Positions 1 through 64,000 of a DNA stretch of 64,000 nucleotides are shown here, piece by piece. This DNA is from Granulicella sp. S190 (GTDB lineage Bacteria; Acidobacteriota; Terriglobia; Terriglobales; Acidobacteriaceae), in the NCBI RefSeq assembly GCF_009766095.1, contig NZ_LMUD01000007.1, positions 86,809-150,808 of the forward strand, in the 5' to 3' direction. The position numbers and the translations under genes are program-made. How positions within the stretch are numbered: the first letter of the stretch is position 1; each line of letters begins with the position of its first letter. The notes beneath the pieces were generated by a model. The model was not told the origin of the DNA, made no database searches, and saw only the letters and a list, made by a program, of their open reading frames with translations.

Positions 1-126
1 GGATCTGCGGTTGTCGTTGCACTTGCTGTTGCTGTTGCTGTTGCACTTGCTGTTGCTGTTGCTGTTGCTGTTGCACTTGCTGTTGCTGTTGCCTGTCCTT
101 TTGGTTGTCATCCCGTAGGGATCTGC
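1..126. repeat. TTGCTG/TTGCAC short tandem repeats ending in a dispersed 22-bp element
   Basis: Bases 10-100 are made almost entirely of TTGCTG and TTGCAC hexamers. They end in a copy of the dispersed element with core TCATCCCGTAGGGATCTG (105-126). A truncated copy (GGATCTGC) opens the window at 1-8. The element contains the small inverted repeat ATCCC-GTA-GGGAT. Other copies lie at 3220-3241, 3316-3337 and 27452-27473, always outside genes and always beside T/G-rich CTGTTG-type repeats. Reading frames through it give only low-complexity Leu/Val or Asn/Gln strings, so I treat it as non-coding. Confidence 0.8.
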
Positions 127-164
127 TGTTATTGTTCCTGGCCCCCAAGCACCACTCTCAGAAC

Positions 165-911
165 GTGCACCCCTACCTCCTCCACTCCGGCCATCTCCTC
201 CTTCCCACCTTCGGTGTCCTCGCCGCGGTCGGACTCATGGCTGCTCTCTCCCTAAGCCTCCGCACTGCCTCCATCGTCTCCCTCAACCCCGATAGACTCT
301 GGGACGCCGGCCTCTTCACCCTCCTCTCCGGCTTCGCCCTCTCCCGCATCCTCCTCATCGCCGGCAATCTCCACAACTTCCTCGCCTACCCCATCCTCCT
401 CTTGATGGTCCCCTCCCTCACCCCGTCCGGCATCCTCCTCACCCTCCTCGCAACCCTGATCTACCTCTGTCTTCGCCACCTTCCCCTCCTCGACACGCTC
501 GACGCCTGGGCCCCATGCGCCACCCTCCTCTGGGCCTTCCTCGCCCTCGGCCATCTCGCCGAAGGCAGCGACGCCGGCCTCCCCACCGCTCTCCCTTGGG
601 GTCTGCGCATCCCACCGAGCCAAATCCATCTCCACCCAGTCCCGCTCTACGCCGCCATCATGGCCGCAGTCCTCACGCTCCTCCTCTTCAAGCAACTCCC
701 GCATCGCCGCCAGCCCGGAAACACCTTCGCCCTCGCCCTCGCCGCAACCGGTCTCATTCAGTTCCTCCTCACCTTCTTCCGCCAGCCCTACCCCTATACC
801 GCATCCACCTTCGCCCTCCTCGACCCCATCCAGTGGATCGCTCTCGGTATGATTGCTACAGCAGGCCTCCTCGCGCTGCTGCCAAGAAAGCTGGTCACCT
901 ATGCCGTCTAA
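165..911 (+). CDS. Divergent prolipoprotein diacylglyceryl transferase (Lgt) family membrane protein
   Basis: This is a 248-residue polytopic membrane protein. The GTG at 165 is chosen because translation from there begins VHPYLLHSGHLLLPTFGVLA, matching the usual Lgt opening (MHP..., then a glycine-rich first helix). The longer frame to 105 only runs through the intergenic repeat. Lgt transfers diacylglycerol from phosphatidylglycerol to the lipobox cysteine of prolipoproteins in the inner membrane. Lgt-like traits seen are a helix with WDAGLF, an LPTALPWGLRI stretch and HPVPLYAAI, corresponding to the usual PWG and HP.QLYE motifs. The highly conserved RxGNFxNGE signature appears degraded (ALGHLAEGSDAG), so this may be a paralogue of changed activity. 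The stop overlaps the next start by 11 bases, implying translational coupling with the pseudouridine synthase. Confidence 0.7.
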   Translation: MHPYLLHSGHLLLPTFGVLAAVGLMAALSLSLRTASIVSLNPDRLWDAGLFTLLSGFALSRILLIAGNLHNFLAYPILLLMVPSLTPSGILLTLLATLIYLCLRHLPLLDTLDAWAPCATLLWAFLALGHLAEGSDAGLPTALPWGLRIPPSQIHLHPVPLYAAIMAAVLTLLLFKQLPHRRQPGNTFALALAATGLIQFLLTFFRQPYPYTASTFALLDPIQWIALGMIATAGLLALLPRKLVTYAV

Positions 912-2034
912 GAACATGCTCCCCAAGGGCCAGCGCCGCCACACCGTAAAACCCGAGTACCGCGCCACCCGCGGCGTAGAAGAGCTCCCACCGCCCCCCG
1001 TTCCCGTCCTCGAATTCGACGAACCCGAAGAAGACTCCGACGCACCGGCCATCCGCACCTTCGTAGCCGACCCCGCCGCCGCCAACCTCCGCCTCGATCT
1101 CTACCTCGCCCAGGCCCTCCCCGACATCAGCCGTGCCCGCGTCCAGCTCCTCATCGAATCCGGTCAGGTCCGCGTCGACGGCCAACCCGCCAAGACCAAG
1201 CAAAAACTCCACGGCGGCGAGTCCATCGAGATCGAAGGCTCCCCGCGCCCCGAGCCTCTCCACGCCGTTCCCGAGGACATTCCCCTTCACATCCTCCACG
1301 AAGACAAGTACCTCGCCGTCATCAACAAGCCCGCGGGCATGATGGTCCACGCAGGCTCTGGCGCGACCGATGACGCCCGCAATCGCGGCACCCTCGTCAA
1401 CGCTCTCCTCTTCCACTTCGCAAAGCTCTCCGACGTCGGCGGTGACCTCCGCCCCGGCATCGTCCACCGCCTCGACAAGCTCACCAGCGGCCTCATCCTC
1501 GTCGCCAAAGACGACAGCACCCACCGCAAACTCGGCGACATGTTCTCCCGCCGCCAGGTCACCAAGACCTACCTGGCGCTCCTCCACGGCCACCTCAAAA
1601 AAGACGACGCCACCGTCAACCTTCCCATCGCCCGCGATCTCATCCGCCGCACCCGCATGACCACACGCCGCGGTATCTCCGATCCAGCCGCCCGCACCGC
1701 CGTCTCCCACTTCCACGTCGTCGAGCGCATCACTACCCCCTACGGCCCCTTCACCCTCGTCGAGGTCCGCATCGAAACCGGCCGCACCCACCAGATCCGC
1801 GTCCACGCCCAGTCCCTCGGTCACCCGGTCGTCGGCGACACTCTCTACGGCGCCCCGCACCTCATCCCAGGCCTCGATCCTGCCCTGAACCTCGAGCGAA
1901 ACTTCCTCCACGCCGCCCATCTCTCCTTCGCCCACCCGCAGACCGGCAAGCCAATGGATCTTGAAGCTCCGCTCCCCACTGAACTCGAGACGTTTTTGCA
2001 AGCAATTCGCGCCAATTCGTCTTCTATTGAGTAG
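901..2034 (+). CDS. RluA-family 23S rRNA/tRNA pseudouridine synthase
   Basis: This 377-residue RluA-family enzyme isomerises specific uridines to pseudouridine in rRNA or tRNA. An N-terminal S4 RNA-binding domain is visible (LRLDLYLAQALPDISRARVQ and onward to VRVDGQPAK). The catalytic motif follows as GIVHRLDKLTSGL, with the invariant Asp in HRLD. The family's C-terminal RTHQIRVHAQSLGHPVVGD block is also present. The S4 domain and motif order favour the RluD/RluC/RluB-like RluA branch, but the exact target uridine cannot be read from sequence. The ATG at 901 lies inside the end of the preceding Lgt-like gene, so the two are probably co-translated. Upstream in-frame codons back to 853 belong to the overlapping frame. 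Confidence 0.88.
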   Translation: MPSKNMLPKGQRRHTVKPEYRATRGVEELPPPPVPVLEFDEPEEDSDAPAIRTFVADPAAANLRLDLYLAQALPDISRARVQLLIESGQVRVDGQPAKTKQKLHGGESIEIEGSPRPEPLHAVPEDIPLHILHEDKYLAVINKPAGMMVHAGSGATDDARNRGTLVNALLFHFAKLSDVGGDLRPGIVHRLDKLTSGLILVAKDDSTHRKLGDMFSRRQVTKTYLALLHGHLKKDDATVNLPIARDLIRRTRMTTRRGISDPAARTAVSHFHVVERITTPYGPFTLVEVRIETGRTHQIRVHAQSLGHPVVGDTLYGAPHLIPGLDPALNLERNFLHAAHLSFAHPQTGKPMDLEAPLPTELETFLQAIRANSSSIE

Positions 2035-2062
2035 AATCATCCGAGTGACCGCAACCCTACGA

Positions 2063-3115
2063 ATGAACCGCCTCCCCGTGTCGAAAGCCCCGATCTTCCT
2101 GCTCTCTCTTCTACTCGCCGGCGTGCCCCTTCGTGCCCAGATCTCGTCACCGCCCGCCGCGACGCCCGCCGTAGCCCCGGCACTCCCTCAGGCACAAACT
2201 CCCACGCCCGCGCAGACCCCCACCCCAGCCGCCGGCCAGTCCAATCAGCAGGGAAGCCCGCAGGTGAATGAGCCCGTCACCACCCTCCAGGTCCAGGTCA
2301 ACGAAGTCAATCTCATCTTCACCGTCACCGACAAGCACGGCAAGTTCATCACCGGCCTCAAGCGCGAAAACTTCGGTCTCCTCGACGATGGCCGTCCTCC
2401 CCTCGCCGTCCTCCGCTTCACCCAGCAGACCAATCTACCCCTGCGCGTCGGCATCATGCTCGACACCTCCAGCTCCATCCGTCAGCGCTTCCAGTTCGAG
2501 CAGGACTCCGCCATCGAGTTCCTCCTCCAGATCCTCCACCTCAACGACCGCGCCTTCGTCGAGGGCTTCGACATCGAAACCGACGTCGCCCAGGACTTCA
2601 CCAACAACGTCGACCTCCTCAACCAGGGCATCCGCAAGCTGCGTCCCGGCGGCGGTACCGCCCTCTTCGACGCTCTCTACAAGACCTGCAAAGATGAGAT
2701 GCTTCCGCTCCAGGAGACCGGAGCCGTCCGCCGCGCCCTCATCCTCGTCTCCGACGGTGACGACAACTACTCCCGCGTCCAGGAGTCCGACGCCATCAAG
2801 ATGTGCCAGCGCGCCGACACCATCGTCTACACCATCAGCACCAACATCAGCCCCAGCAAAGACAAGGGCGACGACGTCCTCAAGGCCATCTCCGACGCTA
2901 CTGGCGGCCAGGCCTTCTACCCGGTCAAGCTTGAAGACGTAGCCATCGGCTTCCGCAACATCGAAGAAGAGCTCCGCAGTCAGTACCACCTCGTCTACCG
3001 TCCCGCCGACCTCAAGATGGACGGCTCCTTCCGCACCATCTACCTCCAGGCCAACGACCCCCGCTACAAGGTCCGCGCGCAAAAGGGCTACTTCTCCCCC
3101 CGCCCACCCCAGTAA
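2063..3115 (+). CDS. Secreted VWFA-related domain protein
   Basis: This 350-residue exported protein belongs to the 'VWFA-related' family expanded in Acidobacteria. The ATG at 2063 gives a clean signal peptide (MNRLPVSKAP, hydrophobic core, cleavage after LRAQ). A Pro/Ala/Gln-rich linker follows. The conserved entry segment VNLIFTVTDKHGKFITGL with ENFGLLDDG comes next, then a von Willebrand A fold with an intact MIDAS start (DTSSS), PGGGTALFDAL and ALILVSDGDDNYS. The C terminus ends in the family's RSQYHLVYRP and KGYFSPR blocks. The molecular role of these proteins is unknown; adhesion or protein-protein interaction at the cell envelope is inferred from the fold. It starts 28 bases after the pseudouridine synthase on the same strand. 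Confidence 0.88.
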   Translation: MNRLPVSKAPIFLLSLLLAGVPLRAQISSPPAATPAVAPALPQAQTPTPAQTPTPAAGQSNQQGSPQVNEPVTTLQVQVNEVNLIFTVTDKHGKFITGLKRENFGLLDDGRPPLAVLRFTQQTNLPLRVGIMLDTSSSIRQRFQFEQDSAIEFLLQILHLNDRAFVEGFDIETDVAQDFTNNVDLLNQGIRKLRPGGGTALFDALYKTCKDEMLPLQETGAVRRALILVSDGDDNYSRVQESDAIKMCQRADTIVYTISTNISPSKDKGDDVLKAISDATGGQAFYPVKLEDVAIGFRNIEEELRSQYHLVYRPADLKMDGSFRTIYLQANDPRYKVRAQKGYFSPRPPQ

Positions 3116-3140
3116 TCGCACCCACTGCTCTTCCCATCGT

Positions 3141-3337
3141 CGCGTGTCCCTGTCGTTGCGCTGTCGCTGTTGTTGCCTGTCCTTGCCGTTGACTGTCCCT
3201 GTTGTTGCCTGTCCTTTTGTTGTCATCCCGTAGGGATCTGCGGTTGTCCTTGTTGTTGCCGGTCCCTGTTGTTGCCTGTCCTTGTTGTTGCCTATCGCCG
3301 TTGCCCGCCCTTTTGTTGTCATCCCGCAGGGATCTGC
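3141..3337. repeat. Intergenic T/G-rich repeats with two copies of the 22-bp element
   Basis: The gap between the VWFA gene and the next exported protein is filled by imperfect repeats of TGTTGTTGCCTGTCC type. It carries two copies of the dispersed element, at 3220-3241 and, with one base changed (CCCGCAGGG), at 3316-3337. The open frames seen here on both strands are repetitive and have no credible start or codon bias. I see no promoter or terminator I would defend. Confidence 0.8.
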
Positions 3338-3448
3338 TTTTCCCCCACCACCGCCTCCAACTTGCACCCATCCGCCAAATAGGCAAATAATGCATTCAGC
3401 GGAGAACTCCCCGCAAAAATCCGGGTCCAATCAATCAGGGAGACATCC

Positions 3449-4036
3449 ATGAAACTGCGTCCCGTCCTCTTCGCCTTAGCCCTCTCCGCCGCTGTCGCCA
3501 TCGCGCAGCCTCCAGCCGGCCCGCCGCCGCCCCCGCCGTTCGACATCCAGGGCGCGCTCATGAACCTGGCCGACCAGCCCGCCACCCACACCTCCTTCAG
3601 CTTCGACCGCTCCGAGCTCCAACTCGCCCAGAACCTGCTCGCCTCGAACGGCCTGGACGCGAACCACGCCGCCGCCGCCCTCAACGGCATCTCGGTCGAT
3701 AACTATCGCTACCCCCGCCCGGCCTTCTACACCCCCGAGACCATGGGAGCCATCATCGCCTCCTACAACGCCGCCGGCTGGAAGCACCTCGTCAACGCCA
3801 ACCAGAATCCCGCCAACACCGCACAGCCCCGCAACACCGTCACCGATCTCTGGCTGCACTATGCCGGGGCCGACATCACCGGCGTCACCGTCCTCAACCG
3901 CTCCCCCCGCGACATGAGCGTCATCCAGATCTCCTGCGAGCTGCGCCCCCTCGACCTCGTTCATCTCAGCGGCCACTTCGGCATCCCCAAGGTCGACCCC
4001 AACGCCGTCATGGTTCCCGCCGCTCCAGGCCGCTAA
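3449..4036 (+). CDS. Exported protein of unknown function
   Basis: This is a 195-residue protein that I do not recognise. The ATG at 3449 lies nine bases after a GGGAG ribosome site. It gives a typical signal peptide (MKLRPVLFALALSAAVAIAQ) followed by a proline run (PPAGPPPPPPF). The mature part is a single mixed alpha/beta region without cysteine pairs or metal motifs that I can identify. A block reading WLHYAGADITGVTVLNRSP looks like an ordered beta core. The protein is probably periplasmic or secreted. It stands alone between two gene-free stretches, so context gives no hint. Confidence 0.75.
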   Translation: MKLRPVLFALALSAAVAIAQPPAGPPPPPPFDIQGALMNLADQPATHTSFSFDRSELQLAQNLLASNGLDANHAAAALNGISVDNYRYPRPAFYTPETMGAIIASYNAAGWKHLVNANQNPANTAQPRNTVTDLWLHYAGADITGVTVLNRSPRDMSVIQISCELRPLDLVHLSGHFGIPKVDPNAVMVPAAPGR

Positions 4037-4303
4037 CCGCACAATCGTAGCCTCGTGCTGCGAAAACTTCAGCAGCCTTGCCCTGACGGCTTCTCGCCAT
4101 CTGGGAAGAATACGAGCCATCTCCTGCTTCGAAACCTCTGGACTAAGTGAAGGTATACGTAAGGTTACAGATAATTATTATTTTTAAAATACGCCGATCC
4201 CTGTAACGTTTCGCTCTCCCCCTACTCCCATACAGCACACGCCTTCTGAGGCCCAACACAACGCGAACCGATGTGTGCGGTTTAGAGAAGGCAGGAGAAC
4301 CAA

Positions 4304-5740
4304 ATGTCAATTGACGTTCGCACCAGTCCCTTCCTCAAAGAGGAAGAAAGTAGAAGTGCGGCAAAATTGCGCCGCATCGCCTCCCCCCGAACCGTCGTTA
4401 TGCTCAGCACGTTAGCTCTTGGAGCTTGGTCCTCCCCCTTCACCCTGGCACAAGCCGCTCCTCAAGCCCCGGCCCCTGTCATCGCTGCACCCGTCTCTCC
4501 GGAAGTCCTAAGTCTGCATGCTTCGGTAAAACGAGCCGTCGCCAAGCCCAATGCGAACGCAGCCGCTGCCTTCTCTGCGGCCGCTGCCTCTTCAGGCTTC
4601 AACACTGATCAGGGTCCTGGCCCCGGAGCCATCGGTCCCGGCCCGGGCTGCGACCTCTTTCCTGCCCCCGCCAGTACCGGTGCTGCGGTAGGTCTGTCCT
4701 ACTTTGGGCCCTCCCCCTCCTCTGTCAACTCCAGCTTAGTCGGTCCCGTGCAACTGCTCAACTCAGGGACCGTTGACGACCAGAACGCCACCGTCACCCT
4801 GCCGCTTTACAAAGGGACACTCAAAGGCACCAACAAGACCGTTTGGTACATCCTGACCGACGTCTCCGATCAGGGAGTAGCCAATGAGCTTGGTCTGAAC
4901 TACTCCGCCAAGCTCAGCTTCGCAGCAAACGGAGCACGCACCGGAACCCTCGATAAAGAGGGAAATATCGTCTTCGACAAGGGAACTGTTGACTACTCCC
5001 CGGTACGCAAGATCGTTCCCGGTCCCACCGGCTCCGAATTCCCACCGAAGTCCTTTGCTCCCGGTGCCATTGGCGACAAAAACTACAGCCCCTACGTCAG
5101 ACTCACCAACGCCGGCGGCGTCATCTATAACGCACCTATGATCGCCTTTGACGTTGATGCTTCCAAGATCAACTTCCCCAACGGCAACGTCGACTACTCT
5201 ATCGTCCACGATGAGGTCGTAGCCATCGATCCCATCAAGATGACCGTCACCATCAATCTCATCAACGGCTTCAGCTTCGGCCGCCCCGTCTGGTACATCT
5301 CCATGGACTCCAGCCAGGAGCTACCCGCAGCCATCGAGCACAATACCTACGCCCCGCTCATGGCAAGCCTGCAGCTTGGTGACGATGACAGCTTCGGCAG
5401 CCCCATCGAGCGAATCTTCATCGCCACGAACGGACCGGAGTCCGGACAATGCAACAACCCCCTTCGTCAGGGACTCGACCCCGATCTGAACGACGGCCAC
5501 AGACCCAACAACGTCCTCGGCGGTATTCCAACTATCGCTCTCGACTACAGCCCTGCCTGGGACGCTCAGCTCTACGAGTGGACCCAAAGCGCAATCGATA
5601 AGGGATTCCGTGGCCAGATGCGCGAGGAGTTCCAGATCCTTACCTTCGTTCAGGACGGTCTGATCACCGCACCCGGCGGTGCCGCATTCGGCAGCTCGGG
5701 CTTCGCGATCAACTGCCCTATCGTTCAACGACTCGACTAA
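4304..5740 (+). CDS. Large exported protein of unknown function
   Basis: This is a 478-residue protein. The ATG at 4304 follows an AGGAG site at 4293-4297. The long N-terminal segment is charged, then hydrophobic (VVMLSTLALGAWSSPFTLA), ending in an Ala/Pro-rich stretch, consistent with an extended signal peptide of about 50 residues. The mature protein has Gly/Pro repeats (GPGPGAIGPGPG), two cysteines near the ends, and a long beta-rich body with repeated NATVTLPLYKG and TVWYILTDVSDQG type strands. Similar proteins are known in Acidobacteria and Proteobacteria without assigned function. It is followed by a strong hairpin and appears to be a single-gene unit with a 267-bp AT-rich leader region upstream (about 4140-4200). 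Confidence 0.8.
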   Translation: MSIDVRTSPFLKEEESRSAAKLRRIASPRTVVMLSTLALGAWSSPFTLAQAAPQAPAPVIAAPVSPEVLSLHASVKRAVAKPNANAAAAFSAAAASSGFNTDQGPGPGAIGPGPGCDLFPAPASTGAAVGLSYFGPSPSSVNSSLVGPVQLLNSGTVDDQNATVTLPLYKGTLKGTNKTVWYILTDVSDQGVANELGLNYSAKLSFAANGARTGTLDKEGNIVFDKGTVDYSPVRKIVPGPTGSEFPPKSFAPGAIGDKNYSPYVRLTNAGGVIYNAPMIAFDVDASKINFPNGNVDYSIVHDEVVAIDPIKMTVTINLINGFSFGRPVWYISMDSSQELPAAIEHNTYAPLMASLQLGDDDSFGSPIERIFIATNGPESGQCNNPLRQGLDPDLNDGHRPNNVLGGIPTIALDYSPAWDAQLYEWTQSAIDKGFRGQMREEFQILTFVQDGLITAPGGAAFGSSGFAINCPIVQRLD

Positions 5741-5765
5741 CACCGCAGCCCTCCCCCGTCACAGC

Positions 5766-5798
5766 GCTCGTCAAGGTACAACTCGTACCTTGGCGAGC
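5766..5798 (+). terminator. Strong hairpin after the exported-protein gene
   Basis: A 14-bp stem (GCTCGTCAAGGTAC pairing with GTACCTTGGCGAGC, one G-U pair) closes a 5-base loop, 26 bases after the stop codon. No long U tract follows, only CACTTTAA, so termination is likely but not proven. Confidence 0.6.
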
Positions 5799-5826
5799 AT
5801 TGCACTTTAAAACATCCGCATACTGA

Positions 5827-6084
5827 CTCGACTCCAACCCTTTCACCGGCTGTAGAAAGACGGCCGGTGCGTTATCGCGTCTCAGTCTTCCTGCGCCAAA
5901 CTCCGGTCCCCGGAGACAACCCACCACCGCCACTCCAGAACGCTCCGGCTTCCACATCGGAACCTTCCGTGCCAGCAGCCTCGAAACCATCGCCGTCAGC
6001 GACGTGGAGCCCCACCGCCTCTCCGATCTCTTCAACCTGCTCGAACGAGTCCAGACACAGACCGCCCCGTCCCCAATGGACTAA
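5827..6084 (+). pseudogene. Remnant of a small gene lacking a start codon
   Basis: The frame ending in a stop at 6082-6084 shows genuine codon bias over its last 45 codons. It encodes a structured C terminus (GFHIGTFRASSLETIAVSDV, then EPHRLSDLFNLLERV). The same frame runs back to a TGA at 5824-5826 without any ATG, GTG or TTG. The upstream part codes a proline/arginine string with weak codon bias. A GTG-initiated frame beginning at 5867 lies in another phase and could be the original 5' end if an indel occurred near 5920-5940. I do not recognise the family. It may also be a real gene with an unusual start. Confidence 0.4.
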
Positions 6085-6297
6085 CAACGGCTCTTCGCTA
6101 ATCATGTCAAGCCCCGACGCAGGCCAAACCCACGCCAATCGCTCACATTCGCATGGCGTATCAGTTAGGCTCGGCTTCTACAATTAAGAAGGTGATAGAA
6201 AATGGCCTTGGCATCCGCCCGGGCTCTTCATTTTGAGAGGGAGGGAAAGATGTAACCCATTCATTCTAAATATTTTGTGCGTAAAATATCTGGAATC

Positions 6298-6380
6298 AAT
6301 ATTTTGCAGACAGCTATTGTCCGCAGGTCTATGATTCCATTCAGTTTACGTCCAAAATACCCTGGAGGAGGGAGGGGGTA
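6298..6380. repeat. Diverged dispersed repeat with G-rich end, copy A
   Basis: It begins with AATATTTT (6298) and ends with CCAAAATACCCTGGAGGAGG and a run of G. Copy B at 49552-49634 has AATATTTT and CCAAAATACC separated by exactly the same 54 bases, with about half of the intervening bases matching and the same G-rich tail. The flanks (6189-6403) are AT-rich and hold no gene that I can support. Confidence 0.6.
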
Positions 6381-6403
6381 CTCTTCGAAAGGTACTCGGA
6401 GGC

Positions 6404-7444
6404 CTAAAACCCGTACTGCTCCACCCGCCGCAGCAGATCGAGCTTCCGCTCCGGCGGCAAGAAGCTGGCCTCCACCGCATTCGCCGCCAGCTCCCGCATC
6501 TGCTCCAGCGAAAACTCGAACCGGCTCTGCACCAGCACATACTCCTCCAGCAGGTTGCTCCCGAACATCGGGGGATCGTCCGAATTGATCGTCACCATCA
6601 GCCCCGACTCGAAGTAAAGCTTCACCGGATGCTCGTCAAAGCTCTTGCAGCATCCCGTACGGATATTGCTGGTCACATTCAGCTCCAGCGGAATCTGCCG
6701 CTCCGCCAGAATCTCCAGCAACTCCGCGTCATGCTGCGCAGAGAGAGCATGCCCCACACGCTCCGCGCCGATATTAATCGCCGCCCAGATGCTCTCCGGC
6801 CCGATCGTCTCCCCCGCATGAGCCGTTAGCCGCAGGCCCGCCGCCTTCGCCTCCGCATACGAGTCGCGAAACAGGTCCGCACCCCCCCGCGCCTCATCCC
6901 CGCCGATACCAATCCCTATAATGCTCGGATAGATTCTGCGCAGCTCGGCCGCCTTGCGAAACACCTTCACGGCCTCCTCCGCCCCAAAGTGCCGCACCGC
7001 ATCGATCAGCCAATACACCGTAGTCCCAAAGTCCTTCTCGCCCCGCACCCGCCCACGCTCGATAGCCTCGACATAGGGCTCCACCTCGGCATTCTTCCAG
7101 TAGAAGATAATCCCGAACGAGATATACACCTCGGCATGGACCACCCCCTGCGCCGCCAGATCCCGAATCATGTTGTAAGTAATCAGTTCATAGTCATCCG
7201 GCCCCTTCAAACGCGCCGAAACCGCCTTGAACGAGTCCATGAAGCCCAGAAAATTTTCATACACGTAAAGCTTCTTCGCCGCCTCTGCCGTCAGCGGCTC
7301 CGCATCGTGCCGCTGGCTCAACTCCAGCAGCGTATCCAGCTGAATGGTTCCTTCGAGATGCAGATGCAGCTCAACCTTCGGCAGCCTGCGCAGCCACTCC
7401 ACCACATCGATCTCTGCATCCTGTTTGGTCTGCTTCCGGGCCAT
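6404..7444 (-). CDS. Adenosine deaminase family protein
   Basis: This 346-residue TIM-barrel amidohydrolase belongs to the adenosine/AMP deaminase family. The zinc-site motif PKVELHLHLEG is at residues 22-32. The catalytic HAGE comes in mid-protein, and the metal Asp pair appears in TINSDDPPMFG. The expected reaction is hydrolytic deamination of adenosine or deoxyadenosine to inosine. Relatives with the SDDP version also include adenine deaminases and aminodeoxyfutalosine deaminases of the futalosine menaquinone pathway, so the substrate stays open. The ATG at 7444 fits the family length (about 340). The gene lies 19 bases downstream of the permease on the same strand, and co-transcription is plausible. 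Confidence 0.85.
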   Translation of the reverse strand: MARKQTKQDAEIDVVEWLRRLPKVELHLHLEGTIQLDTLLELSQRHDAEPLTAEAAKKLYVYENFLGFMDSFKAVSARLKGPDDYELITYNMIRDLAAQGVVHAEVYISFGIIFYWKNAEVEPYVEAIERGRVRGEKDFGTTVYWLIDAVRHFGAEEAVKVFRKAAELRRIYPSIIGIGIGGDEARGGADLFRDSYAEAKAAGLRLTAHAGETIGPESIWAAINIGAERVGHALSAQHDAELLEILAERQIPLELNVTSNIRTGCCKSFDEHPVKLYFESGLMVTINSDDPPMFGSNLLEEYVLVQSRFEFSLEQMRELAANAVEASFLPPERKLDLLRRVEQYGF

Positions 7445-7463
7445 CTCTCTATCTTAGCTGCTC

Positions 7464-9029
7464 TTAGATCTTGTCCTGACCGTCGGTTACGTAAAACTCA
7501 CTCCGCTTACGGCTGTACACCAGGTACACGAAGAGTCCGATGACCAGCCATACGAAGAAGCGAAGCCACGTCTTTGCAGGCAGTCCAGCCATCAGCAGCA
7601 CGCAGAACAGCACGCTGAGCACCGGAATCACCGGCCCGAACGGAACCCGGAAGCCGCGATGCCGCTCCGGCTCCTTGTACCGCAGCACAATCACGCCGAT
7701 CGACACCAGGACGAACGCAAACAGCGTCCCGATATTCGACATCTCCGCGAACGTGCCCACGTCAAACAGCCCCGCTGGAATCGCCACCAGGAATCCAGCC
7801 ACCCATGTCGCAAACGCCGGCGTCCGGAACTTCGGATGCACCCTGCTGAAGACATCCGGCAGCAGCCGGTCGCGGGACATCGCAAACCAGACCCGGGCCT
7901 GCCCCAACTGGAACACCAGGATCGACGAGATCATGCCCACCAGCGCGCCGATCAGGACCGCCAGCTGTACCCAGTGCAAACGCTCGCCACCGGGCCCCAT
8001 CGAGACCCGCTTCAGCGCATTCACCACCGGCGCCGCATCTCCCGCAATCGACTGCCATGGCACCAACCCGGTTAGCACCACGGCCACACCGATATAAAGG
8101 ATCGTACATACGATCAGGGTGGCCATAATCGCAATGGGTACGTTCCGCTGCGCATCCTTGCACTCTTCGCTCGCCGTTGAGACGGAGTCGAAGCCGATGT
8201 ATGTGAAGAAGATGATGGATCCGCCCGCCAACACGCCCGACCAGCCATTAGGCGAAAAGGGATGATAGTTCGCCGGATGAATAAAGCTGAGGCCGAAGAA
8301 CACGAACAACAGAATGGCTGCGATCTTCACCAGCACCATGATGTTGTTCGTCCGTGCCGATTCGCGAATGCCCCGGACCAGCACCACCGTCAACAGCAAT
8401 ACGATCAGAAACGCCGGAATGTTGAACCCGGAGTGCCACCCCGCTCCATAGATATCTTTACCCTGCAGATCCTGCAGGCCGAGAGGCAGGTAGGCAGGCG
8501 AGAGCCATTTGGGCGACAGCGAAAGCCCCATCCAATCCAGTAGCGCCACCACATGCGCGGCGAATCCGACGCTCACGCTCATATTGCTGAAGGCATATTC
8601 GAGGATCAGGTCCCAGCCGATGATCCAAGCCACCAGCTCGCCCAGGGTCGCATAGGTGTACGTATACGCAGAGCCCGCGATGGGAATCATCGACGCCAGC
8701 TCCGCATAGCAAAGACCCGTCAAAGCGCAGACGATAGCAACCAGGATCAGCGAGATCGCCAGCGCCGGGCCTGCTCCGGGTCGTCCTGCGACCGCCCCAT
8801 GATGCAGCAATAGATCGACGACAGGGGAGTCTGCCCAGGACGATAGGGAAGCGGGATTGCCGCCAATAGCAACACCGATGACGGTGAAGATGCCCGATCC
8901 GATGACAGCGCCAATCCCCAGCGCAGTCAACGAGACCGGACCCAGCGTCTTCTTCAACGCGTGCTCCGGCCGCTCCGATTCAGAGATCAGCTTATCGATC
9001 GACTTAGTTGCAAAGATTTGCCTGGCCAG
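7464..9029 (-). CDS. APC-superfamily amino acid permease (CAT/YfnA type), probable CTG start
   Basis: This twelve-helix cationic/neutral amino-acid permease is 521 residues from the start chosen here. The first helix carries the APC consensus GIGAVIGSGIFTVIG, and a later FFTYIGFDSVSTASEE block is typical of the YfnA/CAT branch. An internal TTG at 8957 would remove the amphipathic N-terminal region (SIDKLISESERPEHALKKTL) that family members normally keep. Between an in-frame TAA and that TTG there is no ATG, GTG or TTG. There is a CTG at 9029 whose product begins (M)ARQIFATKSIDKL, placed 8 bases after AGGAG (9038-9042). I therefore favour CTG initiation. Substrate specificity is not readable. 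Confidence 0.85.
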   Translation of the reverse strand: MARQIFATKSIDKLISESERPEHALKKTLGPVSLTALGIGAVIGSGIFTVIGVAIGGNPASLSSWADSPVVDLLLHHGAVAGRPGAGPALAISLILVAIVCALTGLCYAELASMIPIAGSAYTYTYATLGELVAWIIGWDLILEYAFSNMSVSVGFAAHVVALLDWMGLSLSPKWLSPAYLPLGLQDLQGKDIYGAGWHSGFNIPAFLIVLLLTVVLVRGIRESARTNNIMVLVKIAAILLFVFFGLSFIHPANYHPFSPNGWSGVLAGGSIIFFTYIGFDSVSTASEECKDAQRNVPIAIMATLIVCTILYIGVAVVLTGLVPWQSIAGDAAPVVNALKRVSMGPGGERLHWVQLAVLIGALVGMISSILVFQLGQARVWFAMSRDRLLPDVFSRVHPKFRTPAFATWVAGFLVAIPAGLFDVGTFAEMSNIGTLFAFVLVSIGVIVLRYKEPERHRGFRVPFGPVIPVLSVLFCVLLMAGLPAKTWLRFFVWLVIGLFVYLVYSRKRSEFYVTDGQDKI

Positions 9030-9158
9030 CGCGCGCGCTCCTGCTTACAGATGGAATGGTGCGGGGCGTTTCCGACTACACAATGCGATTTCAGAAGACT
9101 TTATTTGCAGATCGGAGCCGCACGGCAACATTACCAGAGCGGCCCGTCAGACGATCAA

Positions 9159-9314
9159 CTACCGCTTGCTCTGACCGCGAGCAGCCTTCTTGACCTTCTG
9201 TTTGTTCTCGCCGCGGGCGCCGACGCGCGGACCCTTCGCTGGTGCGGCTTTGCGTGCTGCGCGCTTTACCTTCTTGCGCTCCTGGGTATCGGTGATGCTC
9301 TTGGTATTTGCCAT
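9159..9314 (-). CDS. Small highly basic 51-residue protein
   Basis: This short gene begins MANTKSITDTQERKK and ends in AARGQSKR. About a third of its residues are Lys or Arg, with no cysteine and no hydrophobic core, so it is probably disordered and nucleic-acid or ribosome binding. It starts 39 bases beyond the helicase stop codon on the same strand, suggesting co-transcription. A weak AAGAG site precedes the ATG. Codon use (AAG, CGC, GGC, GTC) matches neighbouring genes. I do not recognise a named family; resemblance to ribosome-associated basic peptides is only compositional. Confidence 0.65.
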   Translation of the reverse strand: MANTKSITDTQERKKVKRAARKAAPAKGPRVGARGENKQKVKKAARGQSKR

Positions 9315-9353
9315 GTCTCTTGCCAATCTTTCTATAAATGCGATTTTCAGATC

Positions 9354-12176
9354 TTAGAGGCGCTCCAGCTGGGCAAACTTCTCCACCAGCTTCTTCACGC
9401 CGTGCTGTTGAAATTGTACTGTAATCTTCGCATCATCCCCATCGCCTTCGCGACGAAACACAGTTCCTTCGCCATACTTCGGATGCCGAACCCGCGATCC
9501 CTGCCTCAAACCTGTCTTTCCGGTCTGCTCCTGGACCTCCAGCTTCGGTCGCGAGATCTTCTGGCCTCGCGCCGCAAAGAAGTTGGCAATGTTGTCGATC
9601 GACTGTCCCGGTGCCGCAGTCTTCCCTGCGTAGCCTGCCCGATTATTCACTCCCGGAAGCCCTGAAGGTCGCGTGGGCCGCTCGCCGCTTTGGTCCTCGT
9701 CCTCATAACTGTAGTGCCGCTCGCCCTCTTCGGCACCCGCGCGTCCAAACCTCTTCGCCTTAGGGTAAGGCGTCGCATACGCCCCCCCATAACCCGAGCC
9801 ATACTCCGATCCTGAAAACTGCGTTCGTGCCGGCGGACTCCCAAGATCCTCCACCAACCGGCTAGGAACCTCCTCCAGAAAACGCGAAGCGATGCTTGAC
9901 TCCGGCATATCGCTCCCGTATCGCCGACGGTATCTCGCTCGCGTCATCACCAGCGTATCCATCGCCCGCGTCATGCCCACGTAGCAAAGGCGCCGTTCTT
10001 CCTCGAGTCCCGTCGGGTCGGTCAACGTCCGCGAGTGCGGAAACAGACCCTCCTCCATGCCTGTGAGAAACACCAGCGGAAACTCCAGCCCCTTGGCTGC
10101 ATGCAACGTCATCAGCGTCACTCTGGCCTCTTCGCTGTAGCTATCAGCATCGCTCACCAGCGCCGCGTGATCCAGAAACTCATGCAGAGTCTCCCCACGC
10201 TCCTGCGCATCCTGCGCGGCATTCGCCAACTCCTTCAGGTTCTCTATCCGAGAGAAAGACTCCGGAGTAGCCTCCTCCTCCAGCGCGCGAATGTATCCAC
10301 TACGGTCGTTCAGAAACTTGATCAACTCCGGTAGCGTGGCCGCATCTCCCGGTTTGCGAAACGCTGGCTTTTCCTCTTCCATCTTGATGGCAGCAGCCCT
10401 CTCCATCATCGTCCCGGCGGACTTCTTCAACACCACCGGCGCAAACGGATTGAAGCTCGCTGCATCAATGCCATGCGCTTCATCCGAGTCCGAAGTATTC
10501 TCAGCCGCAATCGTTGAGATCTCTTCACTTGGCCCGAAGTCAAATCCAAAGTTGAAGCTCGTATCAAAAGAGCTGTTCGCGCCAGTGTCTTCTTGCTCAG
10601 GAGCAGCACCAGCCTCTCCAAACCCGAACGAGACATCCGCATCTTCATCGTCTCCACCCGCGGAGAGAAGGGAAGCATCATCCCCCTCCTGGCCCTCCGC
10701 CAGATTTTCGGTCAGCTCCTCCGCAAACCCCGGCCCCAGCATCGCCCGCGCATCCTCAATCAAACGCCTGAATCCACTCAGAGCTTGCAGCGCGCGTGCA
10801 GGCAGCAGCTTGTCTTCTATCGCGCGTGCAATCGCATCCCACGTGCTCATCCCGCTCGACAACGCCATGCGTTCGAGCGTTTCCATCGTCGTCTTCCCGA
10901 TGCCACGAGGCGGCGAGTTCACCACGCGCCCCAGCGCGACCGAGTCGTGCACATTCTGCACCAGCTTGAGGTAGCTCAGAATGTCCTTCACCTCGGCACG
11001 ATCATAGAAGCTGAATCCGCCCACCATGTGGTACTGAATCTGATAGCGGCGCAACGCCTCTTCCACCAGTCGCGACTGAGAGTTCGTTCTGTACAGAACC
11101 GCGCAGCGAGGAAGATCCGCCTGCCCTCCCGCCTCCCGCAGATAGCGCTGCACCCGGTCCGCGATGAACAACGCCTCGTTCTCGCCATCCGGCGCCTCGT
11201 AGTAGCCAATCAGGCTTCCACCCTCACGCGTCGTAAACAGGTTCTTACCCTTGCGCTGCGTATTCTGCGCCACCACTGCGCCCGCGCCCTCCAGAATCAT
11301 CTGCGTCGAGCGATAGTTCTGCTCCAGGCGAATCGTCTTCGTCTTGGGAAAGTCCTTCTCAAACTCCAGGATGTTCTTGATATCCGCGCCGCGCCAGCTA
11401 TAGATCGACTGATCCTCATCGCCAACAACGCAGACGTTCGCCTCAGGTCCAGCCAGCAGCTTCATCAACTCGTACTGCGGCTTGTTGGTGTCCTGGTACT
11501 CATCGATCAAAAGATATCTGTAACGCCGGTTGTATCTTTCTCTGGTCTCTGCAGAGGTCTTCAGCAGCCGCACTGTCTCCAGAAGCAGGTCGTCGAAGTC
11601 CAGCGCATTCGCCTTGAACAGCTCCCTCTTGTAGATCTCGAAGATGTGAGCGATCTTCTCTTCCATCGGGTTCGTGCTCGCAAGAAAGTACTCCTGAGGA
11701 TCAATCATGTGGTTCTTCGCCCATGAGATTCGTCCCAGCGCCACCCTGGGCTTCAGCGACTTGTCATCGATTCCCAACCGCTTCAGTGCTTGCTTCACCA
11801 CCGCCTGCTGGTCGGTCTCATCGTAGATCGCAAAAGTCCTGGTCAGCCCCACGCCTCCCACCTTCAGCGCTTCGATATCGCGCCGCAACACCCGTACGCA
11901 GAAGCTGTGAAACGTAGCCAGCGTCGGCTTCGCAAGGCTGCTGTGTCCCAGAATCTTCTCGACGCGTTCCGCCATCTCTTTAGCCGCTTTATTGGTGAAG
12001 GTCACCGCGAGAATGGCATCCGCCGGCACACCTCGCTCCTCAATCAGGTAGGCGATGCGATGCGTAATCACGCGTGTCTTGCCTGATCCAGCACCAGCCA
12101 GCAGCAGCACTGGTCCGTCCACTGACCGGATGCCGTCCTGCTGTTGCGGATTCATATTTTCTAAAAGTCGACTCAA
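9354..12176 (-). CDS. UvrD/PcrA-type ATP-dependent 3'-5' DNA helicase
   Basis: This is a 940-residue superfamily 1A helicase. Motif I is GPVLLLAGAGSGKT, Ia AVTFTNKAAKEM, II LLIDEYQDTN, III GDEDQSIYSWRGAD, IV RLEQNYRST, with VTLMTLHAAKGLEFPLVF and YVGMTRAMDTL toward the C terminus. The C terminus has the PcrA-like G..VRHPKYGEGTVF...KITVQF tudor-type RNA-polymerase-binding fold. An acidic insertion of roughly 100 residues (about 500-600, rich in Asp/Glu/Ser/Phe) makes it longer than the usual 720-780. It acts in nucleotide excision and transcription-coupled repair. A TTG at 12176 lies 9 bases after GGAGA (12186-12190); the GTG at 12185 directly abuts that site and is less likely. Confidence 0.9.
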   Translation of the reverse strand: MSRLLENMNPQQQDGIRSVDGPVLLLAGAGSGKTRVITHRIAYLIEERGVPADAILAVTFTNKAAKEMAERVEKILGHSSLAKPTLATFHSFCVRVLRRDIEALKVGGVGLTRTFAIYDETDQQAVVKQALKRLGIDDKSLKPRVALGRISWAKNHMIDPQEYFLASTNPMEEKIAHIFEIYKRELFKANALDFDDLLLETVRLLKTSAETRERYNRRYRYLLIDEYQDTNKPQYELMKLLAGPEANVCVVGDEDQSIYSWRGADIKNILEFEKDFPKTKTIRLEQNYRSTQMILEGAGAVVAQNTQRKGKNLFTTREGGSLIGYYEAPDGENEALFIADRVQRYLREAGGQADLPRCAVLYRTNSQSRLVEEALRRYQIQYHMVGGFSFYDRAEVKDILSYLKLVQNVHDSVALGRVVNSPPRGIGKTTMETLERMALSSGMSTWDAIARAIEDKLLPARALQALSGFRRLIEDARAMLGPGFAEELTENLAEGQEGDDASLLSAGGDDEDADVSFGFGEAGAAPEQEDTGANSSFDTSFNFGFDFGPSEEISTIAAENTSDSDEAHGIDAASFNPFAPVVLKKSAGTMMERAAAIKMEEEKPAFRKPGDAATLPELIKFLNDRSGYIRALEEEATPESFSRIENLKELANAAQDAQERGETLHEFLDHAALVSDADSYSEEARVTLMTLHAAKGLEFPLVFLTGMEEGLFPHSRTLTDPTGLEEERRLCYVGMTRAMDTLVMTRARYRRRYGSDMPESSIASRFLEEVPSRLVEDLGSPPARTQFSGSEYGSGYGGAYATPYPKAKRFGRAGAEEGERHYSYEDEDQSGERPTRPSGLPGVNNRAGYAGKTAAPGQSIDNIANFFAARGQKISRPKLEVQEQTGKTGLRQGSRVRHPKYGEGTVFRREGDGDDAKITVQFQQHGVKKLVEKFAQLERL

Positions 12177-12454
12177 ACTGCGCACTCTCCAATCTCTATT
12201 TTAAGCTCTTTCCCTCTGCATCCGAATTTGAGCCTGGAAAGCCGCCAAAAGCTCACATCGCCGTCCATTTGCGAACAACGTGTCCGTTCGTGAACAGGCA
12301 TCGAAACAATTAACTTCTACGCAACAATGACGACGAAAATTCCGCAGCTTTCGTGGAACAAACGCAACCTGCCCTGCGTAAATCAATCAACGACGGGCTC
12401 CCTGATCCATGGCAGAGAACTTCAGTCGAATTTATGAAGTACTTGGAGCGTTAC

Positions 12455-12799
12455 ATGACACGTCAGAATCTCTTCACCCTCGTAGTTGTTGCATCCTCTC
12501 TTCTCACAGCACCTGCGATCTACGCATCGCCGGTCAGCATCTCGTCTCCCGTTCACGCCATGTTTGGCAAGACCAAGACCAACTCCGTCAAATTCAACCT
12601 TCGCAACGATACCGCAGCTTCCCTTGAAGTCTTGATCGGCGACAAGCCCATGACGCTCGAGCCTGGCAAGCTGGTCAATGTCGATGTTCCCGTTGGAACC
12701 CGCATCGTTGCCAACTCTGCAACTCCAAACCACGCTGTAGGATCGCTAATCGAAGAAGTCATCAAGGAGCACAGCGGCGCCACCATCGCGATTCGCTAG
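12455..12799 (+). CDS. Small exported protein of unknown function
   Basis: This is a 114-residue protein with a signal peptide (MTRQNLFTLVVVASSLLTAP, cleavage near YAS). The ATG at 12455 is preceded by GGAG with a six-base spacer. An in-frame ATG at 12434 would add seven residues before it. The mature part (about 90 residues) is a beta-rich domain with VKFNLRNDTAASLEVLIGDK and LEPGKLVNVDVPVGTRI, suggestive of a small Ig-like or cupredoxin-like sandwich. It has no metal ligands or cysteines. I do not recognise the family. It stands alone between the helicase and the LOG-family gene. Confidence 0.7.
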   Translation: MTRQNLFTLVVVASSLLTAPAIYASPVSISSPVHAMFGKTKTNSVKFNLRNDTAASLEVLIGDKPMTLEPGKLVNVDVPVGTRIVANSATPNHAVGSLIEEVIKEHSGATIAIR

Positions 12800-12970
12800 A
12801 ACGCGATTCAAAGATCGTCAAACTGAGTCGAACCTTGAAACAGCCCTCCCTAAAGGGCCGCCCGCACTCAATCAAACTGCGGTCGGCCTTCAACTCTTCA
12901 ATTCTCTTCTGCGTTCCATCTCCTTCGGCCTGTGACCGCAGGCCCACACAAAATTGGTATCCTCGATAGC

Positions 12971-13516
12971 ATGATTCGCAATGTAGCGGTCTTCTGTGCC
13001 TCCGCCAACGGTCTTCATCCTGCCTATCGAACTACCGCTGAGCAACTCGGACGCGCCCTCGCCGCCCGCAACATCGGCGTCATCTATGGAGGCGCCAACG
13101 TCGGGCTCATGCAGGCCGTTGCCGAAGCAGCTCTATCCGCGCAAGGTAAAGTCATCGGCGTCATCCCAGAAGTGCTCGTCGATCTCGAAGTAGCCCATCA
13201 CGGTATCACCGAACTTCACATCACCAGCACCATGCACGCACGCAAAGCTCTCATCGGAGAAAGAGCCGACGCCTTCCTCGCACTGCCTGGCGGCTTCGGC
13301 ACCTTCGAAGAACTCTTCGAAGTCCTCACGTGGCACACGCTCAAGCTCCACGCAAAGCCCATTCTTCTCCTCAACACCAACGGCTTCTACGACAAGCTTC
13401 TCTCGTTTCTAGACGACTGCGTAACCGAGGGCATGCTCAAGCCGAAGAATCGCGAGCTCCTGCTCGTGGCAGATACAGTAGAAGACGCATTGAAGAAGTT
13501 GAAGCTCGACGATTGA
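12971..13516 (+). CDS. LOG-family (TIGR00730) Rossmann-fold nucleotide phosphoribohydrolase
   Basis: This 181-residue member of the lysine decarboxylase-like / LOG family releases ribose 5-phosphate from nucleoside monophosphates. In plants and some bacteria it activates cytokinin ribotides. The family motif ALPGGFGTFEELFE is intact, as are the N-terminal VAVFCASANG and GVIYGGANVGLM. The ATG at 12971 gives the standard family length; upstream in-frame codons to 12932 add only non-conserved residues. Whether cytokinins or general purine nucleotides are the substrate cannot be told. It converges on the DUF3050 gene with a 39-base gap. Confidence 0.88.
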   Translation: MIRNVAVFCASANGLHPAYRTTAEQLGRALAARNIGVIYGGANVGLMQAVAEAALSAQGKVIGVIPEVLVDLEVAHHGITELHITSTMHARKALIGERADAFLALPGGFGTFEELFEVLTWHTLKLHAKPILLLNTNGFYDKLLSFLDDCVTEGMLKPKNRELLLVADTVEDALKKLKLDD

Positions 13517-13555
13517 CTGTCGCTTCGAAGGTACTGGCTCGCACGCAAAAGAAAA

Positions 13556-14362
13556 TTAAGACATCAGCGTCACAGTCGGCTTCGCCTGCAAACTCGCAGC
13601 AATCCCATCCCAAAGCGCCAGCCGGGCTCGCAACGCCACCTCTGCCGCCTCGCCAGCCTCATCCCACCTCTTTGCATCTTCCCCGCACAGATCGGCGACC
13701 ATCCGAAGCGACATAGGCCCATGCTCTTCGCCATCGACCTCTATATGCCGCTCCATGTACCACCGCATCAACTCCAGCTTTCCATGCAGCCGCTCATTCT
13801 GATCGCGAATGAACCCGCGAAACATATCCGGAATCAGATCCTCGCGGCCAAACGTAAACGCTGCTGCAATGGCATGTAATTTGCCTTCCTGAATCACCGC
13901 GAACGTAGCCCTCACAAAACGCTGCGCTGCAGCAGGTGCTCCGCTCATCGCCAAAGCGTGCTCCCACGTTCTGCCGTCTCTCAAACCCTGGAGCAACGCA
14001 GTCATCGCAGTTGTCGATGCCCCGCACTCCCGCATCGCCCGCAGATAAAGTTCGAAGTGGCTTACCGCCTCGGTACCGTACACATCGCTCTCTTCACCCA
14101 GGACAATCTCGTTGATCAGGCGCCTGCTCTCCGCAAATCTGCTCGGCACCCACGGCACCTCCACGCACGTCAGGCCACGCTGCAGGCTCTTCAGCAATGA
14201 CATAAAATCCCACACCGCAAACACATGCGACTCCATAAACACGTGCAGATCCTCTATCGTCTCAAACGCCGCATACAGCGGATGACTCGCCAGCATGTCA
14301 TACAGAGGACGCAGCCGCTCCGCCAGCATCTGCAACCGCTTCGTCTGCTTCGAAAGACTCAT
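13556..14362 (-). CDS. DUF3050 family protein (heme-oxygenase-like fold)
   Basis: This is a 268-residue, almost entirely helical protein. Key stretches are LYDMLASHPLYAAFETIEDL and FMESHVFAVWDFMSLLKSLQ. Conserved His and Glu residues (FMESH, EIVLGEE, WYMERHIEVDGEEHG) suit a di-iron or heme-oxygenase-like helical bundle, as in the DUF3050 family. Function in the cell is not established. It follows the DUF971 gene by 9 bases and sits at the end of the long leftward gene set that begins at the sulfate-assimilation leader, so co-transcription is possible. Confidence 0.75.
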   Translation of the reverse strand: MSLSKQTKRLQMLAERLRPLYDMLASHPLYAAFETIEDLHVFMESHVFAVWDFMSLLKSLQRGLTCVEVPWVPSRFAESRRLINEIVLGEESDVYGTEAVSHFELYLRAMRECGASTTAMTALLQGLRDGRTWEHALAMSGAPAAAQRFVRATFAVIQEGKLHAIAAAFTFGREDLIPDMFRGFIRDQNERLHGKLELMRWYMERHIEVDGEEHGPMSLRMVADLCGEDAKRWDEAGEAAEVALRARLALWDGIAASLQAKPTVTLMS

Positions 14363-14371
14363 CGACCTCTC

Positions 14372-14809
14372 CTATAGCCCTTGCTTCGTCATGCAATCGT
14401 CACACCGGCACACTCGCCGCAGATACTCCCACGAGTAGATACCGCTCTCATGCCCATCGCTCCACTTGAACTTCAAAGCGTACTTGCCCACCGGCGTCAC
14501 CTCCAGCGGCTTTACCGGCGCCTCATACATCGTCAGCAGAGTCTTCTCCTTCGGCTTCGCAACTCCTGGCAGCCGTCCCGTCTTCTCTCGATCTTCGTGG
14601 CACGTGGCGCATGGGCATGCGTTCCTCAACCAGGCAAAGTTCCACGCGCTCTGGTGCCCGTCCTTCCAATCAATCTCAACGCCGGTCCCCTCGGTCTTCT
14701 TCACCCGCACCTTCTTCGGGGTTGCCGCATCCGCTGCGAGTTCCTCGTGCTCCATATCCTCGCGCTTCGCCTGCTCCGCGCTGACAATTCTAATTCCCTC
14801 ATGACTCAT
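14372..14809 (-). CDS. DUF971 / GBBH-like N-terminal domain protein
   Basis: This 145-residue protein carries a DUF971 domain, the zinc-binding N-terminal module of gamma-butyrobetaine hydroxylases that also occurs alone. Visible pieces are EIDWKDGHQSAWNFAWLRNA followed by CPCATCHEDR, then KFKWSDGHESGIYSWEYLRR and VCRCDDC. The Cys-rich pairs are the likely metal ligands. Stand-alone forms have been connected with Fe-S or Mrp/ApbC-related proteins. An AAGGAGG site with seven-base spacing supports the ATG at 14809. The N-terminal 35 residues are polar and unconserved. It lies in the same orientation as the sulfur genes. Confidence 0.85.
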   Translation of the reverse strand: MSHEGIRIVSAEQAKREDMEHEELAADAATPKKVRVKKTEGTGVEIDWKDGHQSAWNFAWLRNACPCATCHEDREKTGRLPGVAKPKEKTLLTMYEAPVKPLEVTPVGKYALKFKWSDGHESGIYSWEYLRRVCRCDDCMTKQGL

Positions 14810-14881
14810 AGCATGTCCTCCTTCTGCCTTCCGTCAGGACGAACGGCGTACTCAAAATCCTCATGCCAAACGCTCGGCTCC

Positions 14882-15661
14882 TCATCCGTTTCTCCAGAAG
14901 AAGTAAGCCGCCATCAGGCATCCTGTGCTCACCACGATCATGCGCAGAACATTCGCATTCATCCGTCGGGCGTACTGCGCTCCCACATATCCGCCCACGC
15001 CCGCAAAGATCATCGAGATCAGGCAGTAGTGCCATATCACCGCCCCGCTGAACACAAACGTGATCACCGCGCACAGGTTCGACAGGCATGCAGCCAGCAC
15101 CTTCAGCGAGTTCAGCGCATTCATCTCCTCCACTCCAAACAGCGCCAGTGCGCTCATGATCAAAAAACCCGCTCCCGCGCCAAAGTAGCCGATATAGAAG
15201 CACACGGGCAGCAGCGCGAGAAAAACTCCCCACACCGCAGGCGCCCTCTTGATATGCGGCTCCGCAGACCGCCTCCTCAGCCACTGCGACACCGGCCCGC
15301 TAATGCCGAACAACAGCGAAGCCACCAGCAGTAGCCACGGCACCATGTGCAAAAACGTAATCTGTCTCGTCTTCAACAGCACGACCGCCCCGCTCACCCC
15401 ACCCAGAATCGAAGCCGCGCAGACCACCGGCAACAGATCGCGCCGCAAATCCCCACGCAATGCCGCTACCGAAGTCAACTGCCCCGGCCACAGAGCCACA
15501 GTGTTCGTCGCATTGGCCTGGATCGGTGCCACCCCCATCGAAAGCATCGCGGGAAACGAAAGGAACGATCCGCCACCTGCCATCGCATTCATCACGCCGG
15601 CGATCGAGGAAGCTATAACCAGCCAGACATAGTGCCAATGCGAACTAAGACTCGATATCAT
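14882..15661 (-). CDS. TSUP-family (TauE/SafE) membrane transporter, copy 2
   Basis: This protein of about 259 residues has eight or so hydrophobic segments and belongs to the TauE/SafE family, implicated in export of sulfite, sulfoacetate and other sulfur anions. The repeat signature is visible as GVMNAMAGGGSFLSFPAMLS and again as YIGYFGAGAGFLIMSALALF. The ATG at 15661 (MISSLSSHW) is preferred; an upstream GTG at 15694 would add eleven polar residues. It is the second family member within 2 kb and lies downstream of the cys genes, so a sulfur anion is a reasonable but unproven substrate. Confidence 0.82.
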   Translation of the reverse strand: MISSLSSHWHYVWLVIASSIAGVMNAMAGGGSFLSFPAMLSMGVAPIQANATNTVALWPGQLTSVAALRGDLRRDLLPVVCAASILGGVSGAVVLLKTRQITFLHMVPWLLLVASLLFGISGPVSQWLRRRSAEPHIKRAPAVWGVFLALLPVCFYIGYFGAGAGFLIMSALALFGVEEMNALNSLKVLAACLSNLCAVITFVFSGAVIWHYCLISMIFAGVGGYVGAQYARRMNANVLRMIVVSTGCLMAAYFFWRNG

Positions 15662-15708
15662 CCATCTTCCATTGTATCGAGTCTTTGCGTACACCCATCT
15701 CTGGCACG

Positions 15709-16500
15709 CTAATCGCCCACTCGCAGCGCCTCAGGCATCTCGGGAGTCGCCGCGATCAACCGCCGCGTGTACTCGTCTCTCGGTGCACTGCAAACCTGCT
15801 CACACTCTCCCAGCTCCACCAGTCGTCCGCGCTGCATCACCGCAACCCGGTCGCACAGATATCGCACCAGCGGCATGGAGTGGGAGATGAACAGGTAGGT
15901 CAGGACATACCTCTTCTGCAGCTCCCGCAGCAGGTTCACCACCTGCGCTCCCACGCTTACATCCAGCGCGCTCACCGGCTCATCCAGCACCAGAAACTCC
16001 GGTCGTAGCGCCAACGCGCGTGCAATATTGATCCTCTGCCGCTGGCCGCCGCTGAACTCATGCGGAAACCGCTCCAGCGCCGACTCCTCCAAACCCACGG
16101 TCTTCAACATCTCCTGCAACCGTGCGCCGACACCCTCGGACGGTCTCTCCCCATGAATCTCAAACGGCTCGCTCAAAATCTGCTTCACCTTCATCCGCGG
16201 GTTCAAAGCCGCATACGGATCCTGAAAGACGATCTGCATGCGCCGTCGCATCCCACGCATCTCTCTCTGGCTCATCGCCAGCAGATCCTGCCCGTCGTAT
16301 CTCACCGTTCCTGCGGTAGGCTCCGCCAGTCGCAGCAGCAGGCGAGCCACCGTGCTTTTGCCCGAACCTGACTCCCCGACCAGCCCCAGCGTCTCGCCCC
16401 GCCGTATCGCAAACGAGACATCGTCTACCACCCGGCGCCCCGGCTCATACTCCTTCACCAGGCCTTGAGCCTCCAGCAGCACACTCTCATCCACGGACAT
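15709..16500 (-). CDS. Orphan oligopeptide/dipeptide-type ABC transporter ATPase
   Basis: This is a 263-residue ABC ATPase of the DppF/OppF subfamily. Walker A is GLVGESGSGKST, the Q-loop VFQDPYAALNPRM (the DPY..LNPR signature of Opp/Dpp ATPases), the ABC signature FSGGQRQRINIARAL and Walker B FLVLDEPVSALD. The family usually works as a DppD/DppF pair with two permeases and a binding protein. None of these is adjacent, so partners must be elsewhere. The ATG at 16500 (MSVDESVLLEAQGLVKEYEP) is chosen over 16548, whose extra residues are unconserved. It lies between two TauE-type transporter genes. Confidence 0.85.
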   Translation of the reverse strand: MSVDESVLLEAQGLVKEYEPGRRVVDDVSFAIRRGETLGLVGESGSGKSTVARLLLRLAEPTAGTVRYDGQDLLAMSQREMRGMRRRMQIVFQDPYAALNPRMKVKQILSEPFEIHGERPSEGVGARLQEMLKTVGLEESALERFPHEFSGGQRQRINIARALALRPEFLVLDEPVSALDVSVGAQVVNLLRELQKRYVLTYLFISHSMPLVRYLCDRVAVMQRGRLVELGECEQVCSAPRDEYTRRLIAATPEMPEALRVGD

Positions 16501-16576
16501 AGCCGGATAGTAGCATCCGAAGCCGCCCCATGGCTGCGCGGCTGTCACGCCCGAACTTGCCGCGCAGAAGCAAAAT

Positions 16577-17341
16577 CTAGTGATGCGACGCAGCGAAGGC
16601 GTTCGTATAAATAAACTGAGAGCCGATAATCAGAAGCCATACCCAGAGGGCAAATCGCAGCGGCCGCTTGGGAATCCAGCGCACGGCAACTGTGCCCAGA
16701 ACAACCCCAGCCAAACCCCCAAGAACCAGGTGCTGAAGCAGGGCCGAGTCAGTCCCATGAAAAAACCCATGTGCGCCACTTCCGATCAGCGACAGAAGAA
16801 AGCCAAATACGATATCCGTCCCCACTACCTGAGCCGGCGAGAGCTCCGTCAGGCTCAACAAAGCCGCAGAGCCCAGTGCTCCCGCACCAGCTGAAGAGAA
16901 TCCCACTTCAATCCCTAGTGGCAGCATCAGGAAGGGAAGCAGGCGGCTGCGATCTCTCGGCAGTCGTTCGGCTCGCGCTGGTCGAAAAGAAAAGAAGATC
17001 TGCCAGAGAGCTGTTAGCACCAGGACACCACCCAGAAGGCCGTTCAACAGAAGCTCCGGGCCGTGAACGTCGAGGTGACGAAGAACTAGCGATCCGATCA
17101 GAACTCCCGGTAATCCGCCGATCAGCATAAGTCCCAGCACTCTCCATGAGACCTGTCTCCGCGCAATCTGCGACGGCACCAGTACAAGCTTCACCGCAGC
17201 CGAGAACATAAGCCCCGTCGCCACCGCCATCGGCGCGGGCACTCCAAGAAACAGGATCAGTAGCGGCGTGGTAATCGTGCCTGCGCCCACGCCGGTCAAA
17301 GCGATGAAGACGGCGATGATAAATCCAATGGCATATTCCAT
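16577..17341 (-). CDS. TSUP-family (TauE/SafE) membrane transporter, copy 1
   Basis: This 254-residue membrane protein begins YAIGFIIAVFIALTGVGAGT, followed by TTPLLILFLGVPAPMAVATG. The second half repeats the pattern (GFSSAGAGALGSAALLSLT, VVGTDIVFG). TauE/SafE proteins carry sulfite, sulfonates or thiosulfate. It starts 32 bases after the cysH stop on the same strand and is probably the last gene of the sulfate-assimilation operon. It may thus relieve sulfite build-up or move another sulfur oxyanion. It differs clearly from the copy at 14882-15661. Confidence 0.85.
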   Translation of the reverse strand: MEYAIGFIIAVFIALTGVGAGTITTPLLILFLGVPAPMAVATGLMFSAAVKLVLVPSQIARRQVSWRVLGLMLIGGLPGVLIGSLVLRHLDVHGPELLLNGLLGGVLVLTALWQIFFSFRPARAERLPRDRSRLLPFLMLPLGIEVGFSSAGAGALGSAALLSLTELSPAQVVGTDIVFGFLLSLIGSGAHGFFHGTDSALLQHLVLGGLAGVVLGTVAVRWIPKRPLRFALWVWLLIIGSQFIYTNAFAASHH

Positions 17342-17373
17342 AAGGCTTCTCTCTTAGCGAACGTGCAGCGGGC

Positions 17374-18132
17374 TCAGCTGTTTGGTGCAGCCTGGATGTG
17401 GATGCCGCACTCGACCTTATGCCCCGCCCAGCGTCCAGAGCGTGGGTCGTTGGGATCGGTCGGAATCGAAGTGCAAGGCTCACAGCCGATGCTGGTGTAA
17501 CCGGCGTCGTAGAGGGGCAAAAGCGGAATCCCGTAGAACGCGCATGCCTGCCAGACGTCCCGTGTGCTCCAGTCGGCAAAGGGACTAAGCTTGCGCACCG
17601 TGGTGCCGCTCGGCAGCGTGAACTCCGCAATCTCCTCCAGCGCAGCACGGCTGCGAGCCTGTTCGCGGCGAAGGCCCGTAAGCCACAAACGAAACTCCCC
17701 GACAGCAGTAAAGAGTGGTTCGACCTTACGCAATCCACAACAGCGATCGGGCGCGGTCTGGTGCAGCAGTCCGTGCTCCAGCTCCTGCTCCGCCACCGTA
17801 CGAGCAGGTAGAAGATTCCTCAGATTCAGCTTCCACTCCGTCGCGATGCGGTCGCGATACTCATACGTCTCGCGAAAGTGGTAGCCGGTATCAAGAAAGA
17901 GAACGGGAATCTCGGGCCGCAGCTCCAGCACAAGATGCAGGAGAAGAACATCCTCAGCTTGGAAGCTGCACGTCAGACAAGCATCCTTCGTGTCCTGTGC
18001 TCCCACCAGCTCCAGCACAAGAAGTTCGCGGACACGGAACAGCTTCGCCTCGAGCGCGGGAGAGAGTGTACCGGGCAGCTCGGCAGCTTCAGTCTCGCGA
18101 GGCATTTCAGAATTAGCTATCGAATCATTCAT
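17374..18132 (-). CDS. cysH: Phosphoadenylyl/adenylyl-sulfate reductase, iron-sulfur (APS) type
   Basis: This 252-residue enzyme reduces activated sulfate to sulfite with thioredoxin. The PP-loop region is TCSFQAEDVLLLHL and the nucleotide-binding DTGYHFRETYEY follows. The four [4Fe-4S] ligand cysteines of the plant/APS-reductase type are present: CC at 131-132 and CxxC at 217-220. The catalytic Cys242 is in KVECGIH. Enzymes with this cluster generally prefer APS, whereas cluster-less E. coli-type CysH uses PAPS. The ATG at 18132 overlaps the end of cysN (stop at 18125-18127) by 8 bases, so translation is coupled. A frame start at 18159 is less likely. It is part of the cysD-cysN-cysH operon. 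Confidence 0.92.
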   Translation of the reverse strand: MNDSIANSEMPRETEAAELPGTLSPALEAKLFRVRELLVLELVGAQDTKDACLTCSFQAEDVLLLHLVLELRPEIPVLFLDTGYHFRETYEYRDRIATEWKLNLRNLLPARTVAEQELEHGLLHQTAPDRCCGLRKVEPLFTAVGEFRLWLTGLRREQARSRAALEEIAEFTLPSGTTVRKLSPFADWSTRDVWQACAFYGIPLLPLYDAGYTSIGCEPCTSIPTDPNDPRSGRWAGHKVECGIHIQAAPNS

Positions 18133-19816
18133 TGCTGTCACTGTCGAATCTCCCGTCAAAGATGGTCTGAACTTCGAGAAAGCGAATCACTTCCTCAACA
18201 CTCCCCACAACCGCATGTCTCTCACCGAAACGTACCCTGGTGTCTTCGGATAGCGAGCGAGTCAAAACCAAAGCCCCTCCCGCGACAAGTACAGCAATAG
18301 CCTCATGCGAAGTAGTCTCGGCACGCACTACGAACGCCCCGCGAAGGAAAAGAGCGCGCTCCGTCCTGTTGACGAAATCGGCAGGCCCGGACAGGTGAAT
18401 GTGGGCTCCGGAATGTCCCCAGCGTCTGCGTCGTTCAACATCTGTAACCTCTTCTGTTACGGCATCCGTCTCTTGCGCGCGAATAGACCGGATCATCCCC
18501 GCCGCGACAGTCCGGTTGCTGACCGGATCGATCAGCACAAAGCTTCCTGTAGTTCGGTTCGCAGAGTAGTTGTCCGCCGCAAGAGACAGAACAGATTCGA
18601 TCTCTACCAGGCCAATGCCATTGAACGTCAACGTCTCCGCAGGCTGCTGCTCAAGACTCTCCACATCCAGCCGATACAAGATCGCGGTAATCTGCGCCTG
18701 CACCGTGCGACTCATATGCTTCAGAAGGTAGCGCCGGTTCAGATCGAGAGGGCTCTCTTCCATCCAAACCAGCGAGGCGGTAAAACCCGTCGTGATGGTG
18801 GCCGCAGAGTCAGGATCCGCGATCAGGTCGCCCCGGCTCACGTCCACTTCATCTGTAAGAGTAAGCGTTACAGACTGCGGAGCCTGGGCAGACGGTAGGT
18901 CGCCATCGAAGGTAACGATGCTGCGCACCCGGCTGGTCCGGCGCGACGGAAGCACCACAATGGGATCCCCCGGACGAATGCTTCCGGCAGCGATCTGTCC
19001 AGCAAATCCGCGAAAGTTCTGGTGAGGTCGAATCACGCGCTGCACCGCGAAGCGGAAGGGATCGCCAACCCCAGCCTCCGCCGCTGGCACAGACTCGAGC
19101 AGCTCGAGCAGCGAAGGCCCTCCATACCATGGCATCGCAGACGAAGCGCGAACCACGTTCTCGCCGGTCAACGCACTCACCGGCACAAAGTAAAGGTGTG
19201 GCGGACGGAGATCCCCCAGCTCATCTGCGAAAGCATTGAAATCCGCGCGAATGGAATCAAAGGTCTTCTGTGCATAATCGACAAGATCCATCTTGTTGAT
19301 CGCAACCACGATGTGGCGAACGCCCAGCAGCGCGGTGATGCAGGCATGCCGGCGAGACTGCGTCAGCACGCCCTTGCGCGCGTCGACCAGAACAATGGCC
19401 AGTGAAGCCGTAGAGGCACCCGTAGCCATGTTGCGTGTGTACTGCTCGTGGCCCGGCGTATCCGCGATGATGAACTTGCGTTTGGCCGTCGAAAAGTAGC
19501 GATAGGCAACATCGATCGTTATGCCCTGTTCGCGTTCGGCGCGGAGCCCATCGGTCAGTAAGGCAAGGTCGACGCTCTCCGCGCCCGTCGTGCCCTTACC
19601 TCGAATGGAATGAACCTGATCCTCGTAAACACTCTGCGTATCGTAGAGCAGCCGGCCGATCAGGGTTGACTTCCCGTCATCGACTGACCCGGCAGTCGTA
19701 AAGCGAAGCAGATCTCGCGCGTGTTCCTCCGCGAGAAAGCCTGAGAGAGAAAACTCTCTCTCCTCGCCGGAGAATGTTTCTGCGTCAACATTCAGAACAG
19801 ACTCACTGGTAGGCAT
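18125..19816 (-). CDS. cysN: Sulfate adenylyltransferase GTPase subunit with degenerate C-terminal APS-kinase-like domain
   Basis: This is a 563-residue CysN, the GTPase that drives ATP sulfurylase. G1 is GSVDDGKST (43-51), G3 DTPGHEQYTRN (119-129) and G4 NKMD (174-177). EF-Tu-like beta-barrel domains follow to about residue 445. Plain CysN is usually about 430-475 residues and CysNC fusions about 610-640. Here residues about 461-556 resemble a shrunken CysC. RRRRWGHSGAHIHLSG aligns with the usual GH....WLTGLSG entry and ERALFLRGAFVV with the following helix. The kinase P-loop GxSGSGKST is missing (SGPADFVNRT), so kinase activity is unlikely. The gene follows cysD with no gap (TAG then ATG). 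Confidence 0.9.
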   Translation of the reverse strand: MPTSESVLNVDAETFSGEEREFSLSGFLAEEHARDLLRFTTAGSVDDGKSTLIGRLLYDTQSVYEDQVHSIRGKGTTGAESVDLALLTDGLRAEREQGITIDVAYRYFSTAKRKFIIADTPGHEQYTRNMATGASTASLAIVLVDARKGVLTQSRRHACITALLGVRHIVVAINKMDLVDYAQKTFDSIRADFNAFADELGDLRPPHLYFVPVSALTGENVVRASSAMPWYGGPSLLELLESVPAAEAGVGDPFRFAVQRVIRPHQNFRGFAGQIAAGSIRPGDPIVVLPSRRTSRVRSIVTFDGDLPSAQAPQSVTLTLTDEVDVSRGDLIADPDSAATITTGFTASLVWMEESPLDLNRRYLLKHMSRTVQAQITAILYRLDVESLEQQPAETLTFNGIGLVEIESVLSLAADNYSANRTTGSFVLIDPVSNRTVAAGMIRSIRAQETDAVTEEVTDVERRRRWGHSGAHIHLSGPADFVNRTERALFLRGAFVVRAETTSHEAIAVLVAGGALVLTRSLSEDTRVRFGERHAVVGSVEEVIRFLEVQTIFDGRFDSDSNE

Positions 19817-20743
19817 CTAGAAATAGCCCTCCCGCTTCTTAAGCTCCATCGACCCATCTTGGTCATGGTCGATCACTCGATTCGCGCGCTCCGACGAACG
19901 GAAAGAGAGCAGCTCCTCAATAATCTTCGGCAGCGTATCCGCATCCGAGCGGATCGCACCCGTGCACGGGCTGCAGCCAAGCGAGCGAAGGCGGGAACGC
20001 ACGATCTGCGGTTGTTCGCCCAGTCGCGCAACGAAGCTTTGCTCCGTGGGAAGAAGCGCGTCCCCGCGAACATACATCGGCCGCTCCTTGGCGAAGTAAA
20101 GATCGACGATAGGAATCTCTTCCTGCAGGATGTACTGCCAGACATCCATCTCGGTCCAGTTCGAAAGCGGAAAGACGCGAATCGACTCACCCGGATGAAT
20201 GCGCGAGTTGTATAGATTCCAAAGCTCCGGCCGTTGATTCTTGGGATCCCATTGCCCGGCCTTGTCGCGAAAAGAATAGATCCGCTCCTTGGCGCGAGAC
20301 TTCTCTTCATCGCGCCGCGCGCCGCCAAAAGCAGCATCGAAGCCGTAGTGATTCAATCCATCCAACAACGCCTGCGTCTTCAGCAGGCCGCAGCAGCGTT
20401 TCGTATCCAGTGCAACTGGATTCGTGCCCGAAGAGATCGCATCTTCGTTGCGCCACACAAGAAGCTCAGCTCCAACCTCGGCCGCCATGCGGTCGCGAAA
20501 CTCGATCATCTCGCGGAACTTGAAACCCGTATCGATATGCAGAAGCGGAAACGGGATCGGACCTGGGAAAAAAGCCTTCTGAGCCAGCCGCAGCATCACG
20601 GAAGAGTCTTTGCCGATTGAGTAGAGCATCACAGGCCGCTCAAACTCCGACGCAACCTCGCGAAGAATATGAATGCTCTCCGCCTCAAGAAGCTGCAGAT
20701 GCGTGAGCTGAAGATCCGTAACAGGTGGAGCTGCCAATGCCAT
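19817..20743 (-). CDS. cysD: Sulfate adenylyltransferase subunit 2
   Basis: This 308-residue small subunit of ATP sulfurylase makes APS from sulfate and ATP together with CysN. The PP-loop motif is [38 protein letters not shown] and the C-terminal [13 protein letters not shown] plus KKREGYF are characteristic of CysD. The ATG at 20743 follows GGAG with six bases between. A TTG at 20755 overlaps that ribosome site and is rejected. It is the first large gene of the sulfate-reduction operon and lies 86 bases after a short Cys-rich leader. Confidence 0.95.
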
Positions 20744-20779
20744 AAGGGACTCCAAGGGGAGTTGAGAGATGCAGGTTAA

Positions 20780-20797
20780 TCAGGCCGCAGAGCCTGA
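20780..20797 (-). promoter_or_regulatory. Hairpin between the Cys leader and cysD
   Basis: A perfect 6-bp stem (TCAGGC with GCCTGA) closes a six-base loop in the 86-bp gap between the leader stop and cysD. On the transcribed strand it is preceded by U-rich sequence and followed by TTAACC, so it is not a textbook terminator. It could be one arm of an attenuator switch or a block of the cysD ribosome site. This is inferred from position; no competing structure was computed. Confidence 0.35.
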
Positions 20798-20829
20798 AAA
20801 ATGATTTGAAGATTTTCGAAGAGAGAAAG

Positions 20830-20901
20830 CTAGCGCATGAGTCGACACGCCTGCTCGACGTTGGCAGTACAACAACAACGGAGCTGGCATGTGAGGCGCA
20901 T
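20830..20901 (-). CDS. Cysteine-rich leader peptide (23 residues), candidate attenuator of cysDNH
   Basis: This 24-codon frame encodes a peptide that starts MRLTCQLR, continues with three consecutive TGT cysteine codons, has a fifth cysteine near its end, and stops with TAG at 20830-20832. Cys therefore makes up 5 of 23 residues. It lies 86 bases upstream of cysD on the same strand. The form, Met-Arg-Leu then a Cys run ending in C-R, resembles the short uORF leaders that sense cysteine by ribosome stalling in front of sulfur genes in actinobacteria. The ribosome site is weak (ACAGAA). In-frame upstream codons open to 21057, with an alternative ATG ten codons earlier. Function is inferred from position and codon content. 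Confidence 0.6.
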   Translation of the reverse strand: MRLTCQLRCCCTANVEQACRLMR

Positions 20902-21145
20902 TTCTGTATTCAGAGTAGCAAAGCATCGCATCACGGGCAAACCTGAAGGCCATCCTGGAGAGGCCTTCCCATACCCTCGATACTCGTAAGTCGATAAATA
21001 GAAGCCACTTTCAGCCGCATAATTCAAATAGCAAAGCACCGCGAGCGTTCGACTCATTCAGCTTTGCAATGACTAGGGCACGCGGCGTCATCGGCAAAAC
21101 AAAAATTCTCTGTGCTACTATTCGGTCTATGGCTCTGACCTTCCA

Positions 21146-21316
21146 CTACGCCGTTCTCGGCTGTTGTTGTTGTGAAGCAGGTCTGCGCCTCCTTTGTTCG
21201 TAGAAATAATAGCCGAACCCAAACACCCAATCTTCATCGCATCTCAGAGCACGACGTTGCTCTTTCGTTAGCTCAATGCACTCGAGAAACTCCAGCCATC
21301 TTCGGCATGCCCGCAT
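21146..21316 (-). CDS. Possible small 56-residue protein
   Basis: A frame starting with ATG at 21316 is preceded by an excellent GGGAGG site (8-base spacer). It encodes an amphipathic N-terminal part (MRACRRWLEFLECIELTKEQ) and an aromatic segment (DWVFGFGYYFYEQRRRR) and ends with a glutamine run. It lies upstream of the cys leader and divergent from the TonB-receptor gene. I do not recognise it. An in-frame start at 21340 would add eight residues but has no ribosome site. Codon bias is weaker than in the large genes, so it may be spurious. Confidence 0.4.
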   Translation of the reverse strand: MRACRRWLEFLECIELTKEQRRALRCDEDWVFGFGYYFYEQRRRRPASQQQQPRTA

Positions 21317-21440
21317 CGTAGCTTCCTCCCAGGAAGCCATGCAGAACTGTTGTTGTCTCTAGCCTTCGCCCTTCCCCAGACAAAGTAAAAATCAACTCCC
21401 ATTTATTCGTGTCTTTGCCAGGCACTTGGAGGTCTCCTCG

Positions 21441-24400
21441 ATGTTTCACAGATCCGCACTTCTCGCCATCTCCTTCTTCGCCGCAACCGCAAGCGCTCAA
21501 GTCGTAGGGGGCACCATCAGCGGGCTCGTCACGGACTCTGCAGGAGCCATCATCCCTGACGTGCAGATCACGATTCGCAATCAGGAGACCGGTGGCGAGC
21601 GCCACCTCCTCTCCGATGCCTCAGGAGCGTACGCAGCCCCATCCATCCCCGTCGGCGCTTACACGATCTCCGTCTCACGCGACGGCTTCGCTCCGCAGTC
21701 GCGTTCTGGTATCTCTCTCACCGTAGGCCAGGCCATCCGCATCGATCTCACGTTGCATCCCGGCAGCGTCATCGAGCAGATCACCGTCACCGACGTGCCC
21801 TCCGCCGTCAATCTCTCGACACAACAAACCTCCGGCCTCGTCAACGAGCGCCAGGTCAAAGACCTCCCACTCAACGGCCGCTCCTACGATCAGCTCATCA
21901 CCCTCAACCCGGCCGCAGTCAACTACACGGCACAGCGCAGCGGCTCGGTAGGAACCTCCAACTCCTCCGTCGGCAGTATGTTCGCAATCTCCGGCCGCCG
22001 CCCCCAGGACAATCTCTATCTCCTCAACGGCATCGAGTACACCGGCGCGTCGTTGATCAACGTCACTCCCGGAGGCACCAGCGGCCAGCTCCTCGGTGTC
22101 GAGGCCGTGCGCGAGTTCAACGTTGTCAGCGACACCTACTCGGCAAGCTATGGCAAGCGCCAGGGCGCGCAGATCTCAATTGTCACTGCATCAGGCACAA
22201 ATAATCTGCATGGCTCCGCTTATGAGTTTCTTCGCAACTCCTTCTTCGACTCCCGCAACTACTTCGACCAGGCCAGAATTCCCAACTTCCAACGCAATAA
22301 CTACGGTGCCTCTCTCGGCGGCCCCGTTCGCACCAACAAACTCTTCCTCTTCGGCAACTATGAAGGCTACCGGCAAAACCTCGGCATCACCGATGTCACG
22401 CTCGTCCCCGACACGGAGGCGCGGCAGGGTCTTCTGCCTGACCCAGCCAACCCAGGCGGCCCTCGCAAAAACTACGGTCTCGCCGCCGGAGTCCGTCCCC
22501 TGCTGAATCTATGGCCAACGCAAAATGGCCCCGAGCTCCTCGATGCCAAAGGCCGTCCAACCGGCATCGCCGAAGCCTTCTCTAGCCCCACCCAGCACAT
22601 CCGCGAAGACTTCGGCACCCTGCGCTTCGATGCCAATCTCACCGCGCGCGACCTCCTCTTCGCCGTCTACACCGTCGACGACTCCGTCGCAAATACCCCC
22701 ACGCAGAACCCTCTTTCGCTCATCAACGAGTCGCTTCGCGAACAGGTCGTCAGCGTTCAGGAGCAGCATGTCTTCTCCGCGCACCTGCTCAACACGGCGC
22801 GCATCGGTTACTCTCGCGCCAGCTTCTTCTTTCTCGGCGACATCCCCTCTTCCGTCCAGGCTGATACCCCAGGCTTCCTGGCCGGCCGGCCCACCGGAGC
22901 AATCGTCATCGCTGGTTCCACGGCATCGAACGGCTCTTCGCAGATAACCGGCGCAGGTGCGAACGTAGGATCCAACAACGCTACATCGCGTAATCTCTAC
23001 ACCCTCGACGACCACGTCTTCTACTCCCGTTCGCGTCACCAGGTCGAAGCCGGAGTATGGCTTCAGTCCCTCCAGTCGAACGACAACCTCGCCCAGAATC
23101 AGTACGGCCAGGCCTCCTTCGCGTCGCTCGCGACCTTCCTTCAGGGAACCGTAAAAACCTTCACCGTCGTCCCCAACCCCACGCCACTCAACTGGCGAAG
23201 CTTCATGGGCTCCGCCTACCTCGAAGACACCTGGCAGCTCACTCCCGCGTTTGAGATTCGCGGCGGCATTCGCTTCGAGTCCACCAACGGTTGGAATGAA
23301 GCTCACGGTCGCGCCTCGCAGTATGGCTTTACCGACGGAGTCATCAACACCACTCCCACTACAGGCACCTCCGCCCTCTCCGACAACCGCGCAAAGATCC
23401 TACCCGAACCTCGCCTCGGCATAGCGTGGAACGTCTTCGGTACTGGCAAGACATCCCTCCGCTCCAGCATCGGCCTTCATCACTCCCTGCTCGACAACCT
23501 CGACTATCGCCTCGACCAGGCCGCACCTTACAACACAACTCTCTCTTACTCCAACGTCCCCGTCGCCAGCCCGGTCAGCGGCGCACCTGGCCTCATCTCT
23601 CCCTCGAACATTCAGACCGACATCTCCACGCCCGCGGTCGTCTCCTACACCTTCAGCATCGAGCAGCAGCTCGATCAGGCCACCTCGCTCACCATCGGTT
23701 ACGTCGGCTCTCACGGCTATCATCAGATCCTCTCCGAGGATCAAAACGAACCCGCCTCCATCGTCTGCTCCCCGGCCTCAGGCTGCCCTCTCGGCGCCTC
23801 CATAGGGACGATCTACTACCCCACAATCGTCAAAGCAAATCCCCTCGTGGCTAACACCACCTCATGGACCTCAGGCGGTTCCAGTAACTACAACGCACTC
23901 GAAGTCGATCTTCGCCGCAATCTCTCTCATGGGTTGCAACTTCGGGCCAACTACACCTTCGCCAAAAATCTCGACGACGGTTCAGCCTGGAACACGAGCG
24001 TCTCTGCCAACACGCCGGCCTTTGTCTCCTACCCGGCAAATCCCTCGCTCGACTACGGTCCCGCCGCAACCGATATCCGCCACCTCGCTGCCTTCAACGC
24101 GACCTACGAGCTGCCTGTCGGTCGCGGTCACCTTCTTCTACCCACGACGTCGTCGTGGATCGACCACGCAGTATCAGGGTGGAGCCTCAGCACCATCGCA
24201 ACCCTTCAAACCGGATTTCCGTTCAGCCCTCAACTTGGCTACAACCCCACCGGCTCCGGAGACACCCGCAACCCCGTTCGTCCAAACGTCAACCCGGACT
24301 TTCACGGAAGTCTCTACACGCACGGCAGCACTGCAACCCGTGTCTCGCAGTTTTTTGCGCCTACTGCCTTCACTGCGCCTGCCTACGGCACCCTCGGCGA

Positions 24401-24689
24401 TCTCGGCCGCGACACTCTCACCGGTCCCGGCTACGCGGACTGGGATCTCTCTCTCCTGAAATCCACGACGCTGACCGAGCGAACCCGCCTCCAATTCCGC
24501 GCTGAATTCTTCAACGTTCTCAATCACACCAATCTGCAGACGCCGAACGAAGTCGTCTACACCGGCGGCCCCACACAAGGTCCACCCGCCAGCCAAACCG
24601 CCGCCGCTGTGCAAAGCCCTACCGCAGGAGTCATCACGGCCGCCTCTACCAGCCGTCAGATCCAACTAGCGCTCAAGCTGATTTTTTAG
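21441..24689 (+). CDS. Oar-like TonB-dependent receptor with carboxypeptidase-regulatory plug extension
   Basis: This is a 1082-residue outer-membrane protein of the large acidobacterial TonB-dependent transporter-like family. The ATG at 21441 follows GGAGG by eight bases and gives a signal peptide (FHRSALLAISFFAATASAQ). Next comes a carboxypeptidase-regulatory (Ig-like) domain beginning GGTISGLVTDSAGAIIPDV. The plug region has LNGRSYDQLITLNPA and FAISGRRPQDNLYLLNGIE. The remainder is a long beta-barrel (LHGSAYEFLRNSFFDSRNYF, GYVGSHGYH, FNVLNHTNLQTPNE) ending in the aromatic terminus LALKLIF. Such proteins are linked to polysaccharide or oligosaccharide uptake. The GH3 gene 132 bases downstream supports that role. 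Confidence 0.92.
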   Translation: MFHRSALLAISFFAATASAQVVGGTISGLVTDSAGAIIPDVQITIRNQETGGERHLLSDASGAYAAPSIPVGAYTISVSRDGFAPQSRSGISLTVGQAIRIDLTLHPGSVIEQITVTDVPSAVNLSTQQTSGLVNERQVKDLPLNGRSYDQLITLNPAAVNYTAQRSGSVGTSNSSVGSMFAISGRRPQDNLYLLNGIEYTGASLINVTPGGTSGQLLGVEAVREFNVVSDTYSASYGKRQGAQISIVTASGTNNLHGSAYEFLRNSFFDSRNYFDQARIPNFQRNNYGASLGGPVRTNKLFLFGNYEGYRQNLGITDVTLVPDTEARQGLLPDPANPGGPRKNYGLAAGVRPLLNLWPTQNGPELLDAKGRPTGIAEAFSSPTQHIREDFGTLRFDANLTARDLLFAVYTVDDSVANTPTQNPLSLINESLREQVVSVQEQHVFSAHLLNTARIGYSRASFFFLGDIPSSVQADTPGFLAGRPTGAIVIAGSTASNGSSQITGAGANVGSNNATSRNLYTLDDHVFYSRSRHQVEAGVWLQSLQSNDNLAQNQYGQASFASLATFLQGTVKTFTVVPNPTPLNWRSFMGSAYLEDTWQLTPAFEIRGGIRFESTNGWNEAHGRASQYGFTDGVINTTPTTGTSALSDNRAKILPEPRLGIAWNVFGTGKTSLRSSIGLHHSLLDNLDYRLDQAAPYNTTLSYSNVPVASPVSGAPGLISPSNIQTDISTPAVVSYTFSIEQQLDQATSLTIGYVGSHGYHQILSEDQNEPASIVCSPASGCPLGASIGTIYYPTIVKANPLVANTTSWTSGGSSNYNALEVDLRRNLSHGLQLRANYTFAKNLDDGSAWNTSVSANTPAFVSYPANPSLDYGPAATDIRHLAAFNATYELPVGRGHLLLPTTSSWIDHAVSGWSLSTIATLQTGFPFSPQLGYNPTGSGDTRNPVRPNVNPDFHGSLYTHGSTATRVSQFFAPTAFTAPAYGTLGDLGRDTLTGPGYADWDLSLLKSTTLTERTRLQFRAEFFNVLNHTNLQTPNEVVYTGGPTQGPPASQTAAAVQSPTAGVITAASTSRQIQLALKLIF

Positions 24690-24821
24690 GAGAGTCGCTC
24701 CGGCAACAGAACCCTCTTCGCGCATCTATCGATATACTTCTCCGGGAAAATAAATTCAGCTTTCTCGTCATGTAGATGGTCAAGCCTCTACAGAAATTAT
24801 GTCGGCCCGGAGTCCGTCAAG

Positions 24822-27407
24822 ATGCTCATGCGCAATCGTCCCGCCTTCGCACGCAATACCATCCTCGCTGGCACCTTTCTTCTCGCCAGCCTCTCCGGCT
24901 TCGCGCAGTTCGTCGGAAACAACCCCCAGGCGGTCGACAAGCGTGTGGACGATCTCCTGGCAAAGATGACGCTCGACGAAAAGATCGACCTCATCGGCGG
25001 CGACACCCCCTTCAGAACCCATCCTGTAGCGCGGCTCGGCATCCCCTACTTCCAGATGGCCGATGGCCCGGTCGGAGCACACATTCCCGCGCCGACCATC
25101 GCCTACGCCGCAGGCATCGGCCTCGCTGCCTCATGGGATAGAAACCTCGCCCTCAGCATCGGACAGCAGCTCGGTCGCGACTCGCGCTCACGCGGCGCGG
25201 CCTTCCTTCTCGGCCCCGGCGTCAACATCTATCGCGCACCCATGAACGGCCGTAACTTCGAGTACTTCGGCGAAGACCCATTCCTCGCCAGCGCAATCGC
25301 CGTCGGTTACATTCGCGGCGTCCAGCAGGAGGGCGTCTCAGCCACCGTGAAGCACTACCTTGGCAACAACTCCGAGTACCTCCGCCACGACTCAGACTCC
25401 ATCATCGACGAGCGCACCCTGCGTGAGATCTACATGCCCGTCTTCGAGGCCGCCGTGAAGACCGCCAAAGTCGGCGCCATCATGGACTCCTACAACATCA
25501 CTAACGGCGAGCACATGACGCAGAACCAGCGTCTCAACGTCACCGTCGCCAAAGATCAATGGCACTTCCCCGGCATCATCATGTCCGACTGGGTCGCGAC
25601 CTACGACACCGCCGCAGCCGTCAAAGGCGGCCTCGATCTCGAGATGCCCTTCGGCGTCTACTACTCTAAAGAAAAGATCATGCCACTGCTGAAGGACGGC
25701 ACCATCACCCAGGCCGAGCTTGATGAGAAGGTACGCCGCATCCTCCGCGTCGCGGTAGACTTCGGCTGGCTCGATCACCCCCAGCTGGATACAAGCATCC
25801 CGCGATATAATCTCGACGGTCGCGCCGCCTCCCTGCAGGCCGCAATCGAAGGCGCAGTCCTCCTCAAAAACGAAAACAACGTTCTCCCTCTCGACAGGAA
25901 GGCCCTCAAGACCATCGCCATCATCGGACCTACAGCGACCCAGACTGTGACCACAGGCGGCGGCAGCGGCGAGGTCGTCAGCTTCGCCAACACCAACCTT
26001 CTCGTCGGCGTCAGCAACTTCGTCGGCCCACAAACCAAGGTCCTCTACGCTCGCGGACTCCACAGCGTCAACCAGATGTCACGCCTCACGCACTTCACCA
26101 CCGATTCACAAGGCACCACCTCGGGAGTCACGCACATCAGCTTCGCCAAGGCCAACCTCGAAGGCGACGTCACCAGCACCGCCACCGAGACCACGATGCA
26201 AACCCCCGCATCCACTCGCCGCGAGCCCGAAGAGCAGGAGCTCAACGCCCTCACCTCGCATCGCAACGCATCGCCCTACGTTCGCGCCACCAACAGCAGC
26301 CGCTGGACCGGCTACTACACCCCTGCCGAAGCAGGGAAGTACGCCATCTTCATTCAGACCGACGGCAAGTATCGCGTCCTGGTCGATGATGCCATCGTCT
26401 TCGACAGCTCCGTCGTTCCCAAGTACATCCTCAACCAGACCACGCTGGACCTCACACCCACCGCGCACAAAGTCGTCCTCGAGCAGCTCTCGCAACAGAT
26501 CGGCTCTGTCTCCGGCATGCGCCTCGGCATCGCTCCGCTCAGTAGCATCGTCGAGCCGGACGCTCTCGAGATGGCCTCTCACGCCGACGCCGTCATCCTC
26601 GCTGTTGGCTTCAACGCAGCGTCCGAGTCTGAAGGAGGAGACCGTACCTTCGAACTCCCCGTCGGTCAGGAGCAGCTCATCCAGCAGATCTCTGCCCTCG
26701 GCAAAAAGACGATCGTCGTCATCACCTCCGGCGGCAGCGTCGACCTCTCCAAATGGAAAGACAAAGTCCAGGGCATCTTCGAAACCTGGTACGCCGGTGA
26801 AGAAGGCGGTACCGCCGCGGCACGTCTGCTCTTTGGAGAAGAAAACCCCTCCGGCCATCTCCCCATCAGCTGGGAGAAGAAGATCACCGACAATCCAAGC
26901 TTCAACAACTACTACCCCGACCCCGGCACCAACAAGATTGTCTATCGTGAAGGAATCTTCGTAGGCTATCGAGGTTACGAACACAACCACACCGAGCCGC
27001 AATATCCCTTCGGCTTCGGACTCTCCTACACTACCTTCTCCTTCAGCAAGCTCAAGAGCTCTCCATCAGCCGATGGGCACGCAACCGTAACCTGTGACGT
27101 TACAAATACAGGCCATCGTGCCGGTGCCACAGTGGCTCAACTCTACGTTGGTCAGAACTCGACAACCGTAGAGCGTCCCACAAAGGAACTGAAGGCCTTT
27201 GAGCGAGTAGTCCTGCAACCCGGCGAGACCAAACACCTCACCTTCAATCTCGACCCACGCAGCTTCAGCTACTACGACGTCAAGTCGTCAGCCTGGCAGG
27301 CAGATGCTGGCCAATACACACTCCTGCTGGGCGACTCCTCGCAAAACACCCCGCAGAAGACCACCATCCAACTCACCAAACCCATCACCACTCCGGTGAG
27401 TGAATAA
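24822..27407 (+). CDS. Secreted GH3 beta-glucosidase-type hydrolase with PA14 domain
   Basis: This 861-residue glycoside hydrolase of family 3 has a signal peptide (NTILAGTFLLASLSGFAQ). The N-terminal TIM barrel starts DDLLAKMTLDEKIDLIGGDT. The nucleophile Asp lies in IIMSDWVATYDT, and the preceding KHYLGNNSE motif binds substrate. The second alpha/beta sandwich is interrupted by a PA14-type insert (SRWTGYYTPAEAGKYAIFIQ). A C-terminal fibronectin III-like domain (VAQLYVG, ELKAFERVVLQPGE) ends the protein. This layout is typical of beta-glucosidases or beta-xylosidases acting on plant oligosaccharides. GGAG nine bases before the ATG at 24822 supports this start. It probably works with the TonB-type receptor just upstream. 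Confidence 0.92.
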   Translation: MLMRNRPAFARNTILAGTFLLASLSGFAQFVGNNPQAVDKRVDDLLAKMTLDEKIDLIGGDTPFRTHPVARLGIPYFQMADGPVGAHIPAPTIAYAAGIGLAASWDRNLALSIGQQLGRDSRSRGAAFLLGPGVNIYRAPMNGRNFEYFGEDPFLASAIAVGYIRGVQQEGVSATVKHYLGNNSEYLRHDSDSIIDERTLREIYMPVFEAAVKTAKVGAIMDSYNITNGEHMTQNQRLNVTVAKDQWHFPGIIMSDWVATYDTAAAVKGGLDLEMPFGVYYSKEKIMPLLKDGTITQAELDEKVRRILRVAVDFGWLDHPQLDTSIPRYNLDGRAASLQAAIEGAVLLKNENNVLPLDRKALKTIAIIGPTATQTVTTGGGSGEVVSFANTNLLVGVSNFVGPQTKVLYARGLHSVNQMSRLTHFTTDSQGTTSGVTHISFAKANLEGDVTSTATETTMQTPASTRREPEEQELNALTSHRNASPYVRATNSSRWTGYYTPAEAGKYAIFIQTDGKYRVLVDDAIVFDSSVVPKYILNQTTLDLTPTAHKVVLEQLSQQIGSVSGMRLGIAPLSSIVEPDALEMASHADAVILAVGFNAASESEGGDRTFELPVGQEQLIQQISALGKKTIVVITSGGSVDLSKWKDKVQGIFETWYAGEEGGTAAARLLFGEENPSGHLPISWEKKITDNPSFNNYYPDPGTNKIVYREGIFVGYRGYEHNHTEPQYPFGFGLSYTTFSFSKLKSSPSADGHATVTCDVTNTGHRAGATVAQLYVGQNSTTVERPTKELKAFERVVLQPGETKHLTFNLDPRSFSYYDVKSSAWQADAGQYTLLLGDSSQNTPQKTTIQLTKPITTPVSE

Positions 27408-27430
27408 ACGATCTCGCATGGATTCCTACT

Positions 27431-27482
27431 TGCTGTTGTCTGTCGTTCTGTTTGTCATCCCGTAGGGATCTGCTGTTGCTGT
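27431..27482. repeat. Copy of the dispersed 22-bp element with TGCTGTTG flanks
   Basis: The element core TCATCCCGTAGGGATCTG recurs exactly at 27452-27473, in the 170-bp gap between the convergent GH3 and VWFA genes, with the same TGCTGTT neighbourhood as at the window start. Nothing else is evident in this gap. Confidence 0.8.
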
Positions 27483-27577
27483 TTCCTCTGCCATCGGGAA
27501 GAGCCGTTTCCTTATGCATCCCGAGGACCCACGATCCGGTGAGCCGCAGAAGACAGCGGCCCCGGATCATCTTCCAA

Positions 27578-28657
27578 CTACGGCGTAGAAGAATCCGACC
27601 CATTCGAGGACAGCATATCGCTCGAAGGCTGCGTCTGCTGTAACAGGCGATATCCGTCACGCGTCCGAATGTGATACTTCTGCAGATTCTTCCCCACCAG
27701 CTTCACCGTAATCGTGCGCCAGCCCCGGTTCGGATTCGGCTGAGGGTAATAGCTCAGCGTATAAAGATGCGCTAGGTCATCCCGAATCGAACTGAAAGCC
27801 TGCTTCTCATCTCTCCAGCTCTTCGAAAAATAAGCCTTGCCGCCGGTCACCTTGCTCATCCGTTCGAACACCGCGGTAGATATCGGCTCTGCCTCGGCCT
27901 GCTGCGTACTGATCATATAAATAATCGTCCCAGTAGACTGCGCCAGCTCCGCCACGTCCTCCGGCGGCACCAGGCTCGCGTTATCCGGCCCGTTCGAGAA
28001 GACAACAATCGCCTTCTTCCCCGTCAGCCGCGCCGCATCTTTCACCGTCAGCAGAAGACTGTTGTAGAGCGCAGCATCATCCCCTGCAACCGTGTTGCGT
28101 ACCCCTCGCAACACCTGTGCCCGGTCCGGCGTAAGCGCTGCGACGCGCGAAAGATCTCGACTGTAAGAGTAGAGCGCCACCTTGCTGACTCCCTCGAGAG
28201 AGCGAATGAAGTCAGCAATAGAATCCTGCGCAAACACAAACCCGCGGTACATATAGTTGCTGGTGTCGAACAGGATAAAAACATTTGCTCCCGATCCCCA
28301 TAACTCTGGCGATTTCAGCGGATCGCCCGTCGATTTTTTCACAATCTCCGGCCCTTTGCTCGTCTCCTGAGGAGCAGCCTGCCCGCCCGGCGCAGCAGCG
28401 TCGAGCAACCTTCGAGGGGCCTCATTTCCTTCTTCAAACGTCGAAGCTCTTTCGGCAATCTTATCCTCGCTGATCGAGAAGTCTTCCGGCCGAAGTCCGC
28501 TCACATAGTTTCCCTTCCCATCGGTCACCGCCACATTCAGTTGCACCAGGACCACACTCACCTTGATGCGCGAGTTATCATCCTGCGCGGCTCCATAACC
28601 GCCGCCATAGAAGGGAATCGAAAGAGCACAAAGAAGAATAAGAGTTCGCTTAGTCAT
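27578..28657 (-). CDS. Secreted VWFA-related domain protein (partial MIDAS)
   Basis: This 359-residue exported protein of the acidobacterial VWFA-related family has a signal peptide (MTKRTLILLCALSIPFYGGG, then GAAQ). The conserved lead strand is KVSVVLVQLNVAVTDGKG with LRPEDFSISED. The A-domain begins VFILFDTSNYMYRGF. The DxSxS MIDAS triad is altered to DTSNY, unlike the intact version in the gene at 2063-3115. It ends with LYTLSYYPQPNPNRGWRTIT and TRDGYR, as usual for the family. The ATG at 28657 is chosen by the signal peptide. It lies 8 bases after the stop of the 1050-residue gene, so the two form an operon and probably act together in the envelope. Confidence 0.88.
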   Translation of the reverse strand: MTKRTLILLCALSIPFYGGGYGAAQDDNSRIKVSVVLVQLNVAVTDGKGNYVSGLRPEDFSISEDKIAERASTFEEGNEAPRRLLDAAAPGGQAAPQETSKGPEIVKKSTGDPLKSPELWGSGANVFILFDTSNYMYRGFVFAQDSIADFIRSLEGVSKVALYSYSRDLSRVAALTPDRAQVLRGVRNTVAGDDAALYNSLLLTVKDAARLTGKKAIVVFSNGPDNASLVPPEDVAELAQSTGTIIYMISTQQAEAEPISTAVFERMSKVTGGKAYFSKSWRDEKQAFSSIRDDLAHLYTLSYYPQPNPNRGWRTITVKLVGKNLQKYHIRTRDGYRLLQQTQPSSDMLSSNGSDSSTP

Positions 28658-28665
28658 AAGGCCCC

Positions 28666-31600
28666 TTAGGGTGTAGTTGCTACGGCTTCCTGCCGATCCG
28701 GCAGGTTCGTAGTAGTAGGTGGTGGAGTCAGTCCCGCACTCTTGCCCTGTCGGAACTCCTGCCCCGTCTCTTGAAACGCGCGAAGGATCGCAGGCCAATC
28801 ATCCGGCTCCGTCGCAAAGATCTTCGTAATCGCTCGCCGGCTCAGCTCCGGAACAAGGCTGTTCAACGCCGCAGGCGAGTAGCCCATCTCATCCGCAAGC
28901 CGGGCCCAGTACAAATTGCTCGACTCCCACGACTCCCCGAACAGCCTGCTCGAATACGATCCAAAGAAGGGGAACGGCTTCACGTTCAGCAGATCGCAGC
29001 CGTTCGTTCTCGCCATCGTAGGATGCGGTACGCCGAAGTCACGAGACAGGCGATCCCAGCTCACCTCCGCCGGATACTTCCCTCGCAACTCCTCCAGCTG
29101 TTGGCTCGCCGGGCCCCACGTCACCTTCTCGTCAGGGAAACGAACACGGTACTCCGCCGCCAGGTAAGAGGTCTCAGACGGCGTCATCAACGGAAGCAGT
29201 GCAGCCGTATCGTCCGCACGCGCCAAAGCGCGTTGCACTCGTTCCAGCCGCTGCGAAGTCAAACGATCAGACAGAATCGCGACAACTCTCTCCCGCGTCT
29301 GGCCGTCCCCTGCAGAGGCCGTCAGCAGCTCCTCTCCAGATCGCTGATACAGTGTCACCGCATGCAGCTCCGCCGGCGATACGCTCCACCAGCGCGGCAG
29401 CGTAGCGCCAACCAGAAGCTCCGGCACCAGGTCTTTCCATATCAGCGCCTGCACATTCTCCGGAGACAAAAAGTCCTGCTCCGTAATCGCCAGCGCATAA
29501 GACAGATCTACCAGCGACCCAACCAGGTAAGCTCCCCCTCCAGCCGGAGACCCAGCACCCAGCAGCATCGGAGAGCCCCATAGTCGATCCGGCGTCTGGA
29601 TCGAAACTCCAAGAAAGTCATGCGAACGCACAAACAGCGGATTATGGTGAAGCATCTGCGCCCCGGGCGGCTCATAGTAGGCGTAGTTCAAACCCACCAG
29701 CGTATCCCGCAAAAACGGCGTCAGTTGGCCTCGAGCTGCATCAACCTGGCCACGCGATCCTGGCTCTTTCAAAATCTTCGTCAGATCCGTCCGCACCTGC
29801 AGCTCCGCGTGGTGAGCCGTATAGTTCGGCGGAGCCCAGCTGATCTTCTCGCTGTTCGTAAAGATCGGCCGAGGCAGATCGAACTCGTGAAGCTCAGCTG
29901 CCAGCGGTAGCAGGGCATCACTTTTGCCCTTCCCATCGCCCAGCTCCTTCATGCCGTTGCTCAACGCAAACAAGGTGTCGAGAGACACCAGCCGTTGATC
30001 GTCCAACACCGCATTGATCCTCGCAGCCAGCGCCGCATGTACCTTCATCCCGTCCGGCGTCGATTGTGTAGGCCCGGCAAGCAACTCGACCATCTGCTCC
30101 TGTGTGCTGTTCGCATTGGCCCCAACCGAGCGCAGCAACTCCTCCACGGACGTGTGCGCACCATCGAACAATTGAGTCGAAGAAGAGATCGTAGCGAACG
30201 GCCCAATCACCTTCTGCCACGACGCGCTTTGTTGACCCTCAGGAATCTGTCCCTGCCGCGCAAGAATCTGCCACAGCCCGACGCTCGCCTGAAACGATCC
30301 CAGCGCGTTCCCGCGAAGCGTAGGGTTGGAGATCTTGTCGATCGAATCCACCGTAGCCAGAAAGTGCTCGATGCACGCATCGTTTAAGCCGGGAAACTCT
30401 GCGAACACCAGGTACCAGTTGTTCATCCTGCTGAACCGGTCGGCCATCATACGAACAGTTGCAGCCGACAACCGACCCCCCGGCTGTCGTCCGCGGTCCA
30501 GCTCACTCATCGTGAGATAGATCTGCAGTGGTCCACTGTCTGTATCTACCGTAGCCAGTGCGGTCATCGTCTCCAGCAACTGCTCCGGACGATCCCAGCT
30601 CTTCGCCCGCTTCACCCAGCTTTTAACCACCTTGGAGTCGGCCTTCTGCAGCAGAATCTCCTTCCACACCGCCATATCTCCCGGCACATGTGGCTCTCCG
30701 TTCGCCTCCCACTGCACGCGCGTAAACAGCACTAGCAGGTCAGGCGCCCGTGGAAACACACCCTTCACCGCGTTCGTCCCCACCGCGCCTCGCCGAAACA
30801 CATCGTAAAGCTGCTTCAGCCGCGAATCTTCCGTAAGACGTATCTGCTGAGCCTGATTTACCCGTGACAGCGCATCGAAATACGCCGCCAGCCAACCGTT
30901 ATCCTTCGCCAGCAGGTTGCTGACGAACTCCCCCGGCGCATCCGGGCTCGCACCCGCCAGATCCTTCCACTCCGTCACTACCGCCGCTCCTCCCGGAACG
31001 ATCACGTGTCCCGAGCGAATACAGATCTGGCTCCCATAAAAATCGAGAATGCTTGCAACAGGGAGCAGTCTCCTAAGCCCAGGGGACCTCTGCAACGCAA
31101 CGCTCGTCTCGCTGTCGGTCTTGTTCAGAGCCCAATAGAGTCGCGCCACCGCCGGATCACTCAGCAGCGCGTCCACCACATCTCCCGCTCCCCGCCGTGG
31201 GTTCTGGCTTAACCCAATCCAATCCGTCTGGTGAAACAACACTGGAACCAGCGAGGCTGGATACGAATAGGAGAAGGGCGTTCCTGTTTGCAGAGCCTCC
31301 TCCAGTTCCACCAGCGGGAACCCCGAGTCGATCGTCAGAAAAGCTCTCTCCGGATTCGCCGTCTCTAGCGTAAAGTCCTTCTGGCCGCATCCCTCGCGCA
31401 ACCGGTATCCAAGGATCTGCACCAGCGTCCCGGCGTCGTCACAACCACTCACCCGAATCGTATTGCTCTTTCCCGCGAGCACCTGAAGCTCCCGGGCTTG
31501 ATTCAGATAGCGGTCGATCAATATTAGAAACTCTGTCGGACTGTTCTGCTGAAAACCGCGAAGGTACACATTCCGCGCCAGTAGCGGAAGCACCTCCTCC

Positions 31601-31818
31601 TTGGAGACCTTCTGGCTGATGCCGGCCATCCGCAGAAACGACCGCAGCGGCCCGGGGATCAGCACCATCTCGCTCGCCGGAGACGCAGCCCTGGCCGCGT
31701 CAGTCCCGTGGTCCGCCGCAGAAGACACTCCCGCAGCGTAGGCAGGCGATCCCGCACAAACAGAAAGACATACCGAAGCGGCTACTGAAGCAAGCGATAG
31801 ACGAAGAGAGAACTTCAT
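28666..31818 (-). CDS. Large secreted protein of unknown function (1050 residues)
   Basis: I do not recognise this family. The ATG at 31818 follows GAGGTG by seven bases and gives a signal peptide (KFSLRLSLASVAASVCLSVC, then SPAYA). The protein is mostly helical, with repeated amphipathic segments (LLPLLARNVYLRGFQQNSPT, ADRFSRMNNWYLVFAEFPGL), and has no transmembrane segment after the signal. A few scattered cysteines could pair. It ends in a Pro/Thr tail (TPPPTTTNLPDRQE). It is co-transcribed with the VWFA protein immediately downstream. Large helical secreted partners next to VWFA genes recur in Acidobacteria, but the function is open. Confidence 0.8.
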   Translation of the reverse strand: MKFSLRLSLASVAASVCLSVCAGSPAYAAGVSSAADHGTDAARAASPASEMVLIPGPLRSFLRMAGISQKVSKEEVLPLLARNVYLRGFQQNSPTEFLILIDRYLNQARELQVLAGKSNTIRVSGCDDAGTLVQILGYRLREGCGQKDFTLETANPERAFLTIDSGFPLVELEEALQTGTPFSYSYPASLVPVLFHQTDWIGLSQNPRRGAGDVVDALLSDPAVARLYWALNKTDSETSVALQRSPGLRRLLPVASILDFYGSQICIRSGHVIVPGGAAVVTEWKDLAGASPDAPGEFVSNLLAKDNGWLAAYFDALSRVNQAQQIRLTEDSRLKQLYDVFRRGAVGTNAVKGVFPRAPDLLVLFTRVQWEANGEPHVPGDMAVWKEILLQKADSKVVKSWVKRAKSWDRPEQLLETMTALATVDTDSGPLQIYLTMSELDRGRQPGGRLSAATVRMMADRFSRMNNWYLVFAEFPGLNDACIEHFLATVDSIDKISNPTLRGNALGSFQASVGLWQILARQGQIPEGQQSASWQKVIGPFATISSSTQLFDGAHTSVEELLRSVGANANSTQEQMVELLAGPTQSTPDGMKVHAALAARINAVLDDQRLVSLDTLFALSNGMKELGDGKGKSDALLPLAAELHEFDLPRPIFTNSEKISWAPPNYTAHHAELQVRTDLTKILKEPGSRGQVDAARGQLTPFLRDTLVGLNYAYYEPPGAQMLHHNPLFVRSHDFLGVSIQTPDRLWGSPMLLGAGSPAGGGAYLVGSLVDLSYALAITEQDFLSPENVQALIWKDLVPELLVGATLPRWWSVSPAELHAVTLYQRSGEELLTASAGDGQTRERVVAILSDRLTSQRLERVQRALARADDTAALLPLMTPSETSYLAAEYRVRFPDEKVTWGPASQQLEELRGKYPAEVSWDRLSRDFGVPHPTMARTNGCDLLNVKPFPFFGSYSSRLFGESWESSNLYWARLADEMGYSPAALNSLVPELSRRAITKIFATEPDDWPAILRAFQETGQEFRQGKSAGLTPPPTTTNLPDRQEAVATTP

Positions 31819-32286
31819 CGCGGGACACCTCATGGCAAACCCAAAGACCTGCAACTCCGTTCCCTGCGAAGCAGCTTGCTTCTCATCGAACTGATAGGTC
31901 GCGGCAGCGAAAGAGGATCGTAACTATGCCGCGAAACGAAATCGAGCTGCAAAGACGAGAAGGCGCAATCTGCTTGCTCGTACCTTAAATGGCTCGGCTT
32001 CCTGTCAGCTCTCCTCAAAGCTTTCAGCGAAGAGGAGTTATAGTACGGAGTGTTTGGAGGGTACTCTACTACTACCCCGCAGAGATTTGCCATAGCATTA
32101 GAAACAAATCTCAAAAAAAATGCGTACGCTCAACAGCTCTGGAAAGCCCGCATCCCTTGCGGTCGACTTATCCTCTGGACTCAAAGCCAGGAAAACGAAG
32201 TCTCTCCAAGAGACACTTCGCAGCAAAACTCCCGGCAAACACCACCAGATGACATCATTTGGCCGACGTCTTCCCTCTATGCCAGC
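31819..32286. other. Gene-free stretch between the EfpL gene and the 1050-residue gene
   Basis: These 468 bases hold no frame with coding character on either strand. The centre (32030-32110) is AT-rich and probably contains the promoter of the leftward gene starting at 31818, but I cannot assign boxes with confidence. Confidence 0.5.
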
Positions 32287-32862
32287 CTACGCCCTGCCCG
32301 CAAACTCGCGGTTCTCCGTCGCTACCTTCACCTTCTCCCCCTCCTTGATAAAGGGAGGAACGCGAATCTCCAAACCGGTCTCCAGCCTGGCCATCTTCGT
32401 CCCGCCGCCGCTCGAAGAGTCGCCCCGCGACGCAGGCTCGGCATACGCAACATCCAGCTCCACAAACATCGGAAGCTGCAACCCGATCGGATTGCCGTTG
32501 TACTTATGCAGCTGCAACAACGTGCCCTCGATCAACAGATCCAAGGCATTCCCAACCATCTCCTCAGTCAACGTCAGGGTCTCGTAGCTCTCCTGGTCCA
32601 GAAAGTGAGAGCCCTCGCCGTCGCTGTACAGGTAAGACACCGGCACGATCACTAGGTCCGGCTCCTTGAACTTGTCATTCGCCTTGAAGGTCTTTTCAAA
32701 CACCGCGCTCGTCAGCAGGTTCCGCATCTTCAACCGCACCAGCGTCTGGCCGCCGCGAGCCGTGGGGCTGGTCACATCTGCTTCCAGGCAGGAAAACGGG
32801 GTATCTTCAAACTCGAACAACATCTTGCGTTTGATCGCAATCGCATCAATAAGTGAAGCCAT
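32287..32862 (-). CDS. Elongation factor P-like protein, EfpL/YeiP type
   Basis: This 191-residue three-domain EF-P homologue relieves ribosome stalling at proline-rich stretches. The tip of the first-domain loop reads TSPTARGGQT with Arg36 at the tip. The SPTARG form is that of E. coli YeiP (EfpL), not the KPGKG/KPGRG loop of canonical EF-P. The remainder follows EF-P/YeiP order (KMRNLLTSAVFEKTF, SYLYSDGEGSHFLDQESYE and C-terminal LETGLEIRVPPFIKEGEKVK). Length matches YeiP (about 190). A GAGGAG lies close before the ATG at 32862. A canonical EF-P may exist elsewhere in the genome. In some Acidobacteria this loop type may serve as the main EF-P. Confidence 0.85.
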   Translation of the reverse strand: MASLIDAIAIKRKMLFEFEDTPFSCLEADVTSPTARGGQTLVRLKMRNLLTSAVFEKTFKANDKFKEPDLVIVPVSYLYSDGEGSHFLDQESYETLTLTEEMVGNALDLLIEGTLLQLHKYNGNPIGLQLPMFVELDVAYAEPASRGDSSSGGGTKMARLETGLEIRVPPFIKEGEKVKVATENREFAGRA

Positions 32863-32953
32863 GAACTCCTCAAAGCCAGGTCGTCAACAGACCCAGACCA
32901 ACATCAAGTATAAGGGCAGTCCCTACTCACGCTGTCTCACCGCTCCGTCGAAA

Positions 32954-33898
32954 CTAGACGCAGTAAGCCGCAAAGTGTCGTGATCCGGTAGCCATGAGGT
33001 TCTCAATCGTCTCCAGCGTCTGAATCCCACCTCGCGCTCCTACAGCCATACAGTTCAGCGCAGCCGCGGCGCAGGCAAAGTCGAGCTGACGCTCCAGCGG
33101 CCAACCCTGCAACAGCCCATAGATAAACCCGGCATGGAACGTATCGCCCGCCCCGGTTGTGTCCACCACCGAAACGCAGTAAGCCGGAGTATGGTGAAAC
33201 TGCTTGCCATCCCACGCCACCACACCCTCCTCGCCCAGCGTGGCAGCCACCAGTCGGCACCCATACTCCCTCTGCATCTGCTGCAGCGCCTTCTCCAGGT
33301 TGGGCTCCCCCATAAACCGGCAGGGAAAATCCCGGCTCGCAATCAGGTAGTCGATATTCTCAACCAGCTCCTCCACCCCCGGATAAAGCTCATCCAGGTC
33401 CGCAATCACCGGGATCCCCGCCTCCCGCGCCCACTTGGCGGCAACCGTTGCTGCGGCCGTATCGTGCCCATCTACATGGAGCGCCCGCGCATTCACTATC
33501 CACTCGCGATCGAGATCCGCTGGCTGCAGAATAAGCCGCTCGTCCCGTCGGCAAAGCACCGTTCGCTCCCCGCCCGCATCCACCATAATCAACGACTGCG
33601 GACTCGCCGCCCCGGAGACCGTAACTAACTGCGTCTCGACTCCCACCCGCGCAAACGCCTCGCGATGCAGCGCTGCCGCAGCGTCGTCGCCAAGCTTCCC
33701 CACATATCGTGTTCGTACGCCCCAGTGCTGGCACGCCACCACGGTGGACGCGACCTGTCCCCCCGGCAGTACAGTCGCAGTACGGTACTCCACCTTCGAC
33801 CCGCGCGAAGGGTATTCTGCGAGAGGGATGACCGTATCCGTCGCGTTAAGCCCCACGCCGACAAGATCGACCTTCGCCAACTTCGCCAGTTTCATCAT
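32954..33898 (-). CDS. PfkB-family (ribokinase-like) sugar kinase
   Basis: This 314-residue kinase of the PfkB/ribokinase superfamily has the first signature near the N terminus (TATVLPGGQVASTVVACQHW). The second, with the anion hole and catalytic Asp, is VVDTTGAGDTFHAGFIYGL. It phosphorylates a sugar or nucleoside at a primary hydroxyl; the substrate cannot be named from sequence. The ATG at 33898 is followed directly by a second ATG, so the start could shift by one codon. It lies downstream of the acetyltransferase and GH89 genes on the same strand with a 100-bp gap holding a hairpin, so a role with the amino sugars they release is possible. Confidence 0.85.
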   Translation of the reverse strand: MMKLAKLAKVDLVGVGLNATDTVIPLAEYPSRGSKVEYRTATVLPGGQVASTVVACQHWGVRTRYVGKLGDDAAAALHREAFARVGVETQLVTVSGAASPQSLIMVDAGGERTVLCRRDERLILQPADLDREWIVNARALHVDGHDTAAATVAAKWAREAGIPVIADLDELYPGVEELVENIDYLIASRDFPCRFMGEPNLEKALQQMQREYGCRLVAATLGEEGVVAWDGKQFHHTPAYCVSVVDTTGAGDTFHAGFIYGLLQGWPLERQLDFACAAAALNCMAVGARGGIQTLETIENLMATGSRHFAAYCV

Positions 33899-33953
33899 CT
33901 CTTAACTCTAAATGGAATCCCCGTATCCGCGATATCGGCCGCACGAAACCGTC

Positions 33954-33971
33954 CGGGGTCGCAAGACCCCG
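33954..33971 (-). terminator. GC-rich hairpin with GCAA loop after the acetyltransferase gene
   Basis: A 7-bp stem (CGGGGTC with GACCCCG) closes a four-base loop (GCAA on the plus strand), 28 bases after the acetyltransferase stop. No U tract follows, so this is a weak terminator candidate or an RNA-stabilising hairpin. Confidence 0.35.
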
Positions 33972-33998
33972 TTCCCGGCTATTACAGCAATCCCGGCC

Positions 33999-35183
33999 CT
34001 AAATCTTGATGAAGATCTTTCGCCGGTACAGCACCGCCACAAACAGCCAGCACACCGCAACGAATCCAACCGAGTAGATCAAAGACGCGAACGCAACATT
34101 CGGAATAATCCCCTGGATAGCATGAAATATTGCCTGTTGCAGGTTCACCCCAGGATGCACCGGAATACTCGAGATCGCAGCCGCCAGCAGCTCCGAAAAC
34201 ACATAAGCCGCAATCGCATTCGTGCCGAAGATAAAAAACGGCTTCAGCCATCCGGCCTGGCCCTTCCCCGATCTCTTCTCCGGATAGTCCACCAGGAACA
34301 AGCTCAACGCGAGCAGCAGAAGGCTAAGCCCGCCCGCGAACAAAACGAACGAGCTCGTCCAAAGCTTCTTATTGATCGGGAACCAGGCATTCCACACCCC
34401 ACCCAGCAGCACTCCGCTCAACCCCGCAACTGCGATGCCGGTAATCTTCTCACTCAGCGCCCGCTGCGTCCGCAGCCAAATTCCAGTCAGCAGTCCAAGC
34501 AGCGCAGTCCCCAGCGCAGGAATCGTACTCAGCAAGCCCTCAGGATCGCGCGTGTGCTCATACAAATGAGACGCAGAAAAGATCTGCCGGTCGAGCCACG
34601 CCGTCAGGTTCGCATCGCGGTCCAGCAGAGGAATCTGATGCGTCGGCACGCCGTATCCAGGCACCGGCACAAACCTCATCAGCACCCAATACGTTGCTAG
34701 CGCACCCACCACCAGCGCAACTTTACTACGCCAGCCCGGACTCACCAGGTACAGCGACGCCACCACCAGATAGCAAATCGCAATCCGCGGAAGCACCCCG
34801 TAAAACCGCATCGTGTGCAGGTTGAAGAAAGGGAAGCTGTTCACCACCAGCCCCAGCAGGTAAAGAATCACTGCACGCCGAGCCACATGCATCAGCAGCG
34901 ACTGCCGCGAAGCCCCCTGTGCCAGTCGCGAGGCCGTAGAAAACACCGTCGAGATCCCAACCAGAAAAAGAAAAGTAGGAAACACCAGGTCCGTCGGCGT
35001 AAATCCATTCCACGCCGCATGCTTCAGCGGCCAGTAAGCATGCACCTCGTCGCCGTTGTTGTTCACCAGGATCATGAACGCGATCGTAAGACCGCGCAGG
35101 AAGTCGAGCGACAGCAGCCGTGCAGGCCGTGCGCCCGTCAAAGAAGGCCAGGGTGTTTCGGAGCGTGCACTCATCGTTGTCAT
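33999..35183 (-). CDS. HGSNAT-like transmembrane N-acetyltransferase (DUF5009/acyltransferase family)
   Basis: This 394-residue membrane protein has about ten helices and belongs to the family of human heparan-alpha-glucosaminide N-acetyltransferase. The N-terminal RLLSLDFLRGLTIAFMILVN is the acyltransferase opening. His55 within KHAAWNGFTPTDLVFPTFLF matches the HGSNAT active-site region (HAPWNG then ADLVFP). The family acetylates terminal glucosamine across a membrane using cytosolic acetyl-CoA. Bacterial members are common near amino-sugar hydrolases. The start at 35183 lies three bases after the GH89 stop, so the pair is an operon. In lysosomes the same two activities act in sequence on heparan sulfate. 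Confidence 0.85.
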   Translation of the reverse strand: MTTMSARSETPWPSLTGARPARLLSLDFLRGLTIAFMILVNNNGDEVHAYWPLKHAAWNGFTPTDLVFPTFLFLVGISTVFSTASRLAQGASRQSLLMHVARRAVILYLLGLVVNSFPFFNLHTMRFYGVLPRIAICYLVVASLYLVSPGWRSKVALVVGALATYWVLMRFVPVPGYGVPTHQIPLLDRDANLTAWLDRQIFSASHLYEHTRDPEGLLSTIPALGTALLGLLTGIWLRTQRALSEKITGIAVAGLSGVLLGGVWNAWFPINKKLWTSSFVLFAGGLSLLLLALSLFLVDYPEKRSGKGQAGWLKPFFIFGTNAIAAYVFSELLAAAISSIPVHPGVNLQQAIFHAIQGIIPNVAFASLIYSVGFVAVCWLFVAVLYRRKIFIKI

Positions 35184-35186
35184 AGT

Positions 35187-37397
35187 CTACTGATGCGCCT
35201 CGGTTTGCGAAGTAGGATTCAGTTTCAGTGCGCGTGCTATCGCGAGCGCCGCGCTATACGTATCGCCACGCGGAGCAGCGTCATAGGCCTTCCGGCTATG
35301 ATTCCACTCGTCGCCGAACGCATACCAGTCAATGATCTCCGGTGCCTTCCCCGTCGCCAGCGCCGTCGAAAGCGAGTCGAAGTACATCTTCCATCGCACC
35401 TGGTAGTAGTCGCTCGTCAGCCCGGCCCAGTCGCGGTTGCCGTACTCATGCAGCCCAAACTCGCTCGCCTTCCGGTCGCCCCATGTCGTCAGAATCGACC
35501 GCGCATCGTAGTTCAACCGCTCAAGCTCCGCAGGCGAAGAAGCCCACGCCGGAACATACGAAAGCCATCTCCCCAGCAGAAAAAATGAGTTCGTCTGCAG
35601 AAGATCATCCTGCAGCGCCATATCCTCGAGCCACTCCTTGGTCAGCCTCGCAAACGCACCCTGATCCTTCGTGTCATAGGCCTGCTTGATCAGAGGCAGC
35701 AGCCGTCTGCTCTCATTCGCCATCGCCTGCCGCGCCACATCCACCAGATCGTACTGGTACGTCTCGGTCGAACGCAGCGCAGGCGCAACCTCCAGCATCT
35801 CCGTCAACGCGGGCGCAAGCTCTGCCGGGTCATACCGCACCACATCAGGAGACCACGTCGCCGCGCGCAACGCAGTCAAAGTCGGCTGCGCGTCAAACAG
35901 AGAATCCTGCGAAGCGTCGCGCTCGCCATGCTCCGCATTCCCATCCGCCCGATACCCATACGCCGTCTTCAGCAGAATCTGCCACGCTCGCCGCGCATGC
36001 GCATCCTCCGCCCCATAACGTCGCATCGCATAACCATCGGCCCACTGCGGCAGATCCACCGGATCTGTATGCCACGCCATCTCCGTATACAGATCGAACG
36101 CAAAAGGGTTCGTATCCAGACCCTCCGGAAACACCGCTGTCCCAACGATCTTGCTGCCAGGCCGCTTCGCCATCAGCGGAAGCCGCACCGCATAGTCATA
36201 CAGTGGAGCACCCATCGTCGTGCGTCCGCCAAACTCCCACAACCCGCCGTACAGCCACGATGCCCCGCGAAACTCGCGGTCACGATCCTCGCGCGGAACT
36301 CGCCCCTGCTCGATCTCCGCTATCAGTACATGGCTCGTGTCGAGCGCCGAAAGCAGCTCCTGCGTCGGGTTCTTCTGCCATCCCAGCAGCATCCACAGCG
36401 CATCAGGATGCTTTCGCTGCAGAGCCTCCTGCACCTTCTTCGCCGCCGAAACCGGCACATCGCCCGACCCGCCACCCTCCTGAAAGATCTCCAGATCGTA
36501 GATCGCCGAATCGCCATACAGCGCATGCTGATGCCGGTAGAACGACTCCGCCAGCTTGTCGAAGTTCGAATCCCGCGGATCCAGCCACCCCGGCCGCGTA
36601 AACCCATTCCAGTCTCCCTGCGTAATCACATGCGCGCCCGGATGCAGCGTGGCGAAGTCCGCAGGCACGATCCCGTAGTACCCCGGCAGCACCGGCATAA
36701 TCCCAAGGCTCCGCAGCATCGCGATCAGCTGCCGCGCCGACTTCGATCTCTTCTCCAGCAGCTCCATCGAAATAGGTGCCTCAAAGCAGCACATATTCCC
36801 CATTAGCTGCCAGTTCTGATGCGCGGGTTGAACGATCCACCTGCGAATTGCCTCATCGGAGTAGCCCGAGTCGCGAAACGTCTGATACAGCACCAGGTCC
36901 ATCCCGCGCTCAATCAAGATCGCATTGGTCCCGCTCATCGCCAGAATGTCGATCTCATGCTGCCACCGCTTCAGATCCCAGTAAGGCGTCGAGTAGCCAT
37001 CGACGTTCTCATTCAGCGCATAACGCCACGGATAGAGCGCAGGCTTTTCGATCGCTGCCTCAGGCGCAGGCAGCTTCATGCCGTCCGCGCCAAGCTGAAA
37101 CCCGTTCGGCGAAATCTGTAGATGCGCCACATACTTCAGGTACCAGTTGACGCCGTACAACAGGGTCGGTTGCGTAGTCGCTTCCACGCGGATGTGCCCC
37201 CGCGTCCCGGTGATCCGGAAGTAGTCTTTGTGATCGGCCTTCGCCACCAGCGCCAGGTGAAACTGCGGAGCCAGCTGCGGCATCAGCCGTTCGAGCACAC
37301 CCTCCGCTGGTGCCGTAGGAGACTCACTCCACGCCCGTACCCCAGGCACAAGCGCAGCCGCAAAAAGAGCAATCGAAAGAATCTGCTTGAGAAGCAT
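35187..37397 (-). CDS. Alpha-N-acetylglucosaminidase (NAGLU, GH89), secreted
   Basis: This 736-residue GH89 enzyme hydrolyses terminal alpha-linked N-acetylglucosamine. The ATG at 37397 gives a signal peptide (MLLKQILSIALFAAALVPGV, then RAW). An upstream reading to 37997 only overlaps other sequence. NAGLU order is clear: an N-terminal domain (YFRITGTRGHIRVEATTQPT, LLYGVNWYLKYV), then the TIM barrel (YSTPYWDLKRWQHEIDILAM, SGTNAILIERG), ALYGDSAIYDLEIFQEGGG holding a likely catalytic Glu, and WLYGGLWEFGGRTTMG. A helical C-terminal domain ends the protein. Natural targets of bacterial GH89 include mucin and glycosaminoglycan-type glycans. It is paired with the HGSNAT-like gene downstream. Confidence 0.9.
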   Translation of the reverse strand: MLLKQILSIALFAAALVPGVRAWSESPTAPAEGVLERLMPQLAPQFHLALVAKADHKDYFRITGTRGHIRVEATTQPTLLYGVNWYLKYVAHLQISPNGFQLGADGMKLPAPEAAIEKPALYPWRYALNENVDGYSTPYWDLKRWQHEIDILAMSGTNAILIERGMDLVLYQTFRDSGYSDEAIRRWIVQPAHQNWQLMGNMCCFEAPISMELLEKRSKSARQLIAMLRSLGIMPVLPGYYGIVPADFATLHPGAHVITQGDWNGFTRPGWLDPRDSNFDKLAESFYRHQHALYGDSAIYDLEIFQEGGGSGDVPVSAAKKVQEALQRKHPDALWMLLGWQKNPTQELLSALDTSHVLIAEIEQGRVPREDRDREFRGASWLYGGLWEFGGRTTMGAPLYDYAVRLPLMAKRPGSKIVGTAVFPEGLDTNPFAFDLYTEMAWHTDPVDLPQWADGYAMRRYGAEDAHARRAWQILLKTAYGYRADGNAEHGERDASQDSLFDAQPTLTALRAATWSPDVVRYDPAELAPALTEMLEVAPALRSTETYQYDLVDVARQAMANESRRLLPLIKQAYDTKDQGAFARLTKEWLEDMALQDDLLQTNSFFLLGRWLSYVPAWASSPAELERLNYDARSILTTWGDRKASEFGLHEYGNRDWAGLTSDYYQVRWKMYFDSLSTALATGKAPEIIDWYAFGDEWNHSRKAYDAAPRGDTYSAALAIARALKLNPTSQTEAHQ

Positions 37398-37569
37398 GCA
37401 CACCAATGTAGCGAACTTTCCCCGCCACGGTTTTGATATCTTTCTCGAAGAAGCAAAGCGGAGCGGGGCAGTCTTCCGCCGCCACGTGAAGTGAGAACAG
37501 GTCAGATACGCGTAATTCAAAGACATCTGGCATCGCCGACCAGCTCGAACATCGATCTCCTCGATCTTG

Positions 37570-37619
37570 TTGACAGTGCCGTTCACGGAAGATAGGGTTA
37601 CCCGAACGTAACCGCTTAC
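37570..37619 (+). promoter_or_regulatory. Probable promoter and LacI-type operator of the peptide-transporter-regulator operon
   Basis: A TTGACA (37570-37575) and a weak TAGGGT (37593-37598) are spaced by 17 bases. Twelve-base GTAACCGCTTAC follows at 37608-37619. It differs by one base from the GTAAGCGCTTAC core of the perfect operator before the inositol-oxygenase gene. Because the LacI regulator is encoded in the operon that starts here, autoregulation is a reasonable inference. Confidence 0.5.
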
Positions 37620-37649
37620 TGGCAACAGCATAGAGCATTTGGAGGCAAA

Positions 37650-37754
37650 GTGAGTCTCGCGAAAGACATAAAGACCGTCGTAACCGACAGCCACTTCCTC
37701 GTCCCGCTCGGTGTACTTGTGCTCGGCATCGCTCTCTTGGTGATCCTGCACTAG
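37650..37754 (+). CDS. 34-residue single-span membrane peptide
   Basis: A GTG-started frame follows GGAGG (37641-37645, four-base spacer). The product begins VSLAKDIKTVVTDSHF and continues as one hydrophobic helix (LVPLGVLVLGIALLVILH) before TAG. The charged N-terminal stretch and single span of about 18 residues suggest an inner-membrane peptide oriented with its N terminus inside. It sits between the putative operator and the sugar transporter gene, 46 bases before it, and may modulate that transporter, as small peptides do for other carriers. Family unknown; the coding call rests on ribosome site, helix and codon bias. Confidence 0.6.
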   Translation: MSLAKDIKTVVTDSHFLVPLGVLVLGIALLVILH

Positions 37755-37800
37755 AAGAAAAACGAGCGGAAAAGCAGCACCGAAGCAATGAGGAAGCAGC

Positions 37801-39087
37801 ATGGCGTTAGCAACAGAGCGGGTAAAGAAAACGGGGCTGTCGCTGCATGGCCTGGGCGTCATCTGCGGACTCACCGCAGGCGTGTGGCTCGGTGCAGCAG
37901 AGGCCCCCACTAAGCTCGTCAACGCCGGCTTCTCCCCCTTCGCCATCTCGCTCTGCATGGTCGCCGGCGTCTTCACCGCGCGTTGGACCTTCCCCACGCT
38001 GCTAAAAGGAACCAGCTACGTCTTCGCCGACCTCCTCGAAAAGAAGCACCTCATCATCTGGGCTCTTCTCGCGGGAGCCCTCTGGGCCGTAGCCAATACG
38101 CTCACCGTCTTCGCCATCCGCGACGTCGGCCTCGCCGTCGCCTTCCCCATGTGGAACGCCAACTCGCTCATCGGCCTCTTCTGGGGCCGCGTTCTCTTTC
38201 GCGAGCTCGAAGGCGCAAGCGGAAAAAACATCGCCAAGGTAATCACCGGCGCCATCGCCATCGTCATCGCGGCGGTCATGCTCGGCTTCAGTACCATCCA
38301 CGGCGGAGCCGTCGGCTCTCACGCCCTGCGCGGCATCGCCGCAGCCCTTGGCGCAAGCCTTATGTGGGGAACCATGTACGTCCCCTACCGCAAAGCCTAC
38401 CTCAGCGGCATGAACCCGCTCTCCTTCGTCACCGCCTTCACCGTCGGCGAGCTTGGCACCGTCCTCGCCCTTACCCTCGCTCTCGACGGCGGTCTGCACT
38501 CCTCCGCCTTCCATCTCTTCCGTATGCCCGGAGTCCTCTTCTGGCTCTTCCTCGGAGGCTTCGTCTGGGTCATCGGCGATCTCTTCCAGCAGTTCGCTGC
38601 CAAGTATCTCGGCATCGGCCGCGGCATCCCGCTCTCCAACACCAATCAACTCTGGGGCCTCGCCTGGGGAGCCCTCGTCTTCGGCGAACTCGCAACCGCA
38701 GACCGCCAGCACATGCTCCTGGTCCTCGGAGGCTCCGCCCTCATGATCCTCGGCGCGCTCGCCATCAGCACCGCCGTCGCCTCAGCCAAGGAGCTCAGCT
38801 CCACCAACGAAGCCGTCCTCCGCGAATGCAATCGTTATGGCTTGGATTATCATCGAACCATCATGGCTCAAGCCGGTGATGAATTCAGTGGCCGAAGCGA
38901 GCGCCGCCGCTGGTGGGACTACGCCATCGTCACGGTCGCAACCGCTGTCTTCCTCACCCTCGGACTCCGCGCCACGGTACCCCCGCTCACCATGGATCTC
39001 CGTTGGGCGATGATCCTCGGTGCAGTACTGATCGCCAGCCTCATCGCCGGTGGCTGGAGCCTCTGGCGGCGAACCCGCTTCAGCTAA
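37801..39087 (+). CDS. Sugar permease of the GRP/RhaT-like drug-metabolite transporter superfamily
   Basis: This 428-residue membrane protein has about ten helices and the inverted repeat typical of glucose/ribose porter and rhamnose transporter relatives. Typical stretches are WALLAGALWAVANTLTVFAI and MWNANSLIGLFWGRVLFREL in the first half, then ASLMWGTMYVPYRKAYLSGM and NTNQLWGLAWGALVFGEL in the second. A cytosolic loop of about 40 residues (330-375) separates an extra C-terminal pair of helices. GAGG seven bases before the ATG at 37801 supports the start. It is followed by a LacI regulator and inositol oxygenase, so myo-inositol or a uronate precursor is a plausible substrate. This is inference only. 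Confidence 0.8.
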   Translation: MALATERVKKTGLSLHGLGVICGLTAGVWLGAAEAPTKLVNAGFSPFAISLCMVAGVFTARWTFPTLLKGTSYVFADLLEKKHLIIWALLAGALWAVANTLTVFAIRDVGLAVAFPMWNANSLIGLFWGRVLFRELEGASGKNIAKVITGAIAIVIAAVMLGFSTIHGGAVGSHALRGIAAALGASLMWGTMYVPYRKAYLSGMNPLSFVTAFTVGELGTVLALTLALDGGLHSSAFHLFRMPGVLFWLFLGGFVWVIGDLFQQFAAKYLGIGRGIPLSNTNQLWGLAWGALVFGELATADRQHMLLVLGGSALMILGALAISTAVASAKELSSTNEAVLRECNRYGLDYHRTIMAQAGDEFSGRSERRRWWDYAIVTVATAVFLTLGLRATVPPLTMDLRWAMILGAVLIASLIAGGWSLWRRTRFS

Positions 39088-39107
39088 GTCGAAGGAGAAG
39101 GGAAGAG

Positions 39108-40124
39108 ATGGCAGTAAGGCTGAAAGACATCGCGCACGATCTTGGAGTCTCCGTCGTCACCGTCTCCAAAGTCCTCAGAGGCAGCTCCGACATCGGCGAG
39201 GCCACCCGCCGCCGTGTCCTCAAGCGCATGAAGGAGCTGAACTATCAGCCCAACATGATGGCCCGTGGCCTCGCCAGCGGCAGGACCTACACCGTCGGCC
39301 TCGTCGTTCCCGACCTCGTCCATCCCTTCTTCGCCGAGTTCGCCAAGTCCCTCAGCGGCGTCCTTCGCACCAGCCGCCGCGCTCTCATCCTCGCCTCCTC
39401 CGAGGAGGATCCCGAGGTCGAGCGCCAAGAGATCCGCACCCTCCTCAGTCGCGGCGTCGACGTCCTCCTCATCGCCTCCTGCCAGCCGAACCTCCGCAAC
39501 TTCTACGAACTCGGCGACAACCGAACGCCCTACCTCCTCTTCGACCGCAACTTCCCCCATCTCGCCGCGCACTTCGTCGGCTCCGACGACGTCCAGGTTG
39601 GCGAGATGGCGACTCAGCACCTCATCGACATCGGCCGCAAACGCATCGCCCACATCGGCGGCAAGAACTCCAGTCCCTCCTTCGACCGACTGCGCGGCTA
39701 CCGCAACGCCCTCACGCAGGCAGGCCTCACCGCCCCCGAAAACTACATCATCCTCCGCGAGCGCATGGAAGAGTCCGGCGACACCGTCGGCTTCCAGGCC
39801 ATGCAAGAGCTGCTCAAACTCAAGCCAAGCCCCGACGCTGTCTTCTGCTACAACGACCTCATGGCCGTAGGTGCGATCGAGGCGACCCTCCAGGCCGGCC
39901 TCCGCGTCCCCGAAGACATCGCTTTCATCGGCTGCGGCAACCTCCGCTACGCCAACTACCTCCGCGTCCCCCTTAGCTCCATCGATCACGGCACCAACGA
40001 GTTAGGCCGCATCGCAGGCGAGCTCGCCCTGGAGCTCTCCGCAAACCCCGAGCTCGAGCCGAAAAGCCTTCTCGTCCCCTCAACCTTGAAAGCTCGCGCC
40101 TCCAGCGTCGGCAGCTCGCAGTAA
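39108..40124 (+). CDS. LacI-family transcriptional regulator
   Basis: This 338-residue LacI/GalR regulator has an N-terminal helix-turn-helix (VRLKDIAHDLGVSVVTVSKV then LRGSSDIGEATRRRV) followed by the hinge YQPNMMARGLASG. The periplasmic-binding-protein-like ligand domain includes VGLVVPDLVHPFFAEF, VGSDDVQVGEMATQHLIDIG, IAHIGG and FCYNDLMAVGAIEA. The ATG at 39108 is preceded by GGAG (39094-39097) and GGAAGAG (39101-39107); codons upstream overlap the transporter frame. It probably binds the perfect GTAAGCGCTTAC palindrome upstream of the inositol-oxygenase gene, 52 bases downstream, and the near-match at 37608-37619. Confidence 0.92.
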   Translation: MAVRLKDIAHDLGVSVVTVSKVLRGSSDIGEATRRRVLKRMKELNYQPNMMARGLASGRTYTVGLVVPDLVHPFFAEFAKSLSGVLRTSRRALILASSEEDPEVERQEIRTLLSRGVDVLLIASCQPNLRNFYELGDNRTPYLLFDRNFPHLAAHFVGSDDVQVGEMATQHLIDIGRKRIAHIGGKNSSPSFDRLRGYRNALTQAGLTAPENYIILRERMEESGDTVGFQAMQELLKLKPSPDAVFCYNDLMAVGAIEATLQAGLRVPEDIAFIGCGNLRYANYLRVPLSSIDHGTNELGRIAGELALELSANPELEPKSLLVPSTLKARASSVGSSQ

Positions 40125-40145
40125 GCAAAAAAAAGCAATTTCCTC

Positions 40146-40204
40146 TTGCCATCCGTCCCTCCGCGCTCCTATAGTTAGCTTCACGTAAGCGCTTACGTGA
40201 AGCT
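40146..40204 (+). promoter_or_regulatory. Promoter with perfect 28-bp palindromic LacI-type operator
   Basis: A -35 TTGCCA (40146-40151) and a -10 TATAGT (40170-40175) are separated by 18 bases. A perfect inverted repeat of 28 bp occupies 40177-40204, with half-site AGCTTCACGTAAGC and core GTAAGCGCTTAC. The expected transcription start falls inside the palindrome, so a bound repressor would block initiation. The site stands between the LacI gene and the inositol-oxygenase start. Confidence 0.8.
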
Positions 40205-40226
40205 GACCGCTCAAGGAGCCACCTCC

Positions 40227-41087
40227 ATGCCCGCCAATGTACTGTCCACCGACGCCCCTCTCAAAGACCTCGACGAGTGGGATGACTTTCTCACCGGCCG
40301 CTACCAGGAAGGCAAGAGCGAAGATCAGTTCCGGCAGTACGACGAAAAGGCCACCCCGGCCGTAGCCGAGTTCTACCGCCTCAACCACCAGCACCAGACC
40401 TTCGACTACGTCCTCGCCAAAGAGAAGGAGTACTTCGGCCTCAACAAGGGCCAGAAGAGCATCTGGGAGGCCGCCGAGTTCCTCAACACCCTGGTCGACG
40501 ACAGCGACCCCGACACTGACCTCACCCAGATCGAGCATCTCCTCCAAACCTCCGAAGCCATCCGCCGCGACGGCCACCCCCGTTGGTTTGTTCTGACCGG
40601 CTTCATCCACGACCTCGGCAAAGTCCTCTGCCTCTGGGGCGAGCCGCAGTGGGGAGTTGTCGGCGACACCTTCCCCGTCGGCTGTGCCTACTCTAAAGAC
40701 ATCGTCTTCCCCGAGTACTTCGCCGCCAATCCCGACCTCAAAAACCCCATCTACCAGACCAAATACGGCGTCTACGAGCCCAACTGCGGCCTCGACAAGG
40801 TCCACCTCTCCTTCGGTCACGACGGCTACATCGGCGAAGTCATGAAGAACTACATGCCCGAAGAGTCCCTCTACATGCTCCGCTACCACTCCTTCTACTC
40901 CGCCCACCGTCACGGAGCCTACCGCCACCTCATGAACGATCACGACGTGGAGATGTTGGAGTGGGTCAACAAGTTCAACGTCTATGACCTCTACTCCAAG
41001 GGCCACACCAAGCCCAACCTCAAAGAGCTAAAGCCCTACTACGACGATCTCTTCGCCGAGTTCTTCCCAGAGAAGATCGCCTGGTAA
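40227..41087 (+). CDS. myo-Inositol oxygenase (MIOX family)
   Basis: This is a 286-residue non-haem di-iron oxygenase that converts myo-inositol to D-glucuronate. The family's HD-domain metal ligands are visible: [39 protein letters not shown] and [20 protein letters not shown]. The C-terminal [20 protein letters not shown] and FPEKIAW match eukaryotic MIOX ends. GGAG eight bases before the ATG at 40227 supports the start. The gene is behind a strong operator and before a strong terminator, so it is a single-gene unit controlled by the adjacent LacI protein. MIOX is patchy in bacteria but recurrent in Acidobacteria and Bacteroidota. Confidence 0.93.
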
Positions 41088-41116
41088 CTCATAAAGTTAC
41101 AAATATGAAACCTTTC

Positions 41117-41154
41117 CAGCAGAAAAGCCTCGCATCAGCGAGGCTTTTCTGCTG
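41117..41154. terminator. Bidirectional intrinsic terminator
   Basis: A perfect 17-bp stem around loop ATCA (GCCTCGC-ATCA-GCGAGGC at its heart) has an AAAA/TTTT segment within each arm, and TTT follows after a few bases. It lies 30 bases after the inositol-oxygenase stop and before the end of the convergent DUF892 gene, and can serve both. Confidence 0.88.
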
Positions 41155-41204
41155 CTGTTTCCGCGAACCTACCCAAAAGAATCGTCACCGCTCGCTGCAT
41201 CCAC

Positions 41205-41792
41205 CTACGAAGCCCGCTTCTTCAAATCGGGAGCAGCCTTCTTCTCATCCTCGCGGCTCTTTGCCGCCGCAGTCTTCTCTTTGGCGGACATCGGCTTCTT
41301 CTTCATCTCCGGCTCTTCAGAGCTCTTCATCAGAATCGGCGCCGCAGCCTCAGTAATCTTCGCAGCCGCAGCCAGCTCTTCATTCAGATTCTCAGTCAGC
41401 AGGTCAATCACATCCTGCATTCCCAGCGTCTTCGCCATCGCAATCGTCGCCTGGTAGCCTGCAATCTCGTAGTGTTCCGTGCGCAGCGCCGCCCCAATCA
41501 AGCCGCAATCGAAGGAAGCTCCCTCCTCATCCTTCTCCAGCGCATCCTTGCCCTCCTCGACGATGCCCTCCATTCCGTTGCAGTGCTCGCCGGTCGCCTT
41601 CTCTTCAAGGTGTGCAAACACCTCCTTCAGCCGCTCCACCTGCCCTTTAGTCTCTTCCAGGTGCGCCGTAAAAAGCGCTTTGAGCTTGGCATCCTTCGCG
41701 CCTTTAGCTAGCTTGGGCAGAGCCTTTACTAACTGATTCTCCGCGCTGTACATATCGCGCAACTCATCGAGCAGAACATCCTTAAGTGGCAT
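41205..41792 (-). CDS. DUF892/YciF-type ferritin-like stress protein
   Basis: This 195-residue protein has a four-helix ferritin-like bundle of the YciE/YciF (DUF892) family, induced by osmotic or oxidative stress in other bacteria. The opening LKDVLLDELRDMYSAENQLV carries the first Glu/Asp metal ligands, with AHLEETKGQVERL and LRTEHYEIAGYQ providing others. After about residue 155 a long Lys/Glu/Ala-rich tail (KKKPMSAKEKTAAAKSRED) extends beyond the usual family end. AGGAGA precedes the ATG at 41792. It lies next to another small stress-type gene. Confidence 0.88.
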   Translation of the reverse strand: MPLKDVLLDELRDMYSAENQLVKALPKLAKGAKDAKLKALFTAHLEETKGQVERLKEVFAHLEEKATGEHCNGMEGIVEEGKDALEKDEEGASFDCGLIGAALRTEHYEIAGYQATIAMAKTLGMQDVIDLLTENLNEELAAAAKITEAAAPILMKSSEEPEMKKKPMSAKEKTAAAKSREDEKKAAPDLKKRAS

Positions 41793-41931
41793 ACATTTCT
41801 CCTGTGTCGTTCTATGATTCCCGGCACATAAGCCACTTGCGAATCACTTAGTGAGAGCAGCAATCGCCTTAGGAAGTTGGCCGCCCCGCAGCTTAAATAT
41901 CAGCCGCTAAACAACACGCCGCTTAAATATC

Positions 41932-41960
41932 GAAGGAGCCGCAGCAATCGCGGCTCCTTC
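41932..41960 (-). terminator. Hairpin terminating the small His/Ala-rich gene
   Basis: An 11-bp perfect stem (GAAGGAGCCGC with GCGGCTCCTTC) lies 12 bases beyond the stop of the 66-residue gene on the minus strand. It is followed there by ATATTTAAGC. The decamer GCTTAAATAT occurs twice just beyond it (41891 and 41921). Confidence 0.7.
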
Positions 41961-41972
41961 CATCCGATCGGA

Positions 41973-42173
41973 CTACTTCTTGCTGGAGGCTGCCGACTTC
42001 GCGTGCGCGTCGGTAGACTTGCCATGGGCTGAAGTGGACGACTCATGGGCCTTCTTGGAGTGCTCCTGAGCCTCATCATGGCTGCCCGAATCGTGCTTCG
42101 TGGCTGCATTGATGTGGTGACCTGCTGCTTCGGTATGATGCTTCGCTGCATCCATATGCGCTTGTTTAGCCAT
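41973..42173 (-). CDS. Small His/Ala/Lys-rich hydrophilic protein
   Basis: This 66-residue, completely hydrophilic protein is rich in His, Ala, Ser and Lys, with repeated heptad-like units (MDAAKHHTEAAGHHINAATK, HSKKAHESSTSAHGKSTDAH). It has no hydrophobic core, so it is likely disordered or an amphipathic helix on binding, like LEA-type or stress proteins. The many His residues could bind metal. Its position beside the DUF892 ferritin-like gene supports a desiccation or oxidative-stress role. The ATG at 42173 has an AAAGG site upstream. No firm family name. Confidence 0.7.
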   Translation of the reverse strand: MAKQAHMDAAKHHTEAAGHHINAATKHDSGSHDEAQEHSKKAHESSTSAHGKSTDAHAKSAASSKK

Positions 42174-42356
42174 TGTGTGTCACTACCTTTTCTAAGAGCA
42201 TGTGCTCTTGTCCGGATACGATGACATCGCCCCACCCCGCGTTATCCGTGCCTCTACGGCCCGTCCGCAAAACGGAGGAATTTGTTCATCCATTCAACAA
42301 AGCAAAAGGCGAGGCACTCGAGCCGTGCAGAAAGTCCCGAACCATCGAGGCAAAAC

Positions 42357-42824
42357 TTAAAGCCCCAGCGTGCTCAGCCCCGGATGATCGTCAGGCCGCC
42401 GCCCCAGCGGCCAATGAAACTTGCGCTCTGCCTCGGTGATCCTCAGCTCGTTGATGCTGGCATGCCGCGCATACATCAGGCCCTCTTCGTCGAACTCCCA
42501 GTTCTCATTCCCGTACGCGCGAAACCAGTTGGCAGAGTCGTCGTGGTACTCATACGCGAACCGCACCGCGATACGATTCCCCCGAAACGCCCAGATCTCC
42601 TTGATCAGCCGGTAGTCCAGCTCTCTGGTCCACTTGCGCGTGAGAAACGCCACAATATGTTCTCTTCCGGTTACAAACTCCGCCCGATTTCGCCACCGTG
42701 AATCGATCGTATACGCCAGGGAAACCTTCTCCGGGTCGCGGGTGTTCCAGCCGTCTTCCGCTAGCCGTACCTTCTGCACTGCGGACTCTTCGGTAAATGG
42801 GGGAAGTGGGGGACGAGAGGGCAT
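42357..42824 (-). CDS. DUF1348 (NTF2/SnoaL-like) protein
   Basis: This 155-residue protein with a cone-shaped NTF2-like fold belongs to the DUF1348 family, widespread and of unknown function. Typical motifs are [58 protein letters not shown] and the end [15 protein letters not shown]. The ATG at 42824 has AAGGAG nine bases upstream; a longer frame to 42986 lacks a ribosome site and conserved residues. The pocket of such proteins may bind a small hydrophobic ligand. It lies beside an ArsR-type regulator on the same strand. Confidence 0.9.
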
Positions 42825-42900
42825 GGTCGTACGCTCCTTTTCTACATAGCAAGTATGCGCTTCGACCAACAAAGCTACAACAATCGGACACGCCGTCTTC

Positions 42901-43290
42901 TTACTTTTTCCTCGCCCGTTTGGCCGGTCTTCGCGAAGCCGCCTTATCCCTCCGCGCCACATCGGCCAGTTGAATCGTATGGGCATTCACGATCCCACGA
43001 ATCAGCCCAGGAAAACGTCCCTCGATCTCCGTGCAGCGAGAGGTATTCTGCACCTCGACGCCATGCCGCTCTCCTCGAATCAATCCCGCCTCTCGCAACA
43101 CCTTGAAGTGCTGCGAAAGCGTCGACTTCGGAATCGCCTTCTCGCTGACCGTCAAAAAGTTGGAGCAGTTCAGCGAGCAGTCCTGCGCCACGATGTCCGC
43201 ATAGATGGCAACCCGCACCGGATCGGAGAGAGCATGCAGGATCGCCTCTACCGTAACGTCTTCAACCGAAGGATGGAAGAGGGGCCTCAT
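42901..43290 (-). CDS. ArsR-family winged-helix regulator
   Basis: This 129-residue regulator has a winged HTH of ArsR type ([20 protein letters not shown], then [20 protein letters not shown]). The region between the helices has a CSLNCSN pair, but the classic arsenic CVC motif in helix 3 is absent, so a metal sensor role is not supported. The C-terminal tail is Arg/Lys-rich. It is divergent from the SDR gene at 43468 and an inverted repeat between them is its likely binding site. Relatives of this type control adjacent short-chain dehydrogenases. Confidence 0.87.
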
Positions 43291-43324
43291 GTCTATTAAT
43301 CATATCTTCATTTGCAGCATTGTC

Positions 43325-43351
43325 CATTAGTTCTTTAAATCGGAACTAATG
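43325..43351. promoter_or_regulatory. Inverted repeat operator between ArsR and SDR genes
   Basis: Nine-base perfect arms (CATTAGTTC and GAACTAATG) are separated by nine AT-rich bases in the 177-bp divergent region. The size and symmetry suit a dimeric winged-helix protein, so the ArsR-family product next to it is the natural candidate. Confidence 0.6.
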
Positions 43352-43467
43352 AATCTTAACTAAAACTCGCTTCATCTTACTCAACAGAAACCGGTCGGAT
43401 CCTGCGCTTGCAGGCCGGCTGAAAAAGAGTTTATCGGCACACGCACTCTCGAAGAAGGAGATACATC

Positions 43468-44214
43468 ATGAGCAAACTTAAAGGTAAGGTAGCAGTCGTT
43501 ACAGGCGCATCCAAGGGCATCGGAGCAGCCATCGCCAAATCGCTCGCCACAGAAGGCGCTTCCGTCGTCGTAAACTACGCCTCCAGCAAATCCGGTGCGG
43601 ACACCGTCGTCGCCGCCATCACCGCCGCCGGCGGCAAAGCCGTAGCGGTTGGTGGAGACGTCTCCAAAGCTGCCGAAGCAAAGGGCATCATCGACGCAGC
43701 CATCAAGAACTACGGCCGCCTCGATATCCTCGTCAACAACTCCGGCGTCTATGAGTTCTCCTCCATCGAAGACTTCACCGAAGAGCAGTTCCACCGCATC
43801 TTCAACATCAACGTCCTCGGGACCCTCCTCACCACTCAGGCAGCGGTCAAGCATCTCGGCGAAGGCGCCAGCATCATCAACATCGGCTCCGGCGTCAGCC
43901 GCATCACCCCGCCCAACAGCGCAGTCTACACCGCAACCAAGGGCGCACTGGATGCCATCACCGGCGTACTCGCGAGAGAGTTGGGCGCAAAGAAGATTCG
44001 CGTCAACTCCATCAACCCCGGTATCGTCGACACCGAAGGCACACAGACCGCCGGCTTCATCGGCTCAGACTTTGAAAAGAGCCTCATCGCCCAGACTCCG
44101 TTGGGTCGCGCCGGCCGGCCAGGCGACATCGCCTCCGTCGCCACCTTCCTCGCCTCTGACGACTCGAACTGGATCACAGGCGAGCTCATCATCACCAGCG
44201 GCGGCCTCCGCTAA
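43468..44214 (+). CDS. Short-chain dehydrogenase/reductase (FabG-like)
   Basis: This 248-residue classical SDR has the cofactor motif VTGASKGIGAAIAKSL, NNSGVYEF (NNAG variant), catalytic Ser in NIGSGVSRI and the Tyr-Lys pair in YTATK. It ends ITSGGLR. Such enzymes oxidise or reduce hydroxyl or keto groups with NAD(P)(H). GAAGGAG precedes the ATG. It is divergent from the ArsR gene and 124 bases before a second SDR, forming a likely operon under ArsR control. The substrate is not readable from sequence. Confidence 0.92.
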   Translation: MSKLKGKVAVVTGASKGIGAAIAKSLATEGASVVVNYASSKSGADTVVAAITAAGGKAVAVGGDVSKAAEAKGIIDAAIKNYGRLDILVNNSGVYEFSSIEDFTEEQFHRIFNINVLGTLLTTQAAVKHLGEGASIINIGSGVSRITPPNSAVYTATKGALDAITGVLARELGAKKIRVNSINPGIVDTEGTQTAGFIGSDFEKSLIAQTPLGRAGRPGDIASVATFLASDDSNWITGELIITSGGLR

Positions 44215-44338
44215 TCGGATCGAGACCCTCACTCAGGCAGCTTACCCAAAGCGCCGAGTGAGAGTCTCATAAACGTACCTATAGTCAACGCTTAACGAAC
44301 CGCAGGCAACACTCCACATAAGTAAAAGGACAAGTCTC

Positions 44339-45070
44339 ATGGGTAAGCTCGAAGGAAAAGTAGCAGTCATCACCGCGGCAACATCTGGTATGGCACTAGC
44401 CACAGCAAAGCTCTTCGTCGAAGAAGGTGCTTACGTCTTCATCACCGGCCGCCGTCAGGACAAGCTCGATGAAGCCGTAAAAGCCATCGGCAAAAACGTC
44501 ACCGGCGTTCAGGGCGACGCCGGCAACCTTGCCGATCTCGACCGCCTCTATGACACCGTGAAGAAGCTCAAAGGAAAGATCGACATCCTCTTCGCCAGCG
44601 CAGGAACCGGCGAGTTCGCAAAGATCGGCGAAGTCACCGAAGAGCACTTCGACAAGACCTTCGACCTCAACGTGCGCGGCACACTCTTCACCGTTCAGAA
44701 GGCGCTCCCGCTCTTCACCGACGGCGGCTCCATCTTCCTCAACGGCTCCATCGCCAGCATCAAGGGCTTCCCCGCATTCGGCGTCTACAGCGCAAGCAAG
44801 GCTGCAGTCCGCTCCTTCGCTCGCACCTGGCTGGTCGATCTCAAGGAGCGCAAGATCCGCGTCAACATCCTCAGCCCCGGCACCATCGACACCCCCATCC
44901 TCGATCCCCTCGGCCCCGATGCCAAGGAGTACTTCAAGTCGCAGGTCCCACGCGGCGAGATCGGCCGTCCCGAAGAGATCGCAACCGTCGCTCTCTTCCT
45001 GGCCTCCAGCGATTCCAGCTTCGTCAACGGCATCGAGCTCTTCGTCGATGGCGGCACCGCCCAGATCTAA
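44339..45070 (+). CDS. Short-chain dehydrogenase/reductase with atypical cofactor motif
   Basis: This 243-residue SDR has the catalytic Ser in LNGSIASI and Tyr-Lys in YSASKAAV. The C terminus is [12 protein letters not shown]. The normally glycine-rich dinucleotide loop TGxxxGxG reads TAATSGMA, with both the first and last Gly replaced by Ala, so cofactor binding may be altered. ASAGTGEF replaces the usual NNAG. It lies downstream of the first SDR in the same direction, and its end is close to the convergent GH27 gene with an intervening terminator. Confidence 0.9.
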
Positions 45071-45083
45071 ACCGCACCGCAAC

Positions 45084-45116
45084 AAAAAAACTCGCCGCGC
45101 CCCCAAGCGCGGCGAG
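45084..45116 (-). terminator. Intrinsic terminator of the GH27 gene
   Basis: A perfect 10-bp GC-rich stem (CTCGCCGCGC with GCGCGGCGAG, six-base loop) lies six bases beyond the GH27 stop. On the minus strand it is followed by seven T residues, which is a textbook Rho-independent terminator. It may also stop the convergent SDR transcript. Confidence 0.9.
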
Positions 45117-45121
45117 CCTGT

Positions 45122-46312
45122 CTATTTCCCCACCACGAGCAGCGTCACCCCATGCCTGGGAATCCTCGACGTCACCACACCCGACCTCCGTCCAAGATCC
45201 GCACCCTTCCAAACATCCCTCACCGCTGCGCCCTTCGCAAATCCAATCGCCGTCAGGTCCACCGACACATCCCGCGTACTCCAGCTCCGGTTGAACAGTC
45301 CGACTGCAACCCTCCCACCGCTCAGCGGCTTGGTCCACACATCCAGATCCCCGCTCTGGTAAAGCCGATCCCCCTGCTTCGCCATCGCGTCCTGGTCGAT
45401 CGCAATCGCCTCTTTGTTCATCAAAATATTCTTGTCCGACTCCGTCATCTTGCTCAGGTCGTTCCCCGCCAGCAGCGGCGCAGCCAGAATCACCCACAAA
45501 CTCATGTGCGTCTTGTACTCGTCCTCTGTCATCTTGCCGTTGCCGACCTCCAGCATATCCGGATCGTTCCACCGTCCCGGCCCCGCATACTTCGACAGCC
45601 CTGCCTGGCCGAACCCAATCGCGATCATCCGTCCATACGAGTCGTCGATATCATCGGTCGTCCGCCACATCGTCGCTCCCACCTCCGGACCCCACTTCCA
45701 CGGCTCATCGACGCCATACTGGCACAGGCTGTAAACAATCGGCCGCCCCGTCGCCTTCAGCGCCTCCCCCATCTTTTTATAAGCAGCAATCATCAGCGCA
45801 TTCGACATGTTGATGTCGCCCGAATGCTCTTTCTCCAACTGGCGCATGTTGTCCCCGAACGAGCACAGGTCGTACTTCAAAAAGTCGACGCCCCACTCTG
45901 CATACATCTTCGCGTCCTGCGCCTCGTGCCCCAAACTCCCCGCATATCCGCCGCAAGTCTTCGCACCCGGCGAAGAGTAGATCCCGAACTTCAAACCCTT
46001 CGAGTGGATGTAATCTCCCAGCGCCTTCATATCCGGAAACCGTTCGTTCGTATGCAGCACGCCCTGCGCATCCCGCGTACCCTGCCATGTGTCGTCGACA
46101 TTGACATATACATACCCTGCGTCCCGCATCCCAGTACTCACCAGCGCATCCGCCGCCGACCGTACATCCGCATCCGTCACGTGCTCCGCAAAGTGGTTCC
46201 AGCTATTCCAGCCCATCGGCGGAGTCGCACCCTGCTTCACCTGACCCATCGCAACGGCAACTGAAATCAGCGCCAGAGTGACCAACGAAAAAGCACGCTT
46301 AAAGCTATGCAT
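45122..46312 (-). CDS. Secreted GH27 alpha-galactosidase
   Basis: This 396-residue GH27 enzyme removes terminal alpha-galactose from oligosaccharides such as melibiose or galactomannan side chains. The ATG at 46312 follows AGGAG by seven bases and gives a signal peptide (FKRAFSLVTLALISVAVAM). Family marks are TPPMGWNSWNHF, YVNVDDTWQG, KFGIYSSPG, the nucleophile Asp in FLKYDLCSF and the acid/base Asp in GRWNDPDMLEVG. A C-terminal beta domain (VAVGLFNRSW, GVTLLVVGK) is present. It stands alone with its own terminator. Confidence 0.94.
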   Translation of the reverse strand: MHSFKRAFSLVTLALISVAVAMGQVKQGATPPMGWNSWNHFAEHVTDADVRSAADALVSTGMRDAGYVYVNVDDTWQGTRDAQGVLHTNERFPDMKALGDYIHSKGLKFGIYSSPGAKTCGGYAGSLGHEAQDAKMYAEWGVDFLKYDLCSFGDNMRQLEKEHSGDINMSNALMIAAYKKMGEALKATGRPIVYSLCQYGVDEPWKWGPEVGATMWRTTDDIDDSYGRMIAIGFGQAGLSKYAGPGRWNDPDMLEVGNGKMTEDEYKTHMSLWVILAAPLLAGNDLSKMTESDKNILMNKEAIAIDQDAMAKQGDRLYQSGDLDVWTKPLSGGRVAVGLFNRSWSTRDVSVDLTAIGFAKGAAVRDVWKGADLGRRSGVVTSRIPRHGVTLLVVGK

Positions 46313-46392
46313 AGACAAGCTCCTGGTATCGTTTACAAAACCTGTCCAGCATACAGCGCCGCCACGCCAAATCGAACTTCCGAAAAGATCGT

Positions 46393-47277
46393 CTAAAGCC
46401 AATCCAGCTTGCGAAGGACGAAGAGCAGGATCGCGGTAGCGACGATGGTGATACCGCCGACCCACTCGGCACCGTGGGGGGAGTCTTCAAAAGGCAGACC
46501 TTTCAGATTCATCCCATAGATGCCCGAGATAGCGAGAACTGGAAGCACTATCGTGCCTAAAATCGTCAACACCTTCATCACCTCGTTCGTCCGGTTCGAG
46601 ACCGACGAGAGGTAAATATCCAGGGTGTTGTTGAGGAGATCGCGCTGGGTCTCGACCGAGTCCAGCAGGCGGGCGATATGGTCGTACGTGTCGCGGACGT
46701 AGGGCTGGTTATCGACCTCAATGATCGTCGTCGGATCGCGTTGAAGATGCAGTGCGGCGTCGCGCGTGTTGACCAGCACACGGCGGAACTCGATGAGTTC
46801 GCGCTTGATGGCGAAGACGGCCTGCAGGATCTCGGGAGAGGGCTCGTCGAAGACCTTGTCCTCTAACTCGTCGATGCGGTCGTCGAAGTGATCGATGGCA
46901 GGGAAGTAAAGATCGACGATGCTGTCAAGAATCAGCGAGACGAGTTTGTCGGGGTGCTCCTCATCTCCGTCGCGGCGAGCGCGAGCCAGGGCCTGCTCCG
47001 TCGTGGAGCAGTTGGGATCCGCAATCGTGATCAGGAAGTTCTTCCCGGCGAAGATATCGATCGGCGTGAAGGAGGGCATCTGTTCGCCTGGATTGTCGGG
47101 ATCTGGAACCAGCCGAACCGGTTTGAAGACGGCGAAGGTGTAGTCGCGACCGGAGTCGACTTTAACCCCTTCCTCTCCGCTCCGGGCATCTTCCAGGTGC
47201 AGAGGGTGCAGATTGTACTTCTTCGCGAGCTCGTCGAGCTTCGGGTCGTTGGCGTCTTCGAGTTGATACCAGGGCAT
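46393..47277 (-). CDS. CorA-family magnesium/cobalt transporter
   Basis: This is a 294-residue CorA channel: an N-terminal cytosolic funnel (HPLHLEDARSGEEGVKVDSG, AVFKPVRLVPD), a long stalk helix and two C-terminal membrane helices. The signature YGMN, which ends the first helix and selects hydrated Mg2+, is in SGIYGMNLKGLPF. The ATG at 47277 has AAGGAG five bases upstream; an earlier in-frame start at 47319 is not supported. The terminal residues RKLDWL are typically basic/aromatic. It is a single-gene unit. Confidence 0.92.
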   Translation of the reverse strand: MPWYQLEDANDPKLDELAKKYNLHPLHLEDARSGEEGVKVDSGRDYTFAVFKPVRLVPDPDNPGEQMPSFTPIDIFAGKNFLITIADPNCSTTEQALARARRDGDEEHPDKLVSLILDSIVDLYFPAIDHFDDRIDELEDKVFDEPSPEILQAVFAIKRELIEFRRVLVNTRDAALHLQRDPTTIIEVDNQPYVRDTYDHIARLLDSVETQRDLLNNTLDIYLSSVSNRTNEVMKVLTILGTIVLPVLAISGIYGMNLKGLPFEDSPHGAEWVGGITIVATAILLFVLRKLDWL

Positions 47278-47380
47278 GAGAACTCCTTCTGTCGGCGATT
47301 CGACGCCAGAGAACAGCAACTCAAGTCCATCCTACTGTGGCTTGCCTTTAGGTTCTGGAAGACTCTTAGATCTACTCAAG

Positions 47381-47428
47381 CTACTCTTTGTTGCTGACCA
47401 GCGAGAACATCGCCTTCAAGGAGATCGA
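47381..47428 (-). pseudogene. Fragment matching the 3' end of the VOC gene
   Basis: Read on the minus strand, these bases encode SLKAMFSLVSNKE and a stop. This is nearly the same end as the VOC protein at 48297-49064 (LGAMFSLVSNKE). The DNA matches at most positions over about 40 bases. No further coding matches precede it, so it is a tail left after deletion or partial duplication of a VOC gene. Confidence 0.6.
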
Positions 47429-47457
47429 TCCGCACCCGACCACCGCGCCTCTCGTAA

Positions 47458-48186
47458 CTAATCAGCCCGCGCCTTCGTCCCGTAAGCGAGCGAAGCATAC
47501 CAATCCCCGCGCCCCTGCGGTGTCAGATCCATGAAGTTCCACACCGGCGCCAGCAGGTCGATGCCGCGCTCTTGGATCTCCGGCGCCATCTTCGGATGCG
47601 CGGTATAGAAGTGTCGCACCGTCCCATCGGTGTCCTTCATAAAAACAGAGACAGACGAATCTTGCCCGCCGTCACTGTCTTCACTACCAAGATCGTATTT
47701 GAACCTACTCGAGTCCGCGCTCAACAAACGCAGCTTGTCCCACCCTCGAGCGCGGGCATGATCGCGGAGTGCCTTGGGGTCCGCCGCGGCAACAACCGCG
47801 AAGTCGATGTTCTGCGCAAGGTGCTGTGCCACGCCGTTCGCTCCATCGATCCACATCGTGCACATCGGGCAAGGCTTGGTCTGCTTCTTGCCGTACATCA
47901 GGTGGTAGATCACCAGCGGGCGAGCCGCCGCAGTAAAAAGTTCGCTGAGCTTTACGGATCGAATCGGCTCATCACCCGCATGAAGATCGACCGGCCCCTC
48001 GCGGAACTCGTAATCCTGCAAAGCCGCACCCTGCGGCAACCCGCGCCGCAACGCGGCCACTCTCTCGCGGTGCTGCATCAGTTCAATCTCCGCGAGGCGC
48101 AGCTCCTCTCGCTTCGCCAGGTAGTCCTCAGATTCATTCGTGAGGTTCGTCTGCCGATACGTCCCATCTATAAATTCGTGAGTCAT
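47458..48186 (-). CDS. DUF899 thioredoxin-like family protein
   Basis: This 242-residue protein belongs to the DUF899 family of thioredoxin-fold proteins of unknown function. It begins LTNESEDYLAKREELRLAEI. The conserved CPMCTMWIDGANG motif has the pair CPMC in the position of a thioredoxin CxxC, with KLSELF and LVIYHLMYG just before. It ends DLTPQGRGDWYASLAYG. GGAGG six bases before the ATG at 48186 supports that start. It lies next to a VOC gene of the same direction, a common pairing of stress or detoxification proteins. Confidence 0.88.
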   Translation of the reverse strand: MTHEFIDGTYRQTNLTNESEDYLAKREELRLAEIELMQHRERVAALRRGLPQGAALQDYEFREGPVDLHAGDEPIRSVKLSELFTAAARPLVIYHLMYGKKQTKPCPMCTMWIDGANGVAQHLAQNIDFAVVAAADPKALRDHARARGWDKLRLLSADSSRFKYDLGSEDSDGGQDSSVSVFMKDTDGTVRHFYTAHPKMAPEIQERGIDLLAPVWNFMDLTPQGRGDWYASLAYGTKARAD

Positions 48187-48296
48187 GCAACACCTCCACC
48201 GTCGGTCGGCGTGCTCTCCCTGCATGCCTCCCAGTAAAGACCGAGCCATGAACTCCCGTCACCGCCCGGTCTTGTCCCAGCAATGCGCCAGATACT

Positions 48297-49064
48297 TTAT
48301 TCTTTGTTGCTGACCAGAGAGAACATCGCTCCAAGGGGATCCTGCCCCTGGATAATCCAACTCCCGCCCGGCACCTGCATCGGACCATTGATCACCTTGC
48401 CGCCACCGGACTCCACTCGTTTCACAGCCGCACCGATCGAGTCGACATTGAAATAAAAAGCCCAGTGTGGCACCGGGATCTGCGGAGCTTTCGTCATCAT
48501 GCCGCCGTCGCCCATCTCCTTGTGGTCGCCCTCATCGAAGATCCGGTAAACACCCATCGGCCCCATGTCCATGTCGCTGAGCTTCGTCCAACCAAAAAGT
48601 TTGTTGTAAAACTCAAACCCAGCTTCAAGGTCGGTTGTGTGCAGCTCATGCCAGCCGATGGTACCGGGCGTTGGAGGTTGGGGCCGCTCCGGCGAAGGCA
48701 TCGCGGGATTCGGCGTAAAGACAACAATCGCAGCTCCCTGCGGGTCCGACATCACCGCGAAGCGAAGCATGCCGGGAACGTCGGTGGCTGGCCTCCATAG
48801 CTTGCCTCCCGCCTCCACGATCTTTTCAATGTGTGCATCGACGTCATCGACGGAGATGTAGCCCACCCACGCGGTGTGTTCGGGGAGCGTCAACATGCCC
48901 GCGATCCCGGCCTCGCCCAGGTTGAAGGTGGTGTACTCCATACCGCCTGTACTTGGCATCTCGCGCGTCGTCCATCCAACGACGTCAGAGTAAAACTTGC
49001 CGGCGGCCTTCGTGTCGCTGGTCATCAGTTCGTACCAGCCGAATCTTCCTTTTGGCGTAAACAT
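48297..49064 (-). CDS. Two-domain VOC-family (glyoxalase-like) protein
   Basis: This 255-residue protein has two vicinal-oxygen-chelate halves. The first starts GRFGWYELMTSDTKAAGKFY and ends near FAVMSDPQGAAIVVF. The second starts IGWHELHTTDLEAGFEFYNK and ends SWIIQGQDPLGAMFSLV. Such proteins may be metal-dependent dioxygenases, isomerases, or antibiotic and toxin-binding proteins; the exact reaction is not readable. AGGAG nine bases before the ATG at 49064 supports the start; an upstream ATG at 49094 adds ten unconserved residues. A second copy of its tail lies at 47381-47428. Confidence 0.87.
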   Translation of the reverse strand: MFTPKGRFGWYELMTSDTKAAGKFYSDVVGWTTREMPSTGGMEYTTFNLGEAGIAGMLTLPEHTAWVGYISVDDVDAHIEKIVEAGGKLWRPATDVPGMLRFAVMSDPQGAAIVVFTPNPAMPSPERPQPPTPGTIGWHELHTTDLEAGFEFYNKLFGWTKLSDMDMGPMGVYRIFDEGDHKEMGDGGMMTKAPQIPVPHWAFYFNVDSIGAAVKRVESGGGKVINGPMQVPGGSWIIQGQDPLGAMFSLVSNKE

Positions 49065-49269
49065 TGCAGAGTTCTCCTTTGGGTTTGACGACATGACGCG
49101 GTTCACGTCCATTTGACGGATCATCGTGCCCAATGCTCCGACCGCAACGTCCAAATGAGCCTATCAAAACCTGCACAAGGCAGGCTCGAAAAAATAATCA
49201 AAAAAACTACTCCAAACTTGGCGTATGAGTTATCTCCAACTCGATACAATTAAAGGAGAGATCAACCTT

Positions 49270-49302
49270 AGGGCTGCCTGCGGCGAAAGCTGCGGCAGCC
49301 CT
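49270..49302. other. Long hairpin with GAAA tetraloop
   Basis: The arms AGGGCTGCC and GGCAGCCCT continue, after a single bulged T, into GCGGC paired with GCTGC around a GAAA (GNRA) tetraloop, giving about 14 base pairs. It is preceded by TTAAAGGAGAG and followed by TCGCATTT. It could terminate a small RNA or mark a short structured transcript. No protein gene is evident between 49065 and 49551. Confidence 0.5.
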
Positions 49303-49551
49303 TCGCATTTAACTTGCAGCAACCGGCCACCATCGCACCACGAAAGTCACACAAACCACCATGACCAACACAGAAAACATCGAGACACGGTCGCCACCTG
49401 TCCGGCCTCGAACCCTGCGCTAAACAAACAAAACGCACCATTACGTTTTGTCTGTCAATCCGAAGAGAATCTGCTTTTGCAGTTCTAAGCATTAGGTAAT
49501 TTTCTCTAAGCCCAACAAAACAAGTATTTTAGCCGTAACCCTCATGAATGC

Positions 49552-49634
49552 AATATTTTAGCGGCACACCCTGTCGCCAAGCCATTGCATCCATTGCACT
49601 TACTCCCAAAATACCCCGGGTGGGGGGGAGGGGG
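49552..49634. repeat. Diverged dispersed repeat with G-rich end, copy B
   Basis: It has the same landmarks as copy A (6298-6380): AATATTTT, then CCAAAATACC exactly 54 bases on, then a G-rich run (GGGTGGGGGGGAGGGGG) that could form a G-quadruplex. It ends 26 bases before a gene fragment with a zinc-type motif. Confidence 0.6.
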
Positions 49635-49659
49635 CCCAACCGTAATTCAAGGAGCCAAA

Positions 49660-50102
49660 ATGGAAACCGCCATCTGCCGCCACATCAAGACCAACGGACG
49701 CCGTTGCAAGTCGCCTCTCTCGGACTCTCCGCCTTCTGCTACTTCCACTCCCGCCTCTTGCGGCGCCACAGAAACCTCGTCGAAACCGCGCCCGTTCTGC
49801 ACGAAAACCACGCCAACCCCTACCCATCTGCACCCGGAATACCCGAATATCTGCCCGAATCGGCCCTCGAGCTGGACCTCCCTCCCCTCGAAGACGTCGA
49901 GTCCATCCAGGTCTCCGTCTCGCTCCTCGTCACCGCACTTGCCCGCAACCGCATCGACTCCAAACGCGCCGCGGTCCTGCTCTATGGCCTCCAACTGGCA
50001 TCCACCAACGCCCGGTCCGTCACCATCGAACCCGCCGCCTCCTCCATCGTCCGCTCCCTCTCCCGCACCAAATCCGGTCTGGACCTCGCAACCAACCAAT
50101 AA
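49660..50102 (+). pseudogene. Frameshifted gene for a small Cys/His zinc-motif protein
   Basis: The ATG at 49660, five bases after GGAG, begins METAICRHIKTNGRRCKS. After codon 18, seventeen bases (49714-49730) precede the continuation in another phase, AFCYFHSRLLRRHRNLVETA and onward to a stop at 50102. Restoring one base in 49714-49730 gives a continuous product of about 147 residues with C-H-C...CxxH ligands near the start. The remainder is a helical domain (PPLEDVESIQVSVSLLVTAL, KRAAVLLYGLQLAS). This order resembles a small family that recurs in Acidobacteria. It is either a decayed gene, a programmed frameshift or a sequencing error in GC-rich DNA. Confidence 0.6.
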
Positions 50103-50132
50103 AGAGTCTTAGAAGTCGGCAGCGACGAAGAA

Positions 50133-50161
50133 GGAGCCTTGTCGGTGGGGCAAGGCTCCTG
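50133..50161. terminator. Hairpin after the frameshifted zinc-motif gene
   Basis: A 10-bp perfect stem (AGGAGCCTTG with CAAGGCTCCT) closes a nine-base loop, 31 bases after the stop at 50102. It has no U tract on the plus strand, so it is a probable but weak terminator. Confidence 0.5.
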
Positions 50162-50257
50162 AAGAAAAAACTACACGGACGAGTGGTCTCAACCGTCAAA
50201 GTATTACCCCGGGGAACAACGTCTCACCATGCAGCGTAAGACAATTCATCTCGTCCC

Positions 50258-51736
50258 ATGGAAGTCGCCCTCAATCTCGACCCGCTCTCGCCGATAGCTC
50301 TCTATCGCCAGATCTACGATGGCCTTCGCGACGGCATCATCGGAGAGAGATTCGAAGGCGGAACCAGGCTGCCTGCCTCCCGCGCCTTCGCCGCTTCCCT
50401 CGGTGTCTCGCGCATCACCGTGACAGAGTGCTACGAGCGCCTGATCTCAGAGGGCTATCTCGAGACCCGCCGGGGCTCCGGAACCTTCGTCTGCTCCCGC
50501 CTGCCGGAGCGCGACCTCTACGCCTCAGGTATAACCGCCGAAGCTCCTCCTCAATTACATGCTGACGTGCCCATGCGGCTCTCCCGCTACGGCGAAATCG
50601 TCAACGCCCCCATCCGCCCCCCCACCCCTCCGGAGATCATCCGCTGCGACCGCCACGGCCCCGATGTCAGCCTCTTTCCAAACAAACTCTGGGCGCGCCT
50701 TTGGGCCCGGCGTATGCAGGAGGGAGCCGAAAATCTCCTGCAATACACCCAGGAGTACAGTGGCAATAACGACCTGCGCGTCGCCATAGCCCAGTATCTA
50801 CGAAAGTCCCGCGCCGTCGTCTGCGACCCCAGCCAGGTCATCATCACCAGCGGATCCCAGCAGGCAATCTACCTCACCGCGAGAATCTTCCTCGACCCAT
50901 CCGACTATGTCGCCTTGGAGACCCCGGGCTACCTCTTCGCAGGCAGAATCTTCGCCTCGCAAAGCGCAAAGCTCCTCCCCATCCCCGTCGACCGGCACGG
51001 CATGCAGGTCTCTCAGCTCAAAAAGCACCGCGAAAAATCCGTCAAGCTCGTCTACATCACGCCGTCCCACCAGTATCCGCGCGGAGTCTCCCTCTCTATC
51101 TCCCGCCGCATGGAGCTCCTCGACTGGGCCAAAGATACAGGCACCCTCATCTTCGAGGACGACTACGACAGCGAGTACCGCTACAACGAGCGGCCGCTCC
51201 CCTCCATCCAGGGCATGGTCCCGGACGCCCCCGTTCTCTACGTCGGAACCTTCTCCAAACTCCTCTTTCCAACCCTGAGGCTGGGCTACTTGGTCGTCCC
51301 CCCCGCCCTCCACAATGTCTTCACCGGTGCCAAGCTTCTCTGCGACTTTCAAAGTTCCTCCATCGACCAGCGCATCCTGGCCGACTTCATGGCGGAAGGG
51401 CATCTCGAGCCCCACGTCCGCAAGATGAGAATCATCTACGGCAACCGCCGTGCCCTGCTCGCCGAGTCGCTGCAGAAGCACTTCGGACGCAAGGTCACCA
51501 TCCTCGGAGACCACGCCGGTATGCACTTCCTCGCCGACTTCCAGATCAACCTCTCCGAGGAAGATGCCTTCGCCCGAGCCCTGGCAGCGGGGGTAAGAGT
51601 GGAGCGCGTCTACTGGCCCGCAGGCTCATCGGTGCAGAGACCAGGGCACGTCCAGTTCGTCTTCGCCTTCGCCTCCCTCAGCGAAAATAACATCCTCCTC
51701 GCAACAGAACGCCTCGCTCAAGCGCTTCTCGTATAA
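50258..51736 (+). CDS. MocR-type GntR regulator with aminotransferase domain
   Basis: This 492-residue protein has an N-terminal GntR winged helix (ALYRQIYDGLRDGIIGERFE, RLPASRAFAASLGVSRITVT) fused to a fold-type-I PLP aminotransferase domain. In the latter, IITSGSQQAIYLTARI, TPSHQYPRGVSLSISRRMEL, EDDYDSEYRY and the PLP-binding Lys in YVGTFSKLLFPTLRLGYLVV are visible. MocR proteins use the aminotransferase-like domain as an effector sensor, as PdxR does for PLP and GabR for GABA. The target genes are not clear. It lies upstream of the Tat-exported isomerase-like gene in the same direction. Confidence 0.92.
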   Translation: MEVALNLDPLSPIALYRQIYDGLRDGIIGERFEGGTRLPASRAFAASLGVSRITVTECYERLISEGYLETRRGSGTFVCSRLPERDLYASGITAEAPPQLHADVPMRLSRYGEIVNAPIRPPTPPEIIRCDRHGPDVSLFPNKLWARLWARRMQEGAENLLQYTQEYSGNNDLRVAIAQYLRKSRAVVCDPSQVIITSGSQQAIYLTARIFLDPSDYVALETPGYLFAGRIFASQSAKLLPIPVDRHGMQVSQLKKHREKSVKLVYITPSHQYPRGVSLSISRRMELLDWAKDTGTLIFEDDYDSEYRYNERPLPSIQGMVPDAPVLYVGTFSKLLFPTLRLGYLVVPPALHNVFTGAKLLCDFQSSSIDQRILADFMAEGHLEPHVRKMRIIYGNRRALLAESLQKHFGRKVTILGDHAGMHFLADFQINLSEEDAFARALAAGVRVERVYWPAGSSVQRPGHVQFVFAFASLSENNILLATERLAQALLV

Positions 51737-51872
51737 CGAGATAAGCGCCGCACACAGCAGCCTCGACCAGGACAGAAATACCCTCGATAGCGCTCATTGA
51801 GGTACTGTCGTGGCAAACTGTACTCGGACCGAAGAAGAACTAAGCCCATCCCTCAGAACGAAAAGGACACAG

Positions 51873-52787
51873 ATGATCCGTCAGACCCGCAGAAACTTTC
51901 TCCAGTCCGCCACTGCCGCGGCCGTTTACAGCTCCTCTCTTCTCCGCAACGGACGTCTGCTCGCATCGCCCTTTGGCCTGCCTATCGGCCTCCAGCTCTA
52001 CTCGGTCCGCGAGATGCTCGCGAAAGACTACGAAGGGACGCTCAAACAGATCGCGGCTCTTGGCTATCGGGAGGTAGAAGCCGCAGGCTTCTTTGACCAC
52101 TCCCCCCAGCAGGTCAAAAGCGCGATGTCGGCAGCAGGCCTGAACTGTGTCAGCGCTCACTACCCCTACGCCAGTCTCAGCAAAGACTTCGACAAGATCC
52201 TCGAGTTCAACAAGGGCCTGGGTGTCCAGTACATTATCTGCGCGTTCCCCGGTATCAAAGACCCCTCACGGCTGAAAGATACGTCTTACCTCACGCAGAT
52301 CAACTCCTTCACCTTGGAGGATTACCGCTGGAACGCGGATCAGTTTAACCACTTCGGCGAAAAGACGAAAGCTGCCGGCATGAAGTTCGGTTATCACAAC
52401 CACACCATGGAGTTTGCCAAACAGGATGGAGTCGTTCCGCTCGACGAGATGATTCGCCTCACCGATCCCGAGCTGGTAACTCTTGAGTTGGACTGCGGAT
52501 GGGTCATCGTCGGAGGCGCCAATCCAGTGGATTATCTGCATCGCTATCCCACCCGCATCTCGATGCTTCACGTCAAGGACTTCAAACACACCGACAAGCC
52601 GGCGTCTGTCTCGGCCCCACCGCCCGCGGCGCAACTAGGGCAGGGAACCCTGGACTATCGCCCGGTCTTCGAGGCTGCGAAGAAGGCAAATATCAAGCAT
52701 TACTTTGTCGAGCAGGAAGGGTTCGACATCCCGCCTCTCGAAGCTCTCAAAATAGACGCGGATTACATGAAGAAACTCACGGTTTAA
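51873..52787 (+). CDS. Tat-exported sugar phosphate isomerase/epimerase-like protein
   Basis: This 304-residue TIM-barrel protein of the AP-endonuclease-2/xylose-isomerase-like family has a Tat signal: RQTRRNFLQSATAAAVYSSS contains the twin-Arg TRRNFL motif. The barrel begins PIGLQLYSVREMLAKDYEGT. LGYREVEAAGFF, MKFGYHNHTMEF (with likely metal ligands) and LELDCGWVIVGG continue, and MLHVKDFK and EQEGF close the metal site. Such exported proteins are common next to sugar-degradation genes in Acidobacteria and act in the periplasm on an unknown keto-sugar or polyol. AAGGA before the ATG at 51873 supports this start. Confidence 0.88.
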   Translation: MIRQTRRNFLQSATAAAVYSSSLLRNGRLLASPFGLPIGLQLYSVREMLAKDYEGTLKQIAALGYREVEAAGFFDHSPQQVKSAMSAAGLNCVSAHYPYASLSKDFDKILEFNKGLGVQYIICAFPGIKDPSRLKDTSYLTQINSFTLEDYRWNADQFNHFGEKTKAAGMKFGYHNHTMEFAKQDGVVPLDEMIRLTDPELVTLELDCGWVIVGGANPVDYLHRYPTRISMLHVKDFKHTDKPASVSAPPPAAQLGQGTLDYRPVFEAAKKANIKHYFVEQEGFDIPPLEALKIDADYMKKLTV

Positions 52788-52799
52788 ATCAGTTTTCTA

Positions 52800-52831
52800 A
52801 CGCCGGCGTCGCTCTTACCTGACGCCGGCGT
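52800..52831. terminator. GC-rich hairpin after the isomerase-like gene
   Basis: An 11-bp perfect stem (ACGCCGGCGTC with GACGCCGGCGT, ten-base loop) lies 13 bases after the stop. It is followed by GAAAAAA rather than a U tract on the plus strand and preceded by TTTTC, so efficient plus-strand termination is uncertain. Confidence 0.55.
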
Positions 52832-53045
52832 GAAAAAACCGCAGGGCACCCTCAAGGCCACGCCAACGATAGCCGGGATCGAGCGCACATGTAAATTGTG
52901 TGGCTCAGGGTTCGGTATATTACTGTACTGAACGTATAGTTTATAATCTTAGCAATTAGACTTCTCGAAGACGAGGAGTATTCACCCAAGTCAAGATAGG
53001 TTTAGCGCCAGGGTGGTGGAGTTCATTGTCTCCAAGAGCAGGCAT

Positions 53046-53714
53046 ATGCAAGCAATTCAGATCGCGGAACAACCGTTGGAGCTAAAGAAGCGCGGACGCC
53101 ATCGCAGCCTCGAGGCGAAGGCCGCCATTCTAAAAGCTACGCTTCAGTTGTTGGAACGAGAATCCCTGCGCAAAGTCACCGCCGACGCAATCGCAACACG
53201 TGCCGGTGTTAGCAAGGCTACGATCTACAAGTGGTGGCCTAACAAGAGCATGGTGGCGCTCGACGCCTATCTGGCTGGCATAACGGAGCGCGTTGCCATA
53301 CCGAATACTGGATCGGCTGAACAAGACTTCGTTATCCAATTGAAGTCGCTCACGGCCTTTTATACCTCGACCCTGGGCCGTCTCTTCTGCCAGTTCATCG
53401 CCGAAGGACAAAGTGATCCCGGATTTCTTGCCTCTTTTCGAGAGCGTTTCCTCTACGCCCGCAGGGATGCCGCCCGCATCATGTGGCGGCGCGGTGTCGA
53501 TCGTGGAGAGATTCGAAACTCCATCGACGGTGAGATCGTCTTGGATCTTATCTACGGACCGACGATCTTCCGCCTCCTCGCTGGCCACGGCTCATTGAAC
53601 GACTCCGAGTCCGAGGCAATGGTGGAGGCCGTCTTCGGAGGTTTGAGGAGGCTGGACTATCGTCGCCGGGCAAAGAAGAGAACAATTCGCGTCGTCAAAC
53701 GCCTCAAACAGTAA
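53046..53714 (+). CDS. TetR-family regulator of the RND efflux locus
   Basis: This protein of about 222 residues is a TetR/AcrR-type repressor. Helix-turn-helix: LRKVTADAIATRAGVSKATI followed by YKWWPNKSMV. The first helix is AKAAILKATLQLLERES. The C-terminal ligand-binding and dimerisation region (FYTSTLGRLFCQFIAEGQSD, GEIVLDLIYGPTIFRLLAG) belongs to the TetR_C_33-like type. The ATG at 53046 is used; a GTG at 53013 would add 11 residues and is possible. It lies upstream of an RND efflux operon in the same direction with a 146-bp gap, so it likely controls the pump. The AT-rich region 52917-52950 is the probable promoter/operator. Confidence 0.88.
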   Translation: MQAIQIAEQPLELKKRGRHRSLEAKAAILKATLQLLERESLRKVTADAIATRAGVSKATIYKWWPNKSMVALDAYLAGITERVAIPNTGSAEQDFVIQLKSLTAFYTSTLGRLFCQFIAEGQSDPGFLASFRERFLYARRDAARIMWRRGVDRGEIRNSIDGEIVLDLIYGPTIFRLLAGHGSLNDSESEAMVEAVFGGLRRLDYRRRAKKRTIRVVKRLKQ

Positions 53715-53860
53715 CTTTGAGTCCAGTTTGCTATTGTTGCATCTTATTTCTAAACGCTCGGTTTTTGTGTAGATCGTGAATCAGGCAGTTGTATCGGCAT
53801 CGCTTATAAAACCCACGCTTTCATTGCAACAAAAGAAAAGTATCGTCTCAAGGAGCTTTG

Positions 53861-56800
53861 ATGTGGATCGTTCGTCTCGCGCTTAGGAGACCATATACCT
53901 TCGTTGTCTTATCGCTGCTGCTGTTTATCATCGGCCCCATCGTCATGCTCCGGACGCCGGTCGATATCTTTCCGAATATCGATATTCCCGTGGTCTCCAT
54001 CGTGTGGAACTATGCGGGTCTGTCACCGGAGCAGTTAGCAGATCGAATCGTTCTCCCCTTCGAACGAAATTTGACCACAGTCGTCAACGATATCGACCAC
54101 ACCGAGTCGCAGACGCTGAACGGCGTCTCCGTCGTCAAGGTCTTCTTTCGCCCCTCCGTTAACATCTCCCAGGCCGTGGCTCAAGTCACCGCCATCGCGC
54201 AGACAGCGCTTCGCCAGTATCCACAGGGCACCACGCCTCCTCTGGTCATCCAGTACAGTGCGTCGAGCGTGCCGGTACTGCAGCTCGGTCTATCCGGTCA
54301 GGGCTTGAGTGAGCAGCAGCTGAACGACTTCGGAACCAACTTCATCCGCACCCAGTTGGCGACTGTCCAGGGCGCCTCCATGCCATTTCCTTATGGAGGA
54401 AAGCAGCGCCAGATACAGGTCGATGTCGATACCCAGAAGCTGCAGGCTTATGGGCTCTCAGCCTCGGACATCGTAAACACCATCTCAACGCAAAACATCA
54501 TTCTTCCAGCCGGCGACATGAAGATGGGGCACGTGGACTATCAGGTGGAGACCAATAGCGCCCCCAGCTCGATCGCTGCTCTGAACAATCTGCCCATCAA
54601 AACAGTCAATGGCGCCACCATCTACATCCATGACATCGGCAATGTCCGCGACGGCTTTCCTCCTCAGACGAACATCGTCCGAGTAGACGGGCAACGTGCC
54701 TCGTTGATGACGGTTCAGAAGACGGGCAACGCTTCAACCCTCGACATCATCTCGGACGTCCGGGCGCAGCTCCCTCTCATCGCGGCGCAGCTGCCACCCG
54801 CGCTTCGCATTCAGCCCATCGCCGACCAATCGGTCTTCGTTCGCGGAGCGATTAGCGGTGTTGTGCGCGAAGCCATCATCGCCGCCTGTCTGACCGCCGC
54901 GATGATTCTGATCTTTCTCGGAAGCTGGCGTTCGACCATCATCATCGCCGTCTCCATTCCCTTATCGGTGATCTGTTCTCTGTTGATGCTCGCGGCTCTG
55001 GGCGAAACCATCAACATCATGACCCTTGGCGGTCTCGCTCTAGCAGTCGGCATCCTCGTCGATGACGCGACCGTCGAAATCGAAAATATCAATCGAAATC
55101 TCGAGGAGGGTAAAGAGGTCGAACAGGCAATTCTCGATGGCGCCGCCCAGATCGCAGTTCCTGCCTTCGTCTCCACGATCTCCATCTGCATCGTCTTCGT
55201 GCCAATGTTCCTTCTCGGTGGCGTAGCACGATACCTCTTCGTTCCTCTAGCCGAAGCAGTAGTCTTCGCCATGCTCGCGTCGTACTTCCTGTCGCGAACC
55301 ATCGTTCCGACCATGGCGAAGTATCTGCTCAAACCGCATGACGAGACAGCTTCTCCTCATACCAGCCGCAACCCTCTGGTCCGGTTTCAGCTCGCCTTTG
55401 AGCGATACTTCGAGAAACTTCGCAACTGGTACCACGGCCTGCTTACCATCTGTCTCGAGTACCGGCTCACCTTTCTCTTCTCCATCGTTGCCTTTTGGAT
55501 CGCGTCGATCGTCCTGCTCTACCCCTGGCTAGGTCAGGACTTCTTCCCCTCGGTCGACGGAGGTCAGTTCAAGCTCCACGTTCGCGCTCACACTGGCACC
55601 CGCATCGAAGACACCGCAAGGCTATGCGATCAAATCGAAGATGTCATTCGCGGCGAGATCCCTAAAGCTGAGGTGACCTCGATCATCGATAACATCGGGA
55701 TTCCATACTCGGGTCTGAATCTCTCTTACTCGAACTCCGCACCCGTCGGCACTGCCGATGCTGACATCCTGGTCTCGCTCTCAGAAAAGCATCATCCCAC
55801 GGCAGACTACACTCACGCTTTGCGCGATAAGCTGACCGAGCAGTTTCCAGGTACCAGCTTCTACTATCTGCCAACCGACATCGTCAGTCAGATCCTCAAC
55901 TTCGGTCTGCCTGCGCAGATCGACATCCAGGTAGTCGGTCAGCAAGTGAGACAAAACCGCGCCGTAGCGGAAAAGATGTTGGAGCAGATCAGTCACATCC
56001 CGGGAACCACCGATCTCCGCATTCAACAGCCCTTCAATCTTCCGATATGGACGATCGATGTCGATCGAACTCGCGCCCAGCAAGTCGGCTACAGCCAGCG
56101 AGACGTCGCCGTAAGCGTGCTTACTAGTCTGAGCGGCAGCTTTCAAACGAACCCCACGTTCTATCTCAATCCGCAAAACCACGTCAGCTACAACATTGCG
56201 GTGCAGACTCCGCAGTACAACGTGCAAAGCCTGCAACAGTTGGAAAACTTTCCCATCGCAACCAACGGCACGACGCAGCAGCCCCAGATCCTTGGCAACC
56301 TCGCATCGATCACAAGAGGCGCCGAGCAAGGTACCGTAAGCCACTACAACGCCCGGCCTGTCATCGACATCTACGGCTCGGTGGAAGGCACTGATCTTTC
56401 CAGCGTCTCCACCAGGATTGAGCAGATGGTCAAAGACAGCAAAGGGAATCTGCCTCGCGGAACCGAAATCTATGTACGCGGGCAGGTACAGACGATGCAT
56501 ACCTCCTTCACAGGTCTCGTCTACGGTCTGCTGTTTTCGATCGTCCTCGTCTATGCGCTCATCGTCGTCAACTTTCAAAGCTGGCTCGATCCCTTCATCA
56601 TCATCGCGGCTCTCCCCGGCGCTCTCGCGGGAATCGTCTGGCTGCTGTTCATCACCGGCACCCACATTAGCGTCCCCGCCTTGACCGGTGCAATCATGTG
56701 CGTCGGTGTCGCGACTGCAAACTCGATCCTCGTAGTCAGCTTCGCGAAAGAGCAGATGGATCTGGGCATGACCGCGCTGGATGCCGCACTCTCCGCGGGC

Positions 56801-57037
56801 TTCACCCGCTTCCGTCCAGTCATTATGACCGCGCTGGCAATGATTATCGGCATGGTGCCGATGGCTTTGGGGCTTGGTGACGGTGGAGAGCAAAACGCTC
56901 CGCTGGGCCGCGCCGTCATAGGCGGTCTGTCACTGGCAACCTTTGGAACGCTAACCTTCGTTCCAGTCTTCTTTTCGTTCATGCATCGTAACGATCTTCC
57001 TCCCGTGTCGCCGGAACTGGAGTCGGAGGACGCCTAG
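53861..57037 (+). CDS. RND-type multidrug efflux permease (AcrB family)
   Basis: This is a 1058-residue inner-membrane proton-driven efflux pump with twelve helices and two large periplasmic loops. It begins VRLALRRPYTFVVLSLLLFI and has PVDIFPNIDIPVVSIVWNYA, typical of AcrB-like pumps. The proton-relay Asp pair is in AVGILVDDATVEIENINRNL. The C-terminal half includes FTRFRPVIMTALAMIIGMVP, MALGLGDGGEQNAPLGRAVI and FVPVFFSFMHRND. AGGAG five bases before the ATG at 53861 fixes the start. It forms a complete tripartite system with the adaptor and outer-membrane genes that follow. Confidence 0.95.
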   Translation: MWIVRLALRRPYTFVVLSLLLFIIGPIVMLRTPVDIFPNIDIPVVSIVWNYAGLSPEQLADRIVLPFERNLTTVVNDIDHTESQTLNGVSVVKVFFRPSVNISQAVAQVTAIAQTALRQYPQGTTPPLVIQYSASSVPVLQLGLSGQGLSEQQLNDFGTNFIRTQLATVQGASMPFPYGGKQRQIQVDVDTQKLQAYGLSASDIVNTISTQNIILPAGDMKMGHVDYQVETNSAPSSIAALNNLPIKTVNGATIYIHDIGNVRDGFPPQTNIVRVDGQRASLMTVQKTGNASTLDIISDVRAQLPLIAAQLPPALRIQPIADQSVFVRGAISGVVREAIIAACLTAAMILIFLGSWRSTIIIAVSIPLSVICSLLMLAALGETINIMTLGGLALAVGILVDDATVEIENINRNLEEGKEVEQAILDGAAQIAVPAFVSTISICIVFVPMFLLGGVARYLFVPLAEAVVFAMLASYFLSRTIVPTMAKYLLKPHDETASPHTSRNPLVRFQLAFERYFEKLRNWYHGLLTICLEYRLTFLFSIVAFWIASIVLLYPWLGQDFFPSVDGGQFKLHVRAHTGTRIEDTARLCDQIEDVIRGEIPKAEVTSIIDNIGIPYSGLNLSYSNSAPVGTADADILVSLSEKHHPTADYTHALRDKLTEQFPGTSFYYLPTDIVSQILNFGLPAQIDIQVVGQQVRQNRAVAEKMLEQISHIPGTTDLRIQQPFNLPIWTIDVDRTRAQQVGYSQRDVAVSVLTSLSGSFQTNPTFYLNPQNHVSYNIAVQTPQYNVQSLQQLENFPIATNGTTQQPQILGNLASITRGAEQGTVSHYNARPVIDIYGSVEGTDLSSVSTRIEQMVKDSKGNLPRGTEIYVRGQVQTMHTSFTGLVYGLLFSIVLVYALIVVNFQSWLDPFIIIAALPGALAGIVWLLFITGTHISVPALTGAIMCVGVATANSILVVSFAKEQMDLGMTALDAALSAGFTRFRPVIMTALAMIIGMVPMALGLGDGGEQNAPLGRAVIGGLSLATFGTLTFVPVFFSFMHRNDLPPVSPELESEDA

Positions 57038-57101
57038 TGAACGAGTCAAGGTCATTCAATATAAGAAACACCGCGCCAGTGGCGCATTGGGAGACACGGT
57101 A

Positions 57102-58385
57102 ATGAGCGCCAACGAGCAGAACAGCTTTGGTCAAAGCACAGACAAGACGCAGGCGGGCACAAGTGGCTCGGAGACGGCAAAGCATGAGCCGCAAAAGATC
57201 TCGCGTGGATCGCTACTCTCAATGGTCGTGATCGTGCTGGTCGTGGCTGTAGTCATCGGCATCTTCGGAGTCATAACGCGCAAGCATGCGAGCGCTGAGT
57301 TGAGGAACTACACCGATAACACCTCGGCCCCCACGGTCACGCTCGAGCAGCCGGTCCTGCAGAAGAGCGCGCAGGAGATCGTACTGCCCGGCAACATTCA
57401 GGCCTTTGCCCTGGCGCCGATCTATGCGCGGACCACCGGCTACGTCAAAGCCTGGTATCACGACATTGGAACCCCGGTTCATAAGGGGGAGCTACTCGCC
57501 GTGATCGAAACCCCCGAGCTCGATCAACAGCTCGCCTCCGCAAAGGCAGATCTCGCGACAGCAAAGAGCAACTCTGGCATTGCGAAGGTAACAGCGGACC
57601 GGTACACCGATCTCATAGGCAGCAACGCAGTCTCGCAGCAGGATACTGACAATGCCACCCAGGCGTTGGAGGCTAGAAACACCCAGGTCGCCTCCGCTCA
57701 GGCGAACGTGCAGAGGCTTGAAGAGCTTGTCTCCTTCGAGCGAATTGTCGCGCCCTTCGATGGTGTCATCACTGCACGAAATCTCGACATCGGCCAACTC
57801 ATTACGACGACTGGAAGCACCTCCACCTCAGGCGGAGCAATCTCAGGGAATAAAGAGATCTTCGATATCTCTGCCGTTCACACTCTCCGCGTCTTCATCA
57901 ACGTCCCGCAGGTGTACTCGCCGGATGCGAAGAACGGCACAATAGCGAAACTCACTCTGCCGCAGTACCCGGGCCGCACCTTTACCGGCAAACTGGTGCG
58001 TTCGTCGGATGCTGTCGACCCTGCAACCCGCACCCTGCTCGCAGAGGTGGACGTGGATAATCGCTCCGGCGAGCTTCTTCCAGGAAGCTACACCGAGGTT
58101 CATCTCAGCGTGTCGAGCGGGGCGCCCGCTTTGATCGTCCCGGTAGGAGCCCTGATCTTGGAGCCGGAAGGTCTGCGCGTCGCTACCGTCGATGCCAGCC
58201 ATCGCATCCACATGGTTCCAATCACTCCAGGGCGTGACTTCGGCGCGACCGTCGAGGTGCTGGCTGGACTCAAGCCAGGCGAATCCATTGTCGGTAACCC
58301 ATCTGACTCCCTCGCGGATGGAGAAGAAGTTCGTGTGATCACCCCAAGCACCAATCAGAAACCGGCGGCGGAGGCGAAGCGATGA
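57102..58385 (+). CDS. RND efflux periplasmic adaptor (membrane fusion protein)
   Basis: This 427-residue adaptor has an N-terminal membrane anchor (LLSMVVIVLVVAVVIGIFGV), a lipoyl-type segment (VLPGNIQAFALAPIYARTTG, YVKAWYHDIGTPVHKGELLA), a coiled-coil hairpin (ASAKADLATAKSNSGIAKVT to ANVQRLEELV), then VAPFDGVITARNLDIGQLI and a beta-barrel. The C terminus carries GLKPGESIVGNPSDSLADGE. GGGAG eight bases before the ATG at 57102 supports the start. It lies 64 bases after the pump gene, and its stop overlaps the start of the outer-membrane gene by four bases (ATGA). Confidence 0.95.
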   Translation: MSANEQNSFGQSTDKTQAGTSGSETAKHEPQKISRGSLLSMVVIVLVVAVVIGIFGVITRKHASAELRNYTDNTSAPTVTLEQPVLQKSAQEIVLPGNIQAFALAPIYARTTGYVKAWYHDIGTPVHKGELLAVIETPELDQQLASAKADLATAKSNSGIAKVTADRYTDLIGSNAVSQQDTDNATQALEARNTQVASAQANVQRLEELVSFERIVAPFDGVITARNLDIGQLITTTGSTSTSGGAISGNKEIFDISAVHTLRVFINVPQVYSPDAKNGTIAKLTLPQYPGRTFTGKLVRSSDAVDPATRTLLAEVDVDNRSGELLPGSYTEVHLSVSSGAPALIVPVGALILEPEGLRVATVDASHRIHMVPITPGRDFGATVEVLAGLKPGESIVGNPSDSLADGEEVRVITPSTNQKPAAEAKR

Positions 58386-59821
58386 AACTTCGCAGCCTAT
58401 CGGTTAGCGGTGCGATGCTAGGCGTCTTCGCGCTTGCCGGATGCAAAGTGGGACCAAACTATAAACTCCCTTCCATGCCTGCTCCGCCCGCCTTCAGCGA
58501 TGACGGTCACAACGGCGACTGGTCTTCAGCCAAACCCGCTGACGGAGTTGACCGCGGCATGTGGTGGGCCGTCTATCAGGATCAGAAGTTGAATGACCTC
58601 GAGCAGCAATGCGCAACGGCGAACCAGAATATCGCCGCCGCGCTGCATGTCTATGAGCAAGCCCACGATCTCGTCCGTGAGAACAAATCCGCTCTCTACC
58701 CAACCGTCGGAATAGGAGCGGCATGGTCACGCAATCGCGCCTCGGACAACGCACCCTCAAGGCCGAACAATGCAGCTCTAACCTACTCCGACTTCCTCAT
58801 CCCGCTCAACATCTCGTGGGAGCCGGATCTTTGGGGTGGTATCCGCAGACAGATCGAATCAAGCGCGGCCAACGCGCAGGCCACTTCGGCTGACCTCGCC
58901 AACACCCGGCTTAGCCTCCAGGGACTGCTCGCCTTCACCTACTTCCAACTGCGAGGAATCGACCTGCAGGCACAGCTTCTCCGGTCGACACTCGATGCAT
59001 TTACCGAAACCCTGCAGCTCACACAGGACCGGCTCAGGGGCGGCCTCAGCTCCGATAGCGACGTCCAGCAGGCGAAGGCCCAGCTGGAAGAGACTCGCGC
59101 GCAACTCATCGATCTCGGCGTTCAGCGTGAGCAGTTCGAACATGCAATCGCCGTGCTCGTCGGAGAGCCTGCAACCGGCTTCCACATTGCAGAGAGCACA
59201 CTAACCGGCGATCCTCCCAGCATCCCCACCGGTCTGCCCTCGCAACTGCTTGAGAGGCGCCCAGACATAGCAGCAGCAGAGCGTCGCGTCGCCTCCGCCA
59301 ATGCCTTGATCGGCGTCGCAAAGGCTGCCTACTACCCCACCGTCTTCCTCGGCACCAGTGGTGGCATCCAAAGCTCCACCATCAGCAATCTCTTCAACTC
59401 AACCAGTACGCAGTGGAACGCCAGCCCAACGGCCAACGAAGTTCTCTTCGACGCCGGCCGCAGAAAAGCTCAGATGGACTTAGCCATAGCCCAGCGCGAG
59501 CAGGCCACCGCGCTCTATCGCGAACAGGTTCTCTCCGCGTTTCGTGACGTCGAAGACCAGCTCTCAGCACTTAGAGTCCTGGAGCAGGAGGCAACCGTGC
59601 AGGCCAAAGCGGTAGACGCCGCGAAGAAGAGCACGCAGCTCTCAACCCTTCGTTACAAGCGCGGTCTCGCCCCGTATCTGGAAGTGCTGACAAACCAGAC
59701 CATAGAGCTGACAGACGAGCGTGCGGCTGCCTCCCTGGTCTCGCGCCGCATCGTAGCAAGCACGCAACTTCAGATGGCGCTTGGTGGAGGCTGGAACTCC
59801 GCTCAACTTCCATCCAACTAG
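58382..59821 (+). CDS. Outer-membrane efflux lipoprotein (NodT/OprM family)
   Basis: This 479-residue TolC-like channel with lipoprotein signal has lipobox LAGC at residues 18-21 (VFALAGCKVGPNY). KVGPNYKLP is the family's N-terminal mark. Two homologous halves each carry long helices (LSLQGLLAFTYFQLRGIDLQ, LSALRVLEQEATVQAKAVDA) and beta strands, and IPTGLPSQLLERRPDIAAAE is the classical NodT motif. It works as the outer-membrane exit duct for the adjacent pump and adaptor. It starts within the adaptor stop codon and converges on the GH18 gene with a 5-base gap. Confidence 0.95.
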   Translation: MKLRSLSVSGAMLGVFALAGCKVGPNYKLPSMPAPPAFSDDGHNGDWSSAKPADGVDRGMWWAVYQDQKLNDLEQQCATANQNIAAALHVYEQAHDLVRENKSALYPTVGIGAAWSRNRASDNAPSRPNNAALTYSDFLIPLNISWEPDLWGGIRRQIESSAANAQATSADLANTRLSLQGLLAFTYFQLRGIDLQAQLLRSTLDAFTETLQLTQDRLRGGLSSDSDVQQAKAQLEETRAQLIDLGVQREQFEHAIAVLVGEPATGFHIAESTLTGDPPSIPTGLPSQLLERRPDIAAAERRVASANALIGVAKAAYYPTVFLGTSGGIQSSTISNLFNSTSTQWNASPTANEVLFDAGRRKAQMDLAIAQREQATALYREQVLSAFRDVEDQLSALRVLEQEATVQAKAVDAAKKSTQLSTLRYKRGLAPYLEVLTNQTIELTDERAAASLVSRRIVASTQLQMALGGGWNSAQLPSN

Positions 59822-59826
59822 AGCTG

Positions 59827-60861
59827 CTAAGGTCGCTCCAGCAGAACACTCCAGATCGCACTATCCTCCTGGCCCAGAACCCACGCGCAGATTCCCTGCA
59901 GATGTTGTTCCTTGGCCAGGTTGTAACGATCGGCGAAGCCACGCTTCTCGGTGTAAAAGATCCACTCTCTCATCTGGTCGCGATAGAAAAAGAAGTAAGC
60001 AGTGTGATCCTGTGAGTCCCACTGCTCTTGGCCGTTGTAGGTATCGCGCAACGTCTGAGAGTCGATCGCGCTGATATAGTCGGCAGTGATATTTGGCTTC
60101 TGATCCTTGTCGTTTGCGCCTGGGTCACCGGCGTACCAGTGATAGCCATAAAGCGCGATCCCGAGCGACAGCTTTTCCTTGGGAACAAACTTCAGAGCAT
60201 ACTCCAGATTCTCATTCGTCCACATCCACCCGCCCACTGGTCCCGGAGTCGTCCATCGCGTGTGCTGATCGTAAGTCATCAGGCACAGCAGATCCACGGA
60301 TTCGCCAATCGCCTTCAGATCAAACACGCCGCGCCAGTCCGCGAAGATCCACCTGCTGAAAGCGCCGTGACCAGGATGACCAGGCGCGTTCGGAACCACG
60401 GCAATCTGCAGTTGCAGATGCTCTCGATGCATCGCGTCGGCAATGCGTTTCACTGTAGCCGTAAGCGCATCCCTGTCGGTCCACGAGATATCTTCAAAGT
60501 CCAGCTGAAAGCCGTCATAGCCATTCTGCTTGCACTCTGAGATCAGCGACCCGATCAGCGCCGTCTGCGCTTTGTCGCTGGTTAGCAGCGAGTGGACTCC
60601 GGTCTTGTCGAAGATCGCGACAATGGGAACCAGCGAGATGTGGCGCTGCTTCACCACGCGCACAACGCTCGGATCCGGCTCGCCGTACACCAGCCCATTC
60701 GCATCCACACCATACCAGGTCGGCACGATGATATCGATCTTGGTCTGATGCTCCATGAAGTCGCGAACCGAATCCGGATGATCAGTCATATAAAACAACG
60801 TCTTGGTCTGCGCAAAGACAGTTGGCACAACAAGAAATAGGCAGAGCAAAAACTTCGTCAT
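59827..60861 (-). CDS. Secreted GH18 glycoside hydrolase
   Basis: This 344-residue protein has a short signal peptide (MTKFLLCLFLVVPTVFAQ) and a GH18 barrel of the spore-germination/YaaH-like type. The catalytic DxxDxDxE appears as GFQLDFEDISW with the preceding Asp. The following MTYDQHTRW is the typical barrel strand with substrate Tyr/Asp. Members act as chitinases, N-acetylglucosaminidases, peptidoglycan-type hydrolases or endo-beta-N-acetylglucosaminidases. The neighbouring GH92 and GH125 mannosidases favour release or trimming of N-glycan-type or mannan substrates, but this is inferred from context. It lies 46 bases after the GH92 stop on the same strand, so co-transcription is likely. 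Confidence 0.88.
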   Translation of the reverse strand: MTKFLLCLFLVVPTVFAQTKTLFYMTDHPDSVRDFMEHQTKIDIIVPTWYGVDANGLVYGEPDPSVVRVVKQRHISLVPIVAIFDKTGVHSLLTSDKAQTALIGSLISECKQNGYDGFQLDFEDISWTDRDALTATVKRIADAMHREHLQLQIAVVPNAPGHPGHGAFSRWIFADWRGVFDLKAIGESVDLLCLMTYDQHTRWTTPGPVGGWMWTNENLEYALKFVPKEKLSLGIALYGYHWYAGDPGANDKDQKPNITADYISAIDSQTLRDTYNGQEQWDSQDHTAYFFFYRDQMREWIFYTEKRGFADRYNLAKEQHLQGICAWVLGQEDSAIWSVLLERP

Positions 60862-60907
60862 CGAGGCCTCACTTCAAGAGCTAAAGCAAACAGGAAAAGG
60901 CAAACCG

Positions 60908-63256
60908 TTAAGCGCCCTCCAGCGTCAACGAAGGCGGCACATCCACCGGCTGCGATCCAAACTCCATATTCGGCTCAGCTCCCATCTCAAACACGATGCG
61001 CGCCCCGTTCGCGATATCGCGATGGTTAAACCACGACTTCGTGTATGGTTTGCCGTTGAAGTTGACCGATTGAAGGTACTGATCCGTCGCCGATTTGCGA
61101 TGCGCAACAACCTCAAGCTTCTTTCCGTTGCCGAGGTTCACTGTCACTTCGTCAAACAGCGGCGACCCGAAGATATAGTTACCGCTCACCGGATCGACCG
61201 AATAGAAACCCATCGCACTCATGATGTACCAGGCGGACATCTGCCCCACATCCTCATTGCCTTGCAGCCCATCCGGAAGCGCGGCGTACATCTTCTCCAT
61301 CAGCATGCGCACCCGTGCCTGCGTCTTGTAAGGCTGGCCCGCGTAGGCATACAGATACGCAATATGGTGCGAAGGCTCGTTGCCATGCGCATACTGGCCC
61401 ACCAGTCCCGCAATATCCGGCGGAGCATCGGCCGGCAGCGTCGACGGCTGATCGAACAACTCATCCAGCTTCGCAAGAAACTGCTTCTGCCCGCCAAGAA
61501 TCTCAATCAGGCCGGCAGCGTCATGCTGAATCCCAAACGTGGTCTGCCATGAGTTCGACTCCGTAAAGTCGCGCCACTTCTTGCTCGTCCCCATCTCGAT
61601 AGGATTGAATGGCCCAGCCCACTCGCCATTCGCCAGCTTGGGCCGTGCAAAGTTGATCGACTTGTCATAGTAGTTGCGATAGTTGCGCGACCGCTCCACC
61701 AGCATCGTCGCATCCTCTGCATGGCCAAGCTTCTTCGCAACATGCGCGATCGACCAATCGTCGTAGCAATACTCAAAGGTCTTGCTCACCGACTCCTCTT
61801 CGAGATCGCAGGGAATGTATCCCGTCGTACGGTAATAACCCAGCCCGCGATAGTCATCCACCATCGCGCGTTTCATCATCACCTTGTAAGCGCGCTCGTA
61901 GTCCACACCTGCAATGCCTTTATTACAAGCCTCTGCAATCACGGCAGCGGAGTGATAGCCCGTCATCGTTCCCGTCTCGCAGCCCTGCAGCGGCCACACA
62001 GGCATTCCCGCCGGACTCTCCTCCGCCATGCGAATCAGCGCATTCGCAAAGTCAGGCACTCGATCCGCCGTCATCAGCGTGTACAGTGGATGGGCCGCCC
62101 GATACGTATCCCACAGCGAAAACGCAGTGTAGTTCCGCTGTCCGCCCTGCAGTTGATGGATCTGCTTATCCATCCCGCGGTAGCGTCCGTCCACATCGTC
62201 GAACAGCGACGGTCCCACACAAGCGTGATACAGCGCCGCATAAAAAATCTTCCGATGCGTCTCGTTCTCTGTCTTGATGCTGATTCGTGTGAGCTGCTGA
62301 TTCCACTTCTCGCGCGCACTGCGGCGAACTTTCTCAAACTCCCATGCTGGAATCTCAGCCTTCAAATTATTCGCCGCAGACTCTGCGCTCACGCCGGAGA
62401 TGCCGGTCTTCACCAGAATCACCGGGCTCTTGGCCGTATCGAAGAACAGGACGCACTTCAGAGACTTGCCCGTAATCGGCTGCGTCCCCGCTGGAACCTC
62501 CGCGCCCTCCTGGTAGAAGACGACTCGCATCGGCTGCTGCGAAAACTGCATCGTGAAGAAGATCTGCCGCCCATCGCCCCAAGCCTTGGTAGTGTGTCCT
62601 CCTGCGAGCATATCCGGCGCCGGCCGGCCAAGCGAAGCCGTCACCACGGAGGACTGACCGTTCGTGGCATAACTGTGATCCAGGTCGACGATGATGTGGC
62701 CAGACTTCGCAGCATCCTTGCCCGTAGGAAAGCTGTAGCGATGCAGACCGGCGCGCTCCGTGGCCGTCAGCTCCGCGTGAATGTCATAGTCCTTCAGCAA
62801 TACGGAGTAGTAGCCCGGCTCAGCATGCTCGTCTGCGTGGTCAAAGCGTGAACGATAACCAGCATCGGGATTACTCCGCGGACCCGGCACAATCTTTGAC
62901 TCGCCCGTCCCAGGCATCACCAGAAAGTCCAGCAGATCTCCACACCCAGTTCCGCTCAGGTGTGTATGGCTGAAGCCCATGATCGACGTATCTGAGATGT
63001 GATAGCCGGAGCACCAGTCCCACTGATCGTTGAATGTGTCCGGACTAAGTTGTACCGCACCAAACGGCACCGTCGCTCCAGGAAAAGTGTGCCCATGTCC
63101 CCCAGTGCCAATCTTGATATCGACCAGCGCAGCAGCGTCGAACGTTGCATCACCCTTTGCAGAACCGTGGACGACCTTACCGAATGCACTATTCTCCGTT
63201 GCACCCACCGCACAAACCGCCGAGACACCGCCAAGGAACGTTCTTCTGGAAATCAT
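60908..63256 (-). CDS. Tat-exported GH92 alpha-mannosidase
   Basis: This 782-residue GH92 exo-alpha-mannosidase (alpha-1,2, -1,3 or -1,4) is calcium dependent and common in mannan and N-glycan degraders. It has a Tat signal (SRRTFLGG). The N-terminal beta-sandwich carries VDIKIGTGGHGHTFPGATVP, FGAVQLSPDTFNDQWDWCSG and GFSHTHLSGTGCGDLLDFLV. The catalytic helical barrel has the family motifs FSLWDTYRAAHPLYTLMTAD, YHSAAVIAEAC and GNEPSHHIAYLYAYAGQPYK. It ends with GNEDVGQMSAWYIMSAMGFY. Residue specificity cannot be assigned. It is divergent from GH125, and the 223-bp gap holds both promoters. Confidence 0.94.
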   Translation of the reverse strand: MISRRTFLGGVSAVCAVGATENSAFGKVVHGSAKGDATFDAAALVDIKIGTGGHGHTFPGATVPFGAVQLSPDTFNDQWDWCSGYHISDTSIMGFSHTHLSGTGCGDLLDFLVMPGTGESKIVPGPRSNPDAGYRSRFDHADEHAEPGYYSVLLKDYDIHAELTATERAGLHRYSFPTGKDAAKSGHIIVDLDHSYATNGQSSVVTASLGRPAPDMLAGGHTTKAWGDGRQIFFTMQFSQQPMRVVFYQEGAEVPAGTQPITGKSLKCVLFFDTAKSPVILVKTGISGVSAESAANNLKAEIPAWEFEKVRRSAREKWNQQLTRISIKTENETHRKIFYAALYHACVGPSLFDDVDGRYRGMDKQIHQLQGGQRNYTAFSLWDTYRAAHPLYTLMTADRVPDFANALIRMAEESPAGMPVWPLQGCETGTMTGYHSAAVIAEACNKGIAGVDYERAYKVMMKRAMVDDYRGLGYYRTTGYIPCDLEEESVSKTFEYCYDDWSIAHVAKKLGHAEDATMLVERSRNYRNYYDKSINFARPKLANGEWAGPFNPIEMGTSKKWRDFTESNSWQTTFGIQHDAAGLIEILGGQKQFLAKLDELFDQPSTLPADAPPDIAGLVGQYAHGNEPSHHIAYLYAYAGQPYKTQARVRMLMEKMYAALPDGLQGNEDVGQMSAWYIMSAMGFYSVDPVSGNYIFGSPLFDEVTVNLGNGKKLEVVAHRKSATDQYLQSVNFNGKPYTKSWFNHRDIANGARIVFEMGAEPNMEFGSQPVDVPPSLTLEGA

Positions 63257-63479
63257 GTTGCTCCATCAAAGTCGAATTTATAAATCATCGAAGCTGGAAG
63301 GCAGCCGCATGCGGCAACCTCGTAGTGATTGACGTAGACTAGACCGAATAGAGGGAGCGTTCGATCACAATACTGATTGTATTAGAACTAAAAAATCAGC
63401 ACTGTGAGATACCGCCTTCCGAAAATCTTCGACCCTCTTAACTTTCAACAGACTCAAAAAGAAGCTTTCGTGGACAGGA
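63257..63479. promoter_or_regulatory. Divergent control region between GH92 and GH125
   Basis: This 223-bp gap between divergent genes is AT-rich, with an inverted repeat AATAC-TGATT-GTATT at 63369-63383 that could bind a regulator. Both start regions lie here, but I cannot assign -35 and -10 boxes with confidence. Confidence 0.4.
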
Positions 63480-64000
63480 ATGACAAACACAACCATCACA
63501 CGTCGTGAGATGCTGCGAGTCGCTACCGCAGCCGCAGCCGTCACCACACTGCGACCGTCAACTCTTCTGGCGGGCACGCCTGTGTCATTCCCCTCCAGGC
63601 GTTCCGCCTCGCAGGATCGGAAGTTTCACAGCGCCGCCGTCGAGACCTACCTCTCAGACGTGAGCCGCGTCATCACCGACCCCGAGCTGGCCTGGCTCTT
63701 TGAAAACTGCTACCCCAACACGCTTGACACGACCATCGAGTTCGGCACCTTTGCAGGCAAGCCGGACACCGCCGTCATCACCGGAGATATTCCGGCTATG
63801 TGGTTGCGCGATTCGTCAGCTCAAGTGTGGCCGTACCTCTCTCTCGCGGCAAAAGATACACAACTCCGCCGAATGCTCGAGGGTGTCATCCGCAGGCAGG
63901 CAAGATGCATCCTCATCGACCCCTACGCCAACGCATTCATGGCTAATCTCGACGCGCCGTCTCTCGAGTGGAGTAGAACCGACTCGACCGACATGAAACG
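63480..64000 (+). CDS. GH125 exo-alpha-1,6-mannosidase, 5' part (runs off the window)
   Basis: A frame from the ATG at 63480 runs open to the window end (173 residues seen; the full family is about 430-490). It has a twin-arginine signal region (TITRREMLRVATAAAAVTTL). The GH125 (DUF1237) N-terminal block follows: LSDVSRVITDPELAWLFENC, ITGDIPAMWLRDSSAQVWPY, IRRQARCILIDPYANAFMAN and the beginning of the catalytic region (WSRTDSTDMK). GH125 enzymes cleave alpha-1,6-linked mannose. An AGGA lies directly before the ATG. It is divergent from GH92, with which it probably shares a substrate. Confidence 0.92.
   Translation, partial: MTNTTITRREMLRVATAAAAVTTLRPSTLLAGTPVSFPSRRSASQDRKFHSAAVETYLSDVSRVITDPELAWLFENCYPNTLDTTIEFGTFAGKPDTAVITGDIPAMWLRDSSAQVWPYLSLAAKDTQLRRMLEGVIRRQARCILIDPYANAFMANLDAPSLEWSRTDSTDMK

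Follow-up and report, generated by a model that had tools for sequence, protein, structure and literature searches.

The cysDNH locus and its cysteine-rich leader

The window analysed here, a stretch of 64,000 nt from Granulicella sp. S190, carries on its minus strand cysD, cysN and cysH in this order, followed by two TauE/SafE-type permeases flanking an ABC ATPase and then by other genes. A gene for a TonB-type outer-membrane receptor runs in the opposite direction. The features used below are the following, in window coordinates.

17374–18159, minus strand: cysH, (phospho)adenylylsulfate reductase
18125–19816, minus strand: cysN
19817–20743, minus strand: cysD, sulfate adenylyltransferase small subunit (NF003587/TIGR02039)
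20741–20753, minus strand: Shine–Dalgarno sequence (SD; GGAG) and start codon of cysD
20749–20762, minus strand: local hairpin ACUCC-CCUU-GGAGU containing the cysD SD, from folding
20780–20797, minus strand: hairpin UCAGGC-UCUGCG-GCCUGA in the gap between leader and cysD, 6 bp, with no U-tract after it
20830–20901, minus strand: Cys leader ORF MRLTCQLRCCCTANVEQACRLMR, 23 codons plus stop
20849–20856, minus strand: GAGCAGGC (codons 16–18), alternative partner of the anti-RBS element in the minimum-energy fold
20869–20877, minus strand: Cys codons 9–11 (TGT TGT TGT), proposed stalling site, with third-position TGC variants in orthologs
20880–20888, minus strand: GCCAGCUCC, candidate anti-ribosome-binding-site (anti-RBS) element overlapping codons 5–8, from the consensus fold and the RBS scan
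20912–20917, minus strand: -10 element TACTCT (in TTTGCTACTCT), 10 nt before the leader ATG
20935–20940, minus strand: -35 element TTGCCC of the leader promoter, with a 17-nt spacer to the -10 element
21129–21203, plus strand: distal Cys leader of the receptor gene, MALTFHYAVLGCCCCEAGLRLLCS; TFH.A...GC.CCEAGL is kept in L198–L201
21339–21362, plus strand: proximal Cys leader of the receptor gene, MQNCCCL, 78 nt before the receptor ATG
21441–24689, plus strand: TonB-type outer-membrane receptor gene, divergent from cysD (PF13620 and PF25183)

The minus-strand frame MRLTCQLRCCCTANVEQACRLMR* opens with the ATG at 20901–20899, and its stop codon ends at 20830, which leaves 86 nt to the cysD ATG (20743). 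Codons 9–11 are TGT TGT TGT and the frame encodes five Cys in total. The initial annotation of this DNA had reported a Cys frame of 23 residues with three consecutive TGT codons, five Cys and a distance of 86 nt to cysD, and all of this was confirmed. The 5.05-Mb genome contains 61 copies of the motif TGTTGTTGT, four of which fall within 500 nt at the cysD/receptor locus; because two more Cys-run frames lie on the plus strand before the receptor gene, the cluster represents three separate runs. This clustering, together with the conservation of the frame at cysD, is not a product of chance.

A third ORF of the window, encoding 1058 aa and starting at 53861, also has a Cys-run frame ahead of it, MSPVCYCCILFLNARFLCRS. 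Positions 3144–3390 (plus strand) consist of repetitive sequence with Cys-rich frames such as MLPVLAVDCPCCCL..., which look spurious.

Conservation of Cys leaders upstream of acidobacterial cysD

A leader was defined as a frame of at most 45 codons with at least three Cys within six codons and a stop codon within 200 nt of cysD. The data showed such a frame in 83 of 125 distinct cysD upstream regions, almost all of them acidobacterial (rows that were too short or matched another over the final 150 nt were left out, one row, L133, is from a bacterium of unstated phylum, and the rows in this and the other leader counts are related rather than independent), compared with 5 when the opposite strand was read and 4.3 on average after dinucleotide shuffling. 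The Cys-run frames that the initial annotation had proposed to look for at the cysD genes of relatives are thus present. The other 42 of the 125 upstream regions had no leader by this criterion, and neither did any of the 55 from other phyla (those of 57 rows with at least 260 nt upstream). Two non-acidobacterial loci, L158 and L184, were flagged when the criteria were loosened.

Of the genomes searched, 63 of 150 in the family, 53 of 62 in the genus and 38 of 199 in the phylum sample yielded a cysD gene. Among the best 80 loci, the nearest named relative is Edaphobacter lichenicola M8US30, with 93% identity and the leader MRISCQLRCCCPFNVEQACRLTR; a leader is present in Granulicella sp. dw_53 (L122) and Terriglobus albidus (L136), and none was seen at cysD of a Silvibacterium MAG (L120). 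When a looser criterion was applied to 14 loci (within L346–L364) belonging to other families in the phylum, leaders were found in L346, L353 and L357, each with a terminator, and in none of the remaining 11.

Orthologous leaders are present in the close relatives of the window cysD, namely L117, L317–L323 and L325–L330. The L324 leader, MYIARQLRCCPLNA, has lost the third Cys, retains only two and fails the criterion; in 12 other close orthologs that were aligned, the only variation in the three Cys codons is TGT/TGC at the third position. The leader peptides as a whole vary widely, while the density of Cys, encoded mostly by TGT, is kept, and the Cys residues are sometimes split, as in MRACCQCRNCCPAHPVAVCCRVR or MRCICCMSLDMCMCMCACGRRGEPS. 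The TGT:TGC ratio is 368:138 in cysD leaders, 122:26 in receptor leaders, and 76:26 and 81:56 in YeiH and reductase leaders (two sets that, in all codon, promoter, terminator, fold and anti-RBS counts, were read on the wrong strand at some loci), compared with 23:84 in long ORFs of the window that were listed mechanically.

The cysD genes of a single genus form groups of about 86–95%, 79–82% and 65–73% identity to the window gene, with different leader types; this pattern suggests that leader and operon may have been transferred or replaced as a unit.

Cys leaders upstream of other sulfur-related genes

We further searched for leaders at other genes, among them the divergent receptor, which combines a carboxypeptidase-regulatory-like domain (PF13620) with an outer-membrane barrel (PF25183). 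Its orthologs in the genus carry a leader in 26 of 30 cases (stop codon within 350 nt), nine of the 26 having two successive leaders. In L220, L222, L224 and L225 the distal leader is followed by a CCCACG...CGTGGG U-tract terminator, and in L216–L218 a terminator of this type follows a single leader. No leader was found within 400 nt of any of 29 other PF25183 receptors of this genome (30 of 57 PF25183 matches were taken, one being that of the window itself).

Leaders were also found at 23 of 30 YeiH (PF03601) loci with a limit of 330 nt, at 25 of 30 loci of a NirA/Sir-family reductase (PF01077) with a limit of 200 nt, and at 18 of 24 TlpA/ResA-like redoxin loci, the ten best matches included (24 of 26 loci used; limit 250 nt). 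YeiH additionally matches TIGR00698 ('YeiH family putative sulfate export transporter') below the cut-off, and in some genomes (G170, G098, G179) it lies directly upstream of the receptor gene in the same direction. The best NCBIfam match of the reductase is the NirA family, also below the cut-off, so that it may act on either sulfite or nitrite. In the same genus, leaders were found at none of 30 cysK and none of 20 glnA genes within 200 nt of gene starts that were set mechanically and may in part be misplaced.

The genome of the window carries leaders at all five gene sets: cysD, the receptor gene (two), YeiH (L275), the reductase (L300) and the redoxin (L415). Sequence comparison indicates that the cysD leader of the window belongs to a conserved acidobacterial set of Cys leaders before sulfur-related genes, and the system is much wider than the cysD leader described in the initial annotation.

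In this genome, the YeiH leader (C16) reads MPSRCCCS and is followed by a 37-aa hydrophobic ORF and then by YeiH, and the redoxin leader (C33; L038 / L415) reads MQHSFCCCRRSPLA and lies 78 nt before the TlpA/ResA-like gene. A stretch resembling GAATCGAG before the start codon is strikingly conserved at the redoxin loci.

Probable promoters of the leader transcripts

The window leader promoter scored 11.5, compared with 8.12 (SD 1.25) at control positions, and GNTANNCT is present in 9 of 10 rows of the ortholog alignment A2. For 87% of 82 cysD leaders and for all 23 reductase leaders, a sigma70-like promoter was detected with a score higher than the 95th percentile of the controls; receptor and YeiH leader promoters were weaker, exceeding that percentile in 35% of 26 and 43% of 21 cases. 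The median distance from the end of the -10 element to the leader start was 9 nt for cysD and 7 nt for the reductase, a spacing that arises partly by construction because the start with the best promoter was picked with 2–21 nt allowed. SD-like motifs ahead of the leader were found in 8/82 cysD, 1/23 reductase, 7/26 receptor and 0/21 YeiH leaders. Given the arrangement TTGCCC-17-TACTCT-10-ATG in the window, the leader probably lies at the very 5' end of its mRNA, which would then be leaderless.

Terminators and candidate antiterminators

A hairpin followed by a U-tract, typically GCCCAC...GTGGGC, was flagged in 20 of 23 reductase leaders and 50 of 86 cysD leaders, some of these flags, such as those of the window (L051) and L059, being hairpins inside the leader. 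In an alignment of 21 reductase leaders (A1), the terminator helix pairs in 88.6% of cells and contains 15 double-change cells, compared with 6.3 after shuffling; three pairs have a double change, a number reached by 116 of 500 shuffles. The flagged hairpin of the window lies at the leader end, has an energy of -9.4 kcal/mol and is followed by the weak U-rich tract UUCUCUCUU. No intrinsic terminator was found between the leader stop codon and cysD in the window.

In two-state folds of the reductase leaders the terminator was stable in both states for most rows; L287, L288, L306 and L310 read 0.00 in both states, probably because the expression misplaced the helix, so that this test says little. 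The terminators in sister leaders correspond to classical attenuation, for which antiterminators are only suggested. One candidate antiterminator of the reductase leaders, CUUUGC:GCAAAG, was plausible by eye and found no support in swap and shuffle controls: the cognate mean was 14.8 and the swapped mean 14.2, and its covariation score was matched by 99 of 500 shuffles.

The 6-bp hairpin at 20780–20797, which the initial annotation had named as part of a candidate attenuator, is present and is unlikely to be the switch. We rejected it as a terminator because it lacks a U-tract and does not appear in the consensus fold of 10 orthologs. Apart from the role given to this hairpin, conservation among relatives lends strong support to the broader proposal that an acidobacterium has a Cys-leader attenuator.

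Searches against Rfam gave no match at the gathering score for eight loci. For positions 20500–21700 of the window they gave only one sub-threshold match, a fluoride riboswitch at 21534–21618 on the minus strand (16.9 bits versus 34, E 0.088), which lies inside the receptor gene and was taken as chance.

A candidate anti-RBS element before the Cys codons

In the consensus fold of 10 orthologs, GCCAGCUCC, located directly 5' of the Cys codons, pairs with GGAGU...AUGGC of the cysD start. We scanned the leader transcript, excluding the last 24 nt before cysD, and the best distant partner of the RBS was this element in 9 of 13 orthologs. The mean duplex energy over the 13 orthologs was -11.6 kcal/mol, compared with -7.3 (SD 2.9) for 200 control RBSs, 8% of which were as low. 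In L328, where CAGCACC replaces CAGCUCC, the upstream sequence CGUUACUCC forms 9 perfect base pairs with the RBS of that locus, GGAGUAACG, which was equalled by 49 of 5000 shuffles.

Among terminator-less cysD leaders (a class assigned by a simple expression, in which L067, L072, L082 and L091 are elsewhere flagged with a terminator), the best RBS partner lay just before the Cys run in 15 of 44, compared with 11% in shifted windows. These comprise 10 of 12 leaders of the window lineage, in which the site ranks first, and 5 of 32 others. The same scan gave 5/18 for receptor leaders (shifted 8%), 2/17 for reductase leaders (shifted 7%) and 2/29 for leaders with terminators (shifted 15%).

Folding of the leader RNA, which the initial annotation had proposed as a way to look for alternative hairpins, showed no switch in the window, since the SD stays in its local hairpin. 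Its unpaired probability was 0.02, 0.02 and 0.03 in the three ribosome states, and a first two-state fold with only the RNA 3' of the ribosome had given 0.02 in each state. Without a ribosome, the pairing of the anti-RBS element with its alternative partner GAGCAGGC in the window (L051) was 0.89. When the leader was included, long-range pairing of the SD was about 0 in 12 of 13 orthologs and 0.26 in L322. The SD partner switched with ribosome position in four of ten orthologs (L322, L325, L327 and L328), the window not among them: from the ribosome at the stop codon to the stalled ribosome, the unpaired fraction of the SD rose from 0.04 to 0.09 in L322, from 0.09 to 0.22 in L325 and from 0.00 to 0.13 in L328, and fell from 0.22 to 0.11 in L327. 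The mean pairing between SD and element over the ten orthologs was 0.20 without a ribosome, 0.04 with a stalled ribosome and 0.32 with a ribosome at the stop codon, and was carried by these four. The SD was hardly freed (mean unpaired 0.08, 0.10 and 0.09) because the local hairpin takes over. The forced long-range structure lay 6.2 kcal/mol above the minimum in the window and 0–9.2 kcal/mol above it over the ten orthologs, and alignment A2 contained no compensatory pairs. With the complementarity present and no switch in the window fold, RBS masking is a possible output at the window cysD, one that we put slightly below an even chance.

A proposed model for cysteine-responsive control

We infer with high confidence that the leader is translated and that it senses cysteine. 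Most likely, ribosomes on the Cys leaders switch these sulfur-related genes on when cysteine is short. Judging from the position of the promoter, transcription would start within a few nucleotides of the leader ATG. With enough Cys-tRNA the leader would be translated quickly; with too little, a ribosome would stall at codons 9–11. The footprint of a ribosome with a Cys codon in its A site would reach over an element just 5' of the Cys codons. In leaders like that of the window, GCCAGCUCC would thereby be hidden under the stalled ribosome instead of being paired with the SD and start of cysD (GGAGU...AUGGC), and translation of cysD would be freed; in sister leaders, stalling would instead prevent formation of the intrinsic terminator.

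Taken as a whole, a leaderless, ribosome-mediated cysteine attenuator of cysDNH that forms part of a regulon and includes RBS masking is a reasonably probable explanation. We only tentatively extend it, as an idea with somewhat less than even prospects, to a multi-gene acidobacterial cysteine regulon in which leaderless polycysteine leaders mix terminators and RBS masking within one genome, the TonB-type receptor is a member that would import a sulfur source, and the Cys-starved ribosome would itself be the switch, since the stalling codons of the cysD leader adjoin the anti-RBS element. Our confidence in both is reduced because the anti-RBS signal outside the window lineage is close to the shifted-window rate and because SD exposure barely changes.

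Several other explanations were considered. Cysteine sensing could be the same and the output at the window cysD be Rho-dependent termination in the 86-nt gap instead of RBS masking; this fits the lack of an intrinsic terminator after the window leader, a gap that by eye is C/U-rich and G-poor in the window, L319, L329 and L330, and the Rho model proposed for terminator-less actinobacterial cys leaders in the available text of PMC1262725. It leaves the conservation of GCCAGCUCC and its match to the RBS unexplained, and we regard it as unlikely, though worth serious attention. A classical attenuator, with either the 20780–20797 hairpin or the leader-end hairpin as terminator, is improbable: relatives do have terminators with U-tracts at both cysD and the reductase gene, in L117, L317, L320 and L326 a hairpin of different sequence folds close to the position of 20780–20797, and the leader-end hairpin was flagged with UUCUCUCUU after it, but the gap hairpin lacks both a U-tract and a counterpart in the consensus fold, and among close orthologs only L051 and L327 have a U-rich tract after the leader-end hairpin.

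The signal might also be metal or redox state sensed by the nascent Cys-rich peptide, as with nascent exported copper sensors. Two papers that deal with regulation by copper, by way of a uORF or of an exported protein during its synthesis, also mention TonB-dependent proteins (PMC9426467 and PMC9973294). Against this, the spacing of the Cys and the residues around them differ between leaders, the genes served handle sulfur or thiols, and leaders as short as MQNCCCL or MPTRCCCS have no room for an export signal, which together make such a sensor very improbable. That TGTTGTTGT acts as a binding site in DNA or RNA, with a reading frame present only by coincidence, would agree with the dominance of TGT runs, and the Cys-codon search criterion itself favours a coding reading; yet many leaders have split Cys, only third-position changes occur in the 12 close orthologs, and the start codons of the frames follow closely behind a promoter, so that we give this possibility almost no weight.

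If correct, the model gives such leaders a likely signal, together with a set of target genes, throughout a family of soil Acidobacteria. It would offer a substrate class for an otherwise anonymous outer-membrane receptor, which is predicted to import a sulfur source if the mixed regulon exists, and it provides natural series of leaders in which one signal is read either with or without a terminator. On this view, polycysteine leaders would have originated or spread in phyla that are far apart.

Comparison with known cysteine leaders

Our literature search, which covered few subscription papers so that an earlier prediction is possible, found no paper on Cys leaders in Acidobacteria and no regulon of this phylum that combines terminators with, perhaps, RBS masking. 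The available part of PMC4833913 cites a comparative survey of attenuation published by Lopatovskaya and colleagues in 2010. The accessible text of PMC1262725 predicts Cys leader peptides upstream of actinobacterial cys operons with no conserved terminator. As in Acidobacteria, runs of Cys codons lie upstream of cys operons; according to the same text, the actinobacterial runs are near the stop codon, whereas that of the window is nearer the middle, and it reports no RBS-complementary element. The available sections of PMC8632094 describe uORFC-8-2 of Rhodobacterales, with tandem Cys codons, a terminator and predicted ribosome-mediated attenuation. In these sections uORFC-8-2 lies exclusively upstream of cysS and is dominated by UGC; in contrast, the acidobacterial leaders precede other genes and favour UGU.

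Classical amino-acid operon attenuators have a GC hairpin and a U-tract, which also follow the majority of reductase leaders and roughly half of the cysD leaders; the window differs in having no terminator between its leader and cysD. Canestrari et al. (2020) reportedly described, to go by the title, polycysteine-encoding leaderless short ORFs as cysteine-responsive attenuators of mycobacterial operons. By that title the mycobacterial leaders are short ORFs with Cys runs, like the acidobacterial ones, and are leaderless, as promoter position suggests for the latter; several operons with Cys-run short ORFs, as expected of such attenuators, occur in the genome of the window. According to the available text of PMC13236596, cysteine biosynthetic genes of M. 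smegmatis are regulated by translation attenuation. As far as can be told, the acidobacterial regulon works like the mycobacterial polycysteine leaders. It differs from them in phylum, in a gene set that, by description, includes an outer-membrane receptor and YeiH, and in the intrinsic terminators that many acidobacterial leaders carry.
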